64,000 nucleotides of DNA from a virus. Below, piece after piece: positions 1 through 64,000 of this stretch. The stretch lies in the IMG/VR virus record IMGVR_UViG_3300033388_007160, positions 22,020 to 86,019 of that record. One strand, given 5' to 3'. A model generated the notes under the pieces. The model saw only the letters and a program-made list of their open reading frames with translations, was not told the origin of the DNA and did not search any database. Position 1 is the first letter of the stretch. Each line of letters begins with the position of its first letter. The position numbers and the translations under genes were made by a program.

Positions 1-489
1 CTTGATTATCATAGGACGCGACTCCAACTGGCCGAGAAACTGTATAAGCTGGGCATGATTTCTGAGGGCCAACTGGCCGCCATACGGCAGCAAGCAGCAC
101 GGCAAGCCTTGGCGCTGGCCCGCGAGTGGGGTTTGAACACGAAAGAAGGCATGGAAGCCTACATGCGTTATCTGGACATCATCAACAACCAGACAGCCGA
201 CAAGACTGAGGCACTAATTAGGAAGGTTATTGGAGCACCACAAGAGGCTTTAGAACAGATACTCTCACCGGCCACGTTGCAACGTTATTTCGGCCAGCTT
301 GAAGGGACCATCATGCCACTCACTCAAGCCATGTCGGCGGATATAGTCTCATTCAACAAAGGCGAACTGACCATCCGGATACGGCTTGATGGCCTGCCTG
401 AAAACATTGACAACCAGATTAAGCAGGCCATACATGAGGGTATAGATGCTATGGCCCGAACCATTGCAGGAGCACTGAACGGGCGATGA
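1..489 (+). CDS. Partial tail protein, possibly the C-terminus of the tape-measure protein
   Basis: The reading frame is open from base 1, so the gene starts upstream of the window; the Met at 55 is internal. The visible 162 residues are mostly helical, with Gln/Ala-rich stretches and no catalytic motif. A tape-measure C-terminus is inferred only from position, directly before a tail-hub-like gene, and from the helical composition. The stop overlaps the next ATG (ATGA), so the two genes are translationally coupled. Confidence 0.55.
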   Translation, partial: LDYHRTRLQLAEKLYKLGMISEGQLAAIRQQAARQALALAREWGLNTKEGMEAYMRYLDIINNQTADKTEALIRKVIGAPQEALEQILSPATLQRYFGQLEGTIMPLTQAMSADIVSFNKGELTIRIRLDGLPENIDNQIKQAIHEGIDAMARTIAGALNGR

Positions 490-2687
490 GCAACGGCACA
501 CAATTGCTCACCGTAAAAGTCCGCAAGCCGACGAAGCTGCTCAGTCGGCCTTGGGAGACTAAGCTTGACTTGATTGGCCGGAATACTCGTGACCTCAACA
601 GTCACGGTGTCTATATCCAAAAACACGCGAAGGTTCTGATGTTGCCGCCGATTGTCAGGCCTGAAAACTACCCTTGGGCGAGAGCCGATTACACTCTTCA
701 CCCTTCTTCAGATGACTTCTTTGATGGCCGTAACTGGGGCGGGGCTGAAGGATATTACGTGGGCCACGTGGGCAATGCCAGCGAAGCCTGGGCTGCCTGG
801 CTGAGTCCTTCGCATACCATTGAAGCCGACCGGGGCTTGCAGGTTACGCTAATCTGGTCGCCGCCTGCTGGCGATGAAGTTGTGCCCCGCATTGAAATCT
901 TCCCCCGCATAGACTACAACCGTAGCACGACAATCAACGGCGTGACTTATTACTTTGCTCCACTTGCATTTGCCATCAATTCGCAGATGGTCTTCGAGGT
1001 TTATGAGTATGAATATGACAGCTATGAACAGTTCGAGAACAATCCTGCTCAGATACTTGTGCGGCGTTATCAGCATCCCATTCTGGCCCAGCGGGGCACT
1101 CAGATTATGGGCGTCTTCCGCATCATTCCCATTGAGGCAGACGGCTTCGTCGTGGAGTCGCCCATCCTCAAGGATGGTGGCTTTGTTTACATCAGCCGGA
1201 TACAGCGTGAGAATTTGAAGCTCTTCCCAGCAGGCGGTTGCGGCATAAGGTCTCTGGCCGGAGGATTTGCAGTTTTTAGCTTTGTTCCTTTGGAATTCCC
1301 AAGCGAAGGCTATGTAATTGGCCCCAAGCAAAGCAAACGACAGGAAGACGATAAATGGGTTTCGGTTAGTTTCCATGCTTACACGCCTACCGGCACGGCA
1401 GTGGCCGGGACCATTGTTGACCCCGAAACTGGCGATGTTATCACCACAGGCGAAACATTTCAGGAATACGCCTACAAGGTTACACTTTACTCAACCGACG
1501 GCATCCATACTCCGGTGGTTAATTATGTTAAGTGCGATGTGGAAGGCGAGACTGAGACCAGCTCAGAAGAAGAGATAGACATCTCCAATGAGGTCCGGAT
1601 TCAAGAGCAGGTTTCGGGCAACCTGATGGGCCATCGGGCTACGATTAGCCTGCACAATCCCAACGGTGAATATACGGAACTGGCCCTAAGGCCCATGAAT
1701 GAGATTGACGTGGACATCAAAGGCCAAGACCGGGCCATCTTCTATACCCTCAATCCCAAGATAGAACTCTGGAAGGTGCCGGAGAAGGAAGCACCCTGGA
1801 TTGAATGGGAATGCGGCGACATGTGGGTGCGCCTTGAGCATTATGTGCTGACAGATGAGGATGTTTATGACGGCCTCGACCTCAAGACTGCCGTGTCAAA
1901 CTTCCTGCAACGGCTTGGCATACCGTCGGATAAGATAGATATTGACGATGAAGCCTCGTCTATCATGCTGCCGAAGTCGCGCAGCTCACAAGACCCCCTC
2001 TTCCGGCCACGCCTTGGGGCAACGGCTGCTGAATTCCTGAGGGACTTGCATCACAAGTTCTGTTCCGACTGGATTATGCGTTTCCGAGGCGATGGCACGT
2101 TTGAATTGAAGCCTGCTGACTCCAGCACCATTGCCCGAACCTACTACCTAAGTCATGAAACCGCTGAGCAGCTATATCAGCAGGCCTTAGAAGATTATCA
2201 AGCGGGGCTGGGCGAAGAGCCTGACCCCGAAGATTATAGCTACTTTGTCTCCAATCTCACTGTAGAACTTTTGCACGACAAGTTTTACAACGAGATTTGG
2301 GTGATTGGCGAAGATTCAGCCACAGGCCGTCCTCTTGTCGCATTTTGGATGGACTACCGCAGTCAAACTGACCGCGATTATCTGTATTTCGTCGGCGAAA
2401 GACGAGTTGCTATCTTCATCACGCGCATTAACAATCAAGACATGCTCAATTTTGTATGCCAGCAAGCAGTCAACCGCTACGGCAAGGTAAGGCGACGGAT
2501 TTCGTTTAGGACGAAGTTTGACCCGGCCCTCTGGCCGGGAGACTTTATCCAGATTTACGGCTACGCCAATATATTCCGCGTAGAGAACATTGACACGAGA
2601 ATTGAACCCGGCACCGTGACGATGCGGGGAGGCGAACCGACCGATATAGTTGAGTGCCAGATTACAGCCATCGAATGGCCTACATAG
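486..2687 (+). CDS. Tail-hub/baseplate-like structural protein
   Basis: A 733-residue protein starting at the ATGA overlap with the preceding gene. The C-terminal third has features seen in tail hub and tail-associated proteins: a segment around NFVCQQAVNRYGK followed by RISFRTKF and a WPGDFIQIYG strand near the end, which resembles the domain closing distal tail and hub proteins. The middle is beta-rich. No peptidase or lysozyme motif is visible. Together with its LamG-like and Asp-box neighbours it most likely forms the tail tip. The structural role is well supported; the exact part of the tail is inferred. Confidence 0.6.
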   Translation: MSNGTQLLTVKVRKPTKLLSRPWETKLDLIGRNTRDLNSHGVYIQKHAKVLMLPPIVRPENYPWARADYTLHPSSDDFFDGRNWGGAEGYYVGHVGNASEAWAAWLSPSHTIEADRGLQVTLIWSPPAGDEVVPRIEIFPRIDYNRSTTINGVTYYFAPLAFAINSQMVFEVYEYEYDSYEQFENNPAQILVRRYQHPILAQRGTQIMGVFRIIPIEADGFVVESPILKDGGFVYISRIQRENLKLFPAGGCGIRSLAGGFAVFSFVPLEFPSEGYVIGPKQSKRQEDDKWVSVSFHAYTPTGTAVAGTIVDPETGDVITTGETFQEYAYKVTLYSTDGIHTPVVNYVKCDVEGETETSSEEEIDISNEVRIQEQVSGNLMGHRATISLHNPNGEYTELALRPMNEIDVDIKGQDRAIFYTLNPKIELWKVPEKEAPWIEWECGDMWVRLEHYVLTDEDVYDGLDLKTAVSNFLQRLGIPSDKIDIDDEASSIMLPKSRSSQDPLFRPRLGATAAEFLRDLHHKFCSDWIMRFRGDGTFELKPADSSTIARTYYLSHETAEQLYQQALEDYQAGLGEEPDPEDYSYFVSNLTVELLHDKFYNEIWVIGEDSATGRPLVAFWMDYRSQTDRDYLYFVGERRVAIFITRINNQDMLNFVCQQAVNRYGKVRRRISFRTKFDPALWPGDFIQIYGYANIFRVENIDTRIEPGTVTMRGGEPTDIVECQITAIEWPT

Positions 2688-2703
2688 GGGGCTTGACAGG
2701 CAT

Positions 2704-4110
2704 ATGCTGAGCGGTGATGCTTTACACAGGCTGCGAGAGGCAATCGAAAGAAAAATAGCACGCCAGGCTACTGGCGTGGAAGTTGTCCTTGACTACGGGG
2801 CCTCGCTTGAGAACCTGATAAAGACGTTGCAGCAGGCCGGAGAAACGATTGAAGGTGAAACTGTCTCACGCGGGGCCACGTGGTCTTATCTATTGCCCAG
2901 CAGCCAGTTTGGTTATGATGAGAGAACAATCGGATTGTGGCATTTCGAAGAAGGCAGCGGGGGCCAGGCCGCTGATGCGTCGCCTAACGGCAACACTCTC
3001 ACCTTGGTTGATACGACTTGGACAAGCGGCAAGTGGGGCAGTGGCCTGTCTTTTAACGGGTCTTCTAGCTATTGCTATGGCAGCCTCACTTACACTGAAC
3101 GCCTTGGGCACTACCTCTACGTCGCTGGATGGTTCAACCCATCGGGGAATGGGCCGCTGATTTACTGGCCTTCTGTTATCCTGCTTGCCATTGATAGCGG
3201 CAGACTGGTAGTTACCATTGATTCGGTTGACTATGTCGGGCCATCCGTCCAGACAGGCGAGTGGCAGCTCCTGCATTGTCAATTCTTTGACGGACGGGTT
3301 TATCTGGGCGTCAATGATGTTATCACCTGGCACGATCACAGCAGCGAGGAGCTTAGTCCCCTGTATTCAACTTTCTATGTGGGCCGAGATGATACGAGCT
3401 ATTACAACGGTCTCGCCGATGAGATACTTGTAGCTGCCGATGTGTTTGTGCAAGAAGACTTTCAGTATCCACGTGACTGGGCTTATACATCATCTATTGG
3501 CCACTGGCGCTTCAATGAAGGCGCAGGCAATATGGCCTTCAACCTGCTGATGTCTTACAGACCTCTGACGCTCGTCAATCATACTTGGACTGATGGCTGG
3601 CTGGGGTCGGCTGTGGCATTCAATGCGGATGGTTATGCATATTATGCACAAGATGCAACAAATCTCAGCCGTTTTGGGCTTGAAATGTGCGTCCAGTTTG
3701 ACGATGTGTCTGCTTCACAGGTTCTTGCTTATCAGGAGGGGGCTTTGCGGGTAACCTGGTCGCCGGGCCAGCTTGAGGTTTACATCGCAAGCCTTACACC
3801 AGCAACTTTCACCTTTGAACTGCCGACTATCAGTAGCAGCAACTGGTATATCATTTCGGTGCAATATGACAATAATGCAGTGACGGCCTGGCTGAATGGG
3901 CTTAAGGTAGGCGAAGCTTCGGCCAGTGGCACGGTTGATTTGGCTTCGGCCAATTTCTTGCTGGGCGGCGACGGCACAAACGGTTTGATAGGCAAGCTTG
4001 ACTACGCTATGATAAATCGTGGGCCGGTCAGGCCCTTCTATCGTGTGCTTCCACGCTGGCTTATCGGCCAGCATGGGTTTGAAAGGGCCGATGACTGGAT
4101 ATTACTTTAG
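2704..4110 (+). CDS. Double LamG/concanavalin-like tail protein
   Basis: About 468 residues. Two homologous lectin-fold repeats are visible, at roughly residues 75-250 (IGLWHFEEGSG ... TWTSGKWGSGLSFNG) and 265-465 (IGHWRFNEGAG ... TWTDGWLGSAVAFN). These match the LamG/concanavalin-like jelly-roll family, which often binds carbohydrate. The frame is open from 2650, but ATG 2704 follows a G-rich ribosome site (AGGGGG) and avoids overlapping the previous gene, so it is preferred. A role in adsorption to a host glycan is inferred. Confidence 0.72.
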   Translation: MLSGDALHRLREAIERKIARQATGVEVVLDYGASLENLIKTLQQAGETIEGETVSRGATWSYLLPSSQFGYDERTIGLWHFEEGSGGQAADASPNGNTLTLVDTTWTSGKWGSGLSFNGSSSYCYGSLTYTERLGHYLYVAGWFNPSGNGPLIYWPSVILLAIDSGRLVVTIDSVDYVGPSVQTGEWQLLHCQFFDGRVYLGVNDVITWHDHSSEELSPLYSTFYVGRDDTSYYNGLADEILVAADVFVQEDFQYPRDWAYTSSIGHWRFNEGAGNMAFNLLMSYRPLTLVNHTWTDGWLGSAVAFNADGYAYYAQDATNLSRFGLEMCVQFDDVSASQVLAYQEGALRVTWSPGQLEVYIASLTPATFTFELPTISSSNWYIISVQYDNNAVTAWLNGLKVGEASASGTVDLASANFLLGGDGTNGLIGKLDYAMINRGPVRPFYRVLPRWLIGQHGFERADDWILL

Positions 4111-4125
4111 TGGAGGATGATAACC

Positions 4126-4662
4126 ATGGTGCTGATGGCCTATGCAGTTGACCCTGTAACCCTGAGGAATTACGTGCGGCTTACCAACCGGCGCAAGATG
4201 CCCGAAGAGGAACTGCCTGAAGTTGAGTTGCCCGACAACGTTAAGATTGGCCCCACGGATAACTTGGGTAACATCCGGCAGAAGGCCATGCGGGCCTTGA
4301 TAACCTTCCTCTCGTCTGAACCCAAACCGATAGAAGAAGGCAGGTATGTCTGGATTGAAACAGCTCTACTGCCTATCATCGCCATTGACCCTACTAACTA
4401 CCAGATGGCTCTGCGGCATTTTGCTGACCAAGTGCAAAAGCTAAATATCTCAGCAGTGCGGGGTTACTGGTTCAAACCCAGCGAGTGGCAAGGGACTCGT
4501 CATTGGATACCGCCTTACTGGTTTACAGATTGGTCGGCCACGCTGATTCATGGATGCTTCGAGGAAGGGTATCACGAGTGGGAAGTACGGTCTCTTAAAG
4601 GCCAAAAGCGAAAAGAAACGAATTCAACCGAGGAGTGTAGCAAATATCACAAATGCACATGA
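4126..4662 (+). CDS. Uncharacterised protein of the tail module
   Basis: About 178 residues. The frame opens at ATG 4117, but that codon abuts the GGAGG ribosome site; ATG 4126 has normal spacing. I recognise no family. The N-terminal third is acidic and proline-rich (EEELPEVELPD), the centre is helical, and the C-terminus ends in a Lys/Arg-rich tail. The stop overlaps the next start (ATGA at 4659). It is co-transcribed with tail genes, so a virion or assembly role is possible but unproven. Confidence 0.55.
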   Translation: MVLMAYAVDPVTLRNYVRLTNRRKMPEEELPEVELPDNVKIGPTDNLGNIRQKAMRALITFLSSEPKPIEEGRYVWIETALLPIIAIDPTNYQMALRHFADQVQKLNISAVRGYWFKPSEWQGTRHWIPPYWFTDWSATLIHGCFEEGYHEWEVRSLKGQKRKETNSTEECSKYHKCT

Positions 4663-5948
4663 AAACACCGATTAAAAAGCTGCTTGTGGCCCTTCGTTAC
4701 TTACAGACCATATTCTCGCGCCGCGATGTGCTTTTCTCCATAGCCATGCTTGCCGCGCTGTATGGCGCCTGGCCCGCTCTCGAGGAAGCATTCACACAGC
4801 CGGACTTTTCCCGGAACTGGCAGCAGGATTGCGACCTGGTCCTCATTCACAAAGGCCTGGTGGAACATCCGCGTTTCAGGGATACGCTGCAGTGGTGGAC
4901 AGGGACATGGGTGGGGCAGGTGCCGTTCTGGAGGCCACTTACATCACTGCTGTTCTGGCTGGAATGGAAGTTGTTTGGGTGGGAGTTTCAAGATGCATGG
5001 ATGCTGGTGCACGGATTGCTGCATCTAGCTACTTGTGCAGCGCTGTTTGTTTTCGCCGACACATTTACGGGGAGTGCAACTATAGCCGCACTATCGGTAG
5101 CCTTCTTCTCGTTGCCGGGTCCGCTGCTTCCGTACGGCTTGCGGCTCTGGCATTCACGGGCATTCTGGGCGCTGTGGAGCTGGAAGGACCAGCCAGATTT
5201 GTTGCTGGGCTTGCTGACCATCGGCTCGTGTGCGCTCGCCCTCAGACGCCGAACGGTTTCCGCGCTGGCGCTGGCTACTAGTGCCGCAATGACCAAGGAA
5301 ACGGGCTTCGTCACGCTGCCGCTCGCGGGGGCCTTCCTTCAGCTTGCAGGGCGTGCCATCGGCCCTGCTCTCGGCGCGTTTGCCACTGTGATTTTGCTGG
5401 CGATAGCAAAGCTGAAGGCTACTGGCTTGGGATTCATCCTCGGAGCAAACATCCACTGGCCGGCTCGCTTGCTGTTGACAATCGGTGGTCTACCCTTGGC
5501 CAAGTTGGTGGGAGCGACATCTGGATATTGCGTGCTTGGGCTGACTGCGGCTGTAGCGCTTGTCTGGGCACGACCTTTGCGCTGGCTCGCTGCTTTCTGC
5601 GGAACAGCAATTGCCTGCGCCGTTCAGGCAGTCACACTTGCCAACACAGACGAGTCGCCGCCGTGGATTGTGGCCATCGTTGGTTTGTTCGACTGGAATC
5701 TTATATGCACCACTCTACCGGTAGCCGTATGGGTCGTCGTGGCCGCCTTCGGGGCTAGCAAGCAGGCTTTGTTGTCGGCTTTGGCCTATGCGGCGCTTGC
5801 GGCCCCTCCGGCGCTGGCACCCCAAGCTCTATCCCATGCTTATTACACAGCGTGGTGTTTTAGTGCAATAGCTATCGCGACTGCTTGGTGGTGTACATGT
5901 CAAAGGTTAAGACTAACGTCTGGCTGCCGCAGCAGACTTACAACGTGA
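4659..5948 (+). CDS. Polytopic membrane protein, GT-C-type glycosyltransferase-like
   Basis: About 429 residues, with perhaps ten hydrophobic segments starting near residue 30. The soluble loop after the first segment carries acidic residues, followed by a WRPLTSLLFWLEWKLFG segment. Further on there is an AMTKETGFVTLP segment. An RPL-type motif and a KE-type motif in these positions recall GT-C membrane glycosyltransferases of the TMTC/O-mannosyltransferase kind, which use lipid-linked sugar donors. ATG 4659 overlaps the preceding stop. The 3' end overlaps the next gene by about 50 bp. An integral membrane enzyme among tail genes is unusual. Family assignment is from motif memory only. Confidence 0.5.
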   Translation: MKTPIKKLLVALRYLQTIFSRRDVLFSIAMLAALYGAWPALEEAFTQPDFSRNWQQDCDLVLIHKGLVEHPRFRDTLQWWTGTWVGQVPFWRPLTSLLFWLEWKLFGWEFQDAWMLVHGLLHLATCAALFVFADTFTGSATIAALSVAFFSLPGPLLPYGLRLWHSRAFWALWSWKDQPDLLLGLLTIGSCALALRRRTVSALALATSAAMTKETGFVTLPLAGAFLQLAGRAIGPALGAFATVILLAIAKLKATGLGFILGANIHWPARLLLTIGGLPLAKLVGATSGYCVLGLTAAVALVWARPLRWLAAFCGTAIACAVQAVTLANTDESPPWIVAIVGLFDWNLICTTLPVAVWVVVAAFGASKQALLSALAYAALAAPPALAPQALSHAYYTAWCFSAIAIATAWWCTCQRLRLTSGCRSRLTT

Positions 5949-8900
5949 CGCTGCGGCTTCTCAATCAAAACCTCACGATCAATACGCTTTCTTCGCCCAC
6001 TAAGCGCATCTATATTAATGCGCTCGGCAGTGCCGAGATTGCATTTGACGAAGACCTGCGCACTGTGTTGGGGCCCGCGCCCGACGATCCGCCGAGCGAC
6101 CCTCCCGTACCAGGCTACGTGTGGGTCGGCGTTTACTGGGTATTTAAGCTCACGATCACCGCCCCTGGAGAAACACCTTCAGCCCCTAATACGGCAACGG
6201 TAGACTTGTTCATCTGGACAGGAACAGGCACGTGGGTCATGGCACCGCAAGAACTGCCGGACGGATGGGTGAGTCAGACGGGTAGCATGGACATCAACGT
6301 GCGCATTGAGGTCACTGGCGTGTACATGAAGGCCGAAACTAACGAGGAAGCCATCTATAGCAACGGAGGCATAATGGCTTTTGTGGAAAGAAGTTATACC
6401 GAGAGCTGGTTCGCGGATGAGAATGCAAGCGTCACCGTCACTGCGGTCGGCCCTAGCGGTGAGCAACTTTCCGTCTCAGGTCCACTAGCTGACGCCGGAC
6501 AGGAAGTTGAATTTGCTGCTGGCTGGAAACTCAACTTCGGGTGGACTATCCACCGTTACGACTATGAAGATGTTGTGTACGCGGCTGTTAGCGACATCGC
6601 CATATGCGAGATACCATTGGACCTCGGCAGGTTAGACCTTTACCGTCCAGGTAGCAACGTGCCTGACAGCACGCAACCCGAGTGGGGCCGCACGAAGACC
6701 CAAGACGACTGCTGTCGCGTCGGCCAAGCCGAAGGAGGAGCAGCTACTTGGCGTGAAGGGGAAGGCTGCGGCGGCGATATATCGTGGCGCGGCGCCGTCG
6801 GCATGCCCGTTCATGTCCACTTCAAACCGCGCACACATAAGCACGCTGATGACGTTGACTACCCCGACATCCTGGTCACGGGCACGCCCATTAATTGGCA
6901 ATATGATGAAGAGTCAGGCACCTACGTATCCGTTCCTGTCCAGTGGACAGGTGAACTCGAAGTCGTCCAGCAGGAGAAGAGCTGGGAATTTGACTGGGAG
7001 TGGAGAACGCTTTCGTCGTTGAAGCAATTCGTCAATGTGGTGCGCGATTGGCAAAAAGACCACGGAGAAGATGTTGGCAGCGACGATGATCCCAATCTTA
7101 ATGCGCAGGCCTGCCCGTTGCTTACCCATCCCCGTTCGGTAAGCAATCTGGAAGGCGACCCCACTGAAGAGTGGGGCACAGGTGTGACCGTATCTCATGA
7201 AGGTGAGAAAGCTGTATTCAAGCCGCCTGATGTATCTCGTCCGGGCAACTGGACGGGTTCCGGTGGGCTTACGCCCGATGCCAGTGTGGGAGATAATAAC
7301 GACATCTGGCATGTTGCTGCTGGTTCTACGGCCCCCACGGCCACTATGGTTATCCGCGAACGAAAGACTTCCCGCTTGGCTCGTGTTGTGGCACAAGACC
7401 CTGACCTGCCAAGTGAAATGAAACATCGCAACTTAATCATCTTGAATCGGGCAAATGTTGATACTTGGACGGAAGGCGGCAGCGATTATCTTGATCCTGA
7501 GGATGAGCGGTATCCCGAACATATCTGGCACTGGATGAATTACAGTTACGCCAAACTACGGATTAAGGCCCCAATGAGTGGCACAATTCGCATGACGGTT
7601 GACTATAAGTATCCAATGATTTTTGACCCCGGCTATCCGACACTGGAACCCGGTGAACTGACCGTAGACTGGATTGAAAAGACGGTCGTATATGAAGGGC
7701 ACGTCGAGAAAACTCCGGAAGGGGCTGACTACTCTGAAGTTGTCTTTGACTTGGCCTGCCCCAAGGAAGGCGAAATTGCCCCTCGGCTCTACCTCGTAAC
7801 ACGAGTTACCTTGCAATTGCCGCCACACACAGAAGACCTCACTTGGGAAATTGACGATCTCTATCTGCTGCCTTCGTATGTAGACGGCTCTTGGGGCGTA
7901 TCAATGCCGCCATGGTTTCAACTTCGGGTTTATGACCCGTGGGACTTCCTGTCGGATTATACGATGTTTGCGGGCTTGGTCGGCGGAGTGAAATGCTTGG
8001 ATATTCCTTATGGTTGGGAAGAACTTGAGCGGTATGAAAGGAGCTTGAAAGGCCGCCGTAAATGGCGTTCGCGGAATGAAGAAGTTTACTTCATGGACCA
8101 TTCTCGGCCACTCAGCGAATTGGCAAGCGACTTGTCATGGCAGGAAGGTTGGCAGGCGACGTATCATGAGCCGGAAGAAAGCACTGTCAACAAAGATGAA
8201 GATGGCAATAAACTGTTCCCCCAGTTCTACTGGTGGGACTTGCTACGTTCGCATGAATATACGGCCAACCCAGGTGATACTATCGAGCTGAAGCTATGTC
8301 CCATTGTGCGTTATTGGGAAGTGGTGGCAGGCATCAAACATGTAATCTACTACGAGAAATTCTTCCAAGGTCGTATTCACGGCATTGTAGTTAAGACTGA
8401 CCGGTCGGGACGCATCCGGAAAGACCTTGAAGTGGAAGGCTACCGGCGGCCTTCTGAGGGAGGCGAATGGGCGAAAGTTGATGAAACACCTGTAGATGGT
8501 CATGGGCGCTATCGTTTGGGGCCCTACCTTGAGAAAGGATATGACTATAAAGTCAGCGTCAACAGCAATTACATCACTGGCGTCGCCAACGCCAGATATT
8601 CGTGGATATCGGGAACTGGCATCGTCGGACCTGTGGGCGGTGCCATCTCGGCCACTGGCCCCCTCACCGAAATGGTGCATATCGCCTATACGGATAACGA
8701 CAACTATGCCGTGAAGCATCTGTTCACTTCACCAGGCGACCAGTGGTTTATTGGCCACATTCCTCAAGTGCCCTACGAACAGCCGAATACCGTGGTAGAC
8801 GCCCCGGCCCAAGGCCTAGCACTGTATCATGACATGTCCCGAAGGCTTCACTTGTTCACCGTAGAAGATGGCACTATAATCCATTATGAATCACAGGACT

Positions 8901-9217
8901 GGGGCAAAACTTGGGTATCGCAGACCATGGTGACTACAATCAAAGGCCAAGCGGTTGCTGCAACTCTGTTAGCAGGCATCACTACATTCTTGTTTGTCGT
9001 AGACGAAGACAACAAATTGGTATGTTATCGCAGTTGTGACCATTTCAAGACACATTGTGAGGGGCCATGGACGGTAACAACGGGCGTAGATGCTGTTCAA
9101 CCAGCCTGCTACAATGCTCTTGTTAGGTTGTATGTCTATTGCTTTAAGGACGGCACACTCTACTGCTATCGGAGTGATGACGCTGGCAAGACTTGGGTTG
9201 AGGTGGGCAGCGCATGA
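5897..9217 (+). CDS. Large tail/receptor-binding protein with C-terminal Asp-box repeats
   Basis: About 1,107 residues, beta-rich throughout. Near the C-terminus two Asp-box (BNR) motifs are clear: SQDWGKTW near residue 1000 and SDDAGKTW near residue 1092, each in the bladed context of sialidase-like propellers. Asp boxes occur in sialidases and in carbohydrate-binding virion proteins; with only two visible, a binding rather than catalytic role is likelier. ATG 5897 is preferred over the upstream TTG 5885. It overlaps the membrane-protein gene by about 50 bp and ends at an ATGA overlap with the next gene. Probably the main host-recognition protein. Confidence 0.68.
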   Translation: MSKVKTNVWLPQQTYNVTLRLLNQNLTINTLSSPTKRIYINALGSAEIAFDEDLRTVLGPAPDDPPSDPPVPGYVWVGVYWVFKLTITAPGETPSAPNTATVDLFIWTGTGTWVMAPQELPDGWVSQTGSMDINVRIEVTGVYMKAETNEEAIYSNGGIMAFVERSYTESWFADENASVTVTAVGPSGEQLSVSGPLADAGQEVEFAAGWKLNFGWTIHRYDYEDVVYAAVSDIAICEIPLDLGRLDLYRPGSNVPDSTQPEWGRTKTQDDCCRVGQAEGGAATWREGEGCGGDISWRGAVGMPVHVHFKPRTHKHADDVDYPDILVTGTPINWQYDEESGTYVSVPVQWTGELEVVQQEKSWEFDWEWRTLSSLKQFVNVVRDWQKDHGEDVGSDDDPNLNAQACPLLTHPRSVSNLEGDPTEEWGTGVTVSHEGEKAVFKPPDVSRPGNWTGSGGLTPDASVGDNNDIWHVAAGSTAPTATMVIRERKTSRLARVVAQDPDLPSEMKHRNLIILNRANVDTWTEGGSDYLDPEDERYPEHIWHWMNYSYAKLRIKAPMSGTIRMTVDYKYPMIFDPGYPTLEPGELTVDWIEKTVVYEGHVEKTPEGADYSEVVFDLACPKEGEIAPRLYLVTRVTLQLPPHTEDLTWEIDDLYLLPSYVDGSWGVSMPPWFQLRVYDPWDFLSDYTMFAGLVGGVKCLDIPYGWEELERYERSLKGRRKWRSRNEEVYFMDHSRPLSELASDLSWQEGWQATYHEPEESTVNKDEDGNKLFPQFYWWDLLRSHEYTANPGDTIELKLCPIVRYWEVVAGIKHVIYYEKFFQGRIHGIVVKTDRSGRIRKDLEVEGYRRPSEGGEWAKVDETPVDGHGRYRLGPYLEKGYDYKVSVNSNYITGVANARYSWISGTGIVGPVGGAISATGPLTEMVHIAYTDNDNYAVKHLFTSPGDQWFIGHIPQVPYEQPNTVVDAPAQGLALYHDMSRRLHLFTVEDGTIIHYESQDWGKTWVSQTMVTTIKGQAVAATLLAGITTFLFVVDEDNKLVCYRSCDHFKTHCEGPWTVTTGVDAVQPACYNALVRLYVYCFKDGTLYCYRSDDAGKTWVEVGSA

Positions 9218-9981
9218 GCCTCACATATCATCAGCAGGTTGATAGGCCTTACACCTTCGGCGAGACAAGCAAACAGGTCACCAAATCTCGCCTCAATCAC
9301 AATTTTGACATCTTGGCAAACAACGACCAGAACATTGAAGACCGCTTTGAGAATACGTTTGATAGCCTATTTGGTGGCGGCGTCATCACAGGCATGGAGG
9401 CCACCATAGGGACGGGCCTGAGCATACAGGTCTCCGAGGGTAAGGCACTGATTGGCTGTGAGATTAGCTGGCCCGGCGGCACTGTAGCAGTTCTCGCTAA
9501 TGCCAATCCTGGCTATATCTTCTTTTGCCATGATGGCACCTGGCACGTAGATACCGATAATACGCCTCCCGACGATAAAAGCAGCTTCCTCTATGCGACA
9601 TACGTAAGCGACGCTTCTTCTGTCACAAGTGTAACAGTTGTGGGCAAGCTGGTGCTGCCCAAGCTTATTGAGGTCAGTGATACGCATGAGGATTTGGTTG
9701 TGGCCGGGGATTATCTTGACGTGCATATTGACCACAGTTCCCAAGCCAGCTTCGTAATACCGGGCTTCATCCAGCTCAAAGTTGAGCCTTCGGATGCCTT
9801 CTACGTGGAGCACCTTTACAAGGGCGGCATCACCGACGACAGCGACACAGAAGAAGACGTGCCATATGAGGATACTCCGACGGGATTTTGGGTAAGAATA
9901 TACAGAAGGGAAGGTTACTATTATGAGGACAACCCGACGGTTACCTTGACATGGAAGAGATGGGGCTTCGCTTATGGCTAA
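9214..9981 (+). CDS. Tail fibre/baseplate-associated protein
   Basis: 255 residues. The N-terminal 50 residues (DRPYTFGETSKQVTKSRLNHNFD) look like an attachment helix. They are followed by a GGVITGMEAT...GLSIQVSEGKALIG beta segment typical of phage tail-tip and fibre adaptor proteins. The rest is beta-rich and acidic. It starts at an ATGA overlap with the Asp-box protein, suggesting that the two products assemble together. No enzymatic motif is seen. Confidence 0.55.
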   Translation: MSLTYHQQVDRPYTFGETSKQVTKSRLNHNFDILANNDQNIEDRFENTFDSLFGGGVITGMEATIGTGLSIQVSEGKALIGCEISWPGGTVAVLANANPGYIFFCHDGTWHVDTDNTPPDDKSSFLYATYVSDASSVTSVTVVGKLVLPKLIEVSDTHEDLVVAGDYLDVHIDHSSQASFVIPGFIQLKVEPSDAFYVEHLYKGGITDDSDTEEDVPYEDTPTGFWVRIYRREGYYYEDNPTVTLTWKRWGFAYG

Positions 9982-9995
9982 AGGGCGTGGTGTGA

Positions 9996-11018
9996 TTGCT
10001 CTTTCCGTTTTCAAGGGGCCCAAAAGGCAGCCATCTTGATGTAAAGACGCGCACCGAACACATTGTTGAGGTTACGAATACCGGTCAGGAACCTCAGCAG
10101 ATAGGCTCCATCACCATTGCCCCCGGCGAGACCGTGCAGCTTCCCTATGAGATAGCGAAGGCCCTCATCGGCAAGCCGAATTTCCGTGTTAGCTGGAATG
10201 TAGGCAGTGATGTGCGTGTGTTGCATGTTATCCGCTATCCGGGCCTCGGCGACCGGATTTTTGCTATGGCTGCCTGTTATGCCTTCCATCGGAACTTCCC
10301 CGAAGCCAAAATCTATTTTGAGACTTTCCCCAATGATAGAGTCTGGATTAACTGGGTGCCTTTCGTGGAATTCGGCAACCCGCCGGTGCCGCCAAGCAAA
10401 GCAGTCAATCTGGACAATGCCCCTACCGGCGGCGAAGATAGGTGCCGCCTTTACGGACGGCTGCTTGGCGTGGATGTATATGACATCCGCTTTCCTATCA
10501 GTGTGCCTAAGATCAGCATTGTGCCAGATAAACCTTATATCCTGTTTGCACCCTGCAATTCGGGGCGGGCCATGACGAGGTCACTGGCCCCTAAAGTCGT
10601 TCAGCATGTCCTGCAGTGTGATTTTGGCTACGACTTGGTACTTGTAGACCGGCAGCCTATTTATATGGACGGGCCAAGAGCTATCAATCTCACCGGCAAG
10701 ACAAGCCTGGCAGAACTGTGGTCACTTGCCCGATATGCAGAAGCTGTAATCTCGGTTGATACGGGTGTGGCCTGGATGGGAGCCTGCTTGGGCAAACCGA
10801 CACTGGTCTTCTTCAGCTACATAAATCCTGCTGAACGTGTGCAAACATGCCATACGGTTTGGGCGGTTGAACCTTCGGCTCCTTGTTGTCCCTGCGGCGA
10901 TAGGTTGCCGCCTATGCCCTGTGGAGTCAAAGCAGGCGATATTCCCATATGCATGAGGACATATACTCCTTGGGTGGTTGAAGCCAAGATACGAGAGTTT
11001 TTGTATGCGGCGCTATGA
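9996..11018 (+). CDS. Glycosyltransferase family 9 (heptosyltransferase-like)
   Basis: About 340 residues from the first possible codon (TTG 9996; start uncertain). Residues about 20-65 form a small beta domain (GSITIAPGETVQLP) not usual in the family. The GT-B part starts near residue 75 with a YPGLGDRIFAMA motif (GxGD-type) and has the donor-site segment ISVDTGVAWMGACLGKPT near residue 250, matching the GT9 pattern D(S/T)G...H/M..A..GKPT. GT9 enzymes transfer ADP-heptose and related sugars. A Cys cluster (CCPCG ... CGV) follows near the end. ATGA overlap with the next glycosyltransferase indicates an operon. Confidence 0.68.
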   Translation: MLFPFSRGPKGSHLDVKTRTEHIVEVTNTGQEPQQIGSITIAPGETVQLPYEIAKALIGKPNFRVSWNVGSDVRVLHVIRYPGLGDRIFAMAACYAFHRNFPEAKIYFETFPNDRVWINWVPFVEFGNPPVPPSKAVNLDNAPTGGEDRCRLYGRLLGVDVYDIRFPISVPKISIVPDKPYILFAPCNSGRAMTRSLAPKVVQHVLQCDFGYDLVLVDRQPIYMDGPRAINLTGKTSLAELWSLARYAEAVISVDTGVAWMGACLGKPTLVFFSYINPAERVQTCHTVWAVEPSAPCCPCGDRLPPMPCGVKAGDIPICMRTYTPWVVEAKIREFLYAAL

Positions 11019-12040
11019 GAAGGAAGATTCTGTTTCTGTTTCCGTCGAGTTCAATGGGTGGGGAACAACGATGGCTCGCCACACTGGCCCCGCGCTTGGA
11101 TAGGCTTGGCTTTGAGGTTCGAATCATATTCAATCGGGGTCATCGGAGCGACTTTTTCTACCACCTGCTTGAGAAGTATGCCATACCCGAAGCCTGCTAC
11201 TGGGCACCAGACTGGCGGCATTTTCATGAGCGCTACCCCGAAGTGATAGCAGAAGCCCTTGCTGCATACCGGCCCGATGTGCTGATAGTTGACCGTGCTG
11301 AAGCCCTGCATGATGTTTTCAAACAGCCCCAGCTTGACTACAAGCCGAAGGTCGTCTTTGTATGCCACACTATGGAAATGGCGATGATAAATCAAATCCG
11401 GCAGATTGATGAGCTTATTGACGAAGTGGTGGCCGTCTCCAATCGCATTGCAGAACTGATTGACTGGCGGCCTGTGCATGTAATCTGGAATGGCGTGGAG
11501 AAGCCGCAGGCCATACCGGGCTTTGATGTGCGTAAGCTACTGGGCATACCTGAGAGAGCTGAAGTTGTAGGTTTTATGGGCCGGGTAGATGCCAACAAAA
11601 GGCCAAGCTGGGTTATCGAGGCAGCCAAACGCTGTGGTTACTGGTCTTTGATTATTGGCCGAGGGGCCATCGTTCCCAAGCTGAAGGAAATGGCAGCCAC
11701 CACAACCAAGTTTATCCCCACTGAAGTCTGGTTCCCCGGCAACTGGTATCAGGCCATGACCCGTTTTGTGCTGGCTTCCATGCATGAAGGCTTTGGCCTA
11801 GTGCCCATAGAAGCGCTTCTATATGATGTGCCGGTGTATGTAACTCGTGTTGGCGACCTGCCTAATATCTTCGGAGACACTATCCGTTATTTCGATTCGC
11901 TTCAGGAGCTAATCGGTCTTCTGAGGCAATCGCCCTACGACATACGGCCTGCGAGGGCCATCATTGAAGAGAAATTATCGCCAGAGAGGATGGCAAAAGC
12001 CTATGCCAGACTATTCGAAGGTCAGGCTTCTTATCCATGA
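11015..12040 (+). CDS. Glycosyltransferase family 4 (GT-B fold)
   Basis: 341 residues. The N-terminal Rossmann domain begins with a strand and a Gly-rich loop (SSMGGEQRWLATLAPRLDRLG). The C-terminal domain starts near residue 180 (VVGFMGRVDANKRPS) and carries the family's E-x7-E motif around residue 258 (HEGFGLVPIEAL). GT4 enzymes are retaining transferases using nucleotide sugars. It starts at an ATGA overlap, so it is coupled to the GT9 gene. It probably acts on host envelope or virion glycans; the substrate is unknown. Confidence 0.78.
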   Translation: MRRKILFLFPSSSMGGEQRWLATLAPRLDRLGFEVRIIFNRGHRSDFFYHLLEKYAIPEACYWAPDWRHFHERYPEVIAEALAAYRPDVLIVDRAEALHDVFKQPQLDYKPKVVFVCHTMEMAMINQIRQIDELIDEVVAVSNRIAELIDWRPVHVIWNGVEKPQAIPGFDVRKLLGIPERAEVVGFMGRVDANKRPSWVIEAAKRCGYWSLIIGRGAIVPKLKEMAATTTKFIPTEVWFPGNWYQAMTRFVLASMHEGFGLVPIEALLYDVPVYVTRVGDLPNIFGDTIRYFDSLQELIGLLRQSPYDIRPARAIIEEKLSPERMAKAYARLFEGQASYP

Positions 12041-12974
12041 TATAACACACACGGCCAACTTTGGAGACTGGATGGTGGGCCAGTTTTTGCGCTTCTGGCT
12101 GGCCGAAAACTGCCCTAGCATACAGACACGATACCTAACAAGCGTGCCAAATACCCGTGGTGTATGGCTGAATGATAGGTTCTTTGAGGACTGGGACTGG
12201 CCGACGCACATACTGATTTTCGGCGGCTCGGTATGGTATGACGACCGCCGTTGGGTGTATGAACATGACTGGCTTGAGCGTCTACAGGACAATCAAAGGC
12301 TTTGCATCTGGGGCGGCATCCAAGTGCCCTTCACTCATCAAGAGAAGGTTAGGCCAGTTCTGGCGCGGGCTGATTTGGTCTTGACGCGTTTTGAAAGCGA
12401 AATACCCGTCCTCAAGGAACATTGCAGTGATGCCCACATAATGGTGGGCAGTGACCTTTGCTTCCTGCAAACGATAAAATGGAAGCCCAAGACGGGGCCT
12501 GCGGTGATTGCAGGCCACCTCATCAAAGAATTTGAACCATATCAATCGCTGTGGGTAGAGACATTGCGTTCTGCTTTGGGCTGCCAAGTCAGGATTGCGG
12601 GTGTTTGTTGTTTGGACGGCACACCGGCAACCAATCCCTGGGTTGTGCCCTTCCCAATGTTCTGGAATTGGCTGTTTGATTGCTGTCTGGCCGCTTGCAC
12701 AGCCCTTCATGCAGGCATCCTCGCAGCAGCCATGTGCACGCCGCTTGTCTTAATTGACTTGCAGGGAAGGCCGATGAGCAAGTATCGCTTCATGGGCTTG
12801 GAATTCGAGTCGGTGACGGGTTTCTATCCTACTGTCAGGCCTTCTGAACCGACGCCCGAAGTTGTTCAGGCAGCATATGAATTGCCATTCGCCCTGCGTG
12901 AAGAATATGCTAAACTTAAAGCAGAACAGGCCCGAAGGGGACTGGGGGAGCTGAGGGCATGGCTGACGAGCTAA
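12003..12974 (+). CDS. Polysaccharide pyruvyltransferase-like protein
   Basis: About 323 residues. ATG 12003 is preferred to the more upstream Met because an AGAGAGG ribosome-like stretch precedes it. Features of the WcaK/CsaB family are visible: an N-terminal NFGD segment, GGSVWYDD near residue 73, a VLTRFES segment corresponding to the family's R-(D/E)-S region, a GSDLCF strand, and a late segment with a conserved-looking His (ACTALHAG). The family adds pyruvate ketals to surface polysaccharides. It sits between two glycosyltransferases and a phosphoesterase, so a glycan role fits. Similarity is moderate. Confidence 0.5.
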   Translation: MPDYSKVRLLIHDITHTANFGDWMVGQFLRFWLAENCPSIQTRYLTSVPNTRGVWLNDRFFEDWDWPTHILIFGGSVWYDDRRWVYEHDWLERLQDNQRLCIWGGIQVPFTHQEKVRPVLARADLVLTRFESEIPVLKEHCSDAHIMVGSDLCFLQTIKWKPKTGPAVIAGHLIKEFEPYQSLWVETLRSALGCQVRIAGVCCLDGTPATNPWVVPFPMFWNWLFDCCLAACTALHAGILAAAMCTPLVLIDLQGRPMSKYRFMGLEFESVTGFYPTVRPSEPTPEVVQAAYELPFALREEYAKLKAEQARRGLGELRAWLTS

Positions 12975-14548
12975 TTGACGTGGGCAGCAAGTTAACCGAA
13001 GAAGAGCTTGAATTATTCGCCAAATTGCTCGACTTTTACCAGAATTATGAACTTTACCAGCGATTGCCTTTAGCCACCAAGGCTGTCGTCTGGCAAATGG
13101 TGTATCAGTTATGCAGGAAGTCGGCAGCCTGGGTGGCTGCTTTCTTTGGGATTAAATACAACACGGCAAGGGCTTTGCTACGCAATCGGGGCCTGAAGGC
13201 TTCAGGCATTCGGGCCAGGCCGCCGTGGGACTATTACTATGACAGGGCAGCAGCGCTGGTGATGGAAGGCAAAGTTAAGCCGGTCTTGCAGGAACTCCGC
13301 GAGGAAATGCTGGGCGGTCCCTATGACCCCAAAGAAGGTGCCATTGAAGCCCTGCGTGAAGCAAGATTGAAACAGCAGGCAGCCCAGGCTCAAGCAAAAC
13401 AGCCGACCGAACAGCTTCCGAACGAAGAGAATGAAGATGAAGGCAAAGAAGATATCCTGCCCAATGAGGATGTAGCTAAGCTTGATTATTATCGGGCACG
13501 ATGTGCGAAGCTTGAACGACGGCTTGAGCGCCTGCAACAGCAATACATCCGCTTACAGATGACCTGGGAACGATTCTCAGAGTATGTGCTGGAGAAACTG
13601 GCCCCCTATCCGAAGCAAGATTACCCGGATGTTCCTCCGGCCAGAAGCACCAAAGACCCACATATAGCCATGATGGATTTGTCGGATATACACGTAGGTG
13701 AGCTGGTTCGGGCCGAAGAAACAATGGGCCTAGCCGCTTACGATTGGGAAACATTCCTGCGTCGTAAGAAGGCCTACATGGAAGGCCTCGTGCGAGTTGT
13801 TGAAGACGTGCGTGAAGACCATCCCATACATATAGGCATAATTCACGCTCTTGGCGACTGGGCCACCGGCGAACGCAACTTCCCTTTGCAACTCGCCCAG
13901 CTTGACAAATTCTTGAACGAGCAGATTATCGAAGGTTCCGCTGAGTTGGCCGAGATGATACAGTTCATGGCAACCCTGTTCCCCAAGCTATATATTTACG
14001 CCGTCCCCGGCAATCATTCTGCAGGCAAAGACCTCACGATGACCCTTGACCTGCTGGTTTATCATACCATAGCAACGCTGCTGCGAGACCAGGATAACAT
14101 CAAGTTTGTCATCAGCAAGTCGCCGTATCTCGGCTATGAGCTTTCGCCTCAGTATGTGCCGATTGAATACAAGCACGATAACTGGTGCTGGCGTTATCTG
14201 ATAACACACGGGCATATGGTTAGAAGGCATTATGGCATACCGTATTATGGCCTCGACCGGCTGGTCGCCAAGATAACAAAGACCACGGGCGTGGTCTGGG
14301 ATGCCGTCTTCGCAGCCCATCATCATGAAGAGGCCCGCACACGTCACTGGTGGGTTAATGGCTCTTGGGTAGGGGGCAGCAAACTGAGCGTGGAGAAGAT
14401 GCAGGCTGCCGAACCTGCCTGTCAGTGGTTCAGGCTATGGCATCCCCACTGGGGCATAAGCTGGCAGCTTGAAATCTATTTGGAGAATCCACAGCAGAAG
14501 CTCATGCCGGATGAAGATGGCATCTTTGGGCCAGCGTTTAAGCAGTGA
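12959..14548 (+). CDS. HTH + coiled coil + calcineurin-like metallophosphoesterase
   Basis: 529 residues. Residues about 45-80 form a helix-turn-helix-like unit (AAWVAAFFGIKYNTARALLRN). Residues 110-180 are charged linker and 180-210 a coiled coil. The catalytic domain follows with all metal-binding motifs in order: DIH (about 243), GDW (about 299), GNH (about 351), THGH (about 417) and AHHH (about 454). This is the calcineurin-like phosphoesterase family, which hydrolyses phosphodiesters or phosphomonoesters. The N-terminal half suggests recruitment to DNA. ATG 12959 overlaps the preceding gene by 16 bp. Confidence 0.78.
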   Translation: MADELIDVGSKLTEEELELFAKLLDFYQNYELYQRLPLATKAVVWQMVYQLCRKSAAWVAAFFGIKYNTARALLRNRGLKASGIRARPPWDYYYDRAAALVMEGKVKPVLQELREEMLGGPYDPKEGAIEALREARLKQQAAQAQAKQPTEQLPNEENEDEGKEDILPNEDVAKLDYYRARCAKLERRLERLQQQYIRLQMTWERFSEYVLEKLAPYPKQDYPDVPPARSTKDPHIAMMDLSDIHVGELVRAEETMGLAAYDWETFLRRKKAYMEGLVRVVEDVREDHPIHIGIIHALGDWATGERNFPLQLAQLDKFLNEQIIEGSAELAEMIQFMATLFPKLYIYAVPGNHSAGKDLTMTLDLLVYHTIATLLRDQDNIKFVISKSPYLGYELSPQYVPIEYKHDNWCWRYLITHGHMVRRHYGIPYYGLDRLVAKITKTTGVVWDAVFAAHHHEEARTRHWWVNGSWVGGSKLSVEKMQAAEPACQWFRLWHPHWGISWQLEIYLENPQQKLMPDEDGIFGPAFKQ

Positions 14549-14551
14549 AAC

Positions 14552-15529
14552 ATGGCGGATCAGAAAATCGGTAAACAGAGGCTCATCCTTGGAGATTGCC
14601 GCGAGGTGCTTCGCGAATTACACCTCGAAGGTGTGTCTCTTGTCCTTACCGATCCACCGTATGGTCACAAACTGACCGAATGGGATAACTGGCCTGACAA
14701 GCAGGTCTGGCGGTTGTGCTACGAGGCGATGCTTCCTGGGGCTGCTCTGCTGAGTTTTATGGCTAACCGGGGCAATAAGCTTGCTCGCCTAGTAGCAGAG
14801 CTCGAAGAAGCAGGATTTGAGACCGATTGGCCTTGGCTATATTGGGCACAAGGCAATGGTCTACCCAAAGCGAAAGGCGAGAGACCTAAGGGGAAACTAG
14901 CGCTGAAGCCAGCGGTGCAACCGATCGTGCATGTGCGAAAGCCGGGCGATCCTATCCCATACGATATTGGCTCGGCGACCATTCCCTTTCGTGATGAGCA
15001 GGACGCAAGCACAGCAAGAAGAAACAGAACTCAATGGTGGGAAAGTCTGTCAGCAGCACAAGCAGCAGCTAATCGTAGTCTCTGGGATGGTCCTCAACAG
15101 AAGCGACTGCTGAGTGGGCGGTATCCTGCTGAGCTTGTCTGCATTGGTGTCCCTGGCGAATGGGCCAAGTACTTCGACATCACCAACTGGGCGCTTGCGT
15201 ACTTTCCAGATGAACGCCAAGGTTCGCTGTGCTGGCTGCAGCATAGCGGAGCACCAGATGGGCGCAATAGACACCCGACACGCAAACCAGTACGGCTATT
15301 AGCATGGCTAATTAAGTTGTTTAGTGCTCAGTTCGTACTAGACCCATTTGCAGGCAGTGGAAGCATCGCAGTCGCTTGTGAGCTACTGGGAATACCTGGT
15401 GTGCATATTGAAGTACAGCGTGAGTATTTCCGTATTATGTGCGGGCGTGTAAAATGGGCAGTCGAACAAAAGAGAAACTGCGACAAACAGCAAGACAAAG
15501 AACAACTACGCCTTTGGCAACTCTCCTAA
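14552..15529 (+). CDS. DNA methyltransferase (DPPY type, likely N6-adenine)
   Basis: 325 residues. The catalytic motif IV DPPY is at about residue 33 and the AdoMet-binding motif DPFAGSG at about 266; the order IV then I defines the beta class. DPPY usually indicates N6-adenine methylation. The region between (about 80-230) is the target recognition domain; no family match was recognised. By eye it has fewer GGCC tetramers than its neighbours, consistent with recent acquisition. It starts 3 bp after the phosphoesterase stop. The likely role is self-protection from host restriction. Confidence 0.82.
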   Translation: MADQKIGKQRLILGDCREVLRELHLEGVSLVLTDPPYGHKLTEWDNWPDKQVWRLCYEAMLPGAALLSFMANRGNKLARLVAELEEAGFETDWPWLYWAQGNGLPKAKGERPKGKLALKPAVQPIVHVRKPGDPIPYDIGSATIPFRDEQDASTARRNRTQWWESLSAAQAAANRSLWDGPQQKRLLSGRYPAELVCIGVPGEWAKYFDITNWALAYFPDERQGSLCWLQHSGAPDGRNRHPTRKPVRLLAWLIKLFSAQFVLDPFAGSGSIAVACELLGIPGVHIEVQREYFRIMCGRVKWAVEQKRNCDKQQDKEQLRLWQLS

Positions 15530-15580
15530 AAAGAAGGAAGAAAATAATTCCCACGATTCCGAAATAGAAGAAAAGAAAAA

Positions 15581-15817
15581 ATGGCACTAAAGCAGCGGCA
15601 AAACCAAGTTTGTGCCTTAGACTTCGCGGATATACTTGGTTCGATAGGCTATCTCGTGCTGTATGCGTCGGGAGACGATGGTGACAGGTTGTTTGTGTTT
15701 CAGCGGCCCAACCGGCCTCAAGATGAGCTTGCGCCGCTTTGTATTCTTGAGATTGATGAAGAGGGGAACATCAGTGCCGATGACATTGAAGCTTCGCTCA
15801 ACTGGAAGCTGCGATAA
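15581..15817 (+). CDS. Small uncharacterised acidic protein
   Basis: 78 residues with an ATG preceded by a purine-rich GAAGAAAAG stretch. The sequence is balanced and protein-like (IGYLVLYASGDDGDRLFVFQR), with an acidic C-terminal half. No known family. It is the last gene before the hairpin at 15825 and the promoter at 15915, so it closes the first operon. Confidence 0.5.
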   Translation: MALKQRQNQVCALDFADILGSIGYLVLYASGDDGDRLFVFQRPNRPQDELAPLCILEIDEEGNISADDIEASLNWKLR

Positions 15818-15824
15818 AAATTAC

Positions 15825-15847
15825 AGGGGCCTCGGTGTGAGGCCCCT
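15825..15847 (+). terminator. Hairpin closing the first operon
   Basis: A perfect 9-bp stem (AGGGGCCTC / GAGGCCCCT) around a GGTGT loop lies 8 bp after the stop of the previous gene. There is no T tract, so intrinsic termination would be weak; it could instead block RNase or be a protein site. Confidence 0.5.
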
Positions 15848-15848
15848 C

Positions 15849-16000
15849 GTGGCACAGACAAGGAGTGGCGGTAAGCAGCACAAAGCCGCTAGCCAAGCGA
15901 ACCCCCACTCTCACTTGACATTATACCACACTAGGCATATAATTCAAACGCAAAATTTAAGTAGGGGAGAGTGGCACAAGACAAGGGGTGGACGGTAAGC
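15849..16000 (+). repeat. Direct repeat pair flanking the replication promoter
   Basis: The leader GTGGCACA-GACAAGGAGTGG-CGGTAAGC occurs at 15849-15876 and, with one substitution and two inserted bases, at 15971-16000, where it ends 1 bp before the ATG of the next gene. The second copy supplies that gene's ribosome site; the first has no start codon after it. The promoter lies between the copies. Confidence 0.6.
15915..15943 (+). promoter_or_regulatory. Perfect consensus sigma-70-type promoter
   Basis: TTGACA (15915-15920), a 17-bp spacer and TATAAT (15938-15943) match the vegetative consensus at every position. The predicted start is about 15950, giving a leader of about 50 nt before ATG 16002. 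It would drive the replication operon with host RNA polymerase soon after infection. Confidence 0.85.
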
Positions 16001-16001
16001 G

Positions 16002-19000
16002 ATGAAAACAAAGCTAAGACTAAAAGCAGACAACCGGAAGCTCACCAAACAGATTGTCCGAGGCAAGCCCCTCGACCGCCCCGTAGTAGTCAAGTGCCAT
16101 CATGTAACTATTGAGAGGAATAACGCTGAGTCTCTGGCGAAGAATCTTGAAGGTGTCCACTACCGCAGGCCTTCCCGCAATCGTGAGAATTATCCCATCA
16201 TGGAGTGTCTGCAGAAGTTGGGCCAGGGCCGGATTGTAGGCTTCGGCACCAAGCGCAAGCACCGCAAGCGCAAGACACGGTATGAACTGCTCAGCCAGAA
16301 CAATCCCCACTCGGCTTACAGCAAAATCAAAGCTTATATGCAACAATATCCCGGCCTGCTGAAGGATGACCCCAAGCAATGGGCCGAACAGCTCAAAGGC
16401 ATGGGTTATTGCGGGAAGACTTACCTGCGCGTCATGGCCCAGATGGTCAAAGACCGCATACTCATCTGGACGTATGATAATTACACTGAAGGCTGGCGCG
16501 TTGCCACCAAAGACGACCCCGATTGGGTGCCACGGTTCCCGTTGTATCCCTGGGCATTCGTGTTTGCCTGGCTGGCTGCGGGCCGCAGCATACTTGACCT
16601 CAAGCTCGACTGGATGACCTACGGTTATAGCCCCGCTGAGATAGATGAAGGATTGCGGTTCCTGCGCAAGCATGGTTTAGTGCAGGTTGATGAGAAGGGA
16701 CATCTGCAACCCAATGTTGAACCCACAGGCTATCGGCGGGCCGTCGAATACGAAGACACAGGCGACCCCATCTTTGAGGTCTGCAAAACTGGGCTGTGGG
16801 AACAGCGGAAGAAGTTGCCTCGTATGCCCAAGGTGCAACAATACCTTTACGTGATAGCTTTGGCCTATGCCGTGGCCTTCCCCGAAAGGCTGATAGAATA
16901 CTGCAAGAGTCTGGCCTGGACACGTTTGCGCAACTTAAAACTCGACTTATCACCGTGTGCTTATGGCGATTTGCAGCTCGTCAGAAGAGTGGGCCGCAAT
17001 GAGCGCCGCAAGGGCAAGCACAACCGTTACCCCAATGCTACACTGCAAAATCTGCTGGCCCTTATCAAGCGCTATAAGCTCACCATCGTGGAACCGGAAC
17101 TCCTGGCCGAAGCCCTCGGCATCACCGCCCGCCACGCCCATCGCCTCCTCTGGCGGGCACATGAGCTGGGCCTGTTAACAATTGTGAACATCTATCGCCG
17201 CCCCGGCTCAAGGGCATATCTTTACCGCGTTTCATTTAATTTTGCAGCGCCGGATAAAAACTGTCGCGTAAAGTGCGATTTCGGGACAAGCAATTCCCCC
17301 TCATACTCCCCCTATAAGCTCTTTAGTACTCCTAGTACAAGTACGATTGATTCGAAGGCAAGTAAGGGAGGGCACGGGCCCGGCCAGCAGGCCGTTGGCC
17401 TGCCGGGATTGCTGTTTGGGGAGAAGTATATAGCTTACAAGAGAGGGAAAGGAAAAAAGCTTTGGGGGAGGGTTTTGGGCGTGCTGGGGGTGGAGGGTTT
17501 GGGCCGGGGCCTTGCGTTATTTGCCAAGCATCTGGAAATAGAAAAACTTAAGGCCTGGGGGTGGAGGAGAGGTCACCCATATGAGGTGCTGGTAGGCAGG
17601 TTTGAGAGGTTTGAGGAAGGATGGAAGCAAGCGCTTGTGAAATTTTTCACAGGCAGGGAAGAGGGAGGGGGTGTGGAGGGGTTTGTTGGGCTTGTGCTGG
17701 CGTGGTTGAACGGGGAGTGGCGGGTGGTATGTGGCCTGCTGGAGGAGTATGTGGATTGGCTTTATAAGAGGGCCACGCAGTTGGGACATGATGGCAGACG
17801 CAAGCTGGCCTGGTGGACGATGCAGGATTACCGGAAGGCACGGGACTTGCTGGAAGAGGCCCGGCAACGGCCCATAGACTACATCCTTCGCTTCTGGTAT
17901 GGTTATTGCACGGGCTTCCGCTGGGTGGATGACGCCATTGAAAGGTGGGCTTTGAGGTTTACCGGCCAGGCTATGCGGCTATACTTACTGCGGGGTGCTA
18001 AAACTTTCTACATCAGTGACGAGGGACATGTTATGGCGCTTGACGGGCGGAAGGAAGCAAGTGGCAACGGCATCCACATGCACACGGATTACGGCACGCT
18101 CGACCCCAAGCCCAGGCGCAAGACGAAGCCTACCATCCGTGAGCAGGAGGCCATCCCCAACCAGGGGATAGATTTGACTGCTGCCCTGAAGGAGGCATCG
18201 GAGGCCGAAGAAGAGGCTTCTGTTGATGAAGAAGTTAAAGGCCAGGATGAAGTGGTTATCGTTCAGAGGCCAGGGGAAAGCTGGTCACTGCCCCTCGGCC
18301 CCAACCGGCCCAAGCACATAAGAGTCAAGACAGAAGACGGCCAGACCATCATCTGCTACGAGCTTGATGAAGAAGTGGATGTATACAGGATAGCTTCCTA
18401 TCCGGGCACCGGTGGCCTCGATGAAGGCATGTATGTGCCCCAGTGTGCCGAGGAATTCTGGCGCTTGCCGCCTGATGCCCCCATCGCCATACTTGAATCC
18501 CGGCTGCCTACTCATTTGCGCTATCTGGCCCGTTACCGCCAGATTAAGCAGAAATTCCGCGAAGCCAAGCAGATTGAGGATTTGCTGACCCGCAGCATGC
18601 CAAGGAATACAACCTACGGCCTCGGCCTGATAGGTATCGTCACTGACTGGTATCTGTGGTATATCAAGAAGCAACGTGTGCGACACTGGACGCCGGAATG
18701 GTATCTTGCTTACGGGGAAGTTTTGCTGAAAGCCTGTCACTACTATGCGGCCCCCGGCGAACCTGCAGGCCTTAAGATTGGGGCTGCTGAAACCTGGCAG
18801 AAGGCTTTACAGGGCCAGGCGGTATCGCCCGTCGAGCTGGCCGATGCCTATGACCGCCTGACAATGGTCACGCCCATTGAGTCCAGTGTTGCTCGCCATA
18901 TGAACCAGCCTTGGCGGGGCATGTGGGATTGGTTCTGGAATTGGGTGTTGAAGGGTATGCCCGAAGATGAGAAGTATAAGGCGTTGCACAACGTGATTGT

Positions 19001-19145
19001 GGCCTGCCAGAGAGGTCATGAGAAATATGATGTTGAAACCTATTGCGATGACCTGACCGGCCTTGCCGTAATAGAAGCTTTCGACGACTTTGATGCTGAC
19101 GCGATACGGGAAGCCCTGCGACGTTACGGCGACCCCCGAAGCTAA
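16002..19145 (+). CDS. Large wHTH protein, candidate replication initiator
   Basis: 1,047 residues. Residues about 365-410 form a winged-helix-like unit (LLAEALGITARHAHRLLWRAHELGLL plus a basic wing). The N-terminus is strongly basic (residues 1-100). About 727-755 is an acidic linker. The rest is rich in Trp and Tyr and unrecognised. Position right after the strongest promoter and before the primase-helicase suggests an initiator or loader, by analogy with other phages. The codons for residues about 480-590 are unusually G-rich on the + strand and poor in GGCC, unlike the flanks, which may mark an inserted segment. No nuclease or ATPase motif is visible. Confidence 0.5.
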   Translation: MKTKLRLKADNRKLTKQIVRGKPLDRPVVVKCHHVTIERNNAESLAKNLEGVHYRRPSRNRENYPIMECLQKLGQGRIVGFGTKRKHRKRKTRYELLSQNNPHSAYSKIKAYMQQYPGLLKDDPKQWAEQLKGMGYCGKTYLRVMAQMVKDRILIWTYDNYTEGWRVATKDDPDWVPRFPLYPWAFVFAWLAAGRSILDLKLDWMTYGYSPAEIDEGLRFLRKHGLVQVDEKGHLQPNVEPTGYRRAVEYEDTGDPIFEVCKTGLWEQRKKLPRMPKVQQYLYVIALAYAVAFPERLIEYCKSLAWTRLRNLKLDLSPCAYGDLQLVRRVGRNERRKGKHNRYPNATLQNLLALIKRYKLTIVEPELLAEALGITARHAHRLLWRAHELGLLTIVNIYRRPGSRAYLYRVSFNFAAPDKNCRVKCDFGTSNSPSYSPYKLFSTPSTSTIDSKASKGGHGPGQQAVGLPGLLFGEKYIAYKRGKGKKLWGRVLGVLGVEGLGRGLALFAKHLEIEKLKAWGWRRGHPYEVLVGRFERFEEGWKQALVKFFTGREEGGGVEGFVGLVLAWLNGEWRVVCGLLEEYVDWLYKRATQLGHDGRRKLAWWTMQDYRKARDLLEEARQRPIDYILRFWYGYCTGFRWVDDAIERWALRFTGQAMRLYLLRGAKTFYISDEGHVMALDGRKEASGNGIHMHTDYGTLDPKPRRKTKPTIREQEAIPNQGIDLTAALKEASEAEEEASVDEEVKGQDEVVIVQRPGESWSLPLGPNRPKHIRVKTEDGQTIICYELDEEVDVYRIASYPGTGGLDEGMYVPQCAEEFWRLPPDAPIAILESRLPTHLRYLARYRQIKQKFREAKQIEDLLTRSMPRNTTYGLGLIGIVTDWYLWYIKKQRVRHWTPEWYLAYGEVLLKACHYYAAPGEPAGLKIGAAETWQKALQGQAVSPVELADAYDRLTMVTPIESSVARHMNQPWRGMWDWFWNWVLKGMPEDEKYKALHNVIVACQRGHEKYDVETYCDDLTGLAVIEAFDDFDADAIREALRRYGDPRS

Positions 19146-19180
19146 GCGATGCCCAAAAGCTTTTGAGGTGAAGCCCAGCA

Positions 19181-21361
19181 ATGGCTGCTACTGATAGTGT
19201 CTTTGAGCAGATAAAAGCCCGCATAAACCTCATTGAAGTCATCGGCCAAGAAGTTGAACTCAAGCGCGTCGGCAAATACTGGATGGGCCTTTGCCCCTTT
19301 CATTACGAAACAGAACCCAGCTTTGCCGTAACAGAGAACTTCTATTATTGCTTCGGCGCCACCTGTAACGCAAAGGGAGACATATTCACGTGGCTGATGG
19401 TTCGCAGGGGCCTCAGCTTTTCTGAGGCAGTCCGGGAAGCAGCCCGCCTCGCTGGTATCCCATTAGACGATAACTGGCAGGAACGCCTCAAAAAAGCCCA
19501 GGAACATCAGGCCAAACTGGAAGCCTACGTCAAGCAAAGCCAGGAATACCTCTGGTCAAAAAAGGGCCAAACGGCCCTGGATTACCTTCGCAATGAACGC
19601 AGGCTTACAGACGAGACAATCAAGCAGTTTGGCCTCGGCTATGATAGCAAACGCGACGCCATAGTCATCCCGCTGATGGACATGTCTGGCAGGCTGGTTG
19701 CCTATGCTCTCCGCCTTCTAAATAGCACCAAACGCTATCAAGTCTTCAATCAACCCTTCTTCCAGCGTCGTCGTTATTTGTTCAATGAGCAAGTTTTGTG
19801 GCAGCACAAAGACCAGCCTCTCTACCTCTGCGAAGGTTATTTTGATTGCATGAGTATCGTGCAGGCGGGCTATCCGAGGGTTGTGGCTCTTTGTGGCGGC
19901 CAGCTCAATGATTATCAGCTCAAGAAGCTCACCCAAGCTGCCCGCCAAATCATCCTAGTGCCCGACAACAAATCAGCAACGGACTGGAAACTGGCTCGCC
20001 GCAATATAGACCTCATTCGCCGTTTTGATGCCGAAGTAAAGGTGCTTGTTGCTGTGCCGGAAGGCGATGCCAATGATACCGACCCCGACAGGCTCAAGGA
20101 AATCCTTGCATCGCCCAATGAACCCGAAGTTGCCATGCTGGACTTCATCGTTTCCGGCACCCAGGCCGAACAATACGAAAAGGCCCGGCAACTTCTCCAG
20201 ACGATACACAATCCCCTGCTTCGTGATGATATTATCCAAGAATTAGCCAAGCGTTGGGGTAAAAGCACGCACCTGGTTAAGCAGGCTTTGAGTGGCCGGG
20301 CTGTCTCGGTGAATGTAGTTAAAAGCGAACATACAGTCACCATCCTTCGGCACATGGCTGCCGAGATAGCCCAAGAACACGAAATCAACCTCCGCTGGCC
20401 GGGTTTTGAACCAGAAGTCCTTCAACGTATCCACGCCGGTCATCTTATAGGCATAGCAGCCCGCACTAATGTGGGTAAGACACTGTATGCCCTCAACCTG
20501 GCACCTTGGTCACGTGGCCTTTACAGCCAGGTTTTCTTCACCCTTGAACAGCCCTACAGTGAAATCGCCTACCGCATGGCACGAATCACTCTGGGACATG
20601 TCATACCGCATATGTATCCCTATCTGGATGCGGCCATCCGGAAGGCCGAGGATGAGTTCAAGGACTTCAACATTTTGAACGAAGAAGTTTTTGGTCGTAA
20701 CCTTCAGCCTCTCATCACAACGTTGTATTCGGATTTCTATGTAGTGGAAGGCGTTTTTGACGTGGAAGGCCTGAAGGGGGCCATCGCTAAGCTTGCCGAA
20801 GAAGTCAGGCTGCCCGTCCGCATAGTCTGGATAGACTACCTCGGCCTGATGCGGGCCAAAGGTGACACCGAATACGTCCAGCTCAGCAACCTCATCCGCG
20901 ACCTCGCACGCCTGGCAAAGGAGCTTAACCTTTTAATAATATTCCTGCACCAGCTTAGCCGCCGGGGTGGCACTGGCAAGGAGCACGTGGAAATTGACAT
21001 GCTTCGCGGTAGCGGCCAGATTGAAGAAGCCGTTGACCTTCTGCTGGGCCTTTACCGACCCCAGCTTAACGATGAATACCAGCAGAACAATCAGGTCTGC
21101 ACCGAGGAGCCTTTCTACGTGGACGTTATCAAGAACCGCCACGGCCCCAAGCAACGGCTTAAGCTCACCTTCTACAAGCGCAGCCTGCTAATCACGTCGG
21201 TTCATCCCTTGCATGGCCCCGAGGTTTTGCGCAGCGAGATAATGGATATACTGGAAACGAAAGGAGCTGATAGCCATGACGCAGGAGCAATTGAGCGAGG
21301 CGGCGGAGAATGTGGAGGCCATCCGGCAGGAACTGGACAATCTGGCGAAGAGGTATTTTGA
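19181..21361 (+). CDS. Bifunctional primase-helicase (DnaG-DnaB / T7 gp4-like)
   Basis: 726 residues. A CHC2 zinc finger lies at about 36-66 (CPFH ... CFGATC), followed by a Toprim domain with the acidic Glu in LYLCEGYFD (about 211) and DNKSATD in place of the usual DxDxAG. The RecA-type helicase domain has Walker A ARTNVGKT (about 430), Walker B RIVWIDYLGLM (about 550) and an HQLSRRGG motif. It primes and unwinds at the fork in one chain. GAGGTG precedes ATG 19181. The C-terminus overlaps the next gene by 86 bp. Confidence 0.9.
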   Translation: MAATDSVFEQIKARINLIEVIGQEVELKRVGKYWMGLCPFHYETEPSFAVTENFYYCFGATCNAKGDIFTWLMVRRGLSFSEAVREAARLAGIPLDDNWQERLKKAQEHQAKLEAYVKQSQEYLWSKKGQTALDYLRNERRLTDETIKQFGLGYDSKRDAIVIPLMDMSGRLVAYALRLLNSTKRYQVFNQPFFQRRRYLFNEQVLWQHKDQPLYLCEGYFDCMSIVQAGYPRVVALCGGQLNDYQLKKLTQAARQIILVPDNKSATDWKLARRNIDLIRRFDAEVKVLVAVPEGDANDTDPDRLKEILASPNEPEVAMLDFIVSGTQAEQYEKARQLLQTIHNPLLRDDIIQELAKRWGKSTHLVKQALSGRAVSVNVVKSEHTVTILRHMAAEIAQEHEINLRWPGFEPEVLQRIHAGHLIGIAARTNVGKTLYALNLAPWSRGLYSQVFFTLEQPYSEIAYRMARITLGHVIPHMYPYLDAAIRKAEDEFKDFNILNEEVFGRNLQPLITTLYSDFYVVEGVFDVEGLKGAIAKLAEEVRLPVRIVWIDYLGLMRAKGDTEYVQLSNLIRDLARLAKELNLLIIFLHQLSRRGGTGKEHVEIDMLRGSGQIEEAVDLLLGLYRPQLNDEYQQNNQVCTEEPFYVDVIKNRHGPKQRLKLTFYKRSLLITSVHPLHGPEVLRSEIMDILETKGADSHDAGAIERGGGECGGHPAGTGQSGEEVF

Positions 21362-21680
21362 CCTGACTGACCTAATCAGCCAGCTTGAGGAAGAGCGAAG
21401 CAGGGTGGCCCAGGAAATTCTTAACATCTGGCAGAAGACACAGCTCAAGCCGTCGCGCTGGGCTACCGTGGTTGCCGGTCGGACTTCTTACGACCAAGAC
21501 AGGCTTATTGCCTATTTGAAGGCTCGTGGCCTCAGACAGGCCATCAAGACTCAAGAAGTCCTCGACCGCAAGGCATTGAAACAACTGATGGACAGCGGCC
21601 AGCTTAGTGAACAGGAACTTGAGCAGTTCAAGACCACTGGCCGCCCATATGTGCAACTCGTTAAGCCCAAGGAGGAATAG
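21276..21680 (+). CDS. Coiled-coil phage protein of the replication operon
   Basis: 134 residues. Residues 1-55 are a coiled coil. The C-terminal half (VLDRKALKQLMDSGQLSEQELEQF, then a short beta strand) is a pattern I recall from small phage proteins next to recombination genes, function unknown. AAAGGAG precedes ATG 21276, inside the end of the helicase gene. Confidence 0.6.
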   Translation: MTQEQLSEAAENVEAIRQELDNLAKRYFDLTDLISQLEEERSRVAQEILNIWQKTQLKPSRWATVVAGRTSYDQDRLIAYLKARGLRQAIKTQEVLDRKALKQLMDSGQLSEQELEQFKTTGRPYVQLVKPKEE

Positions 21681-21683
21681 TTT

Positions 21684-22559
21684 ATGCGAACTAAGCGGTT
21701 GGAATGGGACCATTATCCTTCGCTTGATGAATTGCGGGAAGCCCTTAAGGATGTGCCAGCATGGCCGGGCTCAGAGAAGTCGCTAGCTGATTACTGGCCC
21801 TATATCATCCCCCTTTCACGTCGCCGTAAGGTTGGCCGTGACCAGTGGGAAGTGGTCTGGAATCCCTACCTAACCGTAGATGGCCGCATTCGCATTTTTG
21901 TAGATGCCCATCTGGAGGCCGATGCCCACTATCACGAAGAGATAGTCGAAATCCGGCGCGAAGACCGCTTCCTCATTGTGCGCTTGCGGATAACAAGTGA
22001 CCTGTTTGGCACACGTGAAGATGTGGGCACGGCGGACTTTTCACTTGCCGAAGCTCCTCCCGACCAGAGGGAACGCCAAGTTGATGCCACTAACCCATTC
22101 GAAAATGCTGTCACTTCTGCCCGTGGCCGTGTGATAGCAGCCTTTGGCGTTGGTATCATTCCCGGCATGGGCCTTGCCACAGCAGAAGAGGTTGTGGACG
22201 CTGATAACCGTTACCAGCAGCGCAGTGGTGATAACCGCAAACCTGCCCCGCAACCCAGCCAGGCGCCACGTGAAGAACCGTCGCAACCTTCCCCTCGTGC
22301 CATGCGGCCCCATGAACTGGAAGGCAGGCTCGGCTTTGGCATTCAGACACTCAACGGCGGCAAGCTGCCCGAAGACTGGAAGCGCTACATCGGCCCCGCA
22401 ACAAAGGCATTCATCGAAGAGACTGGCCATCCTAATGCCGATATAAGCAACTGGTCTACAATTGACATAAGCAAGTTCGTTGTCTGGTGCAGGCAGAAGC
22501 ACGAACAAGACCCCGAATTCCTGAGCAAGCTGGAGGTTGGCGATGCCGGAACAAGTTGA
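21684..22559 (+). CDS. Single-strand annealing/recombination-type protein (ERF/Sak-like)
   Basis: 291 residues. Residues about 60-165 carry a beta sheet followed by PFENAVTSARGRVIAAFG, then ATAEEV. This resembles the (E)TSAxGRAL..LG....SAEEV signature of phage annealing proteins (ERF/Rad52-like). Residues 175-215 are a Pro/Gln/Ser-rich linker before a C-terminal domain, a layout seen in annealing and ssDNA-binding proteins. It sits between primase-helicase and recA. AAGGAGG precedes ATG 21684. Family assignment is by motif only. Confidence 0.55.
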   Translation: MRTKRLEWDHYPSLDELREALKDVPAWPGSEKSLADYWPYIIPLSRRRKVGRDQWEVVWNPYLTVDGRIRIFVDAHLEADAHYHEEIVEIRREDRFLIVRLRITSDLFGTREDVGTADFSLAEAPPDQRERQVDATNPFENAVTSARGRVIAAFGVGIIPGMGLATAEEVVDADNRYQQRSGDNRKPAPQPSQAPREEPSQPSPRAMRPHELEGRLGFGIQTLNGGKLPEDWKRYIGPATKAFIEETGHPNADISNWSTIDISKFVVWCRQKHEQDPEFLSKLEVGDAGTS

Positions 22560-23571
22560 TTTGGATGCCATACTGCAACGTATCAATACAGATTTGCAGC
22601 GAAAATATGGCAAGCCACTGCTCCGTAGGGCTTCAGAACATAGCGATATTCACCGCATACCAACAGGTATAATCGGCCTCGACAAAGCCCTGCGGGGCGG
22701 CATACCCGTTGGCATACCGGTTATCGTTCAGGGTCGTGAAAGCACCGGCAAAAGCAGCCTGTGTTACCACATTGCGGGCCAGGCTCATGAACATCTCAAC
22801 AAGCCGGTGCTTCTGGTCTATGCCGAAGGCCCCTTTGACTCTCAGTATGAATGGGCAAGGGATTGTGGCCTGCCGGTAGATGATACACTTGTCTTGGACC
22901 GAAGCCTTGCCCTTGAAGATGCCTTGCAGATAGTCCGTGAGCAACTGCAAACGGGTCTTTATAGCTGCATCATCGTGGACAGCCTTGCCAGTCTCCGGCC
23001 CAGCCCAGAAGTTCAGAAGAAGCTTGAAGAAGCCCAGTCGCACGGCGTGAAGGCCGTCATCATGAATCGTTTCTTCAACAGCCTCACTTCATTCATGCCC
23101 GACGAACCACCGTTGCTGCTTTTCACACAGCACCTTTACGACAATCCAGGTTTTGGTGGCCCGCAGATGACTGGTGGCCGGGGACAGCAATACATCGCAG
23201 GCCTCATCATTCGCCTGTCCCGTCTCGAAACACTTACAGTCACCATCGAGCACGGCGGCGTTGAGCATAAGAAGGCTTACGCCATTGCCATCCAGTGGGA
23301 GATAATCAAGAGCAAGGTGGCCCCTGCTATCGGCGAACGTGGCCGGTTTGACCTCTACCTCGAAAGCCACGTCTTCCCACGGGGCACGTTCAGCGAACAT
23401 GTAGAAGCCCTCCGGCGGGCCATCCTTTGCGGCTTGGTAACGCGCCGTGGTTCCTGGTATGAATACAAAGGCGAAAAGTATCAGGGTGAAGCAGCCATCC
23501 TGCGCGTCCTCGATGTGCAAGAAGCTTTCGATGCTTATTACGAAGCCCTTGGTAAGGTTATATCTGGTTAG
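22543..23571 (+). CDS. RecA/UvsX-like recombinase
   Basis: About 342 residues. Walker A GRESTGKSS is at about residue 64, with an IIVDSLASL Walker B strand at about 148 and an LLLFTQHL segment corresponding to the strand before loop L2. The enzyme forms filaments on ssDNA and catalyses strand exchange. ATG 22543 has GGAGG at good spacing and is preferred to TTG 22537. Overlap with the annealing-type gene shows coupling. The length matches RecA (about 350) without an extended C-terminus. Confidence 0.88.
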   Translation: MPEQVDLDAILQRINTDLQRKYGKPLLRRASEHSDIHRIPTGIIGLDKALRGGIPVGIPVIVQGRESTGKSSLCYHIAGQAHEHLNKPVLLVYAEGPFDSQYEWARDCGLPVDDTLVLDRSLALEDALQIVREQLQTGLYSCIIVDSLASLRPSPEVQKKLEEAQSHGVKAVIMNRFFNSLTSFMPDEPPLLLFTQHLYDNPGFGGPQMTGGRGQQYIAGLIIRLSRLETLTVTIEHGGVEHKKAYAIAIQWEIIKSKVAPAIGERGRFDLYLESHVFPRGTFSEHVEALRRAILCGLVTRRGSWYEYKGEKYQGEAAILRVLDVQEAFDAYYEALGKVISG

Positions 23572-23584
23572 GGAGCTGAGGGAT

Positions 23585-23932
23585 ATGCCCACCGGCCAGG
23601 ATTTTGAAAAAGCGATTGCTGAAGCACTTGGCGCTGCCCGCACTGCCCGCAGCGGTGGTGCCAATATCAAAGGTGATATAGTTTGGGGGCCGTTCCTTAT
23701 CGAGGCAAAAGCCACAACCAAAGATTCAATTACCGTGAAGCGCAAATGGCTTGAGAAGATTGAAGCTGAAGCCCTTCGCCAAGGCCGTTACCCGGTCTTG
23801 GTGATAGGCTTCAAGCCCATGCGCCAAGCATTTGCCGTAATACCATTGCCATTGTTTGAGGTGCTGGCGAGGGAGGCGATGGAGAATGCGGCCAAGTCCA
23901 ACAGTGACAGCAGCTCTACTGGCAGCCCATGA
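23585..23932 (+). CDS. Hjc-like PD-(D/E)xK nuclease, putative Holliday junction resolvase
   Basis: 115 residues from ATG 23585. The core reads R-SGGANIKGDIVWG-PFLIEAKATTKDSITVKRKWLEKI, with KGD and EAK giving the PD-(D/E)xK metal site of archaeal-type Hjc resolvases. The small size also fits. It follows recA and precedes a Cas4/RecB-like nuclease, so a recombination role is supported. A second, RuvC-type resolvase lies at 25220. Confidence 0.7.
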   Translation: MPTGQDFEKAIAEALGAARTARSGGANIKGDIVWGPFLIEAKATTKDSITVKRKWLEKIEAEALRQGRYPVLVIGFKPMRQAFAVIPLPLFEVLAREAMENAAKSNSDSSSTGSP

Positions 23933-24092
23933 TTATCATCGTGGGCAAATCTCATTGGACGAACTGGACAGGCTGATAAGTGAGCTTGATTATGCCGAGG
24001 CTCAGCACGTCAGAGAACTTCTTGCCACATTGCACCGTGACCCGGAGCTGAGGAGGTATTTTTTAGGATGCATGAAACTCCAAAGGACATAG
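23886..24092 (+). CDS. Small uncharacterised helical protein
   Basis: 68 residues from ATG 23886, which has GGGAGG about 9 bp upstream inside the resolvase gene. Strongly helical and charged (LDELDRLISELDYAEAQHVRELLATL). No family recognised. It overlaps both neighbours, so its translation is coupled to them. Confidence 0.5.
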   Translation: MRPSPTVTAALLAAHDYHRGQISLDELDRLISELDYAEAQHVRELLATLHRDPELRRYFLGCMKLQRT

Positions 24093-24835
24093 TGCATTTT
24101 CTTAAGACGCTAACGCCCCGTGAACCCATCAAATGGCCTGAGGAAGATACCCTCTGGAATGCTTCTACGCTTCACTGGTGCCAGAGGTTACAGATACTGC
24201 GGGCTAAGGGTGTCCAGCTTCGCCTTGACCCGAATCTTCAACGCAAATTCTCCCTACGCAAGGCCATACACGAGGCCGTCCAGGAATGGATAACACAAAA
24301 CATCACACCAGTGGCCGTAGAGAAGTTTTTCATAGACCGCGAGAACCGTATCAGTGGCCGATGCGATGTGCTATTGCCGATGACCAACCCGCCTTATGTC
24401 ATTGAAATCAAAACCTTCCGTTCCCGCCATGTGATTAATGGCTATCTGAGCGGCAAATATCAGCCATACTGGCTTCGCCAGATGGGTTTCTATTACCAGC
24501 AGGCCGCCAAGGAATACGGTGCCCAACTCCGGCCCGTTACACTGCTCATTGATGTTGAAGAAGGCACACCCGAAGTTTTGCCGCATGACCCCAACGAGCT
24601 GCCGGACTATAAACCTTTGTGCGATGAACTCAACGCTTGCTGGGATGCCGATATGCTGCCGCCCATGAAGGAAGATTGTGGCGATTGCCCGCTCAAATCC
24701 GTCTGCACCGAACCCATCTACTCCATCAGCGAATTTTATGACTACATCAACCGTTTGAGGATTGAAAACCCCGACCAGTGGGAAATGCTAATCGTGAAGG
24801 AGGAAGAGCAGGTATGTCTCGACGAAGAGTCGTAG
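24068..24835 (+). CDS. Cas4/RecB-like Fe-S exonuclease
   Basis: 255 residues. A lone Cys near 37 (HWCQR) plus three at about 202-213 (CGDCPLKSVC) match the 4Fe-4S ligands of Cas4/AddB-type nucleases. Between them are the PD-(D/E)xK residues: GRCDV (about 97), VIEIKT (about 112) and a YWLRQMGFYYQ helix corresponding to the QxxxY motif. The family resects DNA ends, typically 5'-3'. Its place beside recA and an annealing-type protein suggests end processing for recombination. No CRISPR array is present. Confidence 0.8.
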   Translation: MHETPKDIVHFLKTLTPREPIKWPEEDTLWNASTLHWCQRLQILRAKGVQLRLDPNLQRKFSLRKAIHEAVQEWITQNITPVAVEKFFIDRENRISGRCDVLLPMTNPPYVIEIKTFRSRHVINGYLSGKYQPYWLRQMGFYYQQAAKEYGAQLRPVTLLIDVEEGTPEVLPHDPNELPDYKPLCDELNACWDADMLPPMKEDCGDCPLKSVCTEPIYSISEFYDYINRLRIENPDQWEMLIVKEEEQVCLDEES

Positions 24836-25362
24836 AACTTGAAGGTTTCAAGTCTTTTGTGACGCAAGCCGCAGAAATGTATGGCGGGATGAAGGAGCTT
24901 GGCGAGAAGGTGGGCTTGCATTTCACGGGCATATATCGCCGGTTTCGGGCCTTGCCTTGGATTAGATGGGGCAAGGAGGGCGAATTCCTGAAGCGTCTGG
25001 CTGAAGTCTTGGTGACGCCTTTTGAACGAGTCCTTTGGCTTGCCGGTTATAATCCCTTTGTCAAGCGAGAGTATGGCCTGACGCCCAAGGCATTGGATGC
25101 CCTCTGGGAACTCAATCTCAAGATTGCTGAGGCGGTCAAACAGGGCCGTTTCCGGGCCGAGGACATCACCAAACTGGCCGCCCTGGCCCTAAAAGACATC
25201 GAAGAGGAGGCTCAGTCCAATGCAACCCGAGGAGAAGCGGGAACGGACACTGGGAATAGACCCTGGCACGAAAAACTTCGCGGCGATACTGCTGGAAGTG
25301 GGACTGAGCAGCGGGAAGAGTGCAGTGCACAAGAAATTGGTGCTGAAAAGGAAACGTGGTGA
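24814..25362 (+). CDS. HTH protein, putative regulator
   Basis: About 182 residues from ATG 24814 (AAGGAGG upstream). Residues about 15-60 look like a Cro/CI-type helix-turn-helix (KELGEKVGLHFTGIYRRF) and are followed by LAEVLVTPFERVLWLAGY, which resembles the last helices of that fold. The remainder is helical with a charged tail that overlaps the next gene. A DNA-binding role is inferred. Confidence 0.5.
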   Translation: MSRRRVVELEGFKSFVTQAAEMYGGMKELGEKVGLHFTGIYRRFRALPWIRWGKEGEFLKRLAEVLVTPFERVLWLAGYNPFVKREYGLTPKALDALWELNLKIAEAVKQGRFRAEDITKLAALALKDIEEEAQSNATRGEAGTDTGNRPWHEKLRGDTAGSGTEQREECSAQEIGAEKETW

Positions 25363-25867
25363 GGACATACTTACATTTGCCCGACGGGTTGGCAGTGAAA
25401 TCATAGAGAAGTTCCTTGGGGAGGGCCATGCAGTTGAGCCCGTATCTTTTGTCGTGTTTGAGCGGCAGTTTGACCGTTCACCGGATAAACCTCTCGAAAG
25501 ATTGTTGCACATAGTTGAGTTTGTCCTTTACGATTATACCTACCGAACCTGCAATGAGTGGTTTGGATACCCAGCTATCTCTTTGGGACTGGAATACTCA
25601 CCCACGCAGATGAAAAAGTATGTAACTGGCAAGGGCAATGCCGATGAAGCCGAATATTGGCGCAAGATAGAGCGGAAATGTGCTACAGGCCAGTTGCCCT
25701 TCGGCGATATAGACAACCAGCATTTGATAGAGGCGGGTATTTATGCTTTGATGGGACTCGACTGGTATCATGTCTACTACCGTGGTGATGAGGCATGGAA
25801 GTGTCACGGCAATCGGGAAGGGGCCAAGAAGCCGAAGATACTCTGGAATTTCGACGTAGACTTCTGA
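25220..25867 (+). CDS. RuvC-like Holliday junction resolvase
   Basis: 215 residues. The RNase H-fold acidic residues are visible: LGIDPGTKN (Asp about 13), VVFERQF (Glu about 80) and DNQHLIEAG (Asp about 165), with a basic TQMKKYVTGKG helix between them as in RuvC. It cuts four-way junctions. It overlaps the HTH gene by about 140 bp and has GAGGAGG upstream of ATG 25220. Having both this and the Hjc-like protein suggests separate duties, such as recombination and trimming before packaging. Confidence 0.78.
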   Translation: MQPEEKRERTLGIDPGTKNFAAILLEVGLSSGKSAVHKKLVLKRKRGEDILTFARRVGSEIIEKFLGEGHAVEPVSFVVFERQFDRSPDKPLERLLHIVEFVLYDYTYRTCNEWFGYPAISLGLEYSPTQMKKYVTGKGNADEAEYWRKIERKCATGQLPFGDIDNQHLIEAGIYALMGLDWYHVYYRGDEAWKCHGNREGAKKPKILWNFDVDF

Positions 25868-26094
25868 GGAAGCTTTGGGCCGTGGGCACGGAAATCTGGG
25901 GCAAAGAAGTGGCCAACTATATCTTCCACGCTTACATTGCGATGAACTACGGCAAAACGAGCCTGAAAGAGCTATCAATAGAAGAACTACAAGGAATGCT
26001 CGACTGGTTAAAGGAGGAGATTTATGGACAGCGAGAAGATACGGCAGAAGGCCGTCGAGATGCTGGCCCAGCTCCTCAAACGGCCAGCATTTGA
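25795..26094 (+). CDS. Small helical protein resembling Mu Gp16/DUF1018
   Basis: 99 residues. RRRLLRKLWAVGTEIWG and YGKTSLKELSIEELQGMLDWLK match the pattern of the Gp16 family of Mu-like phages (RxxLLxKIxxLxxELG ... TGKxSxxELTxxE). Function unknown, possibly DNA binding. It overlaps the RuvC-like gene by 73 bp. Confidence 0.5.
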   Translation: MEVSRQSGRGQEAEDTLEFRRRLLRKLWAVGTEIWGKEVANYIFHAYIAMNYGKTSLKELSIEELQGMLDWLKEEIYGQREDTAEGRRDAGPAPQTASI

Positions 26095-26695
26095 GATAGA
26101 TAGCCTGCAGCCATCTGAACTGCTTGAAATCTACAAAGAAGCAGCATTTACCGCCTATCACGGCCAGCTTGTAGCTATGCTGATTGGTGCCCTGCTGCGT
26201 CACAAATTTGGCATTGGCACAACCCGTATCTTCCGTCTACGCAGCCAGGATAAAAACATGCAAATCCTCTGGTCTATTGGCATGTTCCGGCCCCTTACAA
26301 CCGGCACGAAGTATCTGGGCTGGCTGCTGGATAATGATGCTTTCAACTTTGCTATGGCCCCAGAATGTGTTGTGCGGCTTTTCCGCCTTTACAACCGCGA
26401 TGAGACACGTGGCCTGATGGAGGGTATCAACCCCAAGCAGCTTGCCAACCTGATGACTCGCCATAACATTGACCCCAAGGGTTTTGTCCGGTTCACTCGC
26501 CTTCTACTGGATATGATGCGCCAGTTGCAACCCTGGCCCCAGTATGATACTCTCATCGCCGAGGTATTGAAGATAGCCCTTGGCGAGAAGACCAAAGAAA
26601 GGGCCAGGACGATATACGAAATCCTGACGGGTGATACCGATGCCCAAGAAGAAGACACTCAAGGAGAAGCTGAAGAACCTTCTGGAGAACCGTAG
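26024..26695 (+). CDS. Uncharacterised replication-operon protein
   Basis: 223 residues with an AAGGAGGAG ribosome site before ATG 26024. Mostly helical with an acidic Glu/Gly/Pro tail. No catalytic motif recognised. It starts inside the preceding gene and overlaps the next, as is typical of this operon. Confidence 0.55.
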   Translation: MDSEKIRQKAVEMLAQLLKRPAFEIDSLQPSELLEIYKEAAFTAYHGQLVAMLIGALLRHKFGIGTTRIFRLRSQDKNMQILWSIGMFRPLTTGTKYLGWLLDNDAFNFAMAPECVVRLFRLYNRDETRGLMEGINPKQLANLMTRHNIDPKGFVRFTRLLLDMMRQLQPWPQYDTLIAEVLKIALGEKTKERARTIYEILTGDTDAQEEDTQGEAEEPSGEP

Positions 26696-27065
26696 CGTGG
26701 CCTGTGTGGAGGAAAATGGCCGGTTATACTTCCGCGTGGAGTCCGAGGATGGCGACTTCGTGGTGTTTGTCGAGCAGGACGAATACACCGCTGAGCAATG
26801 GGTAATCCGTGTCTTCCCTCTTTTCAGCGTCAAGCTGGATACCTGGGACGAGGCCGAGTTTTTGCATGACATGCTTCAGTGGACTTCTGTCCTCTTGCTA
26901 TCGCCGATCATCCATCCAATTGAAGGCGGCATGGCGATAGGCTTTCAGCGGGTCTTGGGTGATACAGACCTCTGGGCGCAGGTTGAAGGTTTCATCATTG
27001 ACGTAGCCGTGGCCCGAAGTAAACTTATGAAGCACGCTATCGAGTGGGATTTTAGCGTGCGATGA
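26640..27065 (+). CDS. Uncharacterised alpha/beta protein (YbjN-like fold possible)
   Basis: About 141 residues. After a basic N-terminus (MPKKKTLKEKLK) it alternates strands and helices (FVVFVEQDEYTAEQWVIRVFPLF, then long helices) in the order seen in YbjN/secretion-chaperone-like folds. That resemblance is weak. Function unknown. Confidence 0.45.
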   Translation: MPKKKTLKEKLKNLLENRSVACVEENGRLYFRVESEDGDFVVFVEQDEYTAEQWVIRVFPLFSVKLDTWDEAEFLHDMLQWTSVLLLSPIIHPIEGGMAIGFQRVLGDTDLWAQVEGFIIDVAVARSKLMKHAIEWDFSVR

Positions 27066-27068
27066 AAG

Positions 27069-27374
27069 ATGCTATTGCCAATCATGGATGAATGGGAAGA
27101 CTTAACGCCGGAGGAACGCCGCCACATAGGCTGGCAACGCTTCATGAAATGCCCCGACGATGTTTATCTCTGCCCCCGATGTATGCCGCCTGGTGCAGTT
27201 TATCCTGACGACTTTGATTCATACGACGAATGGCTGCCTGACCCGCATTGCAAATTTTGCTTCGGCTTTGGCGTGGTCAGCGACATCACCGAAATCATTC
27301 GCGAGGCTGGGGAAGAAGAGGAAGCCCCTGCCCAGCAACCCGAAGATAACGATGAGGCCGAAGGTTTAGCTTGA
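27069..27374 (+). CDS. Small zinc-ribbon-like protein
   Basis: 101 residues (ATG 27069; ATG 27084 is an alternative). CPRC and CKFC pairs about 30 residues apart suggest one zinc ribbon. The C-terminus is acidic. A DNA- or RNA-binding role is possible. No family recognised. Confidence 0.5.
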   Translation: MLLPIMDEWEDLTPEERRHIGWQRFMKCPDDVYLCPRCMPPGAVYPDDFDSYDEWLPDPHCKFCFGFGVVSDITEIIREAGEEEEAPAQQPEDNDEAEGLA

Positions 27375-27392
27375 CGCGCAAGTGGGTATAGT
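27365..27392 (+). promoter_or_regulatory. GTTTAGC-type promoter (+ strand)
   Basis: TTTAGC (27365-27370; GTTTAGC from 27364), a 16-bp spacer and TATAGT (27387-27392). It matches the promoter type that recurs on the - strand at 45803, 49381 and elsewhere. The predicted start near 27399 favours GTG 27434 as the start of the next gene. Confidence 0.5.
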
Positions 27393-27433
27393 GTCTTATG
27401 AGAAAGCCCAAAACAGAAAGGAGTGGCGGCACG

Positions 27434-27811
27434 GTGCCCGATGTAATCGTCAATGATATCAACATCACGGCGATAGCCTATTCCGATAGGCTTGACCGGA
27501 GGCTCAAGGAAAAGTGCTTGAAGCGCCTTTTCGAGGCCTTTAAGGGCAACGAAGACATCGAGTGGTATCGTGAGTTGTATGACTATGCCCGCAGGACCGG
27601 TTTGGATGTCACGCTTTCGGCCCTTCACAAGTCACTGGAGGCCGCATTTGAGGCTGATGCCCAGAAGACAACAGACATCCTCCACGAGCTAAACATCTGG
27701 CCTGCCCACGCACAGGGGATTTGCGAAGCCTGTGGTGGCCCAGTTGTTGACGAGGGGAACATGTGGATTTGCTGGTGGTGTTCTTGGGCCGAAGCCAAGT
27801 ATCCTGAATAG
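27434..27811 (+). CDS. Small protein with C-terminal zinc finger
   Basis: About 125 residues from GTG 27434. The frame also opens at ATG 27398, but the promoter at 27365 would start transcription at about that base and GGAG lies 13 bp before the GTG. Helical N-terminal two thirds; the C-terminus has CEACG ... CWWC, a short zinc ribbon. Function unknown. Confidence 0.5.
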   Translation: MPDVIVNDINITAIAYSDRLDRRLKEKCLKRLFEAFKGNEDIEWYRELYDYARRTGLDVTLSALHKSLEAAFEADAQKTTDILHELNIWPAHAQGICEACGGPVVDEGNMWICWWCSWAEAKYPE

Positions 27812-27835
27812 CGCGGGGAAAGGAGCTTCTATCAT

Positions 27836-28093
27836 ATGTATCTACCTGAGGAACCCAAAGTCAGTGCTGCGCCGGTGATTTTTATCGCCCTGTCGCTTCT
27901 TGTTTTCTTGATTGGCACGGCGATATGCTTCTACTATTCCACTTCTGGCTTGCCGGTCAGGCTAATTGTTGCCGTCTTGGGAGGCTTGGCTGCTGACGTA
28001 ATATTCGGGGCGGCAGTCGCAGTATTCTTGCTGGCAGTTGGCTTGGTAGCCTATGTTCTAACTTACATCAGCGAAAGGATGAACCGGAAGTGA
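27836..28093 (+). CDS. Small two-helix membrane protein
   Basis: 85 residues with hydrophobic segments at about 12-35 and 43-76 and a basic C-terminus (SERMNRK). AAAGGAG precedes the ATG. It could be a holin-like or membrane-anchoring protein, but it lies far from the endolysin gene. GTGA overlap with rnhB. Confidence 0.55.
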   Translation: MYLPEEPKVSAAPVIFIALSLLVFLIGTAICFYYSTSGLPVRLIVAVLGGLAADVIFGAAVAVFLLAVGLVAYVLTYISERMNRK

Positions 28094-28686
28094 TACTTGA
28101 TGATGCTTGGGGTATTGACGAAGCGGGCCGGGCAGCTATTGCTGGGCCACTTGTAATAGCGGCTTATCACCCATGCGAACATATCGGAGGCGTAAAAGAC
28201 AGTAAGAAACTTACTGAAAAGCAGCGCGAGGCCTTATATCCGCGATTGCTTGAATCGGGTGTAGCTAAAATCAAAGTCATTCCGGTCCGAAAGATTGACA
28301 AATACGGCATAGTCACGGCTGAAATGTGGGAAATTGGTTTTATGTTGGATGAGCAAATATACCACGAGGTGGTGGTAGATGGGCCACGTTACAAAGTCTG
28401 GGACGAGATAGAGCAAAATGTTATGGGCGTCCAGTTCCTCGGCGACGACCTACGCTTTGAAGTTGATGCCGATGACAAGTATTATTCCGTGGCCGCCGCC
28501 AGTATCATCGCCAAAGTCTTCCGTGACCACCTGATGAAGCTCTGGCATGAAATCTATCCTGAATACAATTGGGCCAGCAACAAAGGCTACCCGACGCCCG
28601 AACATTGCTGTGCTGTGCGTGAACATGGCCTTACGCCACTGCACCGGAAGACATTTGTTGAGCGGATTGTTTCAGGAAGGGGGTGA
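28090..28686 (+). CDS. rnhB: Ribonuclease HII
   Basis: 198 residues from GTG 28090. All family motifs are present: GIDEAGR near the N-terminus with GPLV, DSKKLTEKQ, VVVDGP, DDKYYSVAAASIIAKVFRD and the late NKGYPTPEH...HGLTPLHRKTF. It cleaves RNA in DNA-RNA hybrids, here probably removing primers made by the primase-helicase. It ends the replication run. The catalytic DE, D and D residues are all visible. Confidence 0.92.
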   Translation: MILDDAWGIDEAGRAAIAGPLVIAAYHPCEHIGGVKDSKKLTEKQREALYPRLLESGVAKIKVIPVRKIDKYGIVTAEMWEIGFMLDEQIYHEVVVDGPRYKVWDEIEQNVMGVQFLGDDLRFEVDADDKYYSVAAASIIAKVFRDHLMKLWHEIYPEYNWASNKGYPTPEHCCAVREHGLTPLHRKTFVERIVSGRG

Positions 28687-28692
28687 CTATTG

Positions 28693-28863
28693 ATGGCAAG
28701 TTCGTCTTCAGTGCCAACAACGTTCATTGTTTGCTTCTTGGTGGCTATTGTTACAACTATCCTAATAGGACTTGGATGTGCCAAGCAGGTGCCTTGCGAG
28801 GTCAAAGCAGGCCAGGCGGGTTGTTTCCGGCACAGTCAAGCTGGAGCCGCCGGTAATAGTTGA
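28693..28863 (+). CDS. Short lipoprotein-like ORF, possibly frameshifted
   Basis: 56 residues. A hydrophobic segment ends in LIGLGC, a good lipobox, so the mature protein would start at Cys. After about 20 further residues the frame stops, but the +1 frame stays open to 28906 with a more protein-like end (VVSGTVKLEPPVIVETDEVFYEYPD). This may be a frameshift, or two overlapping genes as in Rz/Rz1-type spanins. An outer-membrane spanin would imply a Gram-negative host, so the meaning is unclear. Confidence 0.4.
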   Translation: MASSSSVPTTFIVCFLVAIVTTILIGLGCAKQVPCEVKAGQAGCFRHSQAGAAGNS

Positions 28864-29002
28864 AACGGACGAAGTTTTCTATGAATATCCCGACAGAGAA
28901 TATTAACCGAGTAATTATCTACGTCGGGCCTAGCAAACCCGAATGTAGCCCAGACGAGTCTCAGCTTAAAGGGGAAAACACCACAAAGGGGGCGTGCCGA
29001 GA

Positions 29003-29326
29003 ATGAATTGTCTATCCAGTAAATTGAAGCAAGTATTGGATGCTATGCAGCAGATGGAACAGGATTTTGGGCATATAGAGACCGGTATAAACAGTCTCCG
29101 CGAGAGCACGACATTTATCAAGCGTCGATTAAATGAATTGGTTTGGGCTCTGTGGGAAGGGACAGCAGAAGCGCGGTTCATGGATGATTTGATAGATGCT
29201 CTGCATGTCTGTGCTAGCGTAAGCAAAACAATCGAATCTCTGGCCAAGTCAATTAGAGGTTCCAGCGACAAAAGTTTAGAAATCATTGAAGAAGTGTGTG
29301 AAATCCTGAAGGAGAATGCCAGATGA
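29003..29326 (+). CDS. Uncharacterised coiled-coil protein
   Basis: About 107 residues from ATG 29003 with AGGGGG upstream. Almost wholly helical heptads (LKQVLDAMQQMEQDFGHIETGI). No family known. ATGA overlap with the phosphatase-like gene. Confidence 0.5.
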   Translation: MNCLSSKLKQVLDAMQQMEQDFGHIETGINSLRESTTFIKRRLNELVWALWEGTAEARFMDDLIDALHVCASVSKTIESLAKSIRGSSDKSLEIIEEVCEILKENAR

Positions 29327-29859
29327 TTCGTGTCACCGAGAACCTTTACTGGGGTGCCATAGCGCCGCGCGAGGAAGGGTTGGCCATCGAGCCCAAGCAA
29401 CTGGACCTGCTTATTTACTGCGGCGACTGTGAGGAATTTGCCCAATACGCTTCCGAGGAGCTTCGGGATGAGATAGACCGTTGGAATGTGCCGGTGATAT
29501 GCCTTGGCTGGCATGATAATCCCGGAATGCCACCAACACGCAAGTCGATAACTTTCCTCGTTGATACCGTGAACATGATGCTACGTGCTGGCCGGTCGGT
29601 ATGTATCGCCTGTGCCTTGGGCATTAACCGTTCTTTCTTTGCTTTGATGTGCTGTCTGGCCCGCACTGAACCTGAGTTTGAGGCCAGAATATCTGCCCTG
29701 AGCCGTTTGCGAGGTATTAATTACGAAGATTGGTTTCACCGCTATGCCATCTGGCGCACAGTTTGGGAGACGAGCAAAGACAAAGCGAGAGATATCTCTG
29801 ATGTGAAAAAGGGCCGGATGCAGGCCCCTCAAAGCTCACAAAAGGAGAGATTAAAATGA
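29323..29859 (+). CDS. Dual-specificity phosphatase-like protein
   Basis: 178 residues. It begins RVTENLYWGA, like the first strand of dual-specificity phosphatases. The catalytic loop is IACALGINRS at about 94-103: the C-x5-R core (CALGINR) and the following Ser are kept, but the His before Cys is replaced by Ala. The usual general-acid Asp would be in the WHDNPG loop about 35 residues earlier. The target may be protein, RNA or carbohydrate phosphate. The fold assignment is fairly strong. Confidence 0.68.
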   Translation: MIRVTENLYWGAIAPREEGLAIEPKQLDLLIYCGDCEEFAQYASEELRDEIDRWNVPVICLGWHDNPGMPPTRKSITFLVDTVNMMLRAGRSVCIACALGINRSFFALMCCLARTEPEFEARISALSRLRGINYEDWFHRYAIWRTVWETSKDKARDISDVKKGRMQAPQSSQKERLK

Positions 29860-30083
29860 AACCAACACAGAAGCCCTATGAATTCCTCGCCGAGAAGCTT
29901 CAATGGTATAAGATGAAGGCCAAAGAGTTGAGAATGGCCGTCTCTAGGCTAAAGGAAGGGGTAGAGAATCCACTGCTGTTAGCAGGCCTGGAAGTGCTGG
30001 ATAAACTCGCCCGTGATGTGCTCTCTTGGTGCGAATACCGTGACTATCCACCATCCCTTAGGAGTGCGAATATTGCTCGATAA
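29856..30083 (+). CDS. Small uncharacterised protein
   Basis: 75 residues with AAAAGGAGAG before the ATG. Helical and basic. No family. Its stop overlaps the next ATG (TAATG). Confidence 0.5.
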   Translation: MKPTQKPYEFLAEKLQWYKMKAKELRMAVSRLKEGVENPLLLAGLEVLDKLARDVLSWCEYRDYPPSLRSANIAR

Positions 30084-30217
30084 TGCAGGATACGGTTGGG
30101 ACCCGCCCTATTATGATACCTACGACGAGGCCCGTGATGACGGTAGTTGGAGTGAGACCGTTTAAGCTATTTGAGGACGCTGTTAAGATATGGGCCGAGC
30201 AATCGCGAGAATGTTAA
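30083..30217 (+). CDS. Short overlapping ORF
   Basis: 44 residues starting at a TAATG overlap with the previous stop. It has two similar TTRPVMTVVGVRPFK-like stretches and a helical end. Translation is plausible by coupling only; no ribosome site of its own is seen. Confidence 0.3.
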   Translation: MQDTVGTRPIMIPTTRPVMTVVGVRPFKLFEDAVKIWAEQSREC

Positions 30218-30234
30218 TGAGGGAGGCGACGAGT

Positions 30235-30729
30235 ATGTCCTCACTTGTTGCAGATTGGTGGTGTGTTTGCCTAAAGGAACAATATGGTAGTGTGTCGTTC
30301 AGACCAGAGGGTGACGAAGTGCTTTTAAACCTGTGTCCTTCCACACCCGATTGGCATGACATCGTGCTAAGCATAAGCAGAAAAGACTGGATGCTAGAGT
30401 TGACACATAAGGTAGAAGCCGACTCGCCAAGTATTCTGCCTTGGGAAGTTCGGATTGATGCTGGGGCCAACGTTCGAGTCTGTGCCTATCGGCCTATTAC
30501 CGGTTTGTGCTGTGGTTTGGCAGTACGACAAGTCAGCGAGGAGTTGTGTACTGCTGCTATTGGTGTTTCTCCTCCACTACAGGCGATTGTTGTTGCGGTA
30601 CATCGCCAAGACGGCCTTATCTTGCTTGAGCATCCGATTAATATTGATGATGTATTCGTTCTTGCGAGTTACTTAGACGAAATAGCAAAGCGCTATCGAG
30701 CATACGGATTTACAATTGAGAAAAGCTAA
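30235..30729 (+). CDS. Uncharacterised protein before the GC-rich island
   Basis: 164 residues from ATG 30235 (GGGAGG at good spacing). Mixed alpha/beta with several Cys (WWCVC, LCCG) but no clear metal motif. Codon use is less GGCC-rich than the replication genes. No family recognised. Confidence 0.5.
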   Translation: MSSLVADWWCVCLKEQYGSVSFRPEGDEVLLNLCPSTPDWHDIVLSISRKDWMLELTHKVEADSPSILPWEVRIDAGANVRVCAYRPITGLCCGLAVRQVSEELCTAAIGVSPPLQAIVVAVHRQDGLILLEHPINIDDVFVLASYLDEIAKRYRAYGFTIEKS

Positions 30730-30749
30730 GTGGTCAACGGTGAGGTGCG

Positions 30750-31913
30750 ATGCCGAAGGCGACGATAACGGTTATGCGCGTGGGGCACAGGGATAGCGAC
30801 GCGGGCAAGCGGGCGCCAAGCGAGCTGCTGATAGTGACGCCCCAGGGGATAGGGGATGCGCTGATAGCGGCGACTGTGGGGTATCACTGCGAGGCTGCGG
30901 GCATAGCGACGGCGATACGGCGGGAGATACGGGGCGAAGCGGCGGTGCGCGGATGGAGCGTATCGGATTTTGATGTTAGTGAGCTGGAGTTGTTACCGTT
31001 GCTATCGGGGAGCGGGCGTGGTGAGGTGTTTCGGTTGGCGGGGCGCAGGAGCTTTGCGTGGCATGATGCGAGCGGCGGGGCGATGCTGGATAGGCTGCTC
31101 GCGGAGATTGGGTTGGAGCGGCAGGCGGCGCCTGCAACGGCGATGATAGGGGCGGATATCGAGCGGATGGAGATTGGCGGAGGCCACGGGATAATAGCGC
31201 CGTGGAAGCACAGCGCGCCAGAATACAGTATGAGCAAGGAGCAAGTAGCGGCTGCGGCTGCGGAGATGCGGGCGGCAGGCTTGATACCGGTGGTAGTGCA
31301 CAGCGAGCGCGTAGACTTGGGTGGAGTAGATGCGGTGAATTGGACGGGGCAAACGCGGACGGTGCGAGAACTGCTACCGTTGCTCGCTGCGGCGCGGGTT
31401 GTTGTGACGGCGGATAATGGCATTTTGCACGCGGCGCAGGCGATGCAGGTGCCGACGGTTGCTGTGGCGAGCAGGCGCACGATAGCGCCGGAGGCGTTTA
31501 GGGATTACGCGCCGATACTGTGGTGCATGGCGCGGGGCGAAACGCGAGCGGTGCGCGAGCGCACGATAATGCTCGCAGTGCGAGCGATGCTGAAGGCAAG
31601 CGAGGCGAGGTGGTGTATAGCGGGGCCGGAGCGCTATCTGTGTGGTGTGGAGCAGGCGGGGCGGCGGGTAGCGCGGGCGGCAGGGGTGTTTTACGCGAGG
31701 ATGGACGCGGACGCGATTGCAGAAGCGGATGCGGTGATCGTCGAATATCATCCGTATTATCACGATGATTGGGCGGCTGTGTTTGAGGAGCTGCGTGCTC
31801 GCGGTTGGCAGGGGGAGATAATTTGGAGCGTGCACAAGGCGGCGGACTTGACGCGCGAGGGGCGGCAGGCGGAGATAGCGGAATTGGAGGTTGTTGGCGA
31901 GCATGGCGGATAA
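30750..31913 (+). CDS. GT9-like glycosyltransferase in a GC-rich island
   Basis: 387 residues. The N-terminal GT-B motif TPQGIGDALIAA is at about 30-41 and the donor-site motif VTADNGILHAAQAMQVPTVAV at about 218, matching heptosyltransferase-type GT9. After about residue 280 the sequence changes character (YARMDADAIAEADAVIVEYHPYYHDDW ... SVHKAADL) and looks like the start of a second GT4-type N-domain. The next gene supplies a GT4-like C-domain, so this may be a GT9-GT4 fusion broken by a frameshift. Codons use GCG and CGG heavily and almost no GGCC, unlike the rest of the window, a sign of recent transfer. Confidence 0.62.
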   Translation: MPKATITVMRVGHRDSDAGKRAPSELLIVTPQGIGDALIAATVGYHCEAAGIATAIRREIRGEAAVRGWSVSDFDVSELELLPLLSGSGRGEVFRLAGRRSFAWHDASGGAMLDRLLAEIGLERQAAPATAMIGADIERMEIGGGHGIIAPWKHSAPEYSMSKEQVAAAAAEMRAAGLIPVVVHSERVDLGGVDAVNWTGQTRTVRELLPLLAAARVVVTADNGILHAAQAMQVPTVAVASRRTIAPEAFRDYAPILWCMARGETRAVRERTIMLAVRAMLKASEARWCIAGPERYLCGVEQAGRRVARAAGVFYARMDADAIAEADAVIVEYHPYYHDDWAAVFEELRARGWQGEIIWSVHKAADLTREGRQAEIAELEVVGEHGG

Positions 31914-32418
31914 GGAACGCGCGCTGGTATTGATGGAGCATTGCGATGATGCGGGCGGAACGCAGGCGCTGCTCACGGGGGTTGACTACTTTTTGCGAGG
32001 GCGATGGAGCGAGCAGGAGCTGCAGCGGGCTTTGCAGCAGGCGGATATATTCGTGTATGCGGATGATGTGGACGAACCCGACCAATCGGCTGCGGCGGCG
32101 GATGTGTTGGGGTTCGGGCGCCCCGTGGTAGTATCGGGCTGCAGGAAACATGCGGATGTGTTGCCGTGGTGCGTGCAAGCGAAGGGGGCGCAGGAGATAG
32201 CTGAGCGAGTATTGTGGCTGCTGAGCAATGCTGCTGCATACCAGCGGGCGGGGCTACGGGCGCTGCAGGGAGCGAGCTTTCGGCGGCAACGGGTGCTCGC
32301 GCGGCAGTATCGGGCGGCGGTTGTCCATGTTTTGGCGAGGCGATACTTGCGGGATTATCGTGGCGCAGGGGGGAATACTGGCCCTAAGCGAGCGGTCGAA
32401 CATGAACGCGATGGATGA
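31903..32418 (+). CDS. GT4-like C-terminal domain
   Basis: About 171 residues from ATG 31903, overlapping the GT9 stop by 11 bp. ADIFVYADDVDEPDQSAAAADVLGFGRPVVVSGCRKHADVL is a GT4 donor-domain pattern (E-x7-E changed to DEPDQSAAAAD). There is no N-terminal Rossmann domain, so alone it would not be a complete GT-B enzyme. It may be the remaining half of the preceding ORF, or a partner subunit. Same GC-rich, GGCC-poor composition. Confidence 0.5.
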   Translation: MADKERALVLMEHCDDAGGTQALLTGVDYFLRGRWSEQELQRALQQADIFVYADDVDEPDQSAAAADVLGFGRPVVVSGCRKHADVLPWCVQAKGAQEIAERVLWLLSNAAAYQRAGLRALQGASFRRQRVLARQYRAAVVHVLARRYLRDYRGAGGNTGPKRAVEHERDG

Positions 32419-32573
32419 AGCCAGCTACGAAAGTGGAGAGAATGTGGCCGAAGGCTTGCACTGGTACGTGCATGGTTATGGGCAGAGGCGATGTTGTTGC
32501 CGATAGCGCCGCGAGGCCACAACATGGTTTGGGAGACGAACAGAGATTGAATAAAATAGGAGGGGAAACGAAA

Positions 32574-33320
32574 ATGCAGCAGCCATTTGTACCGGAGATA
32601 GGGCAATTGCTCTTCGCGGGCAATAGAATCGGTCCATGCGAAGTCCCAGATTTTGTCAAGTCGGGGCTATACCAGATCTCGTCGGCTTTAATAGCTCGCT
32701 TCAGTGAGAATCCTCAAGATGAAATGCCAGCTTATGGTTGGCCGTTTATGAACAACACCTTCATGATGCGCAATTATTGCTGGTGCGAGCGGGGCGACTG
32801 CCCTTGGTGTTCAGGTGGCAAGTGCACATGTCCACCATCGGCATTCATTGTCGAAAAAAACGGAGTCCGCAAAACGGCTGAAGAGGTTGAGAAAGAAATC
32901 CTAGCTCAAATCGGCGAGGAACCCCCTCTGTTCTTGGAGAAGAATCCTGAGACGCCAGAACCGGGTATGCGTGTTTTCGAAGTTGCGCCGAATCCTGAGT
33001 ATGATAGGTGGCGGCGGGAATACGAACGTCTTATAGAAGGTTGGCAAGTAGTTGAGCATCACCCTGTTTGTCCGTCTTGCAGGCCGCCGCGCTGGTGGGC
33101 TGATGTTGGGGCGGTTGGCTGCGCTGCCCCAAACTTCTGGTATAAACCTACAGATCTGAAGATATGGTGGTATAAATACATCGGACGAAGCATGAGCAGC
33201 AATCGTGGGATAACAAGCGACGAATGGCAACAAGTCGTGTTGCATGTTTTGCGTTCGCTGGAAGACGACCCTGTTGACCAATTGGAGCCGCTATTGCGCA
33301 AGCTGTACGAAGCCGATTGA
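32574..33320 (+). CDS. Cys-rich phage protein of unknown function
   Basis: About 248 residues from ATG 32574 (TAGGAGGGG upstream). Near residues 70-100 there is CWCERGDCPWCSGGKCTC, a dense Cys cluster able to bind zinc, and a second pair CPSC at about 170. The C-terminal part (APNFWYKPTDLKIWWYKYIGRSM) matches a segment I recall from many tailed phages. The 155 bases before it hold no gene I would defend. Confidence 0.6.
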   Translation: MQQPFVPEIGQLLFAGNRIGPCEVPDFVKSGLYQISSALIARFSENPQDEMPAYGWPFMNNTFMMRNYCWCERGDCPWCSGGKCTCPPSAFIVEKNGVRKTAEEVEKEILAQIGEEPPLFLEKNPETPEPGMRVFEVAPNPEYDRWRREYERLIEGWQVVEHHPVCPSCRPPRWWADVGAVGCAAPNFWYKPTDLKIWWYKYIGRSMSSNRGITSDEWQQVVLHVLRSLEDDPVDQLEPLLRKLYEAD

Positions 33321-33327
33321 TAATATC

Positions 33328-33798
33328 ATGCAATCAGTGGGGGTAGGGTTTTTATGCTTTCGTCCACTTCGCTGGCGAGCACCGTCAAAAAACTTGCTCA
33401 TAAAGCTATTCGATGAGTGGACTTTAGTCTGGGCAACAGAAGACAATCAAGTAGAGGTGCATTTGCCCTTTATTGACGTGCACCGCGATGAGTTGACATT
33501 GTATGTTCGGCAAGCGGCCAATGGCGAATACATAGTCACCGACGGCGGCTTGATTGTTAGCAACTTGGAATTCGACGGCCTGCAAGTGGCCGAGGGCACC
33601 AGACTTCATCGTGTCGTCATATCTCTGCTTGAAGGCACGTCCTTGAACCTTAAAGGTGGCGAGATATATGGCTCTGGGCCGCTGCACAAGCTGCCGAGCA
33701 TAATCTGGGAACTTGTTCGTGTCTTCATGTATGTCCAAGGTGCACGGGCTATGTATGAAATCGTGCGGAGAAAAGGAGGAGACAAGCATGGCAACTGA
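33328..33798 (+). CDS. DUF1828-like protein
   Basis: About 156 residues, start uncertain. The segment VHRDELTLYVRQAANGEYIVTDGGLIVSNLEFDGL resembles DUF1828 (DGD.I.I.L...G.Y.LTDDG). That family's function is unknown. It overlaps the next start. Confidence 0.48.
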   Translation: MQSVGVGFLCFRPLRWRAPSKNLLIKLFDEWTLVWATEDNQVEVHLPFIDVHRDELTLYVRQAANGEYIVTDGGLIVSNLEFDGLQVAEGTRLHRVVISLLEGTSLNLKGGEIYGSGPLHKLPSIIWELVRVFMYVQGARAMYEIVRRKGGDKHGN

Positions 33799-34231
33799 AG
33801 ATATGAAGGCCTTCTACAGAAACAATCCATTCTGCTGGACAACCTTCGAGGATGTGGAGGACGAATACTGGCGTTTGTTTGAGTCTCACGACCGCGATGA
33901 AGACAGGCTTGTCCGTGTGGCCGAGATTTTGCGGAAGGCGCTAATCACGGCTGCTAAGCGTCTGTGGGGGCCGACGTTTTCTGGCTATGTGATACTCATT
34001 CGAGGCCGCAGGGCAATATATATCCTGCAATACAACGCTGGGTCTCCTACGGGCTGGGAAGTACTCGGCCATGTCCGAAGGCCTTTTGATTTCCCGGATA
34101 ATCTGAAATACTGGTGGCAGACGGATTGGCAATACGGTTGGTGGGACGAGAAGAACCCGTGGGCCGGGCCAGATTATGGGCCTGTGGGTGTTGATATTGT
34201 TGAGGTACAAAAGCGCTTGCGTGATGCCTGA
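33788..34231 (+). CDS. Uncharacterised protein before the IS element
   Basis: 147 residues from ATG 33788 with AAAGGAGGAG upstream. Trp/Tyr-rich C-terminus (YWWQTDWQYGWWDEKNPW). No family. It ends about 100 bp before the IS607 promoter and is apparently intact. Confidence 0.52.
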   Translation: MATEDMKAFYRNNPFCWTTFEDVEDEYWRLFESHDRDEDRLVRVAEILRKALITAAKRLWGPTFSGYVILIRGRRAIYILQYNAGSPTGWEVLGHVRRPFDFPDNLKYWWQTDWQYGWWDEKNPWAGPDYGPVGVDIVEVQKRLRDA

Positions 34232-34329
34232 GGCTGTCTAGAAGTGGTGGTATCACAAGGGCAATGTCAGTGAGGACAGGGACAATACACAGTTGCCGAT
34301 TTGAGGGGACTTAACTGGCAGTCTGTCTA

Positions 34330-34358
34330 TTGACAGGCAATGCCAAACGTGATAATAT
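34330..34358 (+). promoter_or_regulatory. Promoter of the IS607 element
   Basis: TTGACA (34330-34335), a 17-bp spacer and TAATAT (34353-34358), 9 bp before ATG 34368. The leader would be only a few bases long. Confidence 0.6.
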
Positions 34359-34367
34359 ATTACCGCC

Positions 34368-34955
34368 ATGAAGCTAAGTGATTGGGCCAAGCAGCAAGGC
34401 ATCAGTTATCGCACGGCATGGAGATGGTTTAGGCAAGGACGCTTGCCGTGTAGGGCTGAGCAGATGCCTTCGGGGACCATATTGGTCTATCCCGATGAGG
34501 AAACACAAACAGATGAAGCTGTAGTGATTTATGCTCGTGTTTCGTCCAGCAACCAGCGTGGAGACTTGCAGCGGCAGGTTGAACGGCTTGTGACTTACGC
34601 CAATGCTCGCGGCTGGAGAATTGCGGATATTGTCACAGAGATAGGTTCGGGCCTCAACGGTCGCCGGAAGAAGCTGTTGAAGCTGTTGGCCGACCCCAAT
34701 GTTCGCCATATCCTCGTAGAACACCGAGACCGCTTGGCCCGTTTCGGTGTTGAGTTTATAGAGGCAGCGTTGTCTGCCAGTGGCCGCAAGCTTACGGTGG
34801 TAGATGAAACAGAATTCAAAGACGACTTATGGCAGGACTTTGTGGATTTGGTTACCAGCATGGCGGTCCGCATATATGGCCGTCGAGGCGCACGAAACCG
34901 TGCGCAACGTGCTTTAGAGGCCCTGAGGCACGGCGATGACAATCTTAAGGAGTAG
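34368..34955 (+). CDS. tnpA: IS607-family serine recombinase
   Basis: 195 residues. An N-terminal MerR-like HTH (LSDWAKQQGISYRTAWRWFRQGRLP) precedes the serine recombinase domain (VIYARVSSSNQRGDLQRQVERL), the reverse of most serine recombinases and diagnostic for IS607. The catalytic Ser is in the RVSSSNQ stretch; the family EHRDRLARFG motif is intact. It overlaps tnpB by 20 bp. It appears functional. Confidence 0.92.
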   Translation: MKLSDWAKQQGISYRTAWRWFRQGRLPCRAEQMPSGTILVYPDEETQTDEAVVIYARVSSSNQRGDLQRQVERLVTYANARGWRIADIVTEIGSGLNGRRKKLLKLLADPNVRHILVEHRDRLARFGVEFIEAALSASGRKLTVVDETEFKDDLWQDFVDLVTSMAVRIYGRRGARNRAQRALEALRHGDDNLKE

Positions 34956-36030
34956 CAAGCTTAGCTTCAAAGAAGCAACGGAAGCCAAGCTGGCTATCCT
35001 GCAGAAGATAGCTGAAGATTACCGTCGTGCCGTTAACTGGTTCATAGACTGGTATTGGCAACACGGCCTCCGCCGCTTTCCTGAAACCGAAGTAGTCAAT
35101 GCCTGTCCTGTGGATTGGTTCACTCATCGCATGAAGAAGGTGGCTGCACAGCAGGCCCTTGGTATAGTCCGCGTTGCCTGCAAGCGAGGCCGGAAAACAA
35201 AGCCTGAATATAAGCAGCTTAAGATACAAGCTCAATGCACCATTGCGCGGTTGCGGCAACCCAAAGAGGCCGAGAGCTTTGATTACTGGCTTGAGCTGCG
35301 GTGCATAGGCAACAAATTACGCTTGGACTTGCCCCTGAAAGCCAACAAACATTTCAACCGCTTCGTAGCTGAAGGCTGGAAACAGCATAGTGGACTGCTT
35401 ATTGATGTAAAGCGACGCACTGTGACGGTAGTATTCGAGAAGGATGAGAAACCTGCAGATGATACGTCACACCCCGTTGCTGTAGACATCGGGGCAAGTT
35501 CATGTCTATTTGCCTGTGCCGACTTTGCCCACGCTGGCTGTCTTGGTCTGCAGATTGGCGACCTTCTACAAAAGGTTGCGCGGAAACAACATGGCTCCAA
35601 GCGCCAGAAGAAAGCTCGACGCCGGTTGAGGCATTACATTGATGAACAAGTCAAGAACCTGCTCAAAGCTTTTCAACCTAGCTGCGTCGTGGCCGAAAGA
35701 TTGCATAACGTGCTGCAGCGAACCAAACAAGACCGTAAGCTAAATAAAGCAGTTCGCTGCCTCCTCGGTGGTTGGTGCTACCGTTACGCGCTGGAGCGGT
35801 TGCGCATGACATGCGAAGTCAACCGTGTTGGCTTCCATGTCGTGCCGCCGCAGTATACCAGCCAGCGGTGCCCAGCCTGCGGCCACATCGAGGAGTCGAA
35901 CCGCCGAGGCAGGATGTTTCGCTGTCGGCAATGTGGGTATATTGACCATGCCGACTTAGTGGCCGCCAGAAACATCCTGTGGCGGTTCACTGAGGAGATT
36001 ACCGTCCCTCAGGCGGCGGAAGCCGGTTGA
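34936..36030 (+). CDS. tnpB: TnpB RNA-guided nuclease
   Basis: 364 residues, near the usual 370-400. The RuvC-like residues are visible: AVDIGAS (Asp about 185), VVAERLHNV (Glu about 254) and DHADLVAARNI (final Asp). A zinc ribbon, CPACG ... CRQCG, sits before the last motif. TnpB, the ancestor of Cas12, cuts DNA using a guide RNA from the element's right end and helps retain the element. No disruption is seen. Confidence 0.9.
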   Translation: MTILRSSKLSFKEATEAKLAILQKIAEDYRRAVNWFIDWYWQHGLRRFPETEVVNACPVDWFTHRMKKVAAQQALGIVRVACKRGRKTKPEYKQLKIQAQCTIARLRQPKEAESFDYWLELRCIGNKLRLDLPLKANKHFNRFVAEGWKQHSGLLIDVKRRTVTVVFEKDEKPADDTSHPVAVDIGASSCLFACADFAHAGCLGLQIGDLLQKVARKQHGSKRQKKARRRLRHYIDEQVKNLLKAFQPSCVVAERLHNVLQRTKQDRKLNKAVRCLLGGWCYRYALERLRMTCEVNRVGFHVVPPQYTSQRCPACGHIEESNRRGRMFRCRQCGYIDHADLVAARNILWRFTEEITVPQAAEAG

Positions 36031-36094
36031 CAATGTTTGACCACGTAACCGGCAACGGTCAGATGAGCTTGCCATACGAAAGGAGGCTAATGAA

Positions 36095-36457
36095 ATGCAA
36101 GACTATGTATTTGTGGAATGGCATGGTAGGTTGAGGGCGTTGCTCAGAGTCTTGGCTTCAGTAGAACAAGACTTGAAGGATGTGGTGCGTCAAGCGGTAA
36201 GCTATGGCGTCGCCCCAGCCCATCAAATCCGCCGTATTGACCGTGCATTCTGGGAGATTACTGATGCTGTGTTTGAGGTCCTGGAAAACATCGCAGACCG
36301 GATTGATGGCCTCGATTTGGAGACGACCATGCAGGCCCTTGAGGCCGAGATTAAAGCCAAAGGCGTAAGCCCGAAACAAATACAGCAGGCCGCGGAAGAA
36401 GTTCGGCGCGAGGCTTACGAAGAGAAGTACGGGGAGGGGGAGGCCGGACGTGAATGA
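36095..36457 (+). CDS. Uncharacterised helical protein
   Basis: 120 residues with AAAGGAGG upstream. Helical and acidic, with no family recognised. Its end overlaps the GTG of the gmhB-like gene, forming an operon. Confidence 0.5.
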   Translation: MQDYVFVEWHGRLRALLRVLASVEQDLKDVVRQAVSYGVAPAHQIRRIDRAFWEITDAVFEVLENIADRIDGLDLETTMQALEAEIKAKGVSPKQIQQAAEEVRREAYEEKYGEGEAGRE

Positions 36458-37109
36458 AGTCTGGTTTGTTGACCGTGACGGCACGATAATGAAGGATGTC
36501 GGGTATTGCAATGACCCTCTCAAGGTTGAGTTAATCTCATATAGAGCGGAAGGCATAATAGAAGCTTTAGAGAAGGGTATCAAAATTGCCATAGTGAGTA
36601 ACCAGAGTGGCGTGGCCCGTCGAAAGATAACACCTAAACAACTGGCATCAGTTACTCACGAGGTTGCAATGCAAATTGCGAAGTCTTGCTCCTTGTTATT
36701 GCTTCCGGATTACACTCCGCCGTTGTGGGCGACGTGGACGTGCGAACAAGCTGCTCGATGGCCCTACCCGCTCTTGCTGCCGGTCAAATTGACGCTTTCT
36801 CAAACACGCAAGGCTGAATTATTATTTGTCTACTGCCCCCATCATCCCGACCAAATGTGCGCCTGCCGCAAGCCCCAGATAGGCATGGCTATAATGGCCC
36901 TATGCTATTGGCACGGCGAAAACTGGCATGAAACGATGCAGGAACTCTCAATGGGCCGTGTGCCGGAGTGGTTGAGGGACATGAGGGCCCAAGTTTTCGG
37001 GGACAAGGAGAGCGATAGAGAGTTTGCTGAGGCCCTGCCATTTGAGACTGGATTCTGGCCGCCCGAACGATTTTACGAAGTTGCTTGTTTCGCTAGCTGT
37101 GCTGATTAG
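36450..37109 (+). CDS. GmhB-like HAD phosphatase (heptose-1,7-bisphosphate)
   Basis: 219 residues from GTG 36450. HAD motif I VDRDGT is at about 7-12 with the family's GYC following, then IVSNQSGVARR. The zinc loop CPHHPDQMCACRKP is typical of GmhB/HisB-N enzymes and FGDKESD forms the last acidic motif. GmhB removes the C7 phosphate from D-glycero-manno-heptose-1,7-bisphosphate in the ADP-heptose pathway. About 60 residues are inserted before the zinc loop. A polynucleotide 3'-phosphatase is less likely given the zinc loop. The HldE-like halves are at 55538 and 41955. Confidence 0.7.
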   Translation: MNEVWFVDRDGTIMKDVGYCNDPLKVELISYRAEGIIEALEKGIKIAIVSNQSGVARRKITPKQLASVTHEVAMQIAKSCSLLLLPDYTPPLWATWTCEQAARWPYPLLLPVKLTLSQTRKAELLFVYCPHHPDQMCACRKPQIGMAIMALCYWHGENWHETMQELSMGRVPEWLRDMRAQVFGDKESDREFAEALPFETGFWPPERFYEVACFASCAD

Positions 37110-37163
37110 TTGAATTAATAAGTGCGATGATTGTTAGAAATTTGGCTAGAAACTTGTCATCAA

Positions 37164-37179
37164 CGTTTCACGTGAAACA
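37164..37179. promoter_or_regulatory. parS-like palindrome
   Basis: The core GTTTCACGTGAAAC (37165-37178) is a perfect 14-bp palindrome. With its flanks it matches the bacterial chromosomal parS consensus TGTTTCACGTGAAACA at 15 of 16 positions (first base C). It lies in a 208-bp gap without genes. ParB-family proteins bind this site. No parA or parB gene is in the window. Confidence 0.65.
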
Positions 37180-37317
37180 AATTTGGGATGCCGTATCTTA
37201 GATACATAGCGACTCGTGTGGGATTCGTTCTTCGTGGGCGTAAGTATGGAAGATAGACGAAGAAGCATTTGCTGTGACATTAGAGAGAGTATCGAAGGAG
37301 GTTAACCGTTTATTTCC

Positions 37318-38622
37318 ATGAAACGTCGCACAATCGGGAATCATACATTCATATGCGCTGATGCCTGCGAGGCCCTTCGCACGTTGTCCGCTAACAGCGT
37401 CCATTGCATAGTAACATCGCCCCCATACCTGTGGGCAAGGCGCTATTCGGGCCAGCAGGCTCAAATTTGGGGCGGTGACCCTAAGTGTAAGCACGAGTGG
37501 GAGGACGGCAGTTGGCGTCGTAGAAGCAGTGACTCTGGTGACCTCATCGGAAACAAGCAACGAATCCTGGTTCCTTGGGCCGGCGATGTACCGATCCAGT
37601 ATCGCGTGTGCCGCAAGTGCGGTGCCTGGCATGGCGAACTAGGGCTTGAACCGGACCCCAAGCTTTATGTGGAGCATATCGTTGAGGTAATGCGAGAATG
37701 TAAGCGTGTGCTGCGGGATAACGGGATTTTGTGGTTGAATTTGGGTGATACATATGCAAATGCCGGAGGTAAAGGCTTGAAACGCACAGACCTGATAGGC
37801 ATGCCTTGGCGGGTTGCATTTGCGTTACAGGAAGACGGATGGTACTTACGGCAGTGTGTCATCTGGGCGAAAGGACATTCGTGTCAGCGGCAGCTCGAAG
37901 ACATCGTGGCCGAAGCGGCCAAGGCTGCAGGCATAGAGGAAGAGAAAATTCTGGTTCTGCTTGAGAATCTTCAACCTTATGTGGGCAATGCCATGCCTGA
38001 AAGTGTCAAGTCACGGCCTACTACAACGCACGAGTACATTTTTATGCTTACGAAGAGGCCTAGTGGTGATTACTATTATGACTACTGGGCCAGCAAGGAG
38101 AAAGGCCGCCGGAGTTTGCGAAGCGTGTGGGCTATACCACCGAGGCCGTTCAGCGGCACCCATTTCGCAGTCATGCCCATCGAGCTGGCCGAATTGTGCA
38201 TTAGGCTCAGCACCAGCGAACATGGTTGCTGTGCGAAATGTGGTACACCTTACCAGCGCATCGTCGAGGCCATCGGGCCAGATGAAGAATGGAAACGGGC
38301 TTGTGGAGCGGACAAGTGTGGTGAATATAAAGGCAAGGCCCAAAAAGACTATGCTGCTGCCGGAGCTGAAGACGCCAGTGAAGTGAAGGCAAGGATTTTG
38401 CGAGGTATGCAAAAACGAGTTACTGTCGGTTGGGAGAAAACCTGCAATTGCGATACGGATGAAGTTATGCCTTGTGTTGTCCTCGACCCATTCGGCGGAA
38501 GCGGGACAACATCTGTAGCTGCCATGCGGCTTGGGCGAGCCAGCATTTACATTGATGTAAGCGAAGAATACTGGCAAATGGCTATAGAGCGGCTGCAATG
38601 GGAGCAGCCGAGGTTGCTATGA
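37318..38622 (+). CDS. DNA methyltransferase (SPPY type, likely N4-cytosine) with zinc fingers
   Basis: 434 residues with GAAGGAGG upstream. Motif IV SPPY is at about residue 34 and motif I DPFGGSGTT at about 384. SPPY usually goes with N4-methylcytosine. Zinc-finger-like Cys sets (CRKCGAWH, CCAKCGTP, CNC) lie in the target region. It differs from the methyltransferase at 14552 in motif and composition. Probable role: protection against host restriction. The specificity is not readable; GGCC is one candidate given its abundance here. Confidence 0.82.
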   Translation: MKRRTIGNHTFICADACEALRTLSANSVHCIVTSPPYLWARRYSGQQAQIWGGDPKCKHEWEDGSWRRRSSDSGDLIGNKQRILVPWAGDVPIQYRVCRKCGAWHGELGLEPDPKLYVEHIVEVMRECKRVLRDNGILWLNLGDTYANAGGKGLKRTDLIGMPWRVAFALQEDGWYLRQCVIWAKGHSCQRQLEDIVAEAAKAAGIEEEKILVLLENLQPYVGNAMPESVKSRPTTTHEYIFMLTKRPSGDYYYDYWASKEKGRRSLRSVWAIPPRPFSGTHFAVMPIELAELCIRLSTSEHGCCAKCGTPYQRIVEAIGPDEEWKRACGADKCGEYKGKAQKDYAAAGAEDASEVKARILRGMQKRVTVGWEKTCNCDTDEVMPCVVLDPFGGSGTTSVAAMRLGRASIYIDVSEEYWQMAIERLQWEQPRLL

Positions 38623-38915
38623 AATGCGCCGTTTTAGGTTGTGAAGAAGAAGCCGGAATCTGGCTTGTTACATCTAACGAGCAGGTAACCCGGCTGTGCC
38701 GGAAGCATTTCGAGGAATACTGGCAGGCCGGAGGGGAGTTGCATGGTGTAGAATACAAAGTCCGGCAGGGTGGCCGGAGCGAATCTATGGGCTGGTCACA
38801 TCGCACAGGCACCATCCAAAGCAAATTTGTCAACGAACAACGCCGGTGGTTGCAATGGCTCGAAGAAAACCAGCCTACGAGGTCATCAAAGAATTCGGGG
38901 AAGCCTGGCTTGTGA
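38619..38915 (+). CDS. Small Cys/His protein
   Basis: 98 residues from ATG 38619 (ATGA overlap). C-x6-C and LCRKHFEEYW suggest a treble-clef-like zinc site. No family. Confidence 0.5.
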   Translation: MKCAVLGCEEEAGIWLVTSNEQVTRLCRKHFEEYWQAGGELHGVEYKVRQGGRSESMGWSHRTGTIQSKFVNEQRRWLQWLEENQPTRSSKNSGKPGL

Positions 38916-39088
38916 GAAGATTGGGGGCTGATGGACGGCCCTCAAAGCAGCGGCCATTCTGGGCATGTGGCCGCTGCTTTGATTTGTATCAGGGAGGAGG
39001 CATTATCCTCGATGCCGGATATTGCTCAAACTGCGGCTTCCGACCGGCTCCGGACACTGAAGCAGAGGATACTGAACTGGGCGAATGA
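38855..39088 (+). CDS. Zinc-ribbon protein
   Basis: 77 residues from ATG 38855. CGRC and CSNC pairs about 20 residues apart form a zinc ribbon; the tail is acidic. It overlaps both neighbours. Confidence 0.5.
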   Translation: MARRKPAYEVIKEFGEAWLVRRLGADGRPSKQRPFWACGRCFDLYQGGGIILDAGYCSNCGFRPAPDTEAEDTELGE

Positions 39089-39569
39089 AATTGTTGACCC
39101 CCAGCTTAAAGATTTCGTATTCCATTGTCTGCGCCATGCCCCTCCGGCCTTCTGGGAAATGCCCGCTTCCGCTACCGGCAGGCACCATCCGTCCGACGAA
39201 AGAGGCCCCGGTGGCCTGCTGATACACATCCTTCGCCTTCTCAGTGTGACAGATGACGCCATGCAATGGCTGAAGGCTGCCGGATATTCCGAACGCAAAT
39301 GGCGGGATTGGTGGATAGCAACCTCGATTCTTCACGACTTGCTCAGGGCCACGGAAAGATACAAGAAGCGCCACGGCCCGGAAATGGCAAAACGCATAGA
39401 AGCACGCCTCGACAGCCGTTACAGGCAACTTGCCGATGCCATCCGTAGGCATGAAGGTCCCTGGTCTGATGGCGGCCCCTCTACACGCAACTGGTTTGGC
39501 CTTCTCTTCCATATGGCAGACTTCTGGTTAACGCGAGAAAAGGTAAAGACCGACATCGAGGAAAAATAA
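39012..39569 (+). CDS. HD-domain phosphohydrolase-like protein
   Basis: About 185 residues from ATG 39012 (GGGAGGAGG upstream). The HD signature is visible: HHPSDERGPGGLLIH (first His), then TSILHDLLRA (His-Asp), RHEGPW (further His) and LLFHMADFW (last Asp). HD enzymes hydrolyse nucleotides or cyclic nucleotides; the substrate is unknown. Its stop lies against the terminator hairpin at 39570. Confidence 0.65.
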   Translation: MPDIAQTAASDRLRTLKQRILNWANEIVDPQLKDFVFHCLRHAPPAFWEMPASATGRHHPSDERGPGGLLIHILRLLSVTDDAMQWLKAAGYSERKWRDWWIATSILHDLLRATERYKKRHGPEMAKRIEARLDSRYRQLADAIRRHEGPWSDGGPSTRNWFGLLFHMADFWLTREKVKTDIEEK

Positions 39570-39594
39570 AAGCCCCACCCTTCGGGTGGGGCTT
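39570..39594. terminator. Bidirectional terminator between convergent operons
   Basis: An 11-bp stem (AAGCCCCACCC / GGGTGGGGCTT) with a TTC loop. On the - strand it is followed by TTTTATTTTT, a strong U tract; on the + strand the T content is weak. It separates the + strand HD gene from - strand transcripts coming from about 41 kb. Confidence 0.85.
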
Positions 39595-39832
39595 GAGCTT
39601 GAGAGGATGCCGCCTCGGTGCCTGTCCTCCGCGTTAGCCAGGCCTCGCTCGGGCTTTGACCGACGCCATCCTCCAGACGAGGTTGGGATGGGCTGCGATA
39701 ACGCAGCCCCGGTGGACTCGCTAACGCGAGTGACCACCGAAATATTCCAGCGGGCAGGCCTATGACGCGAGACGGGAAGGGGGCAGGCATAAAGCCTGTG
39801 CGAGGGGACACACGCGGGCGGCGGTGCCTGCT
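39595..39832 (-). ncRNA. Candidate structured RNA between the helicase gene and the terminator
   Basis: No gene fits here. A TATACT -10 box (- strand, 39844-39839) would start an RNA near 39832 that runs to the terminator at 39594. The stretch contains strong hairpins: an 8-bp stem around 39690 (GGGCTGCG/CGCAGCCC, ATAA loop), a two-part stem at about 39709-39740 (CGGTGG, ACTCGC/GCGAGT, CCACCG) and AGGC/GCCT at about 39784. No -35 match. The RNase P core motif was not found. Family unknown; 39845-40016 holds nothing else recognised. Confidence 0.35.
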
Positions 39833-40016
39833 GCCACTAGTATATTGACTGGCTAGCGATCGGGCGCTTGGCCACGCGTCTCACGGATTGGCCGAGCATC
39901 GCCCAAGAAGCTATTGAAGCTGGGCTTTAACTCCCTTTGCATTTGTCGCCAAAGGCCTGCCCGCCTTTACTCGCTGTCAGAGTTCGCACGAACAGTATAC
40001 CCACAATGCTACTCAT

Positions 40017-41555
40017 TCAAACCTGTCGCATTGATACTTGCTGGCCCAAGGCTGTATACGTGCGCCATCTTTCTTCGCTGTGCTTTTCAAGGACGCCATC
40101 GTCCTCGTCCCAGAAATCTATAACTTGGGCAAAGGGCTTGCCGGGGGCTATGCGAAGGCTTCGGCCAAGGCGTTGCTGTTGACGGCCATGAGCCTTGCCC
40201 CCAGCGGCCATAATCAGCACGTCAATCGTCGGCACGTTGAACCCCAAGTCCACCACTGGCGTGCCAATCAGGATTTTGTTGGTGGCAATGAATTCGTCTT
40301 TGATTTCTTGGGCCTTCTGGGCGGACATGCCGCCGTGCAAGAAGAGACAATTTTCACGTCCCAGATATTCATCCATCAGCAGGTTGGCATGTTCTTCCCA
40401 ATTGACGATGATAAGCACCTTCCGGCCTTTGCTTTGGTGGTAGAGGGCTTCGGTTGCAATGTGGAGGTTTCTTTCTGTGTTGTAGGCGATGCCATACCGA
40501 TACTTCTCAGCCCAAGAACCTGCTACGGGCAGGCACCGGACTGGTATGAATTCCACACGGGCTTCGGATAAATAACCTTCGTCCTGGAGTTCACGTGTGG
40601 GCTTTCGGGCCAGGATAGGGCCGGTTACAGCATGTAGCTTCATCGTTTCCCCATAGCCTTCTTCGCGGCTGGCCGTGGCCGTTTGGCCGAATCGATAGTA
40701 AGCGTCTACAGTCATCAGGTAATCAAACCACGTATCGGCAGCGGATTTGTGATGTTCGTCCACGATAATCAAGTCCACTTCGCGGGCCAGTTTGCCTCCA
40801 CGTGCAGGGTCTCTGGCCCATCCTTCGTCAAAGATGGCAAGTGTTACCCAGTCTGGCTCGAATTTGCCTTTCGCGATAATGCCCAGTGGCACGTCGGGGC
40901 AGTATTCGGGCCAGCGGGATTTGAATTCATTGAAAATCGGTGTTGTGGGAACGATTATCAGGGTTCGCAGCCCCAAACGAGCAATAATCTCGATGGCAAT
41001 TTCCGTCTTGCCGCCGCCTGTTGCCACTTCAATAATGCCCCGCTCAGCTTCAATGGCAGCCTGCACGATTTCTTCTTGGTAATCGCGTAGCCTGATAGTC
41101 GTCCGCCAGGGGCGAGCTTCGCCAGGTTTGCGTCTTTCATCTACGATTTCAGCGCCTTGGGTAAGATGGGAGATATAAAAGAGCAGCCCTGTGGGCACAG
41201 CCTTCCGCCGCCGGTCGAGAAAATGTATCCGGTGATCCCACTGGCAACGCCAGCAGTCTGGAAACAGGCTGGCCGCTTCTTCATGGCTGAATTTCTTGCG
41301 TCGTTTGACTTTCTGAATGAGCCTCTGGCATTGCCGTCGCAACCACCGAACGCTATCATAGCGGGCTTCAAGGCCGGGCCGTCCGGCCAGTCGGGCTTCT
41401 TCATCCATTAGTTCTTGCAAATGCTTCTCAAGGTGCCGTGCCAGAATCCACTTCGCATTAGGAATTTCAAAAGACAGACATTCATCAATGGCTCTGAGTT
41501 CTTCGTCAGTGGCTTCCTCAATTTGCGTCCAAGTGTTGGATATCCTCAGCCTCAA
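40017..41555 (-). CDS. SF2 DNA helicase (UvsW/XPB-like)
   Basis: 512 residues; the first codon is TTG with GGAGGTG upstream, so the start is uncertain. Motif I ATGGGKTE is at about 178, DEHH (motif II) at about 266, then TATASR (motif III-like), GTPVVDLGFN and QRLGRSLR (motif VI). The N-terminal 150 residues are extra. This type remodels branched DNA or R-loops, as UvsW does in T4. It ends the - strand operon before the structured region and terminator. Confidence 0.82.
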   Translation of the reverse strand: MRLRISNTWTQIEEATDEELRAIDECLSFEIPNAKWILARHLEKHLQELMDEEARLAGRPGLEARYDSVRWLRRQCQRLIQKVKRRKKFSHEEAASLFPDCWRCQWDHRIHFLDRRRKAVPTGLLFYISHLTQGAEIVDERRKPGEARPWRTTIRLRDYQEEIVQAAIEAERGIIEVATGGGKTEIAIEIIARLGLRTLIIVPTTPIFNEFKSRWPEYCPDVPLGIIAKGKFEPDWVTLAIFDEGWARDPARGGKLAREVDLIIVDEHHKSAADTWFDYLMTVDAYYRFGQTATASREEGYGETMKLHAVTGPILARKPTRELQDEGYLSEARVEFIPVRCLPVAGSWAEKYRYGIAYNTERNLHIATEALYHQSKGRKVLIIVNWEEHANLLMDEYLGRENCLFLHGGMSAQKAQEIKDEFIATNKILIGTPVVDLGFNVPTIDVLIMAAGGKAHGRQQQRLGRSLRIAPGKPFAQVIDFWDEDDGVLEKHSEERWRTYTALGQQVSMRQV

Positions 41556-41982
41556 GCTCTTTCACCTCCTCGATGGCTTGAGTGGCTGCTGCGAGTAACC
41601 TCGATAGGTCGTAGCACAGATTGGGGTCTGTCACGAAGCGAATTATTGTGTTATTAAGCTTGGCAAAAACTTCGTCTCTCTCATCGGGCAATGTATCAAG
41701 CGTAATGTGATAATAGACGATTACTGGTGCGAGCATATATTGGCTCAGGCCAAGTCTTTGGGGTAGCGATTCGGTTATTTCATTCGATGGGGCGAAGGAA
41801 AATATCTCGCGCCAAAGGCCTTCTTCTATGATGAAGTCCTCGCACAGTCGCTGGATAGCCTCCCATGCCTGAGGGGAGATTGTTGGTGGTTCGCCACGTC
41901 TGGCCGTGTATAATACTCCTGCAAACCCAGCTATTGCATTTGTAAAGGCATCTTTCAGGCACTGGGTGATTGTTTTTGACAT
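41518..41982 (-). CDS. Uncharacterised helical protein
   Basis: About 154 residues from ATG 41982 (GAGGAGGTG upstream). Mainly helical, with no motif recognised. It overlaps the helicase start and the nucleotidyltransferase end. Confidence 0.5.
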   Translation of the reverse strand: MSKTITQCLKDAFTNAIAGFAGVLYTARRGEPPTISPQAWEAIQRLCEDFIIEEGLWREIFSFAPSNEITESLPQRLGLSQYMLAPVIVYYHITLDTLPDERDEVFAKLNNTIIRFVTDPNLCYDLSRLLAAATQAIEEVKELEAEDIQHLDAN

Positions 41983-42647
41983 TTCTGCCACCTCCTCGCA
42001 ATGGCCTCAGCTATATCCGAGGCATGTAGGCCTTTGAATGGTCCGATGAAGTCTATCTGGCAGCCAATCAGTTCACAGAAGGCCTTCTCAGGCAATGGTT
42101 TGCCCCGCCAGTCACCACCCTTAATCCAGACATCGGGCAGTACCTTCATCAACGCTCCCGTGGCATCAGGCGTATCAAAAACAATCACTCGGTCAACGTA
42201 TCTTATGCTTTCAAGGATTTCTGCCCGTAGGGAAGCAGGCAGAACGGAATACCACTTCAACTCTCCTGCCCGCTTGTCCCCATTGGTACCCACAACCAGT
42301 TCCCATTCTGGCCGTGGATATTTCCGGCGCACAGCTTCAAGCAACCGCACATGGTTCGGGGTCAAAAGCGCGAAGACGCCAGTAACCAACACACATTTGG
42401 TTGGCGGTCCTTCATGCTGCCGCTTCTCACGAGCAATTCTGACCCGATTTCGCCAGTATTCCTCAAACCCGATTTCCTCGACTTCTAGGACGCGCTTGAC
42501 ACCTGGCAAATGCTCAAGGGCAGCTTGCCAGACTTCTGCTGGCGGTTTGGTGGTCCGCCAGTAATAGTTTGCCACGCTAAATTTGCCTGCTCCTTGGTGG
42601 CCGACTCTGGCTTTTATGCGGTAGTAGCGATATGCAGCATTACGCAT
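41955..42647 (-). CDS. HldE C-domain-like nucleotidyltransferase (altered HxGH)
   Basis: About 230 residues from ATG 42647 (GGGGGTGG upstream). CVLVTGVFALLTPNHVRLLEAV aligns with the cytidylyltransferase signature GxFDLLHxGHxxxL; D-x-x-H is changed to A-x-x-T and HxGH to TPNH. LPDVWIKGGDWRGKPLPE matches the PDVLVKGGDY region of the HldE/RfaE adenylyltransferase, which makes ADP-heptose from heptose-1-phosphate. The N-terminal 80 residues are extra. With the altered motif, activity is in doubt. The kinase half is at 55538. Confidence 0.6.
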   Translation of the reverse strand: MRNAAYRYYRIKARVGHQGAGKFSVANYYWRTTKPPAEVWQAALEHLPGVKRVLEVEEIGFEEYWRNRVRIAREKRQHEGPPTKCVLVTGVFALLTPNHVRLLEAVRRKYPRPEWELVVGTNGDKRAGELKWYSVLPASLRAEILESIRYVDRVIVFDTPDATGALMKVLPDVWIKGGDWRGKPLPEKAFCELIGCQIDFIGPFKGLHASDIAEAIARRWQKCQKQSPSA

Positions 42648-43077
42648 CCAACCACCCCCTGCGTTGAGCAAGAGCCCTTTCGAGGCGGTCGCGGGTTTGT
42701 GGGCTGTCTACAGGATTTCGCCAAATCCAATGCCTGAAGTCATTGATTGTATCAAACAATTCGACTCCGGCTTGGGGGAGTTCGCGCACCGCATATTCAT
42801 ACCACCTTTGCCGCGCTACAGCAGTGGGCAAGGCGTTGATATAAATCGTCAGCATAACACTTAGCGGCCTCAGTATAACTTCACAACCCCTAGCGGCTTG
42901 CTGGAAAACTGTCCGAAGGTGGCTTTTAACTGCCATTTCTGCAAGGTCTTCAGCCTCGGTATCCCAAAGCAGTGGTATACCGTCTACTTTCGCATTATCG
43001 GTAATTTCCTGCAGCCAATCGCCGCACCATCCGAGAATGGAATCATTATATTCTGGGAAACATACCTTCTTCGCCAT
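42640..43077 (-). CDS. Uncharacterised protein
   Basis: 145 residues with AAGGAGG upstream of ATG 43077. Helical, Trp-rich, no family. First gene after the promoter at 43101. Confidence 0.5.
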   Translation of the reverse strand: MAKKVCFPEYNDSILGWCGDWLQEITDNAKVDGIPLLWDTEAEDLAEMAVKSHLRTVFQQAARGCEVILRPLSVMLTIYINALPTAVARQRWYEYAVRELPQAGVELFDTINDFRHWIWRNPVDSPQTRDRLERALAQRRGWLDA

Positions 43078-43100
43078 CGTCGTGACCTCCTTCCGAGATT

Positions 43101-43128
43101 AGTGTAACCTGCTAATGCCCCAGCCAAA
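43101..43128 (-). promoter_or_regulatory. GTTTAGC-type promoter
   Basis: TTTGGC, 16-bp spacer, TACACT on the - strand, 24 bp before ATG 43077, inside the end of the preceding small membrane-protein gene. A weaker member of the set at 45803, 46237, 49381, 52507 and 54423. Confidence 0.42.
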
Positions 43129-43348
43129 CATAAAGCAACAGCCGGACAAACGGCGCAGCCGCCGAAGCTATTGCCACGAAGACATACCAGCGAAAGGCGT
43201 TGATAAGGTCCTGTTCGTAGACTCGCCGGATGTAAACCGGGGCCACGCTAAGCCCAATGCGAGCGTACCAAACTTTTCGGGCCTGTTGAGCGGCCCATCC
43301 GGCAAGCAAGAAGCAGCCAAAAGCAGCCAGCAACTGGGCGATTCCCAT
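43112..43348 (-). CDS. Small membrane protein
   Basis: 78 residues with hydrophobic segments at about 3-20 and 52-74 and a basic stretch between. GGGAGGAG precedes ATG 43348. It could be holin-like, but it is not near the endolysin gene. Confidence 0.5.
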   Translation of the reverse strand: MGIAQLLAAFGCFLLAGWAAQQARKVWYARIGLSVAPVYIRRVYEQDLINAFRWYVFVAIASAAAPFVRLLLYVWLGH

Positions 43349-43351
43349 CTG

Positions 43352-43684
43352 CTACTCCTCCCTTCGGGCTTTATTTATTGAAGGCCACCAGGGAAGCTGA
43401 GGATGGCGGCCTTCGGCCTTCGCCGAGATGAATTCCTCGGCTATCCACTGCCAGTCCACGCGGCCAAAGGCTGCGTCAACTAATCTCTCAACATACCCAC
43501 CGACAGAATTGACGCCGTCAAGGAATTCATCGGCGGCAAAAGCATTGAGTTCATCAATCAGCCAATCCACTTTTTGCTCATACGACAGGTTCTCGGCCTG
43601 CATGACCACATCCACCAGTTCTTCTACCTCGTCCTGCCGGTCAACCAAGAATTCAAACATCACAATGGTCTCTTCATTCAACAT
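43352..43684 (-). CDS. Uncharacterised acidic protein
   Basis: 110 residues. ATG 43684 lies 8 bp after AAAGGAG and is preferred to ATG 43690. Helical and very acidic. It overlaps the clamp-like gene by 11 bp. Confidence 0.5.
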   Translation of the reverse strand: MLNEETIVMFEFLVDRQDEVEELVDVVMQAENLSYEQKVDWLIDELNAFAADEFLDGVNSVGGYVERLVDAAFGRVDWQWIAEEFISAKAEGRHPQLPWWPSINKARREE

Positions 43685-45155
43685 TTTCATCACTCCTTTC
43701 GAGCACGGGCTGTAGCTTTTCTTTGAGTTCATCGGTTAGCGGGAGGGTGAAAGTCACCGTCCGGCGATGGTGTTTTAAGTAGCATTGGGTTGCGAAGCCA
43801 TACCGGTGACTGAAACCCCAGTCGGCACAATAGATCTTGACCTCCTTACCGATTGAGGTTTCTTTTGTACAGGCCGCAATCACCATTAAGGTTTCGGTTA
43901 CAGTCTCTGTCAAGGGCATATCGCCAAGGTATCGTCGCAATGTGATTTGGGCGAAAGGGCCAAGAAGAACTCGGATGGCCTCTTCCTTCCACCTATACGG
44001 CGAGTGTGACAGTTCTCCATTTTCAACGGTCATGGGCATCAGCAAGATTTCATGAACAGAACCATCGGGCGATTCTTCCTCAGGCACGATATACAACGGA
44101 TCGAGATGGGCTTCAGCGCTGAGCTTCACCAAGAAGCCGCCAGCGTGCGAGTCTGCCATGGATTCCGCTGCTGCAAGCAGCCTTTCTCGGTTAACAGCAA
44201 ATACACGCGGATAGCCTTCAATGCCGGACAGCTCAACATGGGTCAAGACCGGGCATTCGTAATCGCCGCTAATCAAGCGACAGCCGTATTGCGTATAGTC
44301 ACGGTGGTCGATCTTGTAGGGGTCAAAGACCACGCGGCCAGCAGACTTCTGAGCGTATGGCTTGATGTCCTTGAGGGCTTGAATCAGTTTCTGCCTCCGG
44401 AAAGCGAGAGTAGCGATGTATTCACGGTTCCGGGCCGGTTCAAGGATGTGGTCAAACCTGGGATATTTCCCTGCAGGGGTAGGCGTGATAATCGCTATTT
44501 CACCTGCCCAAGTTGCCACTGCCAAGCACAGAAATTGCGCATCGTTATATTCTTTGATACCGATGAGTTCGTCTTCATAGCGCTTCGCAAATACTGCTTT
44601 GGCTTCCTCGCTGGCCTCAAATTGCCCAATGCGGACGATTATCGGGCTTTCCCTGCGCAGATCGGCGAGCAGCTTGGCGATATGGGCCGGAATCAAGAAC
44701 TCGAAGGGCTTGCAGTCTTCAACCTTCTTGCGCCAGACATGCAACTGGTAAGAGTCCGTAGCAGCCACTCTGACCTCTTGGCCGTCGCAACATATTTGGA
44801 CGCACATCAGCACCGGGCGAGTTGTATCGTCCCCCACTGCTCGCCAAGTAAATGCCCACGCATCCCCATAAACCGGCAACTCGATCAGTTGCTTAGCGAT
44901 GGACATATCAAGTATCTGTTTCCTCAGATTCCGGGCCAGTTCGGGTTCTTCAGCGTTCCCGACGCGCTTGGCCGTGTTGCGGGCGATTTGATAGCGACCG
45001 TCCATGCTATCGTGCGAGTAGCACACCGCGATAGCCATGCCGGGGCGCTTGAAGAAAGTCCAGACCAGATACTGCTTCTCCCCAGCTTCCGGCAACGGTA
45101 TGGCGTTGAAGTCCTTGGCCTTGAGCGCCTTAGCAAGGTTGATTGCTGTCCTCAT
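43674..45155 (-). CDS. Divergent sliding-clamp-like protein (DnaN fold)
   Basis: 493 residues; beta clamps have about 370. Clamp-like markers in order: VRVAATDSYQLHVW (compare ATDGYRLA), FLIPAHIAKLLADL, KYPRFDHILEP (compare FPDYERVLP) and FAVNRERLLAAAESM (compare VNREELLEALxRV). A clamp would tether the replicative polymerase; no polymerase gene is in the window. About 80 N-terminal residues are extra. GGAGGTG precedes ATG 45155. Assignment is by motif pattern; the lack of a typical C-terminus leaves doubt. Confidence 0.45.
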   Translation of the reverse strand: MRTAINLAKALKAKDFNAIPLPEAGEKQYLVWTFFKRPGMAIAVCYSHDSMDGRYQIARNTAKRVGNAEEPELARNLRKQILDMSIAKQLIELPVYGDAWAFTWRAVGDDTTRPVLMCVQICCDGQEVRVAATDSYQLHVWRKKVEDCKPFEFLIPAHIAKLLADLRRESPIIVRIGQFEASEEAKAVFAKRYEDELIGIKEYNDAQFLCLAVATWAGEIAIITPTPAGKYPRFDHILEPARNREYIATLAFRRQKLIQALKDIKPYAQKSAGRVVFDPYKIDHRDYTQYGCRLISGDYECPVLTHVELSGIEGYPRVFAVNRERLLAAAESMADSHAGGFLVKLSAEAHLDPLYIVPEEESPDGSVHEILLMPMTVENGELSHSPYRWKEEAIRVLLGPFAQITLRRYLGDMPLTETVTETLMVIAACTKETSIGKEVKIYCADWGFSHRYGFATQCYLKHHRRTVTFTLPLTDELKEKLQPVLERSDENVE

Positions 45156-45372
45156 CCTGCTTCACCTCCTCGCCGATGATAACGGCGATAGTAAGGTCTT
45201 CGCTGCGTATCCGAGCTGCTTTGCTCACTTGCCTAATGGCCTGGTCGGCGTTAGCGGCCCTAGTAAGCCAAACTTCATCGTCAACATAAAATACTGGGAA
45301 ATCGAAAAACATTTCTCCTACGTCCTTTACCGTGCCACAACTCTCTCGCCGCCTTACGACGTAAATAGCCAT
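45130..45372 (-). CDS. Small uncharacterised protein
   Basis: 80 residues, AAGGAGG before ATG 45372. Mixed strands and helices; overlaps the clamp-like gene. No family. Confidence 0.48.
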   Translation of the reverse strand: MAIYVVRRRESCGTVKDVGEMFFDFPVFYVDDEVWLTRAANADQAIRQVSKAARIRSEDLTIAVIIGEEVKQDEDSNQPC

Positions 45373-45394
45373 TGCTATCCCTCCTTCTTGAGGT

Positions 45395-45778
45395 TTATCC
45401 CAACACTGAGGGCGGATGTCCCGCCACCCAGTTGGCTGCTATGGTCAATGCCCGCCGTATATCAGAAACACAAAACCTCGCAGACATGTAATGCAAAGGA
45501 GCGTTGATTGACACATGCGGCGAGCGCCATTCTGTTATGGCGGCTACGTGGCATTTGCCGTCCCACAAGTAAACCAGCGCTTCGCGCCCCATGACGCTTC
45601 TGCCCAGTGTAATCCCCAACCCCTGCCGCAGACGCTTGAGCGCTTTCGCCAAGCCTTGCCCTTGCTCCACGATATACCCACTATTGGGGTCCCAAGCAGC
45701 CCATCGAAAGCATTTGCCAATCTCAGACCGAATAACAGGCTTCAGCCACTTGCTGGCCTTAGAACCAGATTCGGCCAT
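45395..45778 (-). CDS. Uncharacterised protein with its own promoter
   Basis: 127 residues. ATG 45778 has the GGGAAGGGGG ribosome site shared by several genes of this cluster and a promoter ending 25 bp upstream. Basic N-terminus, no motif recognised. Confidence 0.5.
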   Translation of the reverse strand: MAESGSKASKWLKPVIRSEIGKCFRWAAWDPNSGYIVEQGQGLAKALKRLRQGLGITLGRSVMGREALVYLWDGKCHVAAITEWRSPHVSINAPLHYMSARFCVSDIRRALTIAANWVAGHPPSVLG

Positions 45779-45802
45779 GGGCTATACCCCCTTCCCGTGC
45801 TC

Positions 45803-45830
45803 AGTATACCTTGTAGCGCAAGCCGCTAAA
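45803..45830 (-). promoter_or_regulatory. GTTTAGC-type promoter
   Basis: TTTAGC (45830-45825), 16-bp spacer, TATACT (45808-45803), 25 bp before ATG 45778. Confidence 0.6.
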
Positions 45831-46212
45831 CTCTGATAAACCGACGGACCGCAACAATCTGCCCCTTCTCGTCGCGAATGGCCGTCGGGCCGGTATCTGG
45901 TGCCACCACAATGATAGCCCGGTCGTAATTTCTTGCCACCGTTTCAGTAACAGCCTGTAGCGCCGGAAGCGATACAATGAAGATGTGCGTCTGGTCCTCG
46001 TCGAGCAGGTCTTCAGGTGGCAACCCTTCCGGCTCGCCAAATATCCTCACGACAATCGGTAAGTCACAGTCATACAGGCGAGCTGTGGAATCAGGCCGGT
46101 CTTCACAAGTAAGCCTTGCCACATATCCGCTCGGCGGGAATCGAGCTACTATCTCGCCCGATTCGTCCGCCAAGCGAATCTCGTGCGGTGTAAGGTTCCA
46201 GACTTTATACAT
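45826..46212 (-). CDS. NLTPH-type small phage protein
   Basis: 128 residues from ATG 46212 (GGGAGG at good spacing). It opens with WNLTPHEIRLADESGEIVARFPPSGYVARL, a pattern I recall from uncharacterised phage and bacterial proteins (NLTPHxVxI...PPSGxxARV). Function unknown. Promoter at 46237. Confidence 0.55.
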   Translation of the reverse strand: MYKVWNLTPHEIRLADESGEIVARFPPSGYVARLTCEDRPDSTARLYDCDLPIVVRIFGEPEGLPPEDLLDEDQTHIFIVSLPALQAVTETVARNYDRAIIVVAPDTGPTAIRDEKGQIVAVRRFIRV

Positions 46213-46236
46213 CTTGCAATCGCCTCCCAGCTCTTT

Positions 46237-46264
46237 AGTATACCGCGCTAACGCCTCGCCCAAA
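46237..46264 (-). promoter_or_regulatory. GTTTAGC-type promoter
   Basis: TTTGGG (46264-46259), 16-bp spacer, TATACT (46242-46237), again 25 bp before the ATG (46212), the same geometry as at 45803. Confidence 0.55.
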
Positions 46265-46274
46265 CATCAAATTC

Positions 46275-46356
46275 TGGTGGACGCGCCCGGGAATCGAACC
46301 CGGGTACCAAGCGCTGCACACCGGCCTTAGCGCTTGGTCGAACCTATTCTGCGCCC
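46275..46356 (-). ncRNA. tRNA-like RNA A (tmRNA-like ends, no canonical anticodon arm)
   Basis: 82 nt, 5' to 3' from 46356. The acceptor GGGCGC pairs with GCGTCC, giving a G3-U70 wobble, then A73 and an encoded CCA. The T arm is a 6-bp CCCGGG stem with loop TTCGATT. The 12-nt 5' linker contains GGTTCGA and, with the next base, reads GGTTCGAC as in tmRNA 5' ends. In place of D and anticodon arms there is one 9-bp stem (CCAAGCGCT/AGCGCTTGG) with a 13-nt loop AAGGCCGGTGTGC. A TATAAT box lies 10 bp upstream at the stop of the previous gene. G3-U70 and A73 are alanine identity elements. A second member is at 54844. It cannot be a standard tRNA, and it is far too short for tmRNA. Confidence 0.75.
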
Positions 46357-46367
46357 ATACTGCATCA

Positions 46368-46946
46368 TTATATCCACTGGTAGGCGTCTTCAATAGCGCC
46401 CACAGCCTCGGCTACCAGCAGCCGATAAGGCCTAGGCAAGTCACTAAACAACTGCAGCCACCTGCCCAGCATGTTCATCTCCCTCAGCCCGGTTGACAGG
46501 TCTAGGGCCTCGGCTATCTCAGTGATGTCAAAACAAGCATCAATCGGTTCGCCGGTCACTTCTGCCCAGACCAGGGCCATGAAGACGGTTGCCGGGCCGC
46601 CGCTGCTACCGTAGTTACAGCTTGCCCATTCCACGCTCCTGACGATGTTGGCGGCCTTGGTCAGTTCCTTCCCACTGGGCCATAACTGTGCCGCTAGCTT
46701 AATCACCTGCAACAGGTCAATATCGCCTTCTTCTGCGTGAAGTGCGAAAGTCTCTGTATCAGTTTCCACGAATTCCACATCATCTTTGTCAATGCCGAAG
46801 CGCTTGAGGGCTTCAGCTATGGCGTATTTAGCACACGGCGCGATAAGCGCCCCAGCCCCCAGCACCCACATTGCAGTAGCCTTCTCCCTCAGTCCCTTAG
46901 GATACTTTTCGAAATTATCCGGCGTTGGCAAGCTCACGGTTACCAT
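46368..46946 (-). CDS. Uncharacterised protein upstream of the tRNA-like RNA
   Basis: About 192 residues from ATG 46946 (GGAGGTG upstream). Helical, with an alternating Ala/Gly-rich centre; no family. Its last codons contain the TATAAT box of the tRNA-like RNA. Confidence 0.5.
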   Translation of the reverse strand: MVTVSLPTPDNFEKYPKGLREKATAMWVLGAGALIAPCAKYAIAEALKRFGIDKDDVEFVETDTETFALHAEEGDIDLLQVIKLAAQLWPSGKELTKAANIVRSVEWASCNYGSSGGPATVFMALVWAEVTGEPIDACFDITEIAEALDLSTGLREMNMLGRWLQLFSDLPRPYRLLVAEAVGAIEDAYQWI

Positions 46947-46999
46947 CGCTTTCACCTCCGCTCAGTTTTCTCCCCGCCGCATGGCGGTCTATCCTTGCG

Positions 47000-47083
47000 C
47001 TAAACACCAAACATTAACCGCAACAGGCGATTAATGAGCTGGGCCAAAACCAAGGCCAGCAGAAACATCACTGCTGTTTCCAT
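47000..47083 (-). CDS. 27-residue membrane peptide nested in the next gene
   Basis: ATG 47083 with AAGAAGGAGGCG upstream encodes METAVMFLLALVLAQLINRL... ending at TAG 47000. It is one hydrophobic helix with a basic end. It overlaps the last 53 bp of the upstream gene in another frame. The good ribosome site argues for translation. Function unknown. Confidence 0.42.
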   Translation of the reverse strand: METAVMFLLALVLAQLINRLLRLMFGV

Positions 47084-47561
47084 TGGGCTTCGCCTCCTTC
47101 TTACTTCTGCTTGCTAACGCGCTTGTTAGTTTCCCCAATGCGCATACGAGCCTATAGAATGCCTGCGCATCCCAAGGATTATCGAAAGGCACATAGGGCA
47201 GAATCTCCAACCAAACGCCATCGGGAATCTCTTCATGGCGATAATATTTCTGGCCCCGCTTCCACTCTAACATCCACCCTGGGGAGATCATCCCCACAAG
47301 CCACCTGTTCTGTGACTTGTCGAATACCGGCGGCTCTAAGTCCACATGTTCGCGAAAGACGCGGAATAACCGCGCCAGCGGCATTTCTATCTCTGCGTTG
47401 ACGATGAATTCGCCGGTAGTAACTCGTATAAGCTTACCGCCTACCACTTGTGCCACGTGCCTCGCTGCTTCTTGGGCCGCCGCGCGAAACTCCTTTCGCG
47501 ATAAATCGTGATCAGTCGTCTCGCCATTCGGCTCGATATAGAATTGCATTATGCATCTCAT
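47031..47561 (-). CDS. Uncharacterised protein
   Basis: 176 residues (ATG 47561; ATG 47549 also possible). GGGAAGG lies upstream. Strand-rich with a central Trp-rich segment; no family. Preceded by the structured element at 47583. Confidence 0.5.
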   Translation of the reverse strand: MRCIMQFYIEPNGETTDHDLSRKEFRAAAQEAARHVAQVVGGKLIRVTTGEFIVNAEIEMPLARLFRVFREHVDLEPPVFDKSQNRWLVGMISPGWMLEWKRGQKYYRHEEIPDGVWLEILPYVPFDNPWDAQAFYRLVCALGKLTSALASRSKKEAKPNGNSSDVSAGLGFGPAH

Positions 47562-47582
47562 GTTATATCACTTCCCTTCCCG

Positions 47583-47624
47583 ACGCTTTGGCTCCACCGC
47601 CCAGCGCGATGAAGCCAAGGCGTT
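47583..47624 (-). repeat. Structured leader element 1
   Basis: Outer stem ACGC/GCGT, inner TGGCT/AGCCA, large loop, directly before the GGGAAGG ribosome site of the gene at 47561. Same two-part design as at 47889 and 49041. Confidence 0.5.
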
Positions 47625-47652
47625 GGGCCGGAGGAGCCCGGCCCTAGCGCCA

Positions 47653-47871
47653 CTACACCTCGCTGAACCGCATCTCTACGGTTACAATCTCCATGTCCTT
47701 CGCCCGCTGCTTCAGTTCTTCTTCCACCTGTTCCCACTCGCCTTGCGCCCACACCTGCCCCTGCGGGCCAAGAAGAACCCAGCTAAGCTCTCCGTCTATC
47801 ACCTGCGCCATAACGCAACAGCCCAGTGCAGCGCAGGCCAAGTCGAGCCACTTCTCTTGTTCCCAAGTCAT
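47653..47871 (-). CDS. Small uncharacterised protein
   Basis: 72 residues; GGGAAGGGGG precedes ATG 47871. One Cys pair (ALGCC) and Trp-rich helices. No family. Confidence 0.48.
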   Translation of the reverse strand: MTWEQEKWLDLACAALGCCVMAQVIDGELSWVLLGPQGQVWAQGEWEQVEEELKQRAKDMEIVTVEMRFSEV

Positions 47872-47888
47872 CGCTGGTACCCCCTTCC

Positions 47889-47930
47889 CGACGCTCTCGC
47901 CCCACCCTCGCGGATGGGGCCAGGGCGTCG
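47889..47930 (-). repeat. Structured leader element 2
   Basis: Outer stem CGACGC/GCGTCG, internal loop, inner GGCCCCA/TGGGGC with a 10-nt loop, ending 1-2 nt before the GGGAAGGGGG ribosome site of the gene at 47871. Confidence 0.55.
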
Positions 47931-47995
47931 GGCCGGGCCGAAGCCCCGACGCCTCAGACTGTTAGAGGCTTACAACTTGGTGCTTAGGCTGCCGC

Positions 47996-48176
47996 TCAGG
48001 CCGAAACAGGTTCAAGCCCAAGCGGTAAGTGACGCCCATCAATCACCAAGTCCACGTTGCCGTGCGTTGTGGCGATAACCGTGCTTTTGCCCGTGCGCGA
48101 TGGCTGGCCCTCCACACTCAGATCAATTCGTGATGACCAGCTTGCCCCCTTCGCGCTTCATGTCCACGTTATACAC
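47996..48176 (-). pseudogene. Small conserved-type phage protein, interrupted by a +1 frameshift
   Basis: GTG 48176 (GGGAGGTG upstream) starts MYNVDMKREGGKLVIT and stops at 48123. One extra base restores a frame reading IDLSVEGQPSRTGKSTVIATTHGNVDL to 47996. Together they recall a small widespread protein family (KLxITIDLSKxxGPSxSGKxxxIAST.GN). Either a natural frameshift, a programmed one, or a sequencing error. Confidence 0.5.
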
Positions 48177-48227
48177 TTCTCGCACCTCCCTCTTGCTTTT
48201 TATCATCGGGCGCTAACGCGCCCCCTT

Positions 48228-48629
48228 TTACTCCGGCGGCCAAATGTTATTGTCTGCGATATGAACAGCCTCCCACAGGGCCTCGGCTATGTCTGTCGTA
48301 ATCACAGCGGTTGTATCATCGGGCACTATATCGGCGTCGCGAAGTGTTTCATCATGCACGAACCAAGCCCGGCGAGCCCCCGTGTCAGAGATTTCTAGGC
48401 CGCGCGATACGACAGCGATGCCATCAGGCCCGATTACTTCGATGACGGTGAGCGGCGAACCTTCGGCAAGTGACGGCTGCTCCAAGGCGATGATTCGCTG
48501 GATCAACGTCCTCATGCCTTCTTGCCGGTCAGGATAGCACCCCAGCGCGAAGCCATTGTCCCAAATCCATCCTTTGTCGTCCGCGCCATAGAAGTGATAT
48601 TTGGGCGCTTTGATGGCTATAGCTACCAT
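48228..48629 (-). CDS. Uncharacterised protein
   Basis: 133 residues with GGGAGGTG before ATG 48629. Alpha/beta with an acidic C-terminus. No family. A large hairpin (about 48656-48720) precedes it, similar in position to the structured leaders nearby. Confidence 0.48.
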   Translation of the reverse strand: MVAIAIKAPKYHFYGADDKGWIWDNGFALGCYPDRQEGMRTLIQRIIALEQPSLAEGSPLTVIEVIGPDGIAVVSRGLEISDTGARRAWFVHDETLRDADIVPDDTTAVITTDIAEALWEAVHIADNNIWPPE

Positions 48630-48734
48630 GTGCCTGCACCTCCCTTGCGTGGGGCGCTAACCGCCCCGCATCCCAAACCTGCCGTTTCTCGCGACAAGTT
48701 TGGGGCGCGGGGCGTCAAGCCCCGCCGGTTGATT

Positions 48735-49019
48735 TTACGATGTTCGCCCTCCCTCTAGCGCTTTGGCTACCGCCCCCAACCACCTCGCCACCGCATCGGG
48801 CCTCTTCCACAAGGCAAACATCGCCCACGCTACCCAATCAGCCACATAAGCCTTGTCCTTGCCGTACGACTCAAGCGCTTTACCCAGTTCGTAGATAGCC
48901 GTTGCGGGATTTTCGGGGCGCAGTACACACGCCGCTGCCGCAATCGCTACACCAATCTCTGTATCTCTGTCTCCATCCAAGCTTTCCGGGCGAAATTCGC
49001 CGAGGAAGCTTCCCAGCAT
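48735..49019 (-). CDS. Small uncharacterised protein
   Basis: 94 residues from ATG 49019, which follows GGAAGGGGG; the frame is open to 49133 but the upstream part is the structured leader. Helical, Ala-rich. No family. Confidence 0.5.
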   Translation of the reverse strand: MLGSFLGEFRPESLDGDRDTEIGVAIAAAACVLRPENPATAIYELGKALESYGKDKAYVADWVAWAMFALWKRPDAVARWLGAVAKALEGGRTS

Positions 49020-49040
49020 TGCGCTACCCCCTTCCGTCTT

Positions 49041-49081
49041 CGGCGCTCCTGCCCCACCTTGGCGATGGGGCGGGATCGCCG
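49041..49081 (-). repeat. Structured leader element 3
   Basis: Outer CGGCG/CGCCG, inner GCCCCA/TGGGGC with a 9-nt loop, 8 nt before the GGAAGGGGG ribosome site of the gene at 49019. Confidence 0.5.
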
Positions 49082-49114
49082 GGCCGCCGCGAAGGCGGCC
49101 TTGGGCGATGAGCA

Positions 49115-49342
49115 TTAGGCTGTGGCAGCCCAAAGGTTCAAGGCGCTCAGTAGCTGCTCAAATACTTTCACCACCTTGCCTCGACCTGCTGGGAGCCGCA
49201 ACACATACTCTTCTTTTTCGGCGTCATAGTCGAGTTCGTAACCTGCTGCTTCTACTGCTCGGTCGAGGATATAGATATACGGCAGAAGAAATTCCTCCCA
49301 GTAGGTCACGTTGCCTTGCTCTACACGTAGACGCGCTTTCAT
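49115..49342 (-). CDS. Small uncharacterised protein
   Basis: 75 residues; GGGAAGGGGG precedes ATG 49342 and a GTTTAGC promoter lies 38 bp upstream. Balanced helical/strand sequence. First gene of the leftward cluster. Confidence 0.52.
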   Translation of the reverse strand: MKARLRVEQGNVTYWEEFLLPYIYILDRAVEAAGYELDYDAEKEEYVLRLPAGRGKVVKVFEQLLSALNLWAATA

Positions 49343-49380
49343 GCTCGTTCCCCCTTCCCTGTCTCGCGCTTTCCACTCTC

Positions 49381-49408
49381 ATTATACCCACTCGCGCCGG
49401 GTGCTAAA
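49381..49408 (-). promoter_or_regulatory. GTTTAGC-type promoter, strongest example
   Basis: TTTAGC (49408-49403), 16-bp spacer, TATAAT (49386-49381). Drives the leftward cluster from the edge of the control region. Confidence 0.65.
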
Positions 49409-49964
49409 CATGTTTTGTGTAACAACCTTGTTACATCCGGCGCCCGGCGCCAGTAATGCGCCTGCGCTCACCCAAAGCGCCGCTGCGGCGCAGCGCCTTT
49501 AGCGGCTTGTCACAATTGCCAAGCATTCGCAACAGCCAAGACTGTGTTACTGCAAATCGTGGGCAATAACGCAGGCCAAGCAGCTACTGCTGATTTGGGC
49601 CAAGCCCGGCCCAAGGCCTGAAGCTTAGCCTTGGACCTTCAGGCCTGGCCTTCGGCCTAGCCTTTATCGGCCTCCATTATATATATGTGCCAGTCGGGCC
49701 GGATTTAAACCTGCTGGGCCAGAAAATTTTCGGCTTTTCGGGCCGGGGCCTTGGGCCTGGCTTGAGGCGGGCCAGTCGGGCTGAGGCAGCCGGGCCGAGC
49801 CATATTGGGCTTGGCTGGCCAGGCCGAGCCAGCAAAGGCCGGGGCAATCGGGCTTGGGCCGGATCGGGCCGGGGCCTTCGGGCCGGATTAGGCCGAAGGC
49901 CGGGGCCGGATGTAACAACATGTTTACATCAGCATGTTTCGGGCCGGTTTAGGGTAGACTGGTC
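49409..49964. other. Gene-free control region saturated with GGCC
   Basis: No credible gene. By eye I count 25 GGCC tetramers between 49561 and 49920, against about 2 expected by chance at this GC content. Short inverted repeats (GTAACAACCTTGTTAC; GGCGCCCGGCGCC) lie at about 49419-49450, and a TGTAACAACATGTTTACA-like stretch at 49912. It separates the leftward and rightward transcription units. Confidence 0.6.
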
Positions 49965-49994
49965 TTGACAGCCATTAGCGTGATATGCTATACT
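49965..49994 (+). promoter_or_regulatory. Sigma-70-type promoter
   Basis: TTGACA (49965-49970), 18-bp spacer, TATACT (49989-49994), about 50 bp before ATG 50048. Confidence 0.65.
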
Positions 49995-50047
49995 GGGCCT
50001 TGACAATGGGCCTTGAGGCCCCCGAAGCTAAGTCGGAGGTGAGTCTA

Positions 50048-50266
50048 ATGTCTGAGAAACTCTACGAACTGGCCTGCCAACAGGCCGGGCCGGAGTTTGC
50101 GGAGTTAGTGCAGGATATTGCAATTGCAGTCCTTGACGAAATGGCCGCGGACGAACATGACCCAGAATGGCAGAAGGCCTTCAGCATTAACCGGGCCTTG
50201 AACTGGCTGAAGGCCAAGCGGGCCGTTGAGAAACTGGCTGCAGCATGGAAACAGGCTGAATCCTAA
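50048..50266 (+). CDS. Small uncharacterised helical protein
   Basis: 72 residues from ATG 50048 with GGAGGTGAG upstream; the frame is open further upstream but without a site. Helical, Ala-rich. First gene after the promoter at 49965. No family. Confidence 0.55.
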   Translation: MSEKLYELACQQAGPEFAELVQDIAIAVLDEMAADEHDPEWQKAFSINRALNWLKAKRAVEKLAAAWKQAES

Positions 50267-50281
50267 GGGGAGGTGAGTCCA

Positions 50282-50908
50282 ATGTCAGTAACCTTTGACG
50301 TATGGCCTTGGGCCGACAAGCTAATGCTTCAATTGGGCTTGGCCAGCCAGGCCAAACTGGTCAGGCTGGCCAGGTGGGCCAGCCAGGCCTTGAAAGCCAA
50401 GCCCAAGTATGAGTATCGGGCCTATAAAGCTGATATCAAGGCCGAAGGCCCGGCCTTCAAGCTTGTGTGGATGGAAAAGCCTTCCGGGCCTTGCTGGCTT
50501 ATCTGGGCCAAGCCCAAGCAAGCTTGGGCCTGGCCTATGTGGACTGAAGGCTGCATCATCGAGCGTCAAGGCCGCTTGTGGCTGCAGGCCCGCGGGCTTG
50601 GCATGATTGAGATTGATAGCATAAGCCAAGCTATTCATATCCTTCTGGCCCGGCCCGGCCTTGGGCCTGCTGAGGCCCCGGCCTACAAGGCCGAGCCAGA
50701 TAACGGCAGGCCGGATCGGGCCATTGTCACAACCCTTGAAGGCAGCCAGATAACCTACTACTACAAGCCCGAACCGGGCTACTGGGCCAGGCAGACTTTG
50801 CAAGACAAGGCCCTGGCCCGAGCCTGGCCCAAGGTAGTTTCATCATATCGGGCTTTGATGAGGCTTGCCAGGGAAAAGCAGGCCCAAGTCAAGCGGGCCT
50901 TTGACTAA
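50282..50908 (+). CDS. Uncharacterised protein encoded in GGCC-dense DNA
   Basis: 208 residues from ATG 50282 (GGAGGTGAG upstream). Lys/Ala/Pro/Trp-rich, with many codons falling inside GGCC or GGGCC tetramers, so DNA-level pressure seems to shape the protein. No family. Confidence 0.55.
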   Translation: MSVTFDVWPWADKLMLQLGLASQAKLVRLARWASQALKAKPKYEYRAYKADIKAEGPAFKLVWMEKPSGPCWLIWAKPKQAWAWPMWTEGCIIERQGRLWLQARGLGMIEIDSISQAIHILLARPGLGPAEAPAYKAEPDNGRPDRAIVTTLEGSQITYYYKPEPGYWARQTLQDKALARAWPKVVSSYRALMRLAREKQAQVKRAFD

Positions 50909-51060
50909 CAAACCCTCTTCGGGCCGGGCCAGCAGCATATCGGCCCGGCCCTTCTTTTTTGCCTGCCGGGCTTATCGAGAACCGTGAGCAAATGAGAATG
51001 AATAGCAAAGGAGAGGGAAGGGGAGTTGAGAGAGGTTTGCAGCAGCCAAAGAACCCCCTC

Positions 51061-51231
51061 CCAACACCCATAAAGTTTGACATATGTCGTCCCCTCCCAA
51101 CACCCGTGAAGCCCGACATATGTCATCCTCCCCCAACATCCACGAAATCCGATATATGTCACCTCCCTCCCCAATGCTCACAAAAGCTTGGGCGTATGTC
51201 GCCTTAGCACTCACGAAGTCTGATATATGTT
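51061..51231. repeat. Iteron-like array of five degenerate repeats
   Basis: Five copies of a unit centred on the palindrome GACATATGTC start at 51079, 51115, 51151, 51191 and 51222 (spacings 36, 36, 40 and 31). Copies 1 and 2 are exact at the palindrome; later ones vary (GATATATGTC, GGCGTATGTC, GATATATGTT). The sequence before each (CCAACACCC..AA) is also partly conserved. Likely protein-binding sites: a replication origin or an operator. Not CRISPR, because spacers are not unique. Confidence 0.68.
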
Positions 51232-51314
51232 ATGCCTGTGTTTGCTGGCTGTAGGGGATGGTGGGGAGTTTTGGTTCAACCGGGCTTCGCCGGGGGAGAA
51301 GGGAAGAGGTTGGG

Positions 51315-51365
51315 CCCTAGCTACCTATAGGATAAAACTACGTTTTATCCTATAGGTAGCTAGGG
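51315..51365. repeat. Perfect 24-bp inverted repeat (51-nt hairpin)
   Basis: Arms 51315-51338 and 51342-51365 are perfectly complementary, around the 3-nt loop TAC. Arms begin CCCTAGCTACC. No T tract follows. It could be a cruciform at an origin, a recombination or resolution site, or a strong transcription barrier. Confidence 0.75.
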
Positions 51366-51385
51366 TTGCCTCGCATGTTACTTTG

Positions 51386-51415
51386 TTGATAATTGCCGTC
51401 GGCGAATGGTATAAA
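51386..51415 (+). promoter_or_regulatory. Promoter of the gene at 51567
   Basis: TTGATA, 18-bp spacer, TATAAA. The 145-nt leader is G-rich (repeated GGTAGGATG-like units at 51430-51460). Confidence 0.48.
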
Positions 51416-51566
51416 GCAGGGCGTTTGTGGTAGGATGCGGCAGGATGTGGTAGGTTGTGTGGGTGGGAAGGGGCCGAAGTTGATACTTCCCTATGGGGAG
51501 AAGGTTATAGGTTTGAAAGGGCCTGGGCCGGGGCATACTTAAAACAAAAAAGGAGCGGGATAGGCG

Positions 51567-51872
51567 ATGGCCGGTGAGAAACCCCTGTGGCATATGGAGC
51601 TTATCGTTACGACGAAGGAGGAAGTTAGGCTGGATGGGCGGGCCTGCCCGGCGGCTGGCATCCTCGCTCTGTGGTTTGAACAGGGCAAGGACTGTGTGCT
51701 TTATATCCCCGTGAAGATGCTGGAGGACATGTTCGGGGCCTGCCCGGATGTGCTGGATGTGGCCATCTCCGGCAAGGCTCATCTGGATGGCACATATACC
51801 TTCGTTACGGTGCAGGCGGACGAAGGAGGGGAACTGGCGGTTTACGCTCAGGGCCCGATAGCTCGGTCATAA
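51567..51872 (+). CDS. Small uncharacterised protein
   Basis: 101 residues; AAAGGAG precedes ATG 51567. Strand-rich, two Cys pairs far apart. No family. Single gene between the hairpin region and leftward genes. Confidence 0.52.
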   Translation: MAGEKPLWHMELIVTTKEEVRLDGRACPAAGILALWFEQGKDCVLYIPVKMLEDMFGACPDVLDVAISGKAHLDGTYTFVTVQADEGGELAVYAQGPIARS

Positions 51873-51903
51873 CGATCTGCTTTTTTGAATCTAACTAGAG
51901 GCC

Positions 51904-52470
51904 CTACGAAGGTTTGCCATTCATCACAGTCTTCCTCCATGACCGCCAAGCTTTCTGTTTGGGACCGAAGGCCTTCACCGTATGCCACTGTTTGGTGCGG
52001 CCTGCACGCCAGGCCAGGAAGATGGGCGTGCCGGTTGCGTTAACCGCTTTCTGGATGGCCTTCTCCCAGGCCTGATAGCGATGGTCGTCCTTCAGATGGG
52101 CCAGCACAAGTTCTATGACCGCGAGGAACAAAGGCTGATTAGAGAGAGGCAGCGGCCCGATGTATATGGCACCGCCGTTGCGCAGGCGGCCTTCGGCTAT
52201 CATCCGGCCCAAACGGCGGTTGAATTGGTCTTTGATGGAACATAGGGCCACGCCAACCTGACCGGATGAAGAGTCATATGCTATCGTCATACCGCCATGA
52301 GGCAGAGGCTGCTTCCCATCCTGCAGCAACCTGTAGTGGAATATCTTCGCCTCTTCGTGGTCTTCAGCCCAGTCGTGATACGTTACCACAAGAGGTTCAG
52401 GCTGGCCGGGGTCAAGGACATCTGCTTGATACTTGAACTCTATGCCGGGGTTCCAAGCTCCCCTTCCCAT
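51904..52470 (-). CDS. Uncharacterised protein
   Basis: 188 residues with AAAGGAGG before ATG 52470. Mixed alpha/beta, basic C-terminus (KQKAWRSWRKTV). No family. Promoter at 52507. Confidence 0.52.
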   Translation of the reverse strand: MGRGAWNPGIEFKYQADVLDPGQPEPLVVTYHDWAEDHEEAKIFHYRLLQDGKQPLPHGGMTIAYDSSSGQVGVALCSIKDQFNRRLGRMIAEGRLRNGGAIYIGPLPLSNQPLFLAVIELVLAHLKDDHRYQAWEKAIQKAVNATGTPIFLAWRAGRTKQWHTVKAFGPKQKAWRSWRKTVMNGKPS

Positions 52471-52506
52471 GCTTATCCTCCTTTCGCATGATAGGCTATC
52501 ACAGTT

Positions 52507-52535
52507 AGTATACCATGCAGGATAGGCCGGTTAAA
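52507..52535 (-). promoter_or_regulatory. GTTTAGC-type promoter
   Basis: TTTAAC, 17-bp spacer, TATACT (52512-52507), 37 bp before ATG 52470, beginning at the 3' end of the tRNA-Glu gene. Confidence 0.5.
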
Positions 52536-52537
52536 CA

Positions 52538-52612
52538 TGGTGGCCCCGACGGGATTCGAACCCGTGTTACCGCCTTGAAAGAGCGGCGTCCTAGCCACTA
52601 GACGACAGGGCC
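52538..52612 (-). tRNA. tRNA-Glu (anticodon TTC)
   Basis: Full cloverleaf. Acceptor GGCCCTG/CGGGGCC, anticodon loop CTTTCAA, T arm ACGGG-TTCGAAT-CCCGT, and encoded CCA. It lies 9 bp after the ro60 stop, so it is probably cut from the same transcript. Confidence 0.95.
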
Positions 52613-52621
52613 ACCATCGGC

Positions 52622-54124
52622 TTATTCGAGGACAGGCCCTTCTGGCCCTTCCCAGTTTTCGATCACATCAACCAACTTATCCCAAACGAGGATGACCTTG
52701 AAGATGTTATCATTGAAGCCGCCGATGTCAAGAATGCGTGGATTCTGCGGCAGGTCGCTGGTGCCGTATGGGGCCAAGCAGACATTGACTACCCGAAGCT
52801 CCGGATTAAGGCCCAGAAGCTTTTTGATAGCCTCCCCCGCGTAGCCCCAGCTACCTGGCAACCAGGACTGCTCATCCGTAAGTATCACCACATAGTCAAG
52901 CTGGTTAGCATAGGCTGCTACCTTCTCAATGGCCTCGGCCAAATTGGTGCCACCGCCATCAACGTAAATCTGCTTGAAGATGTCATATGTTCGACTGGAG
53001 CGGCTGACTTTGCATTGTTGGGCCCCAGTGCCATAGCTGATTATCACGCCATTCTGAGCCTTCTTGAACGCTGCAGCAGCAAACAATCGGGCCACATCAA
53101 CCCGGCTGACCATTGACCTTGCACTCAAGAAGCCCAACATGCTGCCGCTCGTATCCACAAGCACACCTACACGGCCCAGTGAAGGCACATTGTCTGTTGC
53201 TATTTCTATGGCTTCAATCAGGGCGTCTTCGGCTTCCTGCTTGGCAGCCAAACTGATGTTCTCGTCTTCCAACTGCTGCACGCTTGCCAAGGCAGCCAGG
53301 AAACGGAACGGCATAATCTTGGGATGTCGGGCTGCTGCCAGAACTTTTTCTCTGTCAATTGGCACATTATGTTTAAGCAAGTTGCGCAGGTTGCGAATAT
53401 AAGCCATGGGCGGCATGATTTCAGCAGCCCTCATCCAAGTCTCATGGTTGCTGCCATAAGCGCTGATAAGAGATTCCCAAGTGGTGGCCTTGCCTTCCGC
53501 GTGGGCCTTAATCTCCTCAGGCGTATCTTCACCAACCTTGCCGGTTACAATCCACCTGAATGCGGCGGCCTGGGCTGCATCCTTGGGCTTCGGGTGAATA
53601 ACGTTCAGCACATCAACAAGGCTCCATTCGCGAGTTTTGCCACGATATTTGATAATCTCATACGGCGTCAAAGCTTGTAGCCTCTTGGCAATTGCTCTTC
53701 GCAGGGCCATAGGGATGGGGCCGCCATATACCTCTTTATATATAGCCAGTACTTCAGCGGGTTCATCGGCCCGTGCCATGATAACCGGCCCCCACTTGGC
53801 AACCCATGGCTTAGGTGCACATTCGTGGACTGGGTGCCCTGCCATCACAGCCAGCAAGAACTGCGGGGCCGTCCTCATGCCAAGTTCATGACGCAGCCAT
53901 GCAGCCAGCTTCAGCACGAATTCGGGGTCTTTGGTCCCAACTTCCAGCGCCAGATTCTTGATGGCCTCAGTGACTTCATGTTTGGTTGCGTAGAAGGTAT
54001 CTTCAAAGAAGTGTGTGGCACACCGCAGTGCCAGCTCCAGCTTGGGTGGATACTTGTAGGCCGGAGCCCCTTCATAGTTGACTGTCTTGCCTGCAGCCCG
54101 CTTAGGCTTGTTGAACTTAGCCAT
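52622..54124 (-). CDS. rsr: Ro60/TROVE RNA-binding protein
   Basis: 500 residues from ATG 54124 (AAAGGAGG upstream; human and Deinococcus Ro60 are about 530). The N-terminal ~310 residues are helical repeats of the TROVE ring; the C-terminal vWA domain has MIDAS residues DTSGSM (about 322), GGGTN and LTDEQS. Ro60 binds Y RNAs on its rim and misfolded RNA in its central hole, and helps RNA decay with PNPase in bacteria. Two Y-RNA-like RNAs lie directly upstream, the usual place. Phage homologues are known but rare. The symbol follows the bacterial name. Confidence 0.92.
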   Translation of the reverse strand: MAKFNKPKRAAGKTVNYEGAPAYKYPPKLELALRCATHFFEDTFYATKHEVTEAIKNLALEVGTKDPEFVLKLAAWLRHELGMRTAPQFLLAVMAGHPVHECAPKPWVAKWGPVIMARADEPAEVLAIYKEVYGGPIPMALRRAIAKRLQALTPYEIIKYRGKTREWSLVDVLNVIHPKPKDAAQAAAFRWIVTGKVGEDTPEEIKAHAEGKATTWESLISAYGSNHETWMRAAEIMPPMAYIRNLRNLLKHNVPIDREKVLAAARHPKIMPFRFLAALASVQQLEDENISLAAKQEAEDALIEAIEIATDNVPSLGRVGVLVDTSGSMLGFLSARSMVSRVDVARLFAAAAFKKAQNGVIISYGTGAQQCKVSRSSRTYDIFKQIYVDGGGTNLAEAIEKVAAYANQLDYVVILTDEQSWLPGSWGYAGEAIKKLLGLNPELRVVNVCLAPYGTSDLPQNPRILDIGGFNDNIFKVILVWDKLVDVIENWEGPEGPVLE

Positions 54125-54142
54125 CGAAATTCGTCCTCCTTT

Positions 54143-54182
54143 CAAAATAAAAAGCGCCGTCCCGCACGATGCGAGACGACGC
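54143..54182 (-). terminator. Intrinsic terminator/attenuator before ro60
   Basis: A 13-bp stem (arms 54182-54170 and 54166-54154, two G-U pairs), TCG loop, then TTTTTATTTT. It ends the RNA transcript 19 bp before the ro60 start, so ro60 expression needs read-through. Its 5' arm region contains a 14-nt perfect complement of the 5' end of Y-like RNA 2. Confidence 0.85.
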
Positions 54183-54221
54183 CCCGTCTATGGGCTGAGA
54201 GCCCGGAGGTTGAATGCTATT

Positions 54222-54291
54222 GGCACGAGAATAACGACAACGGCACGGTTCAGCTCCAAAGGCTGAAGTAACCGTTGTCTCGCATCGTGCC
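54222..54291 (-). ncRNA. Y-RNA-like RNA 2
   Basis: About 70 nt. Closing stem GGCACGA/TCGTGCC, then TGCGAG-N4-CGGTTACTTC, an inner stem GACAACGG/CCGTTGTC and a 6-bp hairpin with a 7-nt loop (TTCAGC/GCTGAA, CTTTGGA). It shares TGCGAG-N4-CGGTTACTTC with RNA 1, with N4 changed on both strands. Confidence 0.75.
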
Positions 54292-54318
54292 AAACTTCTT
54301 TTGAATTTTCAAGGTTGA

Positions 54319-54416
54319 GCGCGTAGAGTATATTGGTTGCGGTACTTTTTCCAGCCGCCTCAATGGCGGAACCGGATTTCGAGTCCGGAAGTAACCGCAA
54401 CCTCGCAGCTACGCGC
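54319..54416 (-). ncRNA. Y-RNA-like RNA 1
   Basis: 98 nt. Perfect 8-bp closing stem GCGCGTAG/CTACGCGC; TGCGAG-N4-CGGTTACTTC; inner stem GGTTGCGGT/ACCGCAACC; two small hairpins, one like a T arm (CCGGA-CTCGAAA-TCCGG) and one CCGCC-ATTGA-GGCGG. The 5' end falls exactly 7 nt after the -10 box at 54423. The tRNA-like module recalls bacterial YrlA RNAs. Confidence 0.8.
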
Positions 54417-54422
54417 AGGTTT

Positions 54423-54450
54423 AGTATACCACAATGCAGGCAATTCTAAA
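54423..54450 (-). promoter_or_regulatory. GTTTAGC-type promoter of the Y-RNA/ro60 unit
   Basis: TTTAGA (54450-54445), 16-bp spacer, TATACT (54428-54423). Predicted start 54416, the first base of Y-like RNA 1. Confidence 0.65.
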
Positions 54451-54465
54451 CACTGGTGAAGCAAA

Positions 54466-55086
54466 GTGCTGGCTATAATCAGTTTGGCTCTGTCTTTAGC
54501 CCAAGCGCCCAACTTGGCACTCATCTACCATACCGACAGGCTTTTCAGTTACCGCCTCGTGGCCGACCGGCCCCTGCCCAAAGGCAGCCTGCTTATCCTT
54601 ATTACTAAGAGTCCCCTGCAGGCCACCGGCCCCGCTTTGAGCTGGAAGAAAACGATTTACTTCGGCAGCATTGCTGCTTGGCGAAAGACAGACGAACGAA
54701 TCAGACGTTATTACCAGTCATTCGACGTAACGACGTGCTATCCGGCCAGGCTGGGCAAGATTTTCTGGGTTCTTGCCACACCTTCTGGTTGTTGGTGGGG
54801 CGTTTGCTGGGGGCCATGCAGTCCGATGCGGTATAATAGTTTTGGGCACGCGAGTGGGCTCGGCGGCGGGGAGAGCCGATGTGCGCCCCGCTGCACGCGG
54901 GTTCGAATCCCGCCGTGTCCACCAGCGTTCAAGTTTGTGAACAGGCCCAGCAGGGTAAACTCTCCACGAAATGAAGAGGAAGGTTCAGCGAATCATCAAT
55001 GCCCTCAACCGCTGGTGGGAACTGCGCCGGTTCCCCGAGAGGCTGAAGTATCAACGTTTTCTGGAGCGCAATCTCTTCAATCTTGA
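54466..55086 (+). CDS. Doubtful ORF, 3' part overrun by the tRNA-like RNA
   Basis: GTG start; the first ~110 residues look protein-like with an N-terminal hydrophobic segment (LAIISLALSLA) and phage-like codons. The rest runs through the promoter and tRNA-like RNA B and is probably not coding. It may be a gene truncated by arrival of the RNA gene, or fortuitous. Confidence 0.28.
   Translation: MLAIISLALSLAQAPNLALIYHTDRLFSYRLVADRPLPKGSLLILITKSPLQATGPALSWKKTIYFGSIAAWRKTDERIRRYYQSFDVTTCYPARLGKIFWVLATPSGCWWGVCWGPCSPMRYNSFGHASGLGGGESRCAPRCTRVRIPPCPPAFKFVNRPSRVNSPRNEEEGSANHQCPQPLVGTAPVPREAEVSTFSGAQSLQS
54832..54837 (+). promoter_or_regulatory. -10 box of tRNA-like RNA B
   Basis: TATAAT; the first G of the RNA is at +7, so the primary 5' end would already be mature. 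No clear -35. Confidence 0.5.
54844..54924 (+). ncRNA. tRNA-like RNA B (same family as RNA A)
   Basis: 81 nt. Acceptor GGGCACG/CGTGTCC (7 bp, G3-U70), A73, encoded CCA; T arm GCGGG-TTCGAAT-CCCGC. A single 9-bp stem (GCGGCGGGG/CCCCGCTGC, one G-U) with 14-nt loop AGAGCCGATGTGCG replaces the D and anticodon arms. Loop shares GCCG-T-GTGC spacing with RNA A (10 of 13 identical). Linker lengths (12 nt 5', 2 nt before the T arm) also match. No cloverleaf can be drawn. Confidence 0.75.
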
Positions 55087-55306
55087 TGAAAACGGCGACA
55101 TAAACACGATACTCGGCCACTGGATACATATCCGCCGAAGGTCGGATGGTCGCTTCAATCAGCGTGATATACAGGACGCCTTGCGGAACCTCGACCTGCT
55201 GATTGAAACGGCCAGCTTCATGAAAGAAGTCATTCAAAATCTTGAACAAGAAGCGGAGAGTGAAGGGCATGGAGTCGAGACGGAGCGAACTGTGCGTGAA
55301 CGTTGA
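54971..55306 (+). CDS. Uncharacterised basic protein
   Basis: 111 residues; no clear ribosome site. Helical, basic N-terminus (KRKVQRIINALNRWWELRRF). Overlaps the next gene. No family. Confidence 0.45.
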   Translation: MKRKVQRIINALNRWWELRRFPERLKYQRFLERNLFNLDENGDINTILGHWIHIRRRSDGRFNQRDIQDALRNLDLLIETASFMKEVIQNLEQEAESEGHGVETERTVRER

Positions 55307-55541
55307 AGTTGACCCGCTGAGCCATCTTTTTGAGTATCCCGAAGTCGTGGAATATTTCAAGCAGGGCAAACTCAGCATAGCCCCGCAGAAGGCTGCATTA
55401 CAGATAGGAGCTGTTTCGCTTATCTCATATGGCGACGATTCGGCTGATGCGTTGCGACGCTTGGTTTATATGTGCAAGGCTATCAGCGTGGAATACAGTT
55501 TGTTGCGCCGTTTCTTCCTTACAGGAGGAGATAAAGAATGA
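55269..55541 (+). CDS. Uncharacterised protein
   Basis: 90 residues from ATG 55269 (GAAGGG upstream). Mixed; no family. ATGA overlap with the kinase-like gene. Confidence 0.48.
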   Translation: MESRRSELCVNVEVDPLSHLFEYPEVVEYFKQGKLSIAPQKAALQIGAVSLISYGDDSADALRRLVYMCKAISVEYSLLRRFFLTGGDKE

Positions 55542-56434
55542 CAGAAGTGCCCATTCTTGTTGTAGGAGACAGTTTCCTTGACATTTTGCTTGACGTTGGG
55601 GTCACGACTGAGGCTGAAGATGCACCCACCTACAAGGCCAACCGGACGTATGCGGCTTGGGGCGGGGCGGCCAACGTTGCTTGGTGCCTTGAGTGGATGA
55701 ACCTGCCGGTTTCTTCTGCTCTATGCTGGCCTTACCGCGATTCGAGTATAGCCAAGTGGGGCAACGGCCAGATTATGCTACCAGCACAACCTTATCCCTG
55801 TGCCACTACGGCTCCACTGCAGGTTCGCATGAGGTTGCGTGATAACAATGGTCGGCTTTGTCGGATAGATTTTCCGGCCCCAGAAGAACCATACTATTTC
55901 AGCGGATGGAAAGATGATTTGCAGCGAATGCTTAACGACAAGGAGTGGAAAGTGATTGTCATTGCTGACCACGGATATCTGCCTGAGCTTATCAACGAGG
56001 TTGTTGGCCAGATTAGCCTGAATTGCGAGACCATCATCATCTACGATTGCAACTGCCGGGTGCCACCACCCCAAAGGTTGCTGAAGCACGAAAACTGTAT
56101 CATCAAGGCCAATCAGTCTGAGATTGAGCGCTGGCCCTACCTAAAGCATACTGCCTTGACTCTCATTGTGACACGAGAAACTGAGCCGACGCAGCTCTTT
56201 GTGAATGGTTGCCTGTATGGCACTTATGAAGTGCCCGCCCAGATAGCTCCTGCTTCATGGGAATATTCCGGGGCCGGTGATGCTTTTGTTGCCCGCCTTG
56301 CAGCTCAGTGTGCTTGGGTTGCTCCTGGAGACCTTACTCCTCATTTCTTGGAAGAAGCTGTTCGCAATGCCCAACTGTTTGTGCTTGAATACATGAGCCG
56401 CTGGCATGAACGATACAAAGAGGTGAGTGGATGA
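55538..56434 (+). CDS. PfkB/HldE N-domain-like sugar kinase
   Basis: 298 residues with GGAGGAG upstream. LVVGDSFLDILLDV and WGGAANVA (about 43) match the start of HldE/RfaE heptose-7-phosphate kinase, and SGAGDAFVARLA (about 246) is the PfkB signature with the catalytic Asp. HldE makes heptose-1,7-bisphosphate, the substrate of GmhB (36450). In most bacteria kinase and nucleotidyltransferase are one protein; here the two halves lie 13 kb apart. A general sugar kinase is the alternative. Confidence 0.65.
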   Translation: MTEVPILVVGDSFLDILLDVGVTTEAEDAPTYKANRTYAAWGGAANVAWCLEWMNLPVSSALCWPYRDSSIAKWGNGQIMLPAQPYPCATTAPLQVRMRLRDNNGRLCRIDFPAPEEPYYFSGWKDDLQRMLNDKEWKVIVIADHGYLPELINEVVGQISLNCETIIIYDCNCRVPPPQRLLKHENCIIKANQSEIERWPYLKHTALTLIVTRETEPTQLFVNGCLYGTYEVPAQIAPASWEYSGAGDAFVARLAAQCAWVAPGDLTPHFLEEAVRNAQLFVLEYMSRWHERYKEVSG

Positions 56435-57780
56435 TGAATTATGCCCGCTTATGCGAAAATGCAGATATTTGGGGTTATGATGCGGTATTTTCTGTTGTTG
56501 CTTTCTTGCAGGCCATCAATAGCCCTCGTCTAAGCGACCTGCCGGAATTTGCTCGATGGATTGACGAAGCGGCCAAGCAATACGACATCAATCAGCGCAT
56601 TCTGCTGGCGATTGCTCAGAAAGAGCAAAGTTTCCTGACTCGCCCCAGAGGCGGCAGAGGATGGCGACGCGCGCTACAGTATACGATGGGATATGGAGCA
56701 ACCGACAGAGGTGATATCCCCAAGTATGCTGGTTGCAAGACTCAGGTTTTTGCAGCGGCTGAAGGCTTGAGGAGGTATTGGGACAGTGGCCGTGTGCAGA
56801 GGATGGTCGGCAAGCCGCTGGCTGAAACCCTGCCGTGGACGAAAAACACTCCCACTGGTAAAATCATACCAGAGAATGAAGCTACTGCTGCCCTTTACTT
56901 GTATACACCGCATTTGTCCGGTGCTCGTGATTTTGTTAGAGTATGGCGATGGTTAAAAGGAGTTGAGGCCAGGATGGCTGCTGAAGACAGACTTTATCCA
57001 GAAGGCTATCCCAAGCCATTGCAGAGATGTGGAAGAGTTGACCCCGGCCATGTGAGATACTGGTTTGGTAATCCCTGCCAGACAAACCATTTTGTGAGCC
57101 ACAAGGTTCCGATACTCGGTCGTGTATATGTCCATCGCCGCATTGCCGAGGCATTTGAACAGGTTCTCAAAGAGATTGAAGAAGCGGGGCTGGCCGAACT
57201 AATTGACCTTTCAGATTATGGTGGCACTTACTGCTGTCGGCGCGTGCGGGGAGGCCGCGCATATTCGCCCCATGCGTGGGGTATTGCCATTGATTTGAAT
57301 GTGCATCATCTGCAGGGACCAAACGGCGAGTATCGGGCCGGTCGAACCAACTGGCGCTGCAGGCCAAGCGAGATACCAGACAGCCTGAAACGACTTGCTC
57401 CCTTCTTCCGGCGCTGGGGGTTTTCGTGGGGCGGCGACTGGAAGTCCTTCAAAGACCCAATGCATTTCGAGGCCACGGCCCTCACGGTGAAACTGTTGGA
57501 GGGTGGCGAGTTGCCGCAGAAGTTTATTGAGGTTTGCCGTGCCGGTCAGCAGCCCCAACCTGGCTATGTGCCCGGAGAAGTTAAAGTTGTTTTGTTGCCT
57601 GACAATAAAGTGATCCCGTGCAATGCTTATTTCGATGGCGAGAAGACCAAGTGCAACCTGCGTGAACTGGCCGAAGGTCTGGGGTATGTGGTTGCCGACC
57701 ATATCCCCGACCAGAGGAAGGTATATCTTGTGCCCAGAGAAGCCAAGGCACATCTTATACCCAAGGAGGCTGATGCATGA
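56431..57780 (+). CDS. Modular endolysin with M15-type peptidase domain
   Basis: 449 residues. Residues 1-150 resemble a lysozyme-like/SLT domain (ILLAIAQKEQSF). The M15 peptidase centre has SPHAWGIAID (SxHxxGxAxD, about 281) and GGDWKSFKDPMHFE (D..H, about 344), the zinc ligands of LAS enzymes such as VanY/endolysin peptidases. The C-terminal ~60 residues look like a copper-amine-oxidase-N-type domain (LRELAEGLGYVV). It would cut peptidoglycan at lysis. No signal peptide, so a holin is needed. Confidence 0.75.
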   Translation: MMNYARLCENADIWGYDAVFSVVAFLQAINSPRLSDLPEFARWIDEAAKQYDINQRILLAIAQKEQSFLTRPRGGRGWRRALQYTMGYGATDRGDIPKYAGCKTQVFAAAEGLRRYWDSGRVQRMVGKPLAETLPWTKNTPTGKIIPENEATAALYLYTPHLSGARDFVRVWRWLKGVEARMAAEDRLYPEGYPKPLQRCGRVDPGHVRYWFGNPCQTNHFVSHKVPILGRVYVHRRIAEAFEQVLKEIEEAGLAELIDLSDYGGTYCCRRVRGGRAYSPHAWGIAIDLNVHHLQGPNGEYRAGRTNWRCRPSEIPDSLKRLAPFFRRWGFSWGGDWKSFKDPMHFEATALTVKLLEGGELPQKFIEVCRAGQQPQPGYVPGEVKVVLLPDNKVIPCNAYFDGEKTKCNLRELAEGLGYVVADHIPDQRKVYLVPREAKAHLIPKEADA

Positions 57781-58025
57781 TGGATATACAGAAGGATTTC
57801 GAGGATGTTCTGCGGATTGCCCAATTGGAACGGGCAGTCCAGCAGGCCATTTCAGTAGTCCAGAGATTGGACTCGTTACGTAAAGACCTGCCCACAATGG
57901 TAGGCCAGCTTCGTGGTGGTGCTGAAGCAGCTCGTGAACTGGGCAAGCCAGAACTGGCCGAAAAGTTTGAGCGCATAGCGGCAGTCGTTGAGGAGAGGGC
58001 CGGTGACTTCCTTGGCACGCGGTGA
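57777..58025 (+). CDS. Small helical protein after the endolysin
   Basis: 82 residues, ATGA overlap. Amphipathic helices, no membrane segment, so not a typical holin. Role unknown. Confidence 0.5.
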   Translation: MMDIQKDFEDVLRIAQLERAVQQAISVVQRLDSLRKDLPTMVGQLRGGAEAARELGKPELAEKFERIAAVVEERAGDFLGTR

Positions 58026-58031
58026 GCACAT

Positions 58032-58952
58032 ATGAAGCTTGCCGTATGGCAGATTGATGCAACTCCTCGACCGTCAGCCGTGCTCGAAGATTATGTCAAA
58101 TTCTCTGTCGAGCACGGTGCAGACATAATTGTTTTTCCTGAGCTCTTAGGTTGCTGGCTGAGTGCAACACCGGTAGGGCTGCCCCGATGGCTGCTCAAGC
58201 TGGAAGCTGCACTGGTCAGGGCCTACGCGGAAACCGTAGACAGCCCCATACTGGCCGCATTTGGCATGAGCAAGCTTGGGGCAGCTAAAGCGTCAGACGT
58301 TATACTGGGCAAGTTACTGAGGCTGCTGGGCGTAGCTGATTGGGCCAAGTGTTGGATGGCTCGCACTTGCGAGAGTTTGTTCCTCGAATTCTTTACGCGA
58401 CTTGCACGTGAATACTCCTGCTGGCTGGTGCCGGGTTCTACCATTCGCGTTGTGGGGAAGCAGTTGCGGAACACAACCTACCTGATTTCGCCGTCGGGTG
58501 ATGTGGTGCTTACGGCTGACAAGATTAAGCCCCTTGCTATGGAGCAGGCACTTGGTATCCGACCGGGGCGGTCAAGCGAGGTCTATACCATAAGCGAAGA
58601 GGACCGGACGGTTAGCATAGCTCTGGCCCTCTGCAACGATGTAACGCCCCCAACGCCACTGAAGGTCCCTGCAGGAACCTGGTTATTGGTGCCCTCTGGT
58701 GGTTGGGCCCCGTCACCTAGCTGGAAGTGGACTTGGGATCGGGAGATGGTGCACATTAAGACAGCTCAAAGCCTTGAGTGCCGTATTGCTCGCAGCTACT
58801 TCTGCAGTGGCAGCATGTTCGAGGGGCTTTACGCTGCTGGTCGGGCGTCCGTCGTGGGGCCTTCAGACGTTATAGCACTTGCACCATACGGCCAGGTCGG
58901 TATGCTGTTGTGTACGGATTCGGAGTGCCAGTGGCGTGCATTTGAGGCGTGA
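58032..58952 (+). CDS. Nitrilase-superfamily amidohydrolase
   Basis: 306 residues. The Glu-Lys-Cys triad is visible: FPELLG (Glu about 37), ADKIKP (Lys about 163) and LCNDVTPP (Cys about 201), in the family's order and spacing. An insert at about 60-115 is unusual. The substrate could be a nitrile, amide or carbamoyl group. It is rare in phages; sitting between lysis and tail genes, it may act on envelope components or NAD/amide metabolites. No signal peptide. Confidence 0.75.
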   Translation: MKLAVWQIDATPRPSAVLEDYVKFSVEHGADIIVFPELLGCWLSATPVGLPRWLLKLEAALVRAYAETVDSPILAAFGMSKLGAAKASDVILGKLLRLLGVADWAKCWMARTCESLFLEFFTRLAREYSCWLVPGSTIRVVGKQLRNTTYLISPSGDVVLTADKIKPLAMEQALGIRPGRSSEVYTISEEDRTVSIALALCNDVTPPTPLKVPAGTWLLVPSGGWAPSPSWKWTWDREMVHIKTAQSLECRIARSYFCSGSMFEGLYAAGRASVVGPSDVIALAPYGQVGMLLCTDSECQWRAFEA

Positions 58953-58958
58953 GCGGCC

Positions 58959-60104
58959 ATGACCATTCAATGGGGCAAGTCAAGCGGTGCAGACATAAAC
59001 CTGAGCTTTAGCGGCAATTGCGCCCTGGATGGTTGTCGCATAGTGGGCTCGGGGGCCGATGATGACATCGCCCTGGATTGGGCCTGGCCGGCGACAGATG
59101 TCCATACAATGTTGCCGCTGGATGGCACCCTCGAAAACTGGGGCACTGGCGCCGACTGGGTCGTAACAAATGGAGTTGAATGGGTGCAGCCCGGCTGGAT
59201 GGGCCCGCAGGCCGCACGCACTCCCAACTTTGGCGGATGGAAGCAAATGGCACGCGCTGACGATTATTGCACTCCGCTGACAGGGATAACTCGTGAACTG
59301 TGGCTGAGGCGAGAAGAAGACCGGACGAATGACCGCCGCTTCCGGTTCCGTCAACCATTCACGTGGGATGTCTACTCCTATTATCCGACTTACGGCTGGT
59401 TTTGTGAGGCCTTTTTCCCGAATGGGGCCTTCAGGGTTGAACATATAGAGCGGCTGATTGATATCGACTTGCAATGGCACCACTTCTGCCTCGAATGGGA
59501 CGCTGAGGCCGACAGGGCGACACTGTATATAGATGGCATGGTCGCAGGCACTTTGGACAACACGGGGTTAGAACCTGCATCGCACCGCACGGAAATTTGG
59601 ACCAGCAGCGCGGGTGGAGCGCTTCAGTTTGACACCCTTGTTGTTGCAGAAAGGCCGCTACATGGCGGAGAATTCACACCCCACCGCTATGAGGCTGGTT
59701 CCGTTACGCTACAGTATCAGCCGGACGATTTGATGCGGCTGACGTCTATCGATTGGTCGGGGACCTTTGGTCCAAGCTACGGGCACGTCACGAAGGTTGA
59801 GGTATACAGTAGACCGAGTTGGCATGTGGTGGCAAGCGATTCTAATGGAGTACAACCACCGATTACGGGGCTTAATTATGTAATCGGCGGTCCAAATGTT
59901 GTCCGTTTCACACTGGCACCCAAGCAGGATACACTCCAGTCAGAGACACCGTTGCTCGACTGGGTGCTGGTCAGTCTTGAACCACTTACTAGGCCTGCCC
60001 CGCAATCCTTGAACTTTTCGGCTCCCCGAAGTAACATTTCTGTGACGACTGAGAGGCGTGAAATCCGAGTCAAGACCAGCCGGAGAGAGCTGGGCGTTAA
60101 GTGA
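58959..60104 (+). CDS. LamG-like virion protein
   Basis: 381 residues. About 130-215 carries a concanavalin-like strand pattern (WHHFCLEWDAEADRATLYIDGMVAGTLDN). Other parts are beta-rich. Probably a fibre or capsid-decorating protein. Overlaps the next gene at TGATG. Confidence 0.58.
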   Translation: MTIQWGKSSGADINLSFSGNCALDGCRIVGSGADDDIALDWAWPATDVHTMLPLDGTLENWGTGADWVVTNGVEWVQPGWMGPQAARTPNFGGWKQMARADDYCTPLTGITRELWLRREEDRTNDRRFRFRQPFTWDVYSYYPTYGWFCEAFFPNGAFRVEHIERLIDIDLQWHHFCLEWDAEADRATLYIDGMVAGTLDNTGLEPASHRTEIWTSSAGGALQFDTLVVAERPLHGGEFTPHRYEAGSVTLQYQPDDLMRLTSIDWSGTFGPSYGHVTKVEVYSRPSWHVVASDSNGVQPPITGLNYVIGGPNVVRFTLAPKQDTLQSETPLLDWVLVSLEPLTRPAPQSLNFSAPRSNISVTTERREIRVKTSRRELGVK

Positions 60105-60478
60105 TGGCGCTGACAGAGTATAGCTTCTCAAAGTTGCCGATTGAAGAAACTTACGTCATCCGCAAGGGAGCAACCTTTTATCAGCCGTTCAAGCTTTACT
60201 TGAATGGCGACCCGTGGGACTTGAGCAATGCCACAGTTAAGTTCATCGTCAAGGATGACGGTGGCAATGAAATCGTGTCTCAAGAATTAGCATCCAGCGA
60301 TATGGACTCGGCTGCAACTGGAGAGTTTACCATCCGGTTTGAGACTTCTTCTATCGAGGCCGGGGAATATAATTTTGAGATGTGGCTTGTTATAGCGAGC
60401 GGCGATGATATTTTTCCTGATGGCCTGAGTTTGTGCTTGCTGGCTGGAAGCTTTGTTGTTGAGGCGAGTTTGCTGTAA
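60104..60478 (+). CDS. Baseplate-upper-protein-like (BppU N-domain-like)
   Basis: 125 residues from ATG 60104. IRKGATFYQPFKLYLNGDPWDLSNATVKFIVKD matches the start of BppU/DUF2479 domains (GD...L..dG...DLTGATV.F). Likely attaches fibres to the baseplate. Confidence 0.62.
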   Translation: MALTEYSFSKLPIEETYVIRKGATFYQPFKLYLNGDPWDLSNATVKFIVKDDGGNEIVSQELASSDMDSAATGEFTIRFETSSIEAGEYNFEMWLVIASGDDIFPDGLSLCLLAGSFVVEASLL

Positions 60479-60494
60479 AGGAGGCCTCGATTGG

Positions 60495-61166
60495 ATGCTC
60501 AGCAAGAAGTCCAAACTGCGAGCATTCACGGATTTTTTGTCTTCGGCATTCCATTCCTTGTATTCCGCTTTGGGTTTCTCGGCCAAAGAAGCACAGGATT
60601 GTTTTGAACGCTATCTCAAGGGCCAGAGACAGTATGGCATTGGCAACTGGATAGCAGGAGAAAAGTATCGGGGTTGGGTTGAGGTTGTAGAAGAAGCGGC
60701 AGATGGTGTGAATATCTCGCTTATGGAACAACTGCGTTCCGGCGAGGATGCCAAACTGAAGCTGGCCGGATTATTTGGGCGGGCTTATTTGCTGGGCAGG
60801 GGCAGTGACATTCCTCTGCTGGTCTACATCAGCCATCCCTATTCCGACAATCCGGAGGCCAACATCGAGCAGGTAAAGAAGATAGCCATTGAAGTAATGA
60901 AGCGCGGCCACATTCCCGTGCCGGTTCATTTGATGTTTCATGAATTCGACCGGCGAACCAAAGGACGGCTTGATGAGGAAGTCTTCTTGGAGGCCGACCT
61001 GTGGCTGCTCAATCTCTGTGATGTTGTTTTGATAGCCGGTATCAGCCCCGGGGTTCTCGTGGAATTTGCCCATGCTGTAAGATTGGGCAAGAAGATAATC
61101 AACTCACCGGAGGAGTTGCCCAAACGAAGATGGAAGGGACGCCTGTTAAAGCAATACATCCATTAG
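60495..61166 (+). CDS. DUF4406/nucleoside-deoxyribosyltransferase-like protein
   Basis: 223 residues from ATG 60495 (AAGGAGG upstream). The C-terminal half has YISHPYSDNPEANIEQVKKIA ... DEEVFLEADLWLLNLCDVVLIAG ... SPGVLVEFAHAVRLGKKI, the DUF4406 pattern with a GxxxE-type active-site stretch. May process nucleosides. N-terminal helical domain unknown. Confidence 0.65.
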   Translation: MLSKKSKLRAFTDFLSSAFHSLYSALGFSAKEAQDCFERYLKGQRQYGIGNWIAGEKYRGWVEVVEEAADGVNISLMEQLRSGEDAKLKLAGLFGRAYLLGRGSDIPLLVYISHPYSDNPEANIEQVKKIAIEVMKRGHIPVPVHLMFHEFDRRTKGRLDEEVFLEADLWLLNLCDVVLIAGISPGVLVEFAHAVRLGKKIINSPEELPKRRWKGRLLKQYIH

Positions 61167-61765
61167 ACGAAGAAGAACGCCGCAAGCAACTATTCATCCG
61201 CTGGGCCGCTGAAGGCCGAGAGGCGGGCGAGATAGTTGACTTGGCCCGTGAGATAGGTTGGGATTTGACCGAACGCAGGGTTCGCACCCTGCGCAAGAAG
61301 TATCGCCAAGAGATAATCAAGTATGCCCACGAGAAGACACAGGAATTGATGAGCAAGATTGAGCGGGCGGCCAAACCCCTGCGAGTTCAAAAAGTTGACG
61401 AGATAGCTGCCCGACTTGAAGATGCCCTCGATGAATTGCTTGGTGAAGAATGGTCAACGCCCAAGCAGAGAATGGAGGCCATCCGGATTGCGGCCAAGAT
61501 TGCCGATACTCTCATGAAAGCTTACAGACTTATAGCCGAGGAGACACATGATTTGACAAAGCCTGCTCAATCAATTAACTTCTACGTGCAGATACTACAG
61601 CAGGCACCACCGGAGGTTCGGCAGGAAGTTGTTCAAAAACTTGAAGAACTGCAGAGTCTGCTGCGTGCCACTCAGCAAACAGGAACTGAGGCCATAGATG
61701 CCGAATTCGTCACTGAACCCGAACCTGCCTCTAGAAGAGGTAGCGAAACGGCTATCTCAGATTGA
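61130..61765 (+). CDS. Small-terminase-like DNA-binding protein
   Basis: 211 residues. N-terminal HTH-like part (EIVDLAREIGWDLTERRVRTLRKKY), central coiled coil (about 65-130), acidic tail. Size, layout and position before the large terminase support a small terminase that recognises pac/cos DNA. Overlaps terL by 68 bp. Confidence 0.6.
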   Translation: MEGTPVKAIHPLDEEERRKQLFIRWAAEGREAGEIVDLAREIGWDLTERRVRTLRKKYRQEIIKYAHEKTQELMSKIERAAKPLRVQKVDEIAARLEDALDELLGEEWSTPKQRMEAIRIAAKIADTLMKAYRLIAEETHDLTKPAQSINFYVQILQQAPPEVRQEVVQKLEELQSLLRATQQTGTEAIDAEFVTEPEPASRRGSETAISD

Positions 61766-63227
61766 GGAAGCTCTTCGTTTTGCCAAAATCCAGCAGGCTC
61801 GCGAGGATATAGTTGCTTTTGCAGAGTATGTAATGCGGGATGAGCAGGGCCGCCCTTGGAAAGTCCCCGAACATCAGAAAGAGTGGTTTCAGCTTCTCCT
61901 TAATCCCTCAATAGACAGGCTCCTCATCATAGCTCCCCGTTTGCATGGCAAAACCCAGACAATCGTCTGTTTTTTGCTCTACATGATTGGCAAGAACCCC
62001 AACATTAGCATCAAATACGTGTGCGGGGACGATGAGCTTGCCATTGATATTTTCTTGCAAATCAAACGTAACATCTTGGAGAACCCACACTATCGAGAGG
62101 TGTTCCCACACATAGAACTCGATGAAGAAGCTGAGGAGACCAAGCACAAGCTTACAGTCAAGCGGGATGCTGCCCTCGGTATTAAAGACCCGACGCTGCA
62201 GGCCTTTAGTGTTACGGCGTCGGGAACTGGCCGTCGTGCCCATATCATCATTTTCGACGACATCATAGGCGCTCGCTTTGCCACACAACCCCGCATGATA
62301 CCCAAGATTCAGTATATTGTTGAAAACGACTGGATGAATACGCTTTATGAGAATGGACGGGCCATTATGATAGGCACTTACTGGTCTTGGGACCCGCCAG
62401 ACATTTATGTGGAATACGCCCAGAATGAGCGCTGGTATAAATGGGAGAAACCCGCCATCATCTACGACGAAGATGGCAATCCCCGGCCTCTCTGGCCGGA
62501 ACGCTGGTCGCTTGAAAAGCTTGAACAGAAACGCAAGGAAAGCCCCGTGGCCTTCGCCCAGCAGTTCATGCTGCAGGGTATGCTGCGGAAAACCGATTAC
62601 TTCAGCGAAGAGAACATCGAAAAATGCATACGCACCGACATTGCGCTTGGTGAAGGTTGGGAAGAAGGCTGGCCGGTTTACATCGGCGTGGACCCTGCTG
62701 CTTCGCTTGGCAAGGAAGGCTCATATAGCGTGATATTTGTCATTGCTGTTTCGCCACAGGGTGTAAGGGTGCCTGTTGAAATCATCCGCGACAAGATGGG
62801 GCCGGAAGAACTTGCCCGTCGGATAGTTGCTCTGTGGCGTCGGTATAAACCCCAGCTTGTGCTTGTGGAGAATAACAGTTACCAGGCTGCCCTTGTGGAT
62901 TTGATACGTGTAATAGCACAAAACGAACCGATTACGGTCAAGGGCCAATTCACCGGCAGCCAGAAATGGTCGCCTGATGAAGGCCTGCCTCGCCTTCACG
63001 CTGAAATGGCAAATCGCATGTGGATTATCCCACGCAAACAGTGTTTGCATCATGCCGACGACCCGACTTGCGTAGTATGCCAGTGGCTAAAGGAAATGCG
63101 GGAGTTTCCTTATGGACAAACTTCTGATATTATTATGGCGATGTGGCTTGCAGATACAGCGGCCACCACGTCAATGACATTTGGTGAAGTGCCGATAGTG
63201 GCGGCCAAACGGAGGCGAAGACTCTGA
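61698..63227 (+). CDS. terL: Terminase large subunit
   Basis: 509 residues. Walker A-like APRLHGKT (about 81), Walker B IIIFDDIIG (about 183), and the RNase H-fold nuclease acidic residues in GVDPAASLG (about 330), LVLVENNS (about 388) and the final Asp in DIIMAMWLAD (about 477). It packages DNA into the prohead and cuts it. ATGA-type junction with the portal gene (TGATG). Confidence 0.92.
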   Translation: MPNSSLNPNLPLEEVAKRLSQIEEALRFAKIQQAREDIVAFAEYVMRDEQGRPWKVPEHQKEWFQLLLNPSIDRLLIIAPRLHGKTQTIVCFLLYMIGKNPNISIKYVCGDDELAIDIFLQIKRNILENPHYREVFPHIELDEEAEETKHKLTVKRDAALGIKDPTLQAFSVTASGTGRRAHIIIFDDIIGARFATQPRMIPKIQYIVENDWMNTLYENGRAIMIGTYWSWDPPDIYVEYAQNERWYKWEKPAIIYDEDGNPRPLWPERWSLEKLEQKRKESPVAFAQQFMLQGMLRKTDYFSEENIEKCIRTDIALGEGWEEGWPVYIGVDPAASLGKEGSYSVIFVIAVSPQGVRVPVEIIRDKMGPEELARRIVALWRRYKPQLVLVENNSYQAALVDLIRVIAQNEPITVKGQFTGSQKWSPDEGLPRLHAEMANRMWIIPRKQCLHHADDPTCVVCQWLKEMREFPYGQTSDIIMAMWLADTAATTSMTFGEVPIVAAKRRRRL

Positions 63228-64000
63228 TGGAAATCCTTCGCCGCATTGCTCAGCTATTCAAGAAAAAGGAGAAAGAAAAACCTCGGAGTGTTGAGGTCGG
63301 CATCAAGTATCAGCAGACCGAATTGCCGTGGGTTCGTTTCTACAGCCGCCAAGCCATCTGGAAAGACCTCACCGACATGGACAGCGAAGAACCGATAGTG
63401 GCCCGTGCCCTCGATATAATAGCACGGTTTGCTACAATGTTCCCCGAAGGCGATGTGATGGGGTTTGACCTTCGTGGCCCCGACGAAGAGCTTGAAGTGC
63501 TAATGCCCCTGCTCCAGAATACCCAGCTCCAGTGGCAGAGCTTTCAAATAGTCCGTGACATGGTGCTGCATGGCAATACATTCTGTGAGATTATCTTGAA
63601 TGAGGACAATGAAATCGTCCGGCTCAAGCAGTTCCCCTATAGCTACCAGATTCAGGTCAATGTGGATGAATACGGCAACCTGAAGAAAGGCGACCCCAAG
63701 CAGGTTATGCAGTATAACCTCACCGGCGAAGCGGCTTACGAGCAATATAGTGATACCGGTCAACTTTTGGCAGCTTTCTGGCCGTATCAGATTGTTCACT
63801 TTGCTTTTGGCAAGCAGTCGGGCCTGCCCTATGCCGAACCCATACTGGCATGTGCCACAGGCATATGGAAGCGCCTGCGGGCCAAAGAAGACGGCCTCGC
63901 CATCGCCCGTCTGACTCGTGCCTATCCTCAGCGCGTGCATAAAATCCCCGTGCCCATACAGCTCAACTACGATGAAGTCCGCCGGAAGATTGACTCGTAT
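63227..64000 (+). CDS. Portal protein, N-terminal part
   Basis: Starts at ATG 63227 overlapping the terL stop and is open to the window end (258 residues visible). VRDMVLHGNTFCEI, FPYSYQI and IVHFAFGKQSGLPYAEPILACATGIWKRL match portal proteins. It continues beyond the window. Confidence 0.85.
   Translation, partial: MEILRRIAQLFKKKEKEKPRSVEVGIKYQQTELPWVRFYSRQAIWKDLTDMDSEEPIVARALDIIARFATMFPEGDVMGFDLRGPDEELEVLMPLLQNTQLQWQSFQIVRDMVLHGNTFCEIILNEDNEIVRLKQFPYSYQIQVNVDEYGNLKKGDPKQVMQYNLTGEAAYEQYSDTGQLLAAFWPYQIVHFAFGKQSGLPYAEPILACATGIWKRLRAKEDGLAIARLTRAYPQRVHKIPVPIQLNYDEVRRKIDSY

Follow-up and report, generated by a model that had tools for sequence, protein, structure and literature searches.

The presence of two tRNA-like sequences on opposite strands of a phage contig raises the question of what kind of RNA they encode and how such RNAs might serve the phage. 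The DNA under study (hereafter the window) comprises 64,000 nucleotides, bases 22020-86019 of a virus record of 86,019 bases. RNA A (82 nt, 46275-46356, minus strand) is placed between the minus-strand open reading frames 45826-46263 and 46368-46955, while a plus-strand open reading frame begins at 54971, downstream of RNA B (81 nt, 54844-54924, plus strand). An earlier note on this sequence had presented the pair as the two members of a new family. The evidence below leads us to conclude with high confidence that both RNAs are phage-encoded tag-less tmRNAs, that is, tmRNA tRNA-like domains lacking the mRNA-like domain. Hence the family is not new, its kind having been reported from phage DS6A, and its membership extends to dozens of homologues in viral contigs.

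The acceptor 5′ strand of RNA B (GGGCACG, 54844-54850) forms all seven pairs with 54914-54920; that of RNA A (GGGCGCA, 46350-46356) forms six of seven pairs with 46279-46285, the exception being an A7-C66 mismatch. The acceptor 3′ strands (46275-46285 in RNA A and 54914-54924 in RNA B) contain U70, A73 and an encoded CCA, and both RNAs thus carry the G3-U70, A73 and CCA determinants of alanine identity. The T arms lie at 46286-46303 in RNA A, as aligned to a covariance model named R1 (see below), and at 54897-54913 in RNA B, as set by the structural register. The D-loop regions, GAATAGGTTCGAC in RNA A (46337-46349, aligned to R1 and to full-length tmRNAs) and CGAGTGGGCTCG(GC) in RNA B (54851-54862, R1 alignment), are followed by helix P2. 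The 5′ strand of this helix in RNA A, ACCAAGCGCT (46329-46338), forms 10 bp with the 3′ strand at 46306-46315, and in RNA B the strands at 54863-54871 and 54886-54894 form 9 bp, the 3′ strands being placed by folding and register. P2 is shortened in both molecules and capped by a small hairpin. The capping loop of RNA A, AAGGCCGGTGTGC (46316-46328), can be written internally as GC-CGGTGT-GC, a motif shared with loops of the family; that of RNA B, AGAGCCGATGTGCG (54872-54885), as GC-CGATGT-GC. Folding yielded -39.7 kcal/mol (z -3.2) for RNA A and -44.4 kcal/mol (z -1.6) for RNA B. The acceptor, T arm and linker of about 12 nt described in the earlier note were all confirmed in the sequence, as were the opposite orientations, and folding agreed with its single stem of 9-10 bp closed by a 13-14-nt loop with GCCG(A/G)TGTGC. 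What had been taken for a linker is, however, the stem-less D-loop of tmRNA, and the 9-bp stem is P2.

Both RNAs aligned end to end (positions 1-374 of 374) with RF00023, the one-piece bacterial tmRNA model, skipping about 300 model positions that correspond to the 303-nt mRNA-like domain. In the curated-threshold Rfam search RNA B scored 51.1 bits against a gathering score of 47. RNA A scored 34.9 bits, which is below this cut-off and above the 23.6 bits of the window's tRNA-Glu; its assignment rests also on the D-loop, P2 and register as read from the sequence. Full-length tmRNAs from bacterial genomes, when compared with RNAs A and B, have GG.TTCGAC beside the acceptor, while their T arm is preceded by GGAC. 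The D-loop of RNA A, GGTTCGAC, is an exact fit to the tmRNA pattern ..GG..UUCGAC, without a D stem, and that of RNA B, GGGCTCGGC, departs from it at a single base of the TCGAC core; in place of GGAC, RNA A has GTAC and RNA B GCAC. The two RNAs contain no pseudoknots and no mRNA-like domain between their halves. We rejected their assignment as full tmRNA (ssrA), since the tag reading frame and resume codon are absent from the 13-14-nt loops, and the RF00023 search found no separate coding piece or second tmRNA piece anywhere in the 86-kb contig. They are not tRNAs either: both lack a D stem and the anticodon stem-loop of a cloverleaf. ARAGORN called neither as tRNA or tmRNA, in agreement with the earlier claim that these structured, tRNA-like molecules lack an anticodon arm, and RF00005 at its gathering threshold matched only the tRNA-Glu (52538-52612), the sole ARAGORN tRNA of the window. 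A structural scan of the window that required a 5/5 T stem, ACCA, an acceptor with no fewer than 6/7 pairs and the D-loop motif returned exactly A and B, and none of 30 first-order Markov resamplings of the window gave a match.

Exact TATAAT sequences precede both RNAs, 10 nt upstream of the 5′ end of RNA A (46367-46372, minus strand) and 6 nt upstream of that of RNA B (54832-54837, plus strand). The latter spacing suggests that a transcript could begin at the first G of RNA B. The window contains 18 TATAAT sequences on the two strands together, and a promoter scan revealed no good -35 motif for either RNA. As relatives showed no TATAAT enrichment, a family-wide promoter of this type was rejected. 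The tRNA-Glu gene adjoins a minus-strand gene (52622-54145) for a Ro60-like protein with TROVE and vWA_Ro60 domains; relatives of this protein occur in 93 phage records, the best being that of Thermus phage phiLo (30% identity). The phage itself is very isolated by sequence: megablast of 46000-56000 against isolated phages found no match, its terminase is about 23% identical to those of isolates, and searches of viral contigs with terminase, primase and Ro60 revealed no close relative at the sensitivity used.

Relatives of the RNAs were sought by several scans. One loop-first pattern produced no match and a loose pattern produced chance matches in genome contigs; another loop-first pattern gave 65 matches, mostly due to chance, with one true homologue, L046. 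This 80-nt RNA, carried by a 39.9-kb phage contig, scores 62.9 bits with RF00023 and shares ten identical loop bases, GCCGATGTGC, with RNA B, in support of the conserved loop proposed earlier. A loop-free scan of viral contigs for the D-loop, T arm and acceptor end identified at least 120 stretches. When a full acceptor fold and G3-U70 were required, at least 69 distinct RNAs of 63-94 nt remained, including those of the window and L046. Among the matches listed, ARAGORN calls overlap three of the 69 RNAs, and ten of the 69 have a tRNA no more than 500 nt away, in every case on the strand of the RNA itself. Two members (L285 and L216) may not consist of the tRNA-like domain only, as longer ARAGORN tmRNA calls overlap both, and L216, L247 and L283, with a P2 of 3-4 bp, are weak members.

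Nine of these viral RNAs, none from the window and none chosen by its loop, served to build the covariance model R1. Applied to the window, R1 ranked RNA B first (58.5 bits, E 9.6e-12) and RNA A second (51.9 bits, E 3.6e-10), with tRNA-Glu third at 25.8 bits. When R1 was run on 68 sources, scores of 40-99 bits were obtained for nearly all family RNAs, and tRNAs did not exceed 35; L247 was weak (30 bits). Every other carrier has one R1 match (E ≤1e-6), and the two copies of the window are unique among the carriers examined. In an alignment of 76 rows, which includes a few tRNAs and, being fitted to the structure, is biased in that direction, 97.9% of stem cells were paired and the covariation score was 0.721, compared with 0.143 after shuffling. 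Stem-pair covariation was far above shuffled and slid controls, and all seven P2 pairs showed changes on both sides. The earlier observation of divergent stems, which are kept paired, was correct.

A second scan of viral contigs, selecting only for AAGTG.A, GGAC and the T-loop, gave at least 100 places. A contiguous 7/7 acceptor was present upstream in 13 of the 100 places listed, with TCGAC in 10 of the 13. Nine of these RNAs were new and scored 64-74 bits with R1. Several of the 13 lack an encoded CCA; nine RNAs consisting of the tRNA-like domain only (L371, L376, L378, L388, L412, L413, L415, L422 and L443) end in ACGC, ACAA, ACGA or ACTA. Since these 3′ ends differ from ACCA, CCA would need enzymatic addition in L371 and similar RNAs.

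The G3-U70 and A73 alanine identity elements pointed out in the earlier note belong to the alanine-accepting end of tmRNA and are intact in A and B. The base facing U70, which was not part of the loop-free pattern, is G in 63 of 63 of the matches listed, a count that leaves out the 32 of 95 matches without a full acceptor. G3-U70 was likewise found in 13 of 13 among the matches listed from the second scan, where neither base had been selected. Such strict retention suggests that charging matters in nature. The capping loops also show recurrent features. Of 46 longer family loops, 11 contain the motif AARCC..(A/T)AGTG.A, compared with 0.44 expected on shuffling; as the motif was written after some of the loops were known, this count is indicative and not a blind test. 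An inner GC/GC pair closing a six-base loop is possible in RNA A (CGGUGU), RNA B (CGAUGU), L046 (CGAUGU) and L310 (CAAAGU), the corresponding pair being CC/GG in L241 and AC/GU in L290; these pairings are a reading of the sequence. In about 20 members the loop measures only 3-9 nt.

R1 was also run against 399 Pseudomonadota and 400 Chloroflexota genomes. Matches occurred in 28 of the 799 genomes, and the 13 loci checked were genuine tmRNA 3′ parts (up to 51.7 bits) or tRNA-Ala; none of the loci examined was an RNA with the tRNA-like domain only. The matches to genuine tmRNA 3′ parts show kinship with tmRNA. The R1 score of RNA A, 51.9 bits, is on par with that of the best genuine tmRNA 3′ end among these roughly 800 genomes, and a score near 52 is therefore no proof in itself in gigabase searches. 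A search for SmpB genes in 50 carrier records found none; many of these records are fragmentary, which makes this absence an incomplete proof. The idea that SmpB is carried along with the RNA was rejected, and host SmpB would serve instead.

On balance, RNAs A and B probably act as decoys that damp trans-translation in the host. If expressed, they would be charged by the host alanyl-tRNA synthetase at G3-U70/A73-CCA and bound by host SmpB at the D-loop/P2 face, as suggested by the intact alanine determinants and the tmRNA-type D-loop. With EF-Tu, the charged RNAs would be competitors of the host's own tmRNA, both for SmpB and for stalled ribosomes. Supplying no message, they would behave as dominant-negative molecules during infection, presumably to the benefit of the phage. 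An RNA resembling the tRNA-like domain of DS6A is reported to inhibit tmRNA strongly in Escherichia coli, in chargeable and non-chargeable form alike, perhaps through titration of SmpB (PMC4131195, PMC11915505). Although pure SmpB titration needs no charging, the strictly kept alanine determinants suggest a role that requires aminoacylation, and given the strict G3-U70, active ribosome entry appears as likely as titration.

Could these RNAs help rescue rather than block it? Charged RNA with SmpB would then enter stalled ribosomes and take the peptide, leaving other factors to release the peptidyl-RNA, as suggested for tag-less mitochondrial tmRNAs. The G3-U70 pair in 63 of 63 and 13 of 13 of the matches listed, implying that charging matters, would suit such a role, and in mitochondria tmRNAs that lack a tag frame have persisted alongside SmpB (PMC11915505). 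However, the E. coli test of the DS6A-like RNA resulted in inhibition (PMC4131195, PMC11915505), and no RF-1-family release factor was found in the phage contig, making tag-less rescue rather unlikely. We regard as less probable still a role unrelated to stalled ribosomes, in which the RNAs would donate alanine or present the capping loop as a binding platform to a phage protein. The conservation of the capping hairpin beyond pairing (the motif in 11 of 46 loops, where 0.44 would be expected) and the ten bases identical in RNA B and L046 fit a binding site, but the loops of 3-9 nt in some 20 members indicate that not every member needs it, and the tmRNA-specific D-loop TCGAC and GGAC are kept.

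Two further readings concern origin and partners. Phages often have tmRNA 3′ ends at attP, and blastn against isolated phages matched only tmRNA 3′ parts, as at attachment sites or in permuted genes, several isolates carrying such 3′ parts only; 14 isolates scanned whole contained no convincing RNA with the tRNA-like domain only. That A and B are integration-site remnants of a host tmRNA gene is nevertheless extremely improbable, as both keep intact 5′ as well as 3′ halves, with a compensated P2 and no leftover middle; the two copies are divergent and covariation extends across the family. Bacterial Y RNAs likewise mimic tRNA, and the neighbouring gene with TROVE and vWA_Ro60 domains could point to Ro60-bound Y RNAs. 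This is very improbable: no Rfam Y RNA family matched A or B, arguing against Y RNA or YrlA membership, and the Ro60 link was rejected because TROVE is missing from the other 49 carriers and four Ro-carrying phages, when scanned, lacked such an RNA.

The decoy reading has its closest precedent in mycobacteriophage DS6A, which encodes a tmRNA limited to the tRNA-like domain (Mao et al. 2009), reported as an inhibitor of host tmRNA (PMC4131195, PMC11915505). Like A and B, that RNA is phage-encoded, has little beyond the tRNA-like domain and carries no tag, a likeness drawn from its description. DS6A offers one sequence from one phage, whereas here there are two divergent copies in a contig, dozens of relatives and a recurrent capping loop. 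Bacterial one-piece tmRNA shares the G3-U70, A73, CCA acceptor, the stem-less D-loop GG..UUCGAC, P2 and the T arm, but measures about 350-390 nt, with an mRNA-like domain, tag frame and pseudoknots missing from the 81-82-nt RNAs. The tag-less tmRNAs of organelles (mitochondria of jakobids and oomycetes; forms of about 65 bp in Mallomonadaceae plastids) have also kept the tRNA-like domain and lost the tag frame; they reside in organelles, whereas A, B and their relatives are found on viral genomes and are diverse in sequence.

The kind is thus known but almost undocumented, from one phage and organelles. Of the 97,179 sequences in the 2025 tmRNA database, 9 are standard tag-less forms; the same database has 79 phage tmRNAs (PMC11915505). 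A search mostly outside subscription journals found no paper on a widespread phage class. One scan adds at least about 70 tag-less tmRNAs from diverse viral contigs to a curiosity known from one mycobacteriophage, and phages apparently carry them much more often than existing records show. Tentatively, they may form a large unrecognised class of phage RNA, missed by standard gene finders: alanylated tag-less tmRNAs that would reprogram or block ribosome rescue, with a capping hairpin that binds a further factor. If they inhibit trans-translation, ribosome rescue would be a frequent phage target, and RNAs of 65-90 nt would make it possible to test whether phage growth gains or suffers from trans-translation.

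Permuted two-piece tmRNA, as in the marine phage Melnitz (PMC9004378), is also phage-encoded and has a similar AAGTG hairpin near P2, but its halves are in reversed order. By 5′-half position, the second scan revealed at least 73 such genes in viral contigs, which make up most of its remaining places; three permuted loci tested with R1 reached 26.5 bits at best. Many of these genes (L368-L469) have a CTTCAAAGTGAAG hairpin before GGAC. Finally, Tunturiibacter phage Tunturi_4 (L330:2616-3030) contains an unannotated tmRNA 3′ end about 38 nt downstream of a gene for an RF-1-domain release factor. This gene possibly encodes a ribosome-rescue factor, and the tmRNA 3′ end may be an attachment site.
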